From positions 1 through 20,348 of the IMG/VR virus record IMGVR_UViG_3300030390_000505: 20,348 bases of DNA, one strand, 5' to 3'. Origin of the DNA: a virus. Shown piece after piece: positions 1 through 20,348 of the stretch (position 1 is its first letter; every line of letters begins with the position of its first letter). The notes under the pieces are model-generated. The model ran no database searches. It saw only the letters and a program-made list of their open reading frames with translations, and was not told the origin of the DNA. The position numbers were made by a program, and so were the translations under genes.

Positions 1-114
1 TACTGCTAAAGGTATCTCTGTGTTATTAAATAAAACATCGTTGTCAGCATAAGCGTCTGCTGTAATAACAGGTACTATTCTTATAACTCTTCTAGCTTGT
101 TGATTCATAGCCAT
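1..114 (-). CDS. Unknown protein, 5' part only
   Basis: The reading frame is open from an ATG at 114 to the window edge, giving 38 residues that begin MAMNQQARRV and contain ITADAYADNDVLFNN. The 3' part lies outside the window. An AGGGAG ribosome-binding site sits about 6 bases upstream, and the gene starts 9 bases after the large terminase stop, so it belongs to the same leftward operon. A gene directly after the large terminase subunit in a tailed phage is often a portal or other virion gene, but nothing visible here identifies it. I do not recognise the family. A second in-frame ATG at 108 is possible, but the ribosome-binding site favours 114. Confidence 0.7.
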   Translation of the reverse strand, partial: MAMNQQARRVIRIVPVITADAYADNDVLFNNTEIPLAV

Positions 115-123
115 TACTTCTCC

Positions 124-1770
124 CTAATATCCGAATGTTGAGTCTGATGGTACATAAACATCACTTCTAATTCTTAATCTTCTGTCATAAGGATGGTCTA
201 CTCTTGGTCGACTCATTAACATATAACGTAAAGCATCATAAGCGTGATCTGAAGCGTGAGTATCTACATCTTCAGAATTAGTTTTAGATAGTGGAATACC
301 TTGCAACTCCCTAATAAGGTTAGCGCAATTCTTCACTATCTGTAATCTAGGTCTGTTATTCTCAGGTCGCTTTCTTAAATGTTCGTGTATCTGTACTTTT
401 CCTGCAACTCTGTTCTTATCAGCCCTTCTTAATTTATGACCTTTATTAACAAGTATCTCGCCAATAGTAGGCCCTGAGTAACCTGTCCTAGCCCACGCTG
501 CTGTATCTAATACGCCAGCTATAGACTTAATTTCAGGTTCTTCTAACTGTGTTAATTTGTCAGCTAACGCATTTCCTGTTAGACCTTTTTGGTAGAGTTC
601 TCTATATATTATAATGGTCTTATCTTCAGGATCAATGGCAGCCCACAAACAACAACTTTCTGCAGCGTATCCATAGTCTACGCCTTTAAACCTTTCCCAC
701 CAAGATGGTATATCAAAAGGATCTATAATGTGGTGTTCAGGATCAAACTCCGCAAATGCTGCTCCTTCTGCTATATCCCAATTACCATCTAGTAATTGTT
801 TACGTTGTACAGCAGGAAGCGAGTTAAGCATCCTTTCATATTCACCATCTTCTGCTAGATAAGGATTATCCTGTAATCGAGCAGGGATGAATTTTCTTGT
901 TAGCCCATCGTGTCCTAAAAATGTTTTATTAGGTTCGTTAGGCATTACATATCTTTTCTTTACCCACTGCGCTCCCACGCCACCTGGGTTTGCTGTGCAT
1001 CTTAAATAAGTCTGTAAGTTTTTATCTGTTGTTCTTAAACGTGAAGCTAAATAGTTCCAACCAAACTCTGTAGGTAAATGAGTAATCTCATCAAACCCTA
1101 TCCAACTATATGCCTGACCTTGATAACGGTAGACATCTGCATCTCTTTCTAAGAACCCAAACTCTATCTTAGCTCCACTAGGAAACTGCCATAGCTTTTC
1201 TACTTCTTTAAACCTAGCACCTTTAAAGGCTTTAGGGTATAACTCTCTAGACTTATCTATTAGTTCTCGTAATTCAGGCATTGATTTTCTAAGTATCAAT
1301 GCTCTATGTACAGGATTGTGGCAAGAGCGCAATGGATCTATTAACATTGCATAACTCTTACCACCACCTGCAGCCCCACCATATAAGACATCCTTTTCTG
1401 GTGCAGCTAAAAAATCTTTTTGTGGCCCTTCGTTAGGCATAAACTCAACGTACGAACCTGTTTCATCTAAATGTTTCTGTATAGCATCTGGTAATTCTTT
1501 ACTTTCTGCTTCAGTAATAACATTTGATGTTAATACTTTTTTACTCTTAGCTAACTTTTTTTCTTCTTTGCGTAAGTTTCTGCGCAATTTTGTAACTTTA
1601 GAGTTTTTCTTTCTTAAAGCTTTTTGTGCGTGTAGTGCTGCTTTAACATCAGATAACTCATTATTTTTAGGTCTACCCCTTTTCTTTTGGGGCGTTCCAT
1701 CTTTCTTTAGTATATAGTTCCCTTGAGAATCTGTCAAGTATTTTTCAGGATTTTTTAGCCAATCTTCCAT
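124..1770 (-). CDS. terL: Terminase large subunit (DNA-packaging ATPase and nuclease)
   Basis: This 548-residue protein is the motor that pumps phage DNA into the prohead and cuts it. The ATPase half shows Walker A GGAAGGGKS (131-139), Walker B WIGFDE (223-228) and a coupling motif CTANPGG (258-264). The RNase H-like nuclease half shows the acidic residues expected: D365 in GVDYG, D422 in VLDTA, and D508/D512 in ASDHAYDALRY. The length is usual for the family. Residues 1-110 before the ATPase are an unusual Lys/Arg-rich, probably helical extension containing KKRGRPKN (29-36), an AT-hook-like core. The start overlaps the upstream gene by 26 bases and has only a weak ribosome-binding site (GGATAAAG), which suggests translational coupling. 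The subfamily, and so the packaging strategy (headful or cohesive ends), cannot be fixed from the sequence alone. Confidence 0.97.
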   Translation of the reverse strand: MEDWLKNPEKYLTDSQGNYILKKDGTPQKKRGRPKNNELSDVKAALHAQKALRKKNSKVTKLRRNLRKEEKKLAKSKKVLTSNVITEAESKELPDAIQKHLDETGSYVEFMPNEGPQKDFLAAPEKDVLYGGAAGGGKSYAMLIDPLRSCHNPVHRALILRKSMPELRELIDKSRELYPKAFKGARFKEVEKLWQFPSGAKIEFGFLERDADVYRYQGQAYSWIGFDEITHLPTEFGWNYLASRLRTTDKNLQTYLRCTANPGGVGAQWVKKRYVMPNEPNKTFLGHDGLTRKFIPARLQDNPYLAEDGEYERMLNSLPAVQRKQLLDGNWDIAEGAAFAEFDPEHHIIDPFDIPSWWERFKGVDYGYAAESCCLWAAIDPEDKTIIIYRELYQKGLTGNALADKLTQLEEPEIKSIAGVLDTAAWARTGYSGPTIGEILVNKGHKLRRADKNRVAGKVQIHEHLRKRPENNRPRLQIVKNCANLIRELQGIPLSKTNSEDVDTHASDHAYDALRYMLMSRPRVDHPYDRRLRIRSDVYVPSDSTFGY

Positions 1771-2053
1771 AAACTTTATCCGTATGTTTTTTTAAACCTG
1801 CTCTTGACATTTTTCTACCTGTTTCTGCTTCTAACCAATCTACACCAATCCCTAGACTAATTTCTCCTGCGTGTACAGACTCAGCTACTTCTTTAAGTAT
1901 ATCGAGCTGTTCAGGTATAGGTTTTAAGTAACCGTCTACAGGAGACATCTCATAACCAAAAGGAACAGTAGACGATGTGCGTCTAACATAATTATCAGGA
2001 GCTAACATAGTCATTCGATTTAACTGTTGCATAAGAATACCCAGTGTCACCAC
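1745..2053 (-). CDS. Small conserved phage protein preceding terL (putative helix-turn-helix)
   Basis: The 102-residue product has a C-terminal half, ending in GVDWLEAETGRKMSRAG and AGLKKHTDKVYG, that reads like a short helix-turn-helix module of the kind found in serine-recombinase linkers and in small proteins beside terminases of marine phages (recalled, not searched). The start is uncertain. The frame can begin at a GTG at 2053, coupled to the upstream stop (7-base overlap) with AAGG just before it, or at ATGs near 2032 or 2011 with poorer signals. Its 3' end overlaps terL by 26 bases. It could be an accessory packaging or DNA-binding protein; a better small-terminase candidate lies at 3254-3688. 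Confidence 0.75.
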   Translation of the reverse strand: MVTLGILMQQLNRMTMLAPDNYVRRTSSTVPFGYEMSPVDGYLKPIPEQLDILKEVAESVHAGEISLGIGVDWLEAETGRKMSRAGLKKHTDKVYGRLAKKS

Positions 2054-2334
2054 TTAACCTTATGTGACCAGTATCTTGCACTTAGTTTACTAGGACTTGA
2101 ATCTTGTGCATTATGTCTAGCATAGTAAGATTTTTTCCTGGCTTTATCTTTAGCTGACTTAGGATTTTTACCTGCACCACTAACTCCTTGCTGACCAAAC
2201 CTTATGGTTTTAATCTTATCCCCTACTTTAGCAACTACAACGTGCGATTTAGTTTTATGACTAGGAGTACGTTTAGGTTTATTAAATCCTGATACTCCTG
2301 CTCTTGCAAGTCTAGAATCTTTTTTCTTAGCCAT
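2047..2334 (-). CDS. Conserved basic phage protein of unknown function
   Basis: The product is 95 residues and strongly basic. It carries SGFNKPKRTPSHKTKSH, VVVAKVGDKIKTIRFGQQ and, at the end, SARYWSHKVKW. I recognise this combination (a TPSHxTKSHVVVAK stretch, IRFGQQGVSG and a terminal YWxxKVKW) as a family found in many marine phages near the terminase, but no function is known to me. The start ATG at 2334 overlaps the upstream stop. There is no signal peptide or membrane segment. Its place among other tiny basic proteins beside the packaging genes suggests DNA binding, internal virion proteins or packaging accessory roles; this is inference. Confidence 0.85.
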   Translation of the reverse strand: MAKKKDSRLARAGVSGFNKPKRTPSHKTKSHVVVAKVGDKIKTIRFGQQGVSGAGKNPKSAKDKARKKSYYARHNAQDSSPSKLSARYWSHKVKW

Positions 2335-2576
2335 TATCGTTTCTTTCCTTTATGTAGGCCGTGTTTAGCGTGTTGCTTTCCTTTCTTAGTAGCTTCTCTT
2401 TTCTTTTTATTAGCGGCTGCTAGTTTCTTTTTTCCTGCTGCAGTTGATTTAAGTTTCTTTATAGTCGCTGCAGGCGCATACACTTCTCCTGTCTTAGAAG
2501 ATTTCTTACCACTAGCAGTGCGCCATTTTTGTTTTGTCCATCTCTTTAAAGACTTTTGAGATTTCTTTAAGGCCAT
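2334..2576 (-). CDS. Lys-rich phage protein resembling the C-terminal half of DUF5872
   Basis: The 80-residue product is about one third Lys/Arg. It starts MALKKSQKSLKRWTKQKWRT, continues with an S/T/K-rich loop containing YAPAATIKKL, and ends in a very basic tail (REATKKGKQHAKHG, then GKKR). From memory, cellular proteins of the DUF5872 type carry a similar SLxxWTxxxWxTxSGK ... YLPxxxxxxL module directly after a GQWSARKxQ module; here that first module is a separate gene two positions upstream (2839-3024). It overlaps 1 base with the next gene and starts within 2 bases of the upstream stop. No strong ribosome-binding site is seen (AAGAAAAAATAATA), so coupling is likely. Confidence 0.8.
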   Translation of the reverse strand: MALKKSQKSLKRWTKQKWRTASGKKSSKTGEVYAPAATIKKLKSTAAGKKKLAAANKKKREATKKGKQHAKHGLHKGKKR

Positions 2577-2578
2577 TA

Positions 2579-2839
2579 TTATTTTTTCTTGCTGGCTTTT
2601 GCTTTAGCTGTTTTAGAAAGATCTTTAAGATGAAAAAGTTTAACACTTGTTTTGGTATGGGTTTTTCCTGTATGTAAAGTACCGTTTGCCATCTTGTGAA
2701 AAACACCTTTATGTTCACTACCATCTTTTTTAAAGTGCTTAATACCTCCACCTTTTTTATACATAGCTCTACCACCACCCATCATTTTCTTTTTAGGTCT
2801 TCCTGTTTTAGAACCATATGTTCCTTTTCCCATTGGCAT
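2579..2839 (-). CDS. Basic Gly/Lys-rich phage protein, unknown function
   Basis: The 86-residue product starts MPMGKGTYGSKTGRPKKK, followed by GGGRAMYKKGGGIKHFKK and a Lys-rich C-terminus. Proteins with a MPMGKGTYGSKxGRP start occur in marine phages near packaging genes (recalled), with no known function. GRPKKK resembles half of an AT-hook and might bind DNA. The start at 2839 shares one base with the upstream stop (TAATG) and has a good GGAGG ribosome-binding site 9 bases away. The overlapping frame on the same strand at 2512-2778 lacks such signals and is rejected. Confidence 0.8.
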   Translation of the reverse strand: MPMGKGTYGSKTGRPKKKMMGGGRAMYKKGGGIKHFKKDGSEHKGVFHKMANGTLHTGKTHTKTSVKLFHLKDLSKTAKAKASKKK

Positions 2840-3024
2840 TATTTGTATCCTCCACCTTTTGCTTTATATTGTTTAGCTAACATTTGTGCTTTACGCGCAG
2901 ACCACTGACCTGCTTTACCACCTTTACTACCTGCTTTAATCCTATTAAAAAGATTTTTACGCATAGTAGGTTTAGTGTAGTTACCTGCTTTGTTTACGGT
3001 TGATTTCTTTTTCTTGACGGCCAT
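2839..3024 (-). CDS. Small basic protein resembling the N-terminal half of DUF5872
   Basis: The 61-residue product contains YTKPTMRKNLFNRIKAGSKG, GGKAGQWSARKAQML and a C-terminal KAKGGGYK. The signature YTxPxxRxxLxxxIKAGxKGGxxGQWSARKxQ ... GGGY matches what I remember as the first half of DUF5872 proteins in bacteria, where it is followed in the same chain by the SLxxWTxxxW module seen here in the gene at 2334-2576. Function is unknown. A GGA signal lies about 9 bases upstream of the ATG. The start lies within the preceding small gene (44-base overlap in a different frame). Confidence 0.82.
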   Translation of the reverse strand: MAVKKKKSTVNKAGNYTKPTMRKNLFNRIKAGSKGGKAGQWSARKAQMLAKQYKAKGGGYK

Positions 3025-3145
3025 AGTTTTCCAGTTGCGATAACGCTTCTCTGTACTGCAGTTTATCTTTACGTTGTTTTAAATCGTAGCGTTGTTCTCT
3101 CTTACCTTGTTTTTTAAAGTAGCTGTCTCTACTGGTATTTTTCAC
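2981..3145 (-). CDS. Small highly charged protein (GTG start), unknown
   Basis: A 54-codon frame begins at a GTG whose last two bases are part of the previous gene's TGA stop (GTGA), and ends at TAA inside the next gene. The product is almost entirely charged and polar, with KKQGKREQRYDLKQRKDKLQ and REALSQLENYGRQEKEINR, and would form one long helix or coiled coil. There is no clear ribosome-binding site, so it would rely on coupling to the membrane peptide upstream. Without it, a gap of about 115 bases would remain in an otherwise gapless operon, and the composition resembles the neighbouring basic genes. I do not recognise it, and it could be spurious. Confidence 0.5.
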   Translation of the reverse strand: MKNTSRDSYFKKQGKREQRYDLKQRKDKLQYREALSQLENYGRQEKEINRKQSR

Positions 3146-3249
3146 AGAGGTAACTTAGCTCTTAATTTAGCATAGAGATCAGGTTTAACTCTCTTTAACA
3201 TAACTATACCTATTATAGTTACAAATATTAATCCTATTATAAAATCCAT
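3142..3249 (-). CDS. 35-residue single-helix membrane peptide
   Basis: The product begins MDFIIGLIFVTIIGIVMLKR: one hydrophobic helix (about residues 3-18) followed by a basic tail (KRVKPDLYAKLRAKL). By the positive-inside rule the tail should be cytoplasmic. An AAGGA ribosome-binding site lies 8 bases before the ATG, and only 4 bases separate it from the small terminase stop. Position and shape fit a small holin-like or other inner-membrane phage peptide, but no family is recognised. Confidence 0.7.
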   Translation of the reverse strand: MDFIIGLIFVTIIGIVMLKRVKPDLYAKLRAKLPL

Positions 3250-3253
3250 AGTA

Positions 3254-3688
3254 TTATTCCTTATTGATTACAGTATAATGCTCTTGATCTATTTCAATAG
3301 GTGCTTTATCTGGCATTAAAAAGATACCGCCCCCTACGTTATGGTTGACATCCACTCTATCTACTTTGACTACACCTACTCTATCGAGTAATGTAGTAGC
3401 TGCTGCTAGCTTATTACTTGCCTGGACTATAGGTCTGTTAGATTCCATAATCTCTACAAGCTTAAAAGCTGCTTTAGGAGCGGATGTCGCTAGTACTTCT
3501 TTAGTTATCTCTAGTATTTCAGACTTTAAACTCTTAACAACGTGGTGATGGGGTGAAGAATAACCAGCTAACTTCGCAGCTTGCTTCGCATCACCTTGAG
3601 TTTCTACAAGATGCTTTAGAAAAGACTGTTGCTTCTCTGTTAGCTCTCTTTTTACTTCTCTTTTTTCTATTGTATTTAATACTGCCAT
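3254..3688 (-). CDS. terS: Terminase small subunit (DNA recognition)
   Basis: The 144-residue product has LTEKQQSFLKHLVETQGDAK followed by QAAKLAGYSS (about residues 16-45), the usual opening of Terminase_2-like small subunits: a helix-turn-helix that recognises the packaging site. The middle is helical, in line with the oligomerisation region, and the C-terminus (GGIFLMPDKAPIEIDQEHY) is the extended tail that usually contacts the large subunit. It is first in the leftward operon that contains terL. No Shine-Dalgarno sequence is present. The promoter's -10 box ends only 6 bases before the ATG, so the message would start at or next to the start codon (leaderless). Length and motif support the call well, but small subunits diverge fast. 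Confidence 0.85.
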   Translation of the reverse strand: MAVLNTIEKREVKRELTEKQQSFLKHLVETQGDAKQAAKLAGYSSPHHHVVKSLKSEILEITKEVLATSAPKAAFKLVEIMESNRPIVQASNKLAAATTLLDRVGVVKVDRVDVNHNVGGGIFLMPDKAPIEIDQEHYTVINKE

Positions 3689-3694
3689 TAGAAT

Positions 3695-3722
3695 AGTATA
3701 TAGTCTGTGGAGGATTTGTCAA
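3695..3722 (-). promoter_or_regulatory. Sigma70 promoter for the leftward terminase operon
   Basis: On the minus strand the -35 box is TTGACA (3722-3717), the spacer is 16 bases and the -10 box is TATACT (3700-3695). The expected start of transcription is at or next to 3688, the A of the terS ATG. The -35 sits in one arm of the inverted repeat shared with the rightward promoter. Confidence 0.75.
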
Positions 3723-3747
3723 GTTATTTACGATATGTCTTGACAAA
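3715..3747. repeat. Inverted repeat between divergent promoters (operator candidate)
   Basis: TTTGTCAAG (3715-3723) and CTTGACAAA (3739-3747) are perfect 9-base inverted arms separated by 15 bases; each contains a -35 box. Outside them AGTATATAGT (3695-3704) and ACTATATACT (3759-3768) form a second perfect 10-base inverted pair that contains the -10 boxes. The two promoters are therefore near mirror images, so a dimeric repressor or one shared activator could act on both. Confidence 0.7.
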
Positions 3748-3768
3748 CAGTAATCTGAACTATATACT
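3740..3768 (+). promoter_or_regulatory. Sigma70 promoter for rightward (early) transcription
   Basis: The -35 box TTGACA (3740-3745), a 17-base spacer and the -10 box TATACT (3763-3768) make this one of the strongest promoter matches in the window. Transcription should start near 3775. The first gene downstream begins only at 4659, so the transcript would have a leader of nearly 900 bases or end earlier as a non-coding RNA. Confidence 0.8.
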
Positions 3769-3933
3769 AAAGTAATCTACCCCCCAGGGTTCAACCTAGT
3801 ATACCTAGATCTATAAAGTTCTATAGAGTCCGCAGATATACCAGTATTCTATCTGGTTAATGGTCTAAATTCCTACAAAATGTATGTATATCCTATATAT
3901 ACCCCCTGTACCCCTATGGTCTCCTGCCCCCCT

Positions 3934-4028
3934 ATAGATCTCTGTAGACTCTAGCACCTAGAAAGTAACCTTCGCAAGCTCAGTAACTCTTTATACCTGT
4001 AAAACTACACAGAACTACAGAGATCTAT
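3934..4028 (+). repeat. Perfect 14-base inverted repeat, loop of 67 bases
   Basis: ATAGATCTCTGTAG at 3934-3947 is the exact reverse complement of CTACAGAGATCTAT at 4015-4028. A G-U pair (3933/4029) and a C-G pair (3932/4030) would lengthen the stem to 16. A match this long is unlikely by chance in a region of this size. It could be an RNA stem in the long leader or a pair of protein-binding sites. Confidence 0.75.
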
Positions 4029-4289
4029 GGAGGCTTGGAGAGCTAGGGGTACTTTTAAAGAGTTCTATCTGGTTTACAGAGCTATATAGACCTGTAAAGT
4101 CTTTAGATACTACTCTATAACTCCACAGTCTCCACAGAACTCAATGCCAGATAGACACCTTATCCTCTTGGTTAACCTATTGAGTTCATTGGTATTCCTT
4201 CTACTTCTCATACTTATCGAAGGGAGCAATATTAGGGTTTAGCACGAAGGTAATATAGGTTTCGTTTAATTCAGTTTAGCACCTTAAAT

Positions 4290-4377
4290 TGTGTGCAATT
4301 TTGTGGGTAACTTTAGGCTGACCAGAGATCCTTTAGAGATCGTAGGGAGGCAAAGTTATCCATCAGATTGTGCATAA
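4290..4377. other. Cluster of DnaA-box-like sites (possible replication origin)
   Basis: On the minus strand, 4369-4377 reads TTATGCACA (fits TTATNCACA), 4302-4310 reads TTACCCACA (one mismatch from TTATCCACA) and 4290-4298 reads TTGCACACA (two mismatches). On the plus strand, 4356-4364 reads TTATCCATC (partial match). A very AT-rich stretch follows at 4505-4600. The arrangement fits an origin, but phages with a T7-like replisome often do not use DnaA, so this is tentative. Confidence 0.25.
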
Positions 4378-4390
4378 TAATAAAGAGTCC

Positions 4391-4418
4391 TTTTGAGCCT
4401 GCGAAAAAGAATTATAAT
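4391..4418 (+). promoter_or_regulatory. Possible promoter upstream of the hairpin region
   Basis: A perfect TATAAT (4413-4418) is preceded at 16 bases by a poor -35 (TTTTGA, 4391-4396). If real, transcription would begin near 4425, just before the hairpins at 4430-4511. Confidence 0.35.
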
Positions 4419-4424
4419 GCTGTT

Positions 4425-4525
4425 GCTTTTATAAGCTGGGGAGCGCAAGCGACGGTTATAGACCTGAGGAGGCCAGACTTTTCGAAGAAAAGGCCCAGGT
4501 TTCCGAAGAAATTTTTATTTTAAAA
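4425..4525 (+). ncRNA. Candidate small structured RNA with terminator-like 3' end
   Basis: Three hairpins can be drawn. First, TATAA (4430-4434) pairs with TTATA (4456-4460) around a GC-rich segment containing GCGCAAGCG. Second, CCTG (4463-4466) pairs with CAGG (4496-4499), enclosing CTTTTC (4478-4483) paired with GAAAAG (4487-4492) over a GAA loop. Third, TTTC (4500-4503) pairs with GAAA (4508-4511) over CGAA, and is followed by a T-rich stretch. The second and third loops share nearly the same sequence (TTTYCGAAGAAA). No known RNA family is recognised. It may instead be the structured end of the long leader from the promoter at 3740. Confidence 0.3.
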
Positions 4526-4658
4526 TAATTAATTTATTTCTTGACTTTCCAGGATTTATTAAAATATGGCCATAATTAAATTGTAATTAATTTACTACTG
4601 GGTCACAATTTATGAGATAATCAAGCCTCAATTAACAAAAACTCTGGGAGAGTAAAAA

Positions 4659-4871
4659 ATGAATACTTTTAAACCAAATAGCAATGAAGAAATGAATTCT
4701 GATGAAATGAAAACAGTAAAAGCATTAAATGAATTAATTATATATGCGATGAGCAGTACATTATCTCCAGTTGTTAAAGATGAGATATGGAAACAAGCAG
4801 ATATTGTAAGTGCTTATATTTTTAAAGCAAATAATTGTATCTCTTGTAATAAACACTCAATCTTTTCTTAA
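4659..4871 (+). CDS. Small early protein, unknown function
   Basis: The 70-residue product begins MNTFKPNSNEEMNSDEMKTV, has a helical centre (KALNELIIYAMSS) and ends with a CISCNKH motif. Two cysteines and one histidine are too few for a convincing zinc site. A GGGAGAG ribosome-binding site lies 6 bases from the ATG. It is the first rightward gene after the long control region, a place where phages commonly put host-takeover genes; no family is recognised. A hairpin directly follows the stop codon. Confidence 0.7.
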   Translation: MNTFKPNSNEEMNSDEMKTVKALNELIIYAMSSTLSPVVKDEIWKQADIVSAYIFKANNCISCNKHSIFS

Positions 4872-4876
4872 AAGAT

Positions 4877-4937
4877 TTTCTCCCACGAGGGGGTGAGATT
4901 CCCCCTCAATCAATTTTTAATCAAAAGGATAATAAAA
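4877..4937 (+). repeat. Hairpin leader repeat, copy 1
   Basis: GAGGGGG (4887-4893) pairs with CCCCCTC (4901-4907) over a 7-base loop. It is followed by AATTTTTAATC and then AAGGATAATAAAA leading into the next ATG. The whole unit recurs at 5254-5312. A GC stem with a T-run looks like a weak intrinsic terminator placed just before a ribosome-binding site, so it may cut transcript level, stabilise the upstream message or control translation of the gene at 4938. Confidence 0.8.
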
Positions 4938-5252
4938 ATGAAAGTAACAATCAGATCGCTAACAAAATTAAATAAAGACCTCAAAACAGTACTGATGGGT
5001 GGAGAAAAAGAAGAGATTTTCTTTATAGATTTTTTAACAGATAATAAAGTTAAAAAAGGCGAACTAAATCTATATCCATCAATCTGGGAGGTGGAAAGTT
5101 TTTCAACAACAGAACAAGACGCAGAAATTTATATTACTAGAAGATATAAAAGAATGGGGAACGGTTACGAAGATTTTTCTTTAGCTGGGGAATCTATTAC
5201 AGTTGAAGATAATATAAGAATTAAAGAATCTTTTATCAGAGAAGCCTCTTAA
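4938..5252 (+). CDS. Small early protein, unknown function
   Basis: The 104-residue product starts MKVTIRSLTKLNKDLKTVLM and has alternating strand-like segments (EEIFFIDFL, EIYITRRYKR) ending in a charged C-terminus. The frame is open further upstream to an ATG at 4893, but that would place the start inside the hairpin repeat; the ATG at 4938 has AAGGA 9 bases ahead and matches the way the next repeat copy leads into a gene. No family is recognised. Confidence 0.72.
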   Translation: MKVTIRSLTKLNKDLKTVLMGGEKEEIFFIDFLTDNKVKKGELNLYPSIWEVESFSTTEQDAEIYITRRYKRMGNGYEDFSLAGESITVEDNIRIKESFIREAS

Positions 5253-5253
5253 A

Positions 5254-5312
5254 TTTCTCCCAAGAGGGGGTGAAATTCCCCCTCAATTTTTAATCAAAAG
5301 GATAATAAAAAT
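5254..5312 (+). repeat. Hairpin leader repeat, copy 2
   Basis: This copy carries the same stem (GAGGGGG 5264-5270 with CCCCCTC 5278-5284), the loop TGAAATT in place of TGAGATT, a T-run, and the ribosome-binding segment AAGGATAATAAAA before an ATG. Apart from a 4-base insertion in copy 1 and a few substitutions, the two copies are the same over about 60 bases. Confidence 0.8.
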
Positions 5313-5435
5313 ATGAAAAATGAAATGATAATAATATCAGAATTTCAACATTTAATTTTGATAGTAGGTTATAAAAAAGCATTAGAAATAAAAACAAAAA
5401 AAGATTTAATAAAAGAAATGAAGGATGAGCAATAA
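5313..5435 (+). CDS. 40-residue early peptide, unknown
   Basis: The reading frame follows hairpin copy 2 with AAGGA 11 bases before the ATG. It encodes a peptide with a hydrophobic patch (LILIVGY) and a Lys-rich helical end (KKALEIKTKKDLIKEMKDEQ). The stop codon shares its last base with the next start (TAATG), so the two genes are coupled. No family is recognised. Confidence 0.6.
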   Translation: MKNEMIIISEFQHLILIVGYKKALEIKTKKDLIKEMKDEQ

Positions 5436-5626
5436 TGAAAAGAATGATAAAAAGTTACGGATCACAGTCACGAAAAATGGCTTGGGCTAATGCTCGAAAA
5501 GAAAAAATAACAATAAGTACACACGTTTATATAGGTTCGGAAGCATCTCTAGATATTTTTAAATCCAGATTAGATGATTCAGAAATCAAAATTAGAAATC
5601 TAACTTTCAATAATGGGGGGCTGTAA
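5435..5626 (+). CDS. Small basic early protein, unknown
   Basis: The 63-residue product has a basic N-terminus (MKRMIKSYGSQSRKMAWANA) and a more mixed C-terminus ending in FNNGGL. Its start overlaps the previous stop by one base. No family, membrane segment or metal site is seen. Confidence 0.6.
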   Translation: MKRMIKSYGSQSRKMAWANARKEKITISTHVYIGSEASLDIFKSRLDDSEIKIRNLTFNNGGL

Positions 5627-5627
5627 T

Positions 5628-5783
5628 ATGTCTTATGATTTTAGCGAGCATTTAAAAAGCACAATCTTAGAAATAAATAAAAGTAATCGTATGCTAACAA
5701 AAGAAAAAGAGCATCAAAAAGAACTAGAAGAAATGCAACACCAAGCAAGTGAAGATGTAGAGGAGCTTAATTTTAATGACTGA
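5628..5783 (+). CDS. 51-residue coiled-coil early protein
   Basis: A run of six G (5615-5620) acts as a ribosome-binding site 7 bases before the ATG. The product begins MSYDFSEHLKSTILEI and is almost fully helical, with heptad-like Glu/Lys/Leu spacing (KEKEHQKELEEMQHQASEDV), so it is probably a short coiled coil. It overlaps the next gene by 8 bases. No family is recognised. Confidence 0.6.
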   Translation: MSYDFSEHLKSTILEINKSNRMLTKEKEHQKELEEMQHQASEDVEELNFND

Positions 5784-5964
5784 TAATCCAGATATTATAA
5801 TGTTATGTAATCGTTTTGCTTTTATGGTTGATGAACTGGGATATGATAAAGCCTGTAAATTTATGGAAGATGTCTATAATAAACGGTGGCTACAGTCACA
5901 AGAAATTATTTATCAGTGGTACGATTACGAATTTAATAACTTAGCAGAAATGAGGGGTATATAA
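5776..5964 (+). CDS. Small acidic early protein, unknown
   Basis: The 62-residue product contains MLCNRFAFMVDELGYDKACK and a Trp/Tyr-rich segment (IIYQWYDYEF). GAGGAG precedes the ATG by about 10 bases, inside the upstream gene. The stop shares its last base with the next start (TAATG). It is predicted helical and cytoplasmic; no family is recognised. Confidence 0.65.
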   Translation: MTDNPDIIMLCNRFAFMVDELGYDKACKFMEDVYNKRWLQSQEIIYQWYDYEFNNLAEMRGI

Positions 5965-6164
5965 TGAAACAGCCAAACCAAGATTCACAAATGCACAGCC
6001 CGCCAGAATGGGAAGAAGATAGATTCTTTGAAGTCACCGTTACACTAACAACATTAGTTAATTGTGAAGATGAAGACACCGCAAGGCAAGAAGTAGAAAG
6101 AGATTTATTCGCGGGTGATATTGAAGATTGGCAAGTAGAGGAAGTATGGGCGAAAAACTTATGA
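5964..6164 (+). CDS. Small acidic early protein, unknown
   Basis: The 66-residue product is strongly acidic, with FFEVTVTLTTLVNCEDEDTA and EVERDLFAGDIEDWQVEEVW. The pattern of one beta strand followed by DEDxARQEVE resembles small phage proteins whose helix starts with an E-D-A-R stretch, but this is not enough to assign a family. An AGGGG signal sits ahead of the start. It overlaps the next gene by 19 bases. Confidence 0.65.
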   Translation: MKQPNQDSQMHSPPEWEEDRFFEVTVTLTTLVNCEDEDTARQEVERDLFAGDIEDWQVEEVWAKNL

Positions 6165-6835
6165 TAAAAATATCTAACACTAAAAAAATGGGAGCTGTAT
6201 TTTCTTGGTCTACACAGGCGGGGCATCCTTCAGAAGGAGGGAGCTGCCCAGCTTCTTTTGATGACTCTGGAGATTATGTAGATGCGTGTAAGGGTTGTTA
6301 TGCTAGAGAAGGAAACTACAGATTCCCCAATGTAAAAAATACCCGCTTGCATAATATGGAAGATTGGAAGCGTAAAGATTTTACAAAAGATATGATTGAA
6401 TATATTGATTTGAATTGTAGGTATTTCAGGTGGTTTGATTCTGGAGATATGTACAATCTAAAATTGGCTGAGAAAATTTTACAAATCTGCAAGTCAACAC
6501 CGCATTGCAAGCATTGGATTCCTACCAGACAATATAAATTCCCAAAGTTTAATAATGTGATTGAACGATTGAACGGACTATCAAATGTTGTGGTTCGTTT
6601 GTCTTCTGATTCTGTTATAGGTCACACAGTAGAAGGAAAAAACACCAGCACTATAGCGCCAAACTTTCATATCAAATCTTTACCGAAATCATTTATTAAA
6701 TGTAATGCACAAGATCAAGAGGGGCAATGTAAATCTTGCCGTCACTGTTGGAATAAAAAAATTAGCGTGGTTGTTTATCCAAGTCACGGACAAAGAATCA
6801 AAACAGTATTAAAAACTAAGGAGCTAACGCAATGA
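6146..6835 (+). CDS. Cys-rich GP88-like phage protein
   Basis: The 229-residue product resembles, from memory, the Gene product 88 family of phages and plasmids: SCPAS (C34), then CKGCYAREGNYRFPNVK (C48, C51), then YFRWFDSGDMYN and HCKHWIPTRQYKFP, and a C-terminal CKSCRHCW (C195, C198, C201). The CxxCYA motif with three upstream/downstream cysteines and the RWFDSGD strand are reminiscent of radical SAM or related iron-sulfur proteins, but the exact CxxxCxxC signature is absent and the activity is unknown. Cysteine spacing would suit one iron-sulfur or zinc centre plus a second knuckle. The ATG at 6146 has GAGGA 5 bases upstream; a TTG at 6128 and an ATG at 6161 are alternatives. Confidence 0.75.
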   Translation: MGEKLMIKISNTKKMGAVFSWSTQAGHPSEGGSCPASFDDSGDYVDACKGCYAREGNYRFPNVKNTRLHNMEDWKRKDFTKDMIEYIDLNCRYFRWFDSGDMYNLKLAEKILQICKSTPHCKHWIPTRQYKFPKFNNVIERLNGLSNVVVRLSSDSVIGHTVEGKNTSTIAPNFHIKSLPKSFIKCNAQDQEGQCKSCRHCWNKKISVVVYPSHGQRIKTVLKTKELTQ

Positions 6836-7020
6836 AAAAACCAAAAGGAAACAAAGTATTATTGCACAATGATAATACAAATTCTTGGGTGTGGGGAAAT
6901 GTTGAGAGTTTATTAAGTATTCAATTCACGGCTAACTTTTTAGATCCTGATGGCAACGAGTGCTTTGGATATTATTTTTATAGAGATATAAATTTAACTT
7001 GGAAAGACTCGGAAAAATAA
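6832..7020 (+). CDS. Small protein, unknown
   Basis: The 62-residue product begins MKKPKGNKVLLHNDNTNSWV and has several aromatic, strand-like segments (CFGYYFYRDINLTW), suggesting a small beta-rich fold. The start overlaps the previous stop (ATGA) with AAGGAG about 10 bases upstream. It is the last gene before the GATTGAACG repeats and the methyltransferase promoter. No family is recognised. Confidence 0.65.
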   Translation: MKKPKGNKVLLHNDNTNSWVWGNVESLLSIQFTANFLDPDGNECFGYYFYRDINLTWKDSEK

Positions 7021-7021
7021 A

Positions 7022-7036
7022 ATAGGATTGAACGCA
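7022..7036 (+). repeat. ATAGGATTGAACGCA repeat, copy 1
   Basis: This 15-base word directly follows a stop codon and recurs exactly at 8742-8756, also just after a stop. The core GATTGAACG is present at 6559-6567, 6567-6575, 7026-7034, 7111-7119 and 8746-8754, with a variant (GAGTTGAACG) at 7050-7059. It may be an operator or a mark of past recombination around the methyltransferase block. Confidence 0.75.
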
Positions 7037-7051
7037 CTATTTAAAATAGAG

Positions 7052-7080
7052 TTGAACGCGGTCACATATTTTGCTAAAAT
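7052..7080 (+). promoter_or_regulatory. Promoter of the DNA methyltransferase gene
   Basis: The -35 box TTGAAC (7052-7057), a 17-base spacer and the extended -10 box TGC-TAAAAT (7072-7080) form a good sigma70 match, with transcription expected near 7087. The -35 lies inside a variant copy of the GATTGAACG repeat, and an exact copy (7111-7119) sits against the start codon, so a protein binding these repeats could regulate both transcription and translation. Confidence 0.6.
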
Positions 7081-7119
7081 TATAGGTACTAAATAAATAA
7101 TCAATCGGGGGATTGAACG

Positions 7120-8052
7120 ATGACAAAAGCAATAAATGTATTCTCAATGTTTGACGGTATGAGCTGTGGACAATTAGCTTTAAAAAAAGCGGGCATATCA
7201 GTTGGAACATATCACGCTAGTGAAATAGATAAATGGGCTATCCAAGTTACTAAGAAAAACTTTCCATATACATTACAGATGGGTGACATTACTAAACTAG
7301 AAGATTGGAGGCTCGAACTTATTAAAGATGAAATAGGAATTGATTTAGTAATAGGTGGCTCACCTTGTCAGGGATTTTCTTTTGCTGGCAATCAATTAAA
7401 CTTTGAAGATCCTAGATCTAAACTGTTCTTTGATTTCGTCAGAGTCTTAAAGATTCTCAAGCCTAAGTATTTCTTATTAGAAAATGTCAGGATGAAAAAA
7501 GAAAGTCAGGATATTATTAGTGAGTATCTTGGTGTTGAACCTGTGGCAATCAATTCAAATCTAGTGAGCGCACAGAATCGGCACAGATTATATTGGACTA
7601 ATATACCTTTTGATATGCCAGAAGATAAAGAAACTATGCTTGCTGATATCTTGGAAGATGGAGTAACAGACAGAGAGAAATCACATTGCCTTGATGCTAA
7701 TTACTTTAAGGGTGGCAATCTTAAAAGTTACTTTGAGAAACACAGACGGCAGTTAGTATTTACTAGCGGTGCATTTAGAGGTCGCTATAATTCTGAAGGC
7801 AAGACAGAACAAAAACTAGAGCTTAGATATGATGGTAAAACTAACTCACTTACTACCGTACAAAAAGATAATGTAGCTGTTGATCTTAAAGAATTAACTT
7901 GGCGGAAGCTATCAGTAAAAGAATGTGAAAGATTACAAACAGTACCTGATGGGTACACTGAAGGAGTATCGAATACACAAAGATATAAGATGCTCGGCAA
8001 CGGCTGGACAGTAGATGTCATAGCTCACATATTAAAGGGGATAACAGTATGA
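7120..8052 (+). CDS. DNA cytosine-C5 methyltransferase (DNMT3-like)
   Basis: The 310-residue enzyme transfers a methyl group from S-adenosylmethionine to C5 of cytosine in DNA. It shows motif I MFDGMSCGQ (10-18), motif IV GGSPCQGFS with catalytic Cys83, motif VI LLENV (119-123), motif VIII QNRHRLYW (152-159), motif IX RKLSVKECERLQ (262-273) and motif X GNGWTV (293-298). The SCGQLAL start and the ASEIDKWAI and LNFEDPRSKLFFDFVR stretches resemble DNMT3-like phage enzymes. The region between motifs VIII and IX, which reads the target, is about 100 residues. No restriction endonuclease is next to it, so it is probably an orphan that protects phage DNA or changes expression. It has its own promoter and a GGGGGA ribosome-binding site next to the ATG. 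Confidence 0.96.
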   Translation: MTKAINVFSMFDGMSCGQLALKKAGISVGTYHASEIDKWAIQVTKKNFPYTLQMGDITKLEDWRLELIKDEIGIDLVIGGSPCQGFSFAGNQLNFEDPRSKLFFDFVRVLKILKPKYFLLENVRMKKESQDIISEYLGVEPVAINSNLVSAQNRHRLYWTNIPFDMPEDKETMLADILEDGVTDREKSHCLDANYFKGGNLKSYFEKHRRQLVFTSGAFRGRYNSEGKTEQKLELRYDGKTNSLTTVQKDNVAVDLKELTWRKLSVKECERLQTVPDGYTEGVSNTQRYKMLGNGWTVDVIAHILKGITV

Positions 8053-8216
8053 AAGTTAAAGAACTAATACAAAGACTTGAAGGATTAGATTTAGATGCAG
8101 AGATAATTTTTTATTATTTAAAAGATAATAATTTAAACGAATGTCAGCTATGTCAGTTAGAAACTATTATAGAGTGTGATCGCAGAGTTGAAATCACAAT
8201 AGAGGAGATAGTGTAA
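8049..8216 (+). CDS. 55-residue protein, unknown
   Basis: The start overlaps the methyltransferase stop (ATGA) with GGGGATAAC ahead of it. The product begins MKVKELIQRLEGLDLDAEII, a pattern common in small phage proteins that fold as helix-strand units, and contains ECQLCQLE and an acidic end (EITIEEIV). The function of this type is unknown. Confidence 0.68.
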   Translation: MKVKELIQRLEGLDLDAEIIFYYLKDNNLNECQLCQLETIIECDRRVEITIEEIV

Positions 8217-8392
8217 TGAAAAAATACAATGAAGATATGATACGAGAAGCAGTAGATATTGCAGTAGGTGATGATGGCTTTAGAAGTAATGAAGTCATAG
8301 AGATATTAAAACATTTAGAAAATCCTGATGTATATAGCGAGCCTGATCAAGCTCAATCAAAAGACGATTACTATATGTCACTACAAGATTAA
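8216..8392 (+). CDS. 58-residue acidic protein, unknown
   Basis: The frame starts at a TAATG overlap with the previous gene and has GAGGAG about 10 bases upstream. The product begins MKKYNEDMIREAVDIAV and is helical and acidic (NPDVYSEPDQAQSKDDYY). It is the last gene of the methyltransferase transcription group before a gap of 94 bases with no gene. No family is recognised. Confidence 0.65.
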   Translation: MKKYNEDMIREAVDIAVGDDGFRSNEVIEILKHLENPDVYSEPDQAQSKDDYYMSLQD

Positions 8393-8486
8393 CCCCGATG
8401 AGTTGGCAGATCTCTTTTATGTGTGGAACTTTATAAGTTGCTCCCTAAAACAAAACTGCCTCAATTAATTTAAACTAAGGAGATAG

Positions 8487-8546
8487 ATGATGACTGATTT
8501 AATAACTTTTATTATATGGCTAATTGTTTTAGGAATATTCGGATGA
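8487..8546 (+). CDS. 19-residue hydrophobic membrane peptide
   Basis: The complete product is MMTDLITFIIWLIVLGIFG, a single hydrophobic helix just long enough to cross a membrane. It has an ideal AAGGAGATAG ribosome-binding region 4 bases before the ATG (10 from the second ATG), and its stop overlaps the next start (ATGA), both marks of a real translated gene. It may be a membrane-acting peptide (for example a lysis regulator, exclusion peptide or toxin-like peptide) or simply a leader that couples translation of the gene at 8543. Confidence 0.55.
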   Translation: MMTDLITFIIWLIVLGIFG

Positions 8547-8740
8547 ATGAAATAGAAAAAATAGATTATATTCACAGTGCAATTAAAGAAACTATACAGG
8601 CTATAGAAGAAAATGACGAAGGTACTATTCTTCGATGGCACACGCACACTAGACTTTGCAATTCTTTAAATTTACTTAAAGATTTAAGAGAGCCTTACTT
8701 GATGGCCATAAAAAATAAAATAAACTCAGGACAATTTTAA
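8543..8740 (+). CDS. Small helical protein, unknown
   Basis: The 65-residue product begins MNEIEKIDYIHSAIKETIQA and is mostly alpha-helical with many charged residues; it contains a His-rich turn (RWHTHTRLCN). The frame is open to an ATG at 8516 inside the membrane peptide gene, but the ATG at 8543 has AGGA 8 bases ahead and an ATGA overlap. No family is recognised. Confidence 0.65.
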   Translation: MNEIEKIDYIHSAIKETIQAIEENDEGTILRWHTHTRLCNSLNLLKDLREPYLMAIKNKINSGQF

Positions 8741-8741
8741 T

Positions 8742-8756
8742 ATAGGATTGAACGCA
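8742..8756 (+). repeat. ATAGGATTGAACGCA repeat, copy 2
   Basis: This is an exact match to 7022-7036. Here it directly precedes the ATG at 8759, and its AGGA may serve as a distant ribosome-binding site. The two copies bracket the methyltransferase block. Confidence 0.75.
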
Positions 8757-8758
8757 TT

Positions 8759-9049
8759 ATGGAAATTAAATTAGGATTTTATGATATAGAGGAAGCAATT
8801 AAGTTACATCTAGAAAAAGTCTATGGATTTGATAACGTAAATATAGATTATGATTGTAGCGGATTTAATATTGAAGTGAGCGAGTATGAATATGTATATA
8901 AGAAACATAAAAACGGCAAAGAAAAAAAAGATAAAGACGGTTTTTCAATAGTAGATAACACAAAAACTAAATGGATTAAAAAACATTTCAGCTTTGGCGA
9001 ATGTGATGAGCTTTCATTTTATGTTAAGGAAATAAACAACAATGGATAA
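8759..9049 (+). CDS. Small protein, unknown
   Basis: The 96-residue product begins MEIKLGFYDIEEAIKLHLEK, with a Tyr/Asp-rich strand region (NVNIDYDCSGFNIEV) and a Lys-rich loop (KKHKNGKEKKDKDGFS). It is probably a small alpha/beta cytoplasmic protein. It overlaps the next gene by 8 bases. The only ribosome-binding signal is the AGGA in the repeat, 11 bases away. No family is recognised. Confidence 0.7.
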   Translation: MEIKLGFYDIEEAIKLHLEKVYGFDNVNIDYDCSGFNIEVSEYEYVYKKHKNGKEKKDKDGFSIVDNTKTKWIKKHFSFGECDELSFYVKEINNNG

Positions 9050-9320
9050 ACTAACTAAGCTGTATCAAATAGAATGTGCATTGACTACCTGTAGTCTAGG
9101 TATACCTATGGGTCTTAGAAAGGAATCTCAATTAAGTAAAGCTCTTAATAATGTGGAGGAGTTAATCGAACTAGAGATCCAGGATCAAGTGGAACGAGGT
9201 AACTCGCATATCATACCTAGCTATGCAGACGGTAGGTATCAAGAGTTAGAGGTAGAGTACAACGCAATGCAGCAGGCTATTGATGATGATGAGGAGGTGT
9301 CAAATGAAAGTAATAATTGA
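9042..9320 (+). CDS. Small acidic helical protein, unknown
   Basis: The 92-residue product contains ALTTCSLGIPMGLRKESQLS and ELIELEIQDQVERG, then an acidic end (AIDDDEEVSNESNN). It is mainly helical. AAGGA lies 14 bases before the ATG, inside the previous gene. No family is recognised. Confidence 0.7.
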   Translation: MDKLTKLYQIECALTTCSLGIPMGLRKESQLSKALNNVEELIELEIQDQVERGNSHIIPSYADGRYQELEVEYNAMQQAIDDDEEVSNESNN

Positions 9321-9447
9321 ATTAGAGTTTGATGAAAAACCAACAGAAGCAGATGTCATTAATTATCTTAATGAGTTAATTTATAATGAATGTTTAGGAT
9401 ATATTACGGAAACTGGTTCAGGTTCTACTCAAGAAGGGTCAGGATGA
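9304..9447 (+). CDS. 47-residue protein, unknown
   Basis: A strong AGGAGG site lies 6 bases before the ATG, inside the previous gene (17-base overlap). The product begins MKVIIELEFDEKPTEADVIN, a strand-then-helix pattern, and ends in a Gly/Ser tail (TGSGSTQEGSG). It overlaps the next start by ATGA. No family is recognised. Confidence 0.65.
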   Translation: MKVIIELEFDEKPTEADVINYLNELIYNECLGYITETGSGSTQEGSG

Positions 9448-9659
9448 GTGAACCAACTTACTCAGAACAAATGCAAGAAGAACTAGAACCTATAACTAAC
9501 AAGGAAGACGGGCCGATGAACAAACGTAACCCTGTTAAAAAGAATATGGATAAGCTACACAAACCTAAGACACACACAGATAAGACTAAATACAAGCGTG
9601 TTAATAATGATTGGTCTTATGATGCTAACGGAACACCGATAACTAACGAGGAGAAGTAA
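9444..9659 (+). CDS. Small charged protein, unknown
   Basis: The 71-residue product begins MSEPTYSEQMQEELEPITNK, with a basic middle (NPVKKNMDKLHKPKTHTDKT) and an acidic end. It is probably unstructured. The frame is open upstream to an ATG at 9390, but the ATG at 9444 has the coupled ATGA overlap and an upstream AGGA. No family is recognised. Confidence 0.65.
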   Translation: MSEPTYSEQMQEELEPITNKEDGPMNKRNPVKKNMDKLHKPKTHTDKTKYKRVNNDWSYDANGTPITNEEK

Positions 9660-9660
9660 A

Positions 9661-9921
9661 GTGAAAGCAAGAACTAAAAGATATGTAATGACAGTACACA
9701 AAGGAAACTTAGCAGAAGAGTATAGACTTGACATAGTAAAAGACACCGTTAAGTTTTTTAATAAGCATACTAATAGAAAGTTTTATGTTAAATGCCACGG
9801 AAGATTTGGAAAGAACAATCCTAACTTAGCTAAGTATACTTCTTCTAATGGTCACGTTAACTGGAGTGAATGTAGATTGGAAGATGCTCAAAGAATAGAC
9901 GTATATATCCACGAAAGATAA
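9661..9921 (+). CDS. Small basic protein (GTG start), unknown
   Basis: The 86-residue product starts at GTG 9661 with GAGGAG 9 bases upstream. It is basic, with KARTKRYVMTVHKGNL at the front and a His/Gly-containing middle (FYVKCHGRFGKNNPNLAKY). One basic strand followed by NGHVNWSECRLEDAQRIDVY suggests a compact alpha/beta fold. It is the last gene before the promoter of the replication block. No family is recognised. Confidence 0.7.
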   Translation: MKARTKRYVMTVHKGNLAEEYRLDIVKDTVKFFNKHTNRKFYVKCHGRFGKNNPNLAKYTSSNGHVNWSECRLEDAQRIDVYIHER

Positions 9922-9926
9922 ACATA

Positions 9927-9956
9927 TGTTAAGAGAAGTGTTAAGATTTGTTAAGA
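9927..9956 (+). repeat. Three TGTTAAGA direct repeats upstream of a promoter
   Basis: TGTTAAGA occurs at 9927-9934, 9939-9946 and 9949-9956, that is at steps of 12 and 10 bases, about one helical turn, and ends 4 bases before the -35 box at 9961. This is the usual place for an activator, or for a repressor that bends DNA. Confidence 0.65.
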
Positions 9957-9960
9957 GCTA

Positions 9961-9989
9961 TTGACAATTTCTTAATGCTTCTTTAAACT
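9961..9989 (+). promoter_or_regulatory. Sigma70 promoter of the replication block
   Basis: A consensus TTGACA (9961-9966), a 17-base spacer and the -10 box TAAACT (9984-9989, four of six matches) predict a start near 9996, giving a leader of about 20 bases with AAGGA before the ATG at 10015. The three direct repeats just upstream suggest regulation. Confidence 0.65.
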
Positions 9990-10014
9990 CTATAGAGCCA
10001 AGAAGGAAAACAAT

Positions 10015-10314
10015 ATGAATGAAAAGAAAGTAAAAGCATTACGAAAGAAAATCAAACCTCTTCAAGTAGAATGGTTAAAGACATTGCTGAACGAAGAAGA
10101 AGCAGCACAGGTTTCTATAGATAACATAGATGAATTAGCACCTACTCAGGATTACTATATGGCTAATCGAACTATGTACCTTTCTTTTATGACACCCAAA
10201 TGGATAATGAAATATCTTAAACAGTATCCTGATATCAATTCTTTTGCAGAATTAAGTATGCACTATGAAGATTGGAGAACTAAAAATAGAGGATCTCTAA
10301 ACTGGATACAATAA
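10015..10314 (+). CDS. Protein of unknown function at the head of the replication block
   Basis: The 99-residue product begins with basic helices (MNEKKVKALRKKIKPLQVEW) followed by an acidic helix (LLNEEEAAQVS) and an aromatic region with YYMANRTMYLSFMTPKWIMK. I have the impression of similar proteins in other marine phages but cannot name a family. It is the first gene behind the regulated promoter at 9961 and is followed after 16 bases by the TonB-like gene, so it may be early and regulatory; this is inference. Confidence 0.75.
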   Translation: MNEKKVKALRKKIKPLQVEWLKTLLNEEEAAQVSIDNIDELAPTQDYYMANRTMYLSFMTPKWIMKYLKQYPDINSFAELSMHYEDWRTKNRGSLNWIQ

Positions 10315-10330
10315 ACAAAGGAGAACAAGT

Positions 10331-11125
10331 ATGTTTAAAACTATGTCAATAGCACTCGTTAGTGCTTTGTTAATAAATATTGTAGGATTAAATTTATATA
10401 ATCTACATATTGAACAACGCTTTGAAGGCCAAGTTGTTACTACTAATTATCTTAACGATAAGATTACTAAAATTAAAAGCAATATCCTGGAACTCAGAGC
10501 TGACTCGATAGGCTCTATCTCTCGTGCTGACCTTGTGGATACTCAAAACTTTATAGAGTATAAGGTATCTATGAATAAGAAAAGTGTGAATGGTTTTATT
10601 GATAGTCTTAATAAAGATATGGAACGTCTGAATGCTATATCTAATGTTAGTCAAGAGAACGATGAGTACTTACAAGAAAAGATAGAGTATCTATTACAAG
10701 AGATAGAGTTACTTCAAGATAAAATAACAGAGCCAAAAGAAATAATAGATGTGCCTGTGTTTGAACGCGAAGTAGCACCAGTAGTTGCTACACCTGTTGC
10801 TGCACCTATACCAGAAGAAACTAATACACATATAGAAGCTTATCATATTGAAGAGTGTTCTTATAAATTAGAAAGCGGTAGGCAGAATAGTACTAAAGGA
10901 ATACAACGTACAGTAGATAGCCTTAGAAAAAAAGGAACATACAATATTTCTGTATTGTTTAATATCAACACACAAGGTCAAGCAGAAGAGCTTACAGTTA
11001 AGTCTAACACTGCGCCTTCTAAGTTAGAAAGAGCTGTACAAAGATACGTTTCTAAGTTAAAATTCGTACCTAATGAAACGCTTTTATCTAAGTGTGAAAT
11101 GAGTTTTAATTTGAATGTAACATAA
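10331..11125 (+). CDS. TonB-like membrane-anchored protein
   Basis: The layout of this 264-residue protein is that of TonB. An N-terminal membrane anchor (about 4-24, SIALVSALLINIVGL) is followed by a long coiled-coil region (about 35-135, with DEYLQEKIEYLLQEIELLQD), then a Pro/Ala/Val-rich linker (about 145-162, APVVATPVAAPIPEE) and a C-terminal domain (about 190-264) reading GTYNISVLFNINTQGQAEEL, KSNTAPSKLERAVQRYVSKL and KFVPN. The last follows the TonB C-terminal pattern (strand, dGxv, S, LDxAvxxxvxxwxFxP), with L243 in place of the usual W. Cys176 and Cys255 could form a periplasmic disulfide. Its role is not clear; it might interfere with TonB-dependent receptors or act as a spanin-like or structural protein. 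AAGGAG gives a good ribosome-binding site. Gene neighbours are replication genes, so the setting does not explain it. Confidence 0.75.
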   Translation: MFKTMSIALVSALLINIVGLNLYNLHIEQRFEGQVVTTNYLNDKITKIKSNILELRADSIGSISRADLVDTQNFIEYKVSMNKKSVNGFIDSLNKDMERLNAISNVSQENDEYLQEKIEYLLQEIELLQDKITEPKEIIDVPVFEREVAPVVATPVAAPIPEETNTHIEAYHIEECSYKLESGRQNSTKGIQRTVDSLRKKGTYNISVLFNINTQGQAEELTVKSNTAPSKLERAVQRYVSKLKFVPNETLLSKCEMSFNLNVT

Positions 11126-11140
11126 ACGAGGTAATAAAAG

Positions 11141-11596
11141 ATGGCTGAAGAAAATACATTTAACGCGGGAAGTGGAGTCGGTGAAGTTACAGGTCGTGCT
11201 TACTATGCAAATGTAGTTACACCTAACACTACGTTCGATGACAAGTGGGAAGTTAGTTTAGTATTAGATGATGATACGCTAACTGATTTTGAAAACAGAG
11301 GACACCCTATAAAAGAGAAAGACTTTGGTAGGTTCGTTCACTTCAAAAGAAATGTAGAGAAGAAAGGTGGCGGTCAAAATCCACGCCCTATTCTTATTGA
11401 TGAGAATCGTAAACGTGTAGATACATTACCAAAGATGGGTAACGGATCTCTTGTTAAGATTCAGTACAACGAATACTCTTGGAGCTATCAAGGCAAGGCA
11501 GGCAAAGGTCGTGACCTTAGAGCTTTACAGCTTCTTGATTTAGTAGAGTACAATGAGCCTGATGGTGCAGGTATGTACGATGAAGGAGATTTTTAA
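11141..11596 (+). CDS. ssb: Single-stranded DNA-binding protein (T7 gp2.5-like)
   Basis: The 151-residue product binds and protects single-stranded DNA during replication and recombination. It has a beta-rich OB-fold body (TGRAYYANVV, KWEVSLVLDD, GRFVHFKRNV, SLVKIQYNEYSWSYQGKAGK), a typical GRDLRALQLLDLVEY strand near the end, and an acidic tail ending GMYDEGDF. In T7 gp2.5 such a tail with a C-terminal Phe binds the polymerase and helicase. It lies in the replication block with polymerase and primase-helicase. A GAGGT site precedes the ATG and the stop overlaps the next start (TAATG). The match to the SSB family is by pattern, not search. Confidence 0.85.
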   Translation: MAEENTFNAGSGVGEVTGRAYYANVVTPNTTFDDKWEVSLVLDDDTLTDFENRGHPIKEKDFGRFVHFKRNVEKKGGGQNPRPILIDENRKRVDTLPKMGNGSLVKIQYNEYSWSYQGKAGKGRDLRALQLLDLVEYNEPDGAGMYDEGDF

Positions 11597-11853
11597 TGGC
11601 AGAAGATACTACTAAACCTTTTGTTACTATTGATGATGTGCAGATTTCGGTAGAAGATTTACCAGAAGAAGCACAAGGTATCTTCGGTAGGCTACAAAGG
11701 TTAAATCAAAAGAAAGCAACGCTTGCATTAGATATGGAAGAGATAGACGCAAGCATTAACTTTTTTTCAAGTAGAATAATTTCTATTGTTAATTCTTCTT
11801 TAGGTCAAGGAGAGGAGGAAGAAGAAGAAGAAGCAGTTAAATCTAATAACTAA
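11596..11853 (+). CDS. Small acidic coiled-coil protein, unknown
   Basis: The 85-residue product has FVTIDDVQISVEDLPEEAQG, then a heptad-like helix (RLQRLNQKKATLALDMEEID) and a tail with seven glutamates in a row (GEEEEEEEAV). Phages carry similar small proteins with an LPEEAQ plus coiled-coil pattern next to SSB or replication genes (recalled); function unknown. AAGGAG gives a strong ribosome-binding site, and the start shares one base with the SSB stop. An intrinsic terminator follows. Confidence 0.75.
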   Translation: MAEDTTKPFVTIDDVQISVEDLPEEAQGIFGRLQRLNQKKATLALDMEEIDASINFFSSRIISIVNSSLGQGEEEEEEEAVKSNN

Positions 11854-11864
11854 CGTAACGCTAC

Positions 11865-11912
11865 ACCCTTTACCTGTGTTTAGTTGCTCCTTTGGCAGGT
11901 AAGGGGTTTTTT
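11865..11912 (+). terminator. Intrinsic terminator
   Basis: ACCCTTTACCTG (11865-11876) pairs with CAGGTAAGGGGT (11896-11907): a 12-base stem with one G-U pair, over a 19-base loop and followed by six T (11907-11912). It sits between the SSB group and primase-helicase and should limit read-through into the latter. A TATAAT (11912-11917) directly follows but lacks a well-spaced -35 box. Confidence 0.85.
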
Positions 11913-11934
11913 ATAATTAACTTGGGGAAGTCAA

Positions 11935-13584
11935 TTGAATACAGCAAATACATTTATTAAACATATACCGTGTGAATCTTGCGGTAGTAAAGATAACAAT
12001 AGTTTATATAGTGATGGCCACACTTATTGTTTCGGTTGTGAAACTAGAACAGCATCTGAAAAAATTGGCATACAAAGCAGTACACCTAGAGTAGCTACTT
12101 TACCTACAGATAGAAATACTTTCTTACATTCTTATAAAGGATCTTACAATGCTCTTGATGACAGGAAGATTAGCCTTAAAACTGCTAAAGCTTTTGGCGT
12201 TTTATCTAGCCCCAATAAGCACGTTTATCCTTATTATAATAATAATGAAGTGGTCGCAACCAAAACTAGAGAGATAGATACTAAGAAGTTTTATTCTGGT
12301 GGAGACTTTGAAGGCACTGGATTATTCGGACAACATCTGTATCGAAACACAGGCGGTAAGTACCTTACTATTACAGAAGGTGAGTGTGATGCAATGGCTG
12401 TCTATGAAATGTTTGGAGGCAAGTGGTCAGTGGTATCTCTCAAACGTGGCTGTGCTTCAGCAGTAAAAGATATACGAGAGAGCATAGAGTTTGTAGAAGC
12501 ATACGATAATGTAGTACTTGCTTTTGATAACGATGATGCAGGACAGAAAGCTGCAAGGAAAGTAGCAAGGATATTAAAGCCTAACAAGACTAAGATTATG
12601 TCTTTCCCTACAGGCTTTAAAGATGCTAACGATATGCTCAAGCAAGGCAAGTTTGAAGAGTTTACTAAAGCTTGGTGGGAGTCTAACACCTACACACCAT
12701 CAGGTATCCTGGAATTGTCTAGCAAAAAAACAGATTGGTTACAGCGAGAAGATAAAGAAAGCGTACCGTATCCGTGGGAAGGCCTCAATGATAAACTATA
12801 TGGTATGCGTAAAGGAGAGTTAGTTACTCTTACAGGCGGTACAGGATTAGGTAAGTCAAGTGTAACTAGAGAGTTAGAACACTGGCTGATTAAAAATACT
12901 AGAGATAACGTAGGTATTGTAGCTCTTGAAGAGAACTGGTTACGCACAGCAGACGGTATAATTTCTATCGAAGCTAACGACAGGCTCTATCTTACAGAGA
13001 AAAGAAATAACTACAGCAACGAACAGTTAGAAACTTTATTCGACAATGTAATAGAAGATGGCAGAGTATTTATTCACGCTCACTTAGGCGCTACTAACAT
13101 AGATGAAATCTTTTCTAAACTTAGATACATTATTGTAGGCTGTGAATGTGAGTGGGTAGTCGTAGATCATTTACATATGTTAGTTAATGTAATGACAGAA
13201 GGAGATGAAAGACGAGGCATAGATAACTTAATGAATCGTCTTCGTTCTTTGGTAGAAGAAACAGGTGTAGGTATGATACTTGTTTCACATCTTAGAAGAG
13301 CAGCAGGAGAGAAAGGACACGAGCAAGGCATAGAAGTATCTCTCTCTCATCTAAAAGGATCACAAGGTATTTCACAGTTGTCTGATTGTGTGATAGCATT
13401 AGAAAGAAATCAACAGGCAGAAGATCCAGAAGAAGCCAATACAACAAGAGTACGAGTCTTAAAATCTAGATACACTGGGGATACTGGATTGGCCTGTAGT
13501 CTAAAATATAATTCAAATACAGGAAGACTATATGAAGCAGACCTTGATCTCTCTCCCCAACAGACTAGCCTCTCACCGTTTTAA
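11935..13584 (+). CDS. Bifunctional primase-helicase (T7 gp4-like)
   Basis: The 549-residue product makes RNA primers and unwinds DNA at the fork. The N-terminal zinc site has C13, C16, C32 and C35 (PCESCG, CFGC). The Toprim primase core shows TEGECDA (147-153) and DNDDAG (198-203). The DnaB-like helicase half has Walker A GGTGLGKSS (301-309), Walker B VVVDHLHM (408-415), motif H3 VSHLRR (450-455) and the end strand GRLYE. The length and order match T7 gp4 (566 residues). The C-terminus ends with Phe, as T7 gp4 does, where the tail contacts polymerase. The start is TTG with GGGGA 8 bases upstream; no ATG start fits. It follows a terminator and overlaps the polymerase gene by 53 bases. Confidence 0.95.
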   Translation: MNTANTFIKHIPCESCGSKDNNSLYSDGHTYCFGCETRTASEKIGIQSSTPRVATLPTDRNTFLHSYKGSYNALDDRKISLKTAKAFGVLSSPNKHVYPYYNNNEVVATKTREIDTKKFYSGGDFEGTGLFGQHLYRNTGGKYLTITEGECDAMAVYEMFGGKWSVVSLKRGCASAVKDIRESIEFVEAYDNVVLAFDNDDAGQKAARKVARILKPNKTKIMSFPTGFKDANDMLKQGKFEEFTKAWWESNTYTPSGILELSSKKTDWLQREDKESVPYPWEGLNDKLYGMRKGELVTLTGGTGLGKSSVTRELEHWLIKNTRDNVGIVALEENWLRTADGIISIEANDRLYLTEKRNNYSNEQLETLFDNVIEDGRVFIHAHLGATNIDEIFSKLRYIIVGCECEWVVVDHLHMLVNVMTEGDERRGIDNLMNRLRSLVEETGVGMILVSHLRRAAGEKGHEQGIEVSLSHLKGSQGISQLSDCVIALERNQQAEDPEEANTTRVRVLKSRYTGDTGLACSLKYNSNTGRLYEADLDLSPQQTSLSPF

Positions 13585-15340
13585 AAAAATAATATTTGAT
13601 GTAGAAACAGACGGACTAGAAGGTAACGTAATACATTGTATAGTAACTAAAGTTATTGGGGGCGAGACACGTTTGTTTCCCCCTGATAAGTTACAGGAAG
13701 GAGTAAATCTTTTAGCCAGTGCCGATGTATTGATAGGCCATAACATCATAGGCTTTGATATCCCTGTAATTAAAAAACATTTCGATGTTACCTTGACTAA
13801 CCATATCGAAGATACTTTAGTAGTATCCCGCTTGGTTAACCCTGTACTTACAGGAGGGCATAGTTTAAGTAACTGGGGCTACCTTCTTTATCCTAATGAT
13901 GCAGAAAAAAGAAAGGCAATACAGCCAGATAGTTGGAGTGAGTATACAAAAGAAATGGGTACTTACTGTATCCAGGATGTAGAATTAAATGCAGATATAT
14001 ATTATAAGTTGTTAAAAGAAGTAGAAAGTTTTAGTCAGGAGTCTGTTGATCTTGAACATTCTATAGCTAAGATAATTAAACAACAAGAAGTTACTGGCTT
14101 TATGTTAGATGAAAAGAAAGCTACTATTCTTTCTAGTAAACTACAATCTAAGATGGCAGTGCTTGAAAAGAAAGTACACGAAACATTTAAACCTAAGTGG
14201 GTAGATGATAAACTTGTCACACCTTATATAAAAAAAGATGGAACATTATCTAAGCGCGGTCTTACTGATGATGAATACAAACAAGTATATCAAGATACAT
14301 TACATCCTAACTCTTCTGCTGAACCTTTTATGCGGCAGAAGTGGGTAGAGTTTAACCTTGCTAGTAGAAAACAAATTGGTGAATACCTTATAGACTTTGG
14401 ATGGAAACCAAAAAAGTTTACACCTACTGGTCAACCTATTGTAGATGAAAGTACACTAGAGAAAGTTAAAGATATACCAGAAGCTACACTCATTGCTGAG
14501 TTTATGATGCTTCAAAAAAGAGTAGCACAAGTTAGCTCTTGGTTAGAGTTATCTAGAGATGAAAGAGTACACGGCTTTGTTATACCTAACGGAGCTATCA
14601 CAGGTAGGATGACACATCGAAACCCTAACGTAGCTCAGACACCAAGCTCTCATAAACCTTACGGTAAAGAATGTAGAGAATGTTGGACAGTACCTAAAGG
14701 ATATAAGTTAGTAGGTATTGATGCTTCAGGTTTAGAACTTAGAGTCTTAGCACACTATATGAAAAATAAGGATTACATAAATGAAATTATCAACGGAGAT
14801 ATTCACAGCACAAATCAATCACTTGCTGGCCTTGAACAGAGAAGTCAGGCTAAAACTTTCATCTATGCCCTCATATACGGTGCAGGAAATGTTAAAATTG
14901 GAAGCGTGGTTGGTGGAAACTCAAAAGTCGGTGCAGCACTTAGAGATCGTTTCCTCAACAATCTCCCATCACTTGGAAATCTTACAGCTAGCGTTGAACG
15001 AGCAGCAAGTACACGCAAGTACCTCAAGGCATTAGATGGTAGAGTCATACACATACGGAAAGTTTATTCTTCTTTGAATACTTTATTGCAGGGTGGCGGT
15101 GCAGTTATTATGAAGACTGCTTTAGTCTTGTTAGATAATAAGATTAAAGAACTTAACCTGGATGCTAAGTTTGTAGCTAACGTACACGATGAATGGCAGA
15201 TAGAAGTTAGAGAAGATCAGGCTGAACAAGTAGGACAGCTAGGAGTACAGGCTATAGTTGATACTGCTGATGTATTAAATATGAATTGTCCTTTAGATGG
15301 TGAGTATAAAATAGGAGATAACTGGAGTGAAACACACTAA
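13532..15340 (+). CDS. Family A DNA polymerase with 3'-5' exonuclease (T7-like)
   Basis: The 602-residue replicative polymerase shows an exonuclease domain with D23 and E25 (DVETDG), D76 (HNIIGFDIP) and D149 (YCIQDVE). The polymerase domain has motif A LVGIDASGLELR (D397), motif B RSQAKTFIYALIYGAG (K441, Y445) and motif C VHDEW (552-554). The KTFIYALIYGAG segment and the DGRVIHIRKVYSSLNTLLQ stretch are close to the T7 gp5 pattern. Tyr445 takes the position of E. coli Pol I Phe762 (Tyr in T7), not the Leu seen in many marine phage polymerases. It is about 100 residues shorter than T7 gp5 (704), and I see no thioredoxin-binding insertion. AGGAAG precedes the ATG, which lies inside the primase-helicase gene. 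Confidence 0.96.
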   Translation: MKQTLISLPNRLASHRFKKIIFDVETDGLEGNVIHCIVTKVIGGETRLFPPDKLQEGVNLLASADVLIGHNIIGFDIPVIKKHFDVTLTNHIEDTLVVSRLVNPVLTGGHSLSNWGYLLYPNDAEKRKAIQPDSWSEYTKEMGTYCIQDVELNADIYYKLLKEVESFSQESVDLEHSIAKIIKQQEVTGFMLDEKKATILSSKLQSKMAVLEKKVHETFKPKWVDDKLVTPYIKKDGTLSKRGLTDDEYKQVYQDTLHPNSSAEPFMRQKWVEFNLASRKQIGEYLIDFGWKPKKFTPTGQPIVDESTLEKVKDIPEATLIAEFMMLQKRVAQVSSWLELSRDERVHGFVIPNGAITGRMTHRNPNVAQTPSSHKPYGKECRECWTVPKGYKLVGIDASGLELRVLAHYMKNKDYINEIINGDIHSTNQSLAGLEQRSQAKTFIYALIYGAGNVKIGSVVGGNSKVGAALRDRFLNNLPSLGNLTASVERAASTRKYLKALDGRVIHIRKVYSSLNTLLQGGGAVIMKTALVLLDNKIKELNLDAKFVANVHDEWQIEVREDQAEQVGQLGVQAIVDTADVLNMNCPLDGEYKIGDNWSETH

Positions 15341-15770
15341 TCAGTTAGATTTTTTTAATGAAGATTCTTATACAGAAGATACAGAAGGACATACTTGTAT
15401 TAAGTGTGAGACTTATAAAAAAACTTCAGAGTTTCCTTTTAGAGAAACAGTAGGTACATCAAGAAGATCTATATGTAGAGATTGTACTTCTATTCATACT
15501 AAGATAGTAAAAGAATTAAAACAACAGTATCCTAAACCTAATGATCCTAACTATACTTGTCCTTGTTGTGATAAGATAGAAGATGAACTAAAAGAATACG
15601 GTAGATGGCAAGACAAATCTGTTTGGGTACTAGATCACGATCATTCTACTAATACTTTTAGAGGATGGATATGTAATAACTGTAACAATGCACTAGGAAG
15701 ATTTGAAGATAATACAGAAACTTTAGATAGAGTTATAAATTATTTAAATAAACACAAGGAAAACTTATGA
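15327..15770 (+). CDS. Recombination endonuclease VII-like HNH nuclease
   Basis: The 147-residue product cleaves branched DNA such as Holliday junctions in T4 endonuclease VII relatives. The core is TCPCCDK (C78, C80, C81), VLDHDHST (D103-H106) and FRGWICNNCNNALG (C116, C119, N120), a typical zinc-stabilised beta-beta-alpha-metal site. An extra CxxC pair of pairs (C24/C27, C50/C53) precedes it, as in many phage homologues. The start is GTG 15327, 14 bases inside the polymerase gene, with GGAG upstream. It overlaps the exonuclease gene by ATGA. The local context (polymerase, exonuclease, endonuclease I) fits DNA metabolism and genome processing. Confidence 0.93.
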   Translation: MKHTNQLDFFNEDSYTEDTEGHTCIKCETYKKTSEFPFRETVGTSRRSICRDCTSIHTKIVKELKQQYPKPNDPNYTCPCCDKIEDELKEYGRWQDKSVWVLDHDHSTNTFRGWICNNCNNALGRFEDNTETLDRVINYLNKHKENL

Positions 15771-16624
15771 AGAAATTAGATACAGTAGTAGAGGACATCT
15801 ATAAAGAAGTATCTAAAATTAGTGACGGTAAAACTTTAAAGGTTACTGATAAACAATTAGATGAATTTGCAGAAGGTATGAAGGCAGCTATGAAGCAATG
15901 GCTTACTCCAAGAGAAGTAAAGAAACCTTACTTGCGTATGTCTAACATAGGTAGACCAGAGAGGCAGCTATGGTATGATATGAAAAGAGATCCTAAGAAA
16001 AATACATTAGCTGCTTCAACACAGATTAAATTTTTATATGGCCACTTGCTTGAAGAAGTTGTTTTGTTTTTAGTTAAGTTATCAGGACATAAGATAACAG
16101 ATCAGCAGAAAGAAGTTACTGTTCAAGGTATTAAAGGACATATGGATTGTAAGATAGACGGAGAGGTAGTAGATATTAAGTCAGCTTCTAACTTTGCCTT
16201 TAGGAAATTTTTATTTGGTACACTTCCTGAAAAAGATTCTTTTGGCTACCTTGCACAGTTAGCAGGCTATGAAGAAGCAGAGAAAACTACAGGTGGTGGG
16301 TTCTTAGCTATCAATAAAGAATCAGGAGAGTTAAGTTTATTTAAACCTCAAAGTTTAGATAAGCCTAATGTTATTGAAAAGATTAAAACAATAAAGCAAC
16401 AATTAAAAAAGAAGACTCCTCCTTCTCGATGTCATTCTCCTGTAGCTGATGGATCATTCGGTAATATGAAATTACCTAGTGAGTGTAAGTGGTGTGTACA
16501 TAAGTTTGAATGTCATAAAGATGCTAATGATGGAAAAGGATTAAGAGTTTTTAAATACTCTAACGGTCTTAATTATTTAACAGTAGTTAAACGTACACCT
16601 AGAGTAGAAGAAATTGCCTCGTAG
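15767..16624 (+). CDS. PD-(D/E)XK exonuclease (Cas4/RecB-like)
   Basis: The 285-residue product has the RecB-type nuclease core: GHLLEE (92-97), GHMDCKIDGEVVDIKSAS (124-141) with D127, D136 and K138, then a YLAQLAGY QxxxY motif (161-168). Four cysteines follow in the C-terminal part (C222, C240, C243, C249; CKWCVHKFEC), like the iron-sulfur or zinc patches of Cas4/AddB relatives, although the N-terminal cysteine of Cas4 is missing. Its role is probably exonucleolytic DNA breakdown or recombination. It has AAGGA before the ATG and overlaps both neighbours by a few bases. The exact family was not searched. Confidence 0.88.
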   Translation: MKKLDTVVEDIYKEVSKISDGKTLKVTDKQLDEFAEGMKAAMKQWLTPREVKKPYLRMSNIGRPERQLWYDMKRDPKKNTLAASTQIKFLYGHLLEEVVLFLVKLSGHKITDQQKEVTVQGIKGHMDCKIDGEVVDIKSASNFAFRKFLFGTLPEKDSFGYLAQLAGYEEAEKTTGGGFLAINKESGELSLFKPQSLDKPNVIEKIKTIKQQLKKKTPPSRCHSPVADGSFGNMKLPSECKWCVHKFECHKDANDGKGLRVFKYSNGLNYLTVVKRTPRVEEIAS

Positions 16625-17081
16625 ATTTCCACGCAAGGTAAGACCAAGAGAAAAGAATGTTCCTAAAGGATACGATAGTAAATGGGAGTATGAGTTACAT
16701 CAAGGCATACTTAAATCCTGGAGTCATCATACAGATAAAGTACCTTATGTAGTACAACATACCTATGAGCCTGACTTTGTTAAAGATAAAATACTTATCG
16801 AAGCAAAGGGTAGGTTCTGGGATCACGCTGAGTACAGTAAGTACATATGGATTAGAAAAGCTTTACCTGATACAATAGAACTTATATTCTTATTTCAAAA
16901 GCCGTATGCTCCTATGCCTGCAGCTAAGAAAAGAAAAGATGGTACTAAAAGAACTCACGCTGAATGGGCGGAAGCTAATGAGTTTACTTGGTACTCCGAA
17001 GAAACTTTACCAGAGGAGTTTAAAAAAATGGAACAACAACCGAAGAATCCAGATGGAACAAGAAAGGGGTGGTACAAATGA
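16614..17081 (+). CDS. Endonuclease I (T7 gp3-like junction resolvase)
   Basis: The 155-residue product resembles T7 endonuclease I, which resolves branched DNA. The matching core is DSKWEYELHQGIL (E25), KVPYVVQHTYEPDF (D54), ILIEAKG (E63, K65) and a basic helix-strand YIWIRKALPDTIELIFLFQK. The PD..ExK residues correspond to T7 E20, D55, E65 and K67. The start is probably TTG 16614, overlapping the exonuclease stop, with a weak AGAAGAA signal; no better start exists. Its end overlaps the DUF3310-like gene by ATGA. The N-terminus is basic (RRFPRKVRPREK). Two junction nucleases (endonuclease VII and endonuclease I) in one phage is unusual. Confidence 0.92.
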   Translation: MPRRFPRKVRPREKNVPKGYDSKWEYELHQGILKSWSHHTDKVPYVVQHTYEPDFVKDKILIEAKGRFWDHAEYSKYIWIRKALPDTIELIFLFQKPYAPMPAAKKRKDGTKRTHAEWAEANEFTWYSEETLPEEFKKMEQQPKNPDGTRKGWYK

Positions 17082-17380
17082 ATTATAAATTTGATGAAGA
17101 CAAATCATTAGAAGCAATATCTTTATACATAAAGAGTACTTATGATGCACACTATGCTAAAGATAAAAACTATCAAGCAACAGATATAATCTTTGATGCT
17201 GGACACGGTGAAGGATTTTGTCTTGGTAACATAATGAAATATGCTATGCGCTACAAGAAAAAAGAAGAGGGCTACTTACTTGATGTTAAAAAACTTATAC
17301 ACTATGCAATTATATTGTACGGTGAAGAGATGAAAAGTATAGAATGTGGACATCTTTTATACGATCCTCCTAACAAGTAG
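17078..17380 (+). CDS. DUF3310-like phage protein
   Basis: The 100-residue product contains FDAGHGEGFCLGNIMKYAMR, YKKKEEGYLLDVKKLIHYAI and LYGEE, the pattern (gxGFxLGNxxKYxxRxxxKgxxxxDlxKxxhYa) known from DUF3310, sometimes annotated as a nucleotide kinase-like phage protein; that function is unproven. GAAAGGGG lies about 8 bases upstream of ATG 17078, which overlaps the previous stop; a GTG at 17069 is less likely. It sits among nucleotide-metabolism and replication genes, which agrees with a role near dNTP supply. Confidence 0.8.
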   Translation: MNYKFDEDKSLEAISLYIKSTYDAHYAKDKNYQATDIIFDAGHGEGFCLGNIMKYAMRYKKKEEGYLLDVKKLIHYAIILYGEEMKSIECGHLLYDPPNK

Positions 17381-17390
17381 GCTGGAATAA

Positions 17391-17681
17391 ATGATAGGTA
17401 GATTACTGTATATGATACCTTTCTTTGGTATGTTCATAGGCGCATATTTTATGTGGACTGCCGATATAAAAGCAGCAATTATAATGGCAGGATTAGGACT
17501 AACACAAAGCTTAATATGTTTTATTTATCTTATAATACAAATTATAGTTAACGGAACAGACGGAACACTAGCAGTAGAAGTAGAACTATGGGATGCGGTA
17601 ATGCCTATCATATTCTTAATGTTATCTTTTACAATATTTTTATTACTAACAACACAACTTGCAGAGACATTTTTAATATGA
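17391..17681 (+). CDS. Three-helix membrane protein
   Basis: The 96-residue product has three hydrophobic segments: about 4-22 (RLLYMIPFFGMFIGAYFM), 27-53 (AAIIMAGLGLTQSLICFIYL and on) and 67-93 (WDAVMPIIFLMLSFTIFLLL). There is no signal peptide and little charge. The size and topology fit a class I holin or another small inner-membrane protein, but no family is recognised and no lysin lies next to it. The stop overlaps the ribonucleotide reductase start (ATGA). The ribosome-binding site is weak (GGAATAA). Confidence 0.72.
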   Translation: MIGRLLYMIPFFGMFIGAYFMWTADIKAAIIMAGLGLTQSLICFIYLIIQIIVNGTDGTLAVEVELWDAVMPIIFLMLSFTIFLLLTTQLAETFLI

Positions 17682-19609
17682 ACATAGAAAAAAATAACGT
17701 AGGACTACCTACAAACTACCAGCAATTTATACATCTTAGTAGGTATGCTAGATGGAATGAAGATAAGAAACGTAGAGAGACTTGGGATGAAACAGTAGCT
17801 CGATACTTTGATTTCTTTGAGAAACATTTAAAAGAAAACCATAACGTAGATAACATTACTTGGCCATCCGTTAGAAAACATTTAGAAGATAGTGTGCTTT
17901 CGTTAGACATTATGCCTAGTATGAGAGCATTGATGTCAGCAGGTAAAGCATTAGAACAGGATAACGTAGCAGGATTTAACTGTAGCTATGTAGCTGTTGA
18001 TACACCTAGAGCCTTTGATGAAACATTGTACATACTTATGTGCGGTACTGGTGTAGGCTTTAGTGTAGAGCGACAGTATGTTAATCAGCTTCCTGATTTA
18101 CCTGAAGAACTACACAAGACAGATACTATTATTAAAGTAGCTGACTCTAAAATAGGGTGGGCTAAATCTTACAAAGAAATGTTATCGTTACTTTACTCAG
18201 GTCAAATACCTACTTGGGATGTGTCTAACATAAGACCTTATGGAGCTAGGCTTAAAACATTTGGTGGTCGTGCCAGTGGCCCTGCTCCTTTAGAAGAGTT
18301 GTTTGAGTTTACTATTAATATATTTAAAGATGCTTTAGAAAAAGGACAGCGTAAGTTAGTCTCTATTAACTGCCACGATTTAATGTGTAAGATTGCAGAG
18401 GTAGTAGTAGTAGGTGGAGTAAGACGTAGTGCTTTAATCTCTCTTAGTAACCTATCAGATAACCGTATGCGTAACGCTAAGTCAGGTGCTTGGTGGGAAG
18501 ATAATCAGCAACGTGCGTTATCTAATAACTCTGTAGCCTATACAGATGCTGCAGAAACTGGTGCGTTTATGCGTGAATGGTTGTCTCTGTACGAGTCTAA
18601 GAGCGGTGAACGTGGTATGTTTAATCGTCAGGCTGCAGAGAAACAGGCAGCTAAAAATGGTAGACGAGAAGAGTATACAGACTATGGTACTAATCCTTGT
18701 AGTGAAATCATTCTACGGAACAAACAGTTCTGTAATCTAACTGAGGTTGTAGTTAGACCTGATGATACTATGGCATCTTTAAGAACTAAAGTTGAAGCAG
18801 CTACTATACTTGGTACGTTCCAGGCTACGCTAACAAACTTTAGATACCTGACAAGTAAATGGAAATACAACACACAAGAAGAATCTTTGCTTGGTGTTTC
18901 TCTTACAGGTATAATGGATAACATTGATATGATAAATGGTAAGATAGACTTAGAATATTTAAAGAACTTATCTGTATCAATTAATAAAGTATGGGCTAAG
19001 AAGTTAGGTATCCCCCAATCTGCAGCGATTACCTGCGTTAAACCTAGCGGAACAGTAAGTCAACTGGTCAATAGTGCTTCTGGTATTCACACTAGACATA
19101 GCCCATACTACCTTCGTACTATCCGTGCTGATAAAAAAGATCCGTTAGCTAGACTAATGGTCGATGCAGGTGTGTATTATGAAGATGATGTAACTAAACC
19201 AGAACATACTTATGTATTCTATTTTCCTATCAAGAGTCCTAAAGGCTCACTTACTAGAAAAGACTTTACAGCTATTGAGCATTTAAAAATCTGGAAAGAG
19301 TATCAAGATAAATGGTGTGAACACAAACCTTCTGTCACTATCTCTGTTAAAGAAAACGAATGGATGGAAGTAGGTGCGTGGGTACATAAGAACTTTGATG
19401 ATGTCTCTGGTATATCCTTCTTACCTTTCTCAGATCACTCTTATAAGCAAGCTCCTTATCAAGAGATAACTTACAATGAGTATCGTAGTTGGTTAAAGAA
19501 AACTACAGACACGGTAGATTGGTCAAAGATTACTGAGTATGAAACAGAAGATATGACTGAGAATACTAAAGAACTTGCTTGTGCTGCAGGTACTTGTGAG
19601 ATTATTTAA
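17678..19609 (+). CDS. nrdJ: Ribonucleotide reductase class II, adenosylcobalamin-dependent (monomeric type)
   Basis: The 643-residue enzyme turns ribonucleotides into deoxyribonucleotides. Key residues are C102 (FNCSYVA), N339 and C341 with E343 in NPCSEIIL, C352 (KQFCNLTE), and a C-terminal redox pair in CAAGTC (C635, C640). Spacing CxxxxC at the end and the CGTGVGFSVER stretch (122-132) match the Lactobacillus leichmannii-type monomeric class II enzyme (C119, N406, C408, E410, C419, C731, C736), which is slightly longer (739). No small radical subunit is needed; the 5'-deoxyadenosyl radical comes from vitamin B12, so the phage depends on cobalamin in the host. The ATG at 17678 overlaps the previous stop; an upstream in-frame ATG at 17588 would add 30 residues unrelated to the family. 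Confidence 0.96.
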   Translation: MNIEKNNVGLPTNYQQFIHLSRYARWNEDKKRRETWDETVARYFDFFEKHLKENHNVDNITWPSVRKHLEDSVLSLDIMPSMRALMSAGKALEQDNVAGFNCSYVAVDTPRAFDETLYILMCGTGVGFSVERQYVNQLPDLPEELHKTDTIIKVADSKIGWAKSYKEMLSLLYSGQIPTWDVSNIRPYGARLKTFGGRASGPAPLEELFEFTINIFKDALEKGQRKLVSINCHDLMCKIAEVVVVGGVRRSALISLSNLSDNRMRNAKSGAWWEDNQQRALSNNSVAYTDAAETGAFMREWLSLYESKSGERGMFNRQAAEKQAAKNGRREEYTDYGTNPCSEIILRNKQFCNLTEVVVRPDDTMASLRTKVEAATILGTFQATLTNFRYLTSKWKYNTQEESLLGVSLTGIMDNIDMINGKIDLEYLKNLSVSINKVWAKKLGIPQSAAITCVKPSGTVSQLVNSASGIHTRHSPYYLRTIRADKKDPLARLMVDAGVYYEDDVTKPEHTYVFYFPIKSPKGSLTRKDFTAIEHLKIWKEYQDKWCEHKPSVTISVKENEWMEVGAWVHKNFDDVSGISFLPFSDHSYKQAPYQEITYNEYRSWLKKTTDTVDWSKITEYETEDMTENTKELACAAGTCEII

Positions 19610-19836
19610 TGGGTAGAATAAAAAGGGAAGAAGCAAAACTGTTAGGCTATAAAGTTTTGTTTAACAAACAAGGACAGTTGATTACTGAAAGAACAACTAC
19701 AGACATTACCGTGTTAGCTAAACAATTAACTAAAGAAGACTTTAACCTACTACAGTCGACAGTAAGAAGCGCAACAAGAGAACTAGACGCAGTACATAAT
19801 AAAATAGAAGCGGATTTAAATGCTCGTAAATCTTAA
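19609..19836 (+). CDS. Small helical protein, unknown
   Basis: The 75-residue product begins MGRIKREEAKLLGYKVLFNK and is mainly helical at the end (RSATRELDAVHNKIEADLNA). Its start shares one base with the reductase stop (TAATG), so it is coupled. It is the last gene of the rightward block, and its TAA stop overlaps the stop of the leftward gene at 19833. No family is recognised. Confidence 0.7.
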   Translation: MGRIKREEAKLLGYKVLFNKQGQLITERTTTDITVLAKQLTKEDFNLLQSTVRSATRELDAVHNKIEADLNARKS

Positions 19837-20348
19837 CTTCCTTGTTTAATATTAATAGTAGAAGAGCTACCACCGTTAGTAGTTATTTGATTTACTTTTC
19901 CTTCTTGCTCAATGCGTATGTTATATGAGCCATCTTTAGGTACTTGTATTTCCATAGCATCTTCTATCTGACGTAAGAATTTTAAGTTAACAGCCGTAAC
20001 AAAAGTACTAATCTGTGTATCACCATCATAACCCATAGCTGTACCTTTAACTCCGTCTGCTGACAGAGCTTTATCTGCTTTACCTAGCTCATCTATTTCC
20101 TGGATTACATCAAGCAAATCTTCTAAGAAATTTCCTGCAAGATAATCTATGTCCAGCTCTTGATACTCTAAATCATCTTGGGCTAAGTCATCCTGTTCTA
20201 GTTCGTCAAACTCAAGGAAGTCTACGTCAAGTACGTTACCTGCAGCCGCAGTAGTCTCTGTAGTCTCTATAGTTTTAGTTTCAGGGGGGTTGACAATTAG
20301 CATATTGTCTATCATATCTAGTGTTAGGTCTAGTATAACTGAAGGACT
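19833..20348 (-). CDS. Phage protein of unknown function, 5' end outside window
   Basis: The frame is open from the right edge. An ATG at 20315 would give 160 residues, but the 11 codons before it (SPSVILDLTLD) have no stop and no ribosome-binding site lies before that ATG, so the gene probably starts beyond the window. The product has an acidic middle (FLEFDELEQDDLAQDDLEYQ), a central domain (MGYDGDTQISTFVTAVNLKF) and a strand-rich end with EQEGKVNQITTN and TINIKQGS, a repeat-like pattern of short beta strands. I think similar proteins occur in marine phage late regions, perhaps virion proteins, but this is recall only. It reads leftward, as the terminase operon does. Confidence 0.72.
   Translation of the reverse strand, partial: SPSVILDLTLDMIDNMLIVNPPETKTIETTETTAAAGNVLDVDFLEFDELEQDDLAQDDLEYQELDIDYLAGNFLEDLLDVIQEIDELGKADKALSADGVKGTAMGYDGDTQISTFVTAVNLKFLRQIEDAMEIQVPKDGSYNIRIEQEGKVNQITTNGGSSSTINIKQGS

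What the first reader, a model, noticed from the sequence alone, without database searches (positions are those of the whole stretch)
10331..11125. Phage-encoded TonB-like protein
Membrane anchor, coiled coil, Pro/Ala-rich linker and a C-terminal TonB-type domain are seen in one chain. Phages often use TonB-dependent receptors, so a phage TonB mimic could block superinfection by competing with host TonB, or serve nutrient uptake during infection. The coiled coil and the two cysteines are not typical of host TonB. I have not seen such a gene inside a T7-like replication block.
Basis: partly seen in the sequence, partly recalled or inferred. Interest (0 to 1): 0.7.

Follow-up and report, generated by a model that had tools for sequence, protein, structure and literature searches.

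The report
Phage membrane protein with TonB-like tail
A group of uncultured marine viruses of bacteria all carry a fast-changing gene for a membrane-anchored protein whose tail folds like the bacterial energy-transfer protein TonB but lacks TonB's motor-binding motif, so it is probably an unpowered mimic that grips a partner in the cell envelope during infection.

Summary
ORF 10331-11125 (264 aa) is a real, selected gene: N-terminal membrane anchor, about 110 residues of mostly predicted helix, a short Pro/Val/Glu/Ala linker and a C-terminal domain that AlphaFold folds as alpha-beta-beta-alpha-beta. All 17 top-ranked solved structures are TonB C-terminal domains; TolA ranks lower. Sequence models agree weakly (Pfam TonB_C E = 1.2e-4, below cut-off). 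The heptad coiled coil was not confirmed. The phage resembles SAR11 phages HTVC103P/104P/115P and HMO-2011, not true T7.

New facts: the gene is core, directly upstream of the SSB gene in all 40 readable related contigs, yet the fastest-changing gene of the block (40-62% identity in distant members while neighbours are mostly 80-90%). Alleles, even the C-terminal domain alone, are swapped between near-identical phages. Two cysteines and the last beta strand, the strand TonB uses to hold its partner, are nearly invariant. The TonB/TolA motor motif (SxxxH) is absent from every full-length member tested.

Best reading: an unpowered TonB mimic that captures an envelope partner by beta-strand addition, probably for superinfection exclusion (function inferred, about 0.4). 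An active TonB is unlikely; a spanin is less likely. Partner and host are unknown. The known precedent is the lambdoid TonB_C lipoprotein of phi21.

The parts
10331..11125 (+). gene for the 264-aa membrane-anchored TonB-CTD-like protein
   Evidence: homologues
10318..10323 (+). Shine-Dalgarno-like AAGGAG
   Evidence: read from sequence
10340..10399 (+). N-terminal membrane anchor, residues 4-23; no SxxxH motor motif, no lipobox, no obvious cleavage site
   Evidence: hydropathy 1.9; motif test
10403..10732 (+). predicted helical region, residues 25-134; residues 70-100 strongly conserved; heptad coiled coil not confirmed
10733..10840 (+). variable Pro/Val/Glu/Ala linker, residues 135-170, differs in length between alleles
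10841..11122 (+). C-terminal TonB-CTD-like domain, residues 171-264 (a1 189-197, b1 202-212, b2 217-225, a2 230-242, b3 252-263)
10856..10858 (+). invariant Cys176
11093..11095 (+). invariant Cys255 in strand b3
11084..11122 (+). strand b3 and free C-terminus, most conserved element; the equivalent strand of TonB pairs with the TonB box (established knowledge)
   Evidence: majority frequency 0.86; b-strand addition as the TolA/TonB CTD binding mode in PMC12204202
10015..10314 (+). upstream neighbour (phrog_37981, unknown function), conserved in synteny
11141..11596 (+). downstream neighbour, gp2.5-like SSB; gene pair conserved in 40/40 readable contigs

Best explanation
The gene makes a type II inner-membrane protein. 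It is anchored by one N-terminal helix, spans part of the periplasm with a mostly helical stalk and a short flexible linker, and ends in a domain with the fold of the TonB C-terminal domain (fold: well supported, about 0.9). It lacks the motor-binding motif of TonB and TolA, so it probably cannot be powered by ExbBD or TolQR; it would be an unpowered mimic. The most likely action is capture of an envelope partner (a TonB-box-bearing receptor or a Tol-type partner) by beta-strand addition to its nearly invariant last strand, which would lock that partner and protect the infected cell from further phages or otherwise remodel the envelope during replication. Shown here: the fold (predicted), the missing motif, core presence and synteny, and allele swapping. 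Inferred: expression with the replication genes, periplasmic orientation, a C176-C255 disulfide, the partner, and the exclusion role.
For: AlphaFold2 without templates gives alpha-beta-beta-alpha-beta at pLDDT about 80-92. Foldseek ranks 17 TonB CTD chains first; 2gsk_B (TonB bound to BtuB) has E 1.9e-3, probability 1.00, rmsd 1.8 A over 63 columns, target TM 0.65; TolA appears only from rank 18-19. Pfam TonB_C E 1.2e-4, NCBIfam tonB_Cterm 2.2e-3, AgmX/PglI C-terminal domain 3.8e-3. hhalign of 25 members against alphaproteobacterial TonB scores 27.9 against a shuffle maximum of 18.0; against SAR11 TolA it is no better than shuffles. No SxxxH in any full-length member tested. Strand b3 is the most conserved segment. 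The gene is core: 40 of 40 readable SSB loci. It is the fastest-evolving gene of the block in distant members, and the C-terminal domain is swapped as a unit: L009 carries a window-like stalk (96-97% nt) and the L017 domain (99.3% nt), while L017's flanks are mostly 92-100% identical to the window. Precedents: phage periplasmic protein Llp jams the TonB-dependent receptor FhuA (PMC9586334); phi21 encodes a TonB_C lipoprotein.
Against: No partner, no expression and no phenotype data. The host is unknown; if SAR11, no TonB was found (0/148) and only 35/148 genomes have a plug-domain receptor. Being core in every member is unusual for an optional exclusion gene. Sequence similarity to TonB is below curated cut-offs, and several members (L017, L018, L019) do not hit TonB_C at all. 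Some neighbouring genes (endonuclease VII, the small gene after SSB) are also swapped between relatives, so mosaicism alone does not prove an arms race.
Confidence: 0.4

Rival explanations
1. Spanin-like lysis protein: an inner-membrane i-spanin whose helical stalk, cysteines and C-terminal domain bridge to the outer membrane and help disrupt it at lysis.
For: Anchor, helical stalk and conserved cysteines match i-spanin features (PMC6139136: 507 of 528 two-component spanins have a cysteine). Core gene. In the relative HTVC115P two lysozyme genes sit near the SSB gene.
Against: No lipobox ORF (o-spanin candidate) anywhere in the window on either strand by the scan used. In relatives the GH24 lysozyme and small membrane proteins lie in the late minus-strand region, not here. 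The PHROG label 'Rz-like spanin' for TonB_C proteins belongs to phi21-type lipoproteins, and phi21 has separate i- and o-spanins.
Confidence: 0.15
2. TolA mimic: the domain competes with host TolA and interferes with Tol-Pal, the one motor-driven system of this kind found in SAR11.
For: TolA and TonB share topology and bind partners by strand addition (PMC12204202). 30 of 30 SAR11 genomes tested have a TolA. TolA CTDs appear in the Foldseek list (from rank 18).
Against: Foldseek and profile comparison both prefer TonB; no signal against SAR11 TolA. Cysteines are placed differently from SAR11 TolA.
Confidence: 0.12
3. Working TonB substitute for nutrient import, for example vitamin B12 for the phage's B12-dependent ribonucleotide reductase.
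For: Class II RNR in the same block. Some SAR11 genomes have one TonB-dependent-type receptor but no Pfam TonB.
Against: No SxxxH motor motif in any full-length member tested; the YP motif ahead of strand b1 is not at the TonB position (by eye).
Confidence: 0.06
4. Periplasmic partner of the phage's own curli-type secretion genes (CsgG, CsgF and curlin-like proteins) found in the late region of relatives.
For: Late regions of the three relatives read there carry CsgG-like and CsgF-like genes; CsgG (1.7e-44 and 8.2e-54) and CsgF (1.3e-18) were confirmed by Pfam in two and one of them. The window's own right end is the end of a protein of that module.
Against: Opposite strand, late region; HTVC008M and Melnitz have CsgG but no relative of this protein. 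Curli secretion needs no TonB-like part (established knowledge).
Confidence: 0.07

Closest known systems
TonB (E. coli and relatives; Pfam PF03544 TonB_C)
   Same: N-terminal inner-membrane anchor, periplasmic spacer, C-terminal alpha-beta-beta-alpha-beta domain; last strand kept
   Different: No SxxxH motor motif; helical rather than Pro-rich main spacer; two invariant cysteines; no YP motif at the usual place; below Pfam cut-off
TolA
   Same: Anchor, helical domain II, TonB-related C-terminal domain; SAR11 TolA also has a cysteine pair
   Different: No SxxxH; lower structural ranking; no profile match to SAR11 TolA; cysteines placed differently
Lambdoid phage TonB_C lipoproteins (phi21 CPT_21_73, phrog_1267)
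   Same: Phage-encoded TonB C-terminal domain, probably periplasmic
   Different: About 108 aa, lipid-anchored by a lipobox cysteine, no helical stalk, clear Pfam hit (7e-13); lies near bor and the lysis genes rather than in the replication block
T5 Llp / phi80 and T1 Cor superinfection-exclusion lipoproteins
   Same: Proposed function: phage periplasmic protein jamming a TonB-dependent receptor
   Different: Small lipoproteins, not known as TonB folds; Llp binds the receptor plug, not the TonB box (PMC9586334)
i-spanins (Rz family)
   Same: N-terminal anchor, helical stalk, cysteines
   Different: No o-spanin candidate nearby; globular TonB-like end; gene not in the lysis region

Membership tests
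TonB protein family | C-terminal domain of TonB fold | tested here: met
   AlphaFold2 and Foldseek, (prediction, not a solved structure)
TonB protein family | Score above the curated Pfam TonB_C cut-off (24.6 bits) or NCBIfam tonB_Cterm (27.1) | tested here: not met
   20.5 / 22.9 and 18.3 bits
TonB protein family | SxxxH (SHLS) motor-binding motif in the anchor helix | tested here: not met
   absent in all full-length members tested; present in SAR11 TolA and several alphaproteobacterial TonBs
TonB protein family | Binds TonB boxes of outer-membrane receptors and transduces proton-motive force | not testable with these tools
   needs binding and uptake assays
TolA | Profile similarity to TolA domain III | tested here: not met
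   hhalign no better than shuffles, (SAR11 TolA only)
Two-component i-spanin | Partner o-spanin lipoprotein embedded, overlapping or adjacent | tested here: not met
   no lipobox ORF in the window; the rest of the genome is not in hand
Two-component i-spanin | N-terminal anchor with periplasmic coiled coil | tested here: inconclusive
   anchor yes; helix at low confidence and heptad p = 0.33
Lambdoid phage TonB_C lipoproteins (phrog_1267) | Lipobox and match to phrog_1267 | tested here: not met
   no lipobox; P0001 has no phrog_1267 hit
HMO-2011/HTVC103P-type phages (the genome) | TerL, PolA and primase closest to this group, similar gene order | tested here: met
   TerL 61-65%, PolA 48-50%, primase 43-44% to HTVC115P/103P/104P

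The most novel reading that the evidence does not exclude
A lineage of marine phages has made a powerless TonB into a core infection protein: its swappable C-terminal domain is matched by beta-strand addition to an envelope partner of the host, possibly the lone TonB-dependent-type receptor that some SAR11 genomes carry without any recognisable TonB, so as to exclude rivals or to control uptake (perhaps of B12, which the phage's reductase needs).
Probability: 0.1. Interest if true: 0.85.

Novelty: new variant of a known kind. Interest (0 to 1): 0.55.

Why it matters
It would add a family of virus-encoded TonB-like proteins, found in many marine contigs, to the few phage factors known to act on envelope energy-transfer systems. 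It makes a clear question testable: can a TonB domain without its motor be used by a phage as a lock? It also points to how marine phages of unknown host may control the cell envelope during infection.

Tried and rejected
Chance ORF or artefact: rejected (dozens of intact homologues, purifying selection). Close relatives in 50,697 phage records: none by tblastn. Close relatives in the genome collection: none; the domain profile gave only two marginal hits in 289 alphaproteobacterial genomes. Viral structure library BFVD: no TonB-like match, best probability about 0.25. PHROGs: only weak hits, mostly to the helical region. Host by phage fragments in SAR11 genomes: TerL search of 397 Pelagibacterales genomes empty. 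PDB sequence search: nothing meaningful. My first reading that SAR11 lacks receptors altogether (0 of 10; PMC3400609) was corrected by the larger sample: 35 of 148 genomes have a plug-domain receptor. The PHROG 'Rz-like spanin' hit of TonB domains first suggested a spanin, but that PHROG turned out to hold the phi21 TonB_C lipoprotein. Heptad coiled coil: not significant. A recalled TonB-like PRD1 spanin could not be supported from the papers held and was dropped.

Full report
What is there. The ORF at 10331-11125 is a 264-aa protein with a good ribosome-binding site, 16 bases after a small conserved gene and 15 bases before an SSB gene. Residues 4-23 are hydrophobic; there is no lipobox and no obvious cleavage site, so an uncleaved anchor with the rest in the periplasm is the likely topology (inference). 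AlphaFold2 on a 14-member alignment predicts helices at 38-60, 65-106 and 111-132 at low confidence and a well-scored C-terminal domain with the order helix-strand-strand-helix-strand. A second run on the domain alone gives the same (mean pLDDT 79, pTM 0.72).

Is it TonB-like? Foldseek against the PDB returns TonB C-terminal domains (TonB, FusB, HasB) at ranks 1-17 in both runs, including TonB bound to BtuB and to FhuA, with TolA domains after them. E-values are modest (best 1.4e-3 to 1.9e-3), as expected for a small, diverged domain (about 14% identity). Three curated sequence models for TonB-type domains are the top hits, all below their cut-offs. A profile of 25 family members aligned with 16 alphaproteobacterial TonB domains scores 27.9 (E 1.5e-4), against a maximum of 18.0 for 100 column shuffles; the same profile against SAR11 TolA is no better than shuffles. 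I take the fold as about 0.9 likely. Formal membership in Pfam TonB_C is not met.

What is missing. TonB and TolA bind their motors through an SHLS motif in the anchor helix (PMC12204202). No full-length family member tested has SxxxH, while SAR11 TolA and several alphaproteobacterial TonBs do. An energised TonB is therefore unlikely.

The phage. TerL (61-65%), PolA (48-50%) and primase (43-44%) are closest to SAR11 phages HTVC115P, 103P and 104P; the class II ribonucleotide reductase is closest to HMO-2011. GC is 35.3%, at the upper end of the range reported for the SAR11-type subgroups of the HMO-2011-type phages (31.9-35.4%, PMC9038755). The host is not proven. None of the three nearest isolates has a detectable relative of this protein; HTVC115P has lysozyme genes near that slot, and 103P/104P have a gene annotated as lysine-acyltransferase there.

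The family. Searches of IMG/VR gave close and distant members. A separate search with the neighbouring SSB gene gave 46 loci; in all 40 with readable upstream sequence the gene lies directly upstream (in L260 with one frameshift). It is thus a core gene of this lineage. It is also the fastest-changing one among distant members: for example 41% identity in L216, where the upstream neighbour is 87%, SSB 81% and primase 90%. Contig L017 is mostly 92-100% identical in DNA to the window on both sides, while the gene itself drops to 51-82%. In L009 the stalk is 96-97% identical to the window but the C-terminal domain drops to 70-86% and is 99.3% identical to that of L017. So the domain is exchanged as a module. 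Within the protein, helix 70-100 and the last strand are the most conserved parts, and C176 and C255 are invariant.

How it may work. The conserved last strand corresponds to the one by which TonB holds the TonB box (established knowledge); TolA and TonB both bind by strand addition (PMC12204202). A phage protein anchored in the inner membrane, with that strand but without motor coupling, would hold a partner without moving it. Phage proteins that jam TonB-dependent receptors from the periplasm are established for T5 Llp (PMC9586334), and lambdoid phages such as phi21 encode lipid-anchored TonB_C proteins. Swapping of the domain fits a part that must match a variable partner. Against a simple exclusion gene stands its presence in every member. 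The partner cannot be named: in 148 Pelagibacterales genomes no Pfam TonB was found, 35 have one plug-domain receptor, at least one of which (L272) has a TonB-box-like N-terminus by eye, and TolA was present in 30 of 30 tested.

Rivals. A spanin is disfavoured by the lack of any lipobox ORF in the window and by a lysozyme and small membrane proteins in the late region of relatives. A TolA mimic is possible but less similar. A working nutrient TonB is disfavoured by the motif test. A link to the phage's curli-type genes is speculative.

Limits. Two structure runs, no complex prediction, no coordinates to measure the cysteine distance, no host, no expression data. Statements on function are inference.

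Noticed in passing
window 19833-20315 (-); L269:313-2279, L270:5753-9622, L271:10135-12000: Relatives carry a curli-type module in the late region: CsgG (1.7e-44, 8.2e-54), CsgF (1.3e-18), curlin-like repeat proteins and a FecR-domain protein; the window's right end is the C-terminal end of a protein of this module. Similar CsgG genes are annotated in HTVC008M and Melnitz phages.
   Followed up: partly
L205:3917-4243 (phi21) and PHROGs phrog_1267: PHROG 1267 is labelled 'Rz-like spanin', but phi21's member is a TonB_C lipoprotein (Pfam 7e-13) and phi21 has separate spanins; the label looks wrong.
   Followed up: partly
L272, L275-L277 (Pelagibacterales genomes): 35 of 148 SAR11-order genomes have a single plug-domain (TonB-dependent-type) receptor, yet none has a Pfam TonB; in three loci a small membrane-protein gene follows directly and no TonB is adjacent. 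What powers the receptor is unclear.
   Followed up: partly
window 17588-19609 (+): B12-dependent (class II) ribonucleotide reductase, closest to HMO-2011 (63.9%), although HTVC115P, one of the nearest phages by terminase, has an alpha/beta-subunit enzyme there.
   Followed up: no
window 15327-15770 and 11596-11853: Endonuclease VII and the small gene after SSB are replaced by distant alleles (30-44%) in some otherwise 80-98% identical relatives.
   Followed up: no
window 15298-15340: 43 bases at the end of PolA are 93% identical to Pelagibacter phage HTVC142P, the only near-identity DNA match of the window in the phage collection.
   Followed up: no
L260:1-723: Adenylate/guanylate-cyclase-like ORF (by eye) close upstream of the TonB-like gene in one relative; the TonB-like gene there has one frameshift.
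   Followed up: no
window 17391-17681 (+): 96-aa membrane protein of unknown family just before the reductase, conserved in relatives.
   Followed up: no
HTVC104P 9830-10279, HTVC103P 9458-9907: Genes annotated as toxin-activating lysine-acyltransferase lie near the SSB gene in the nearest isolates.
   Followed up: no
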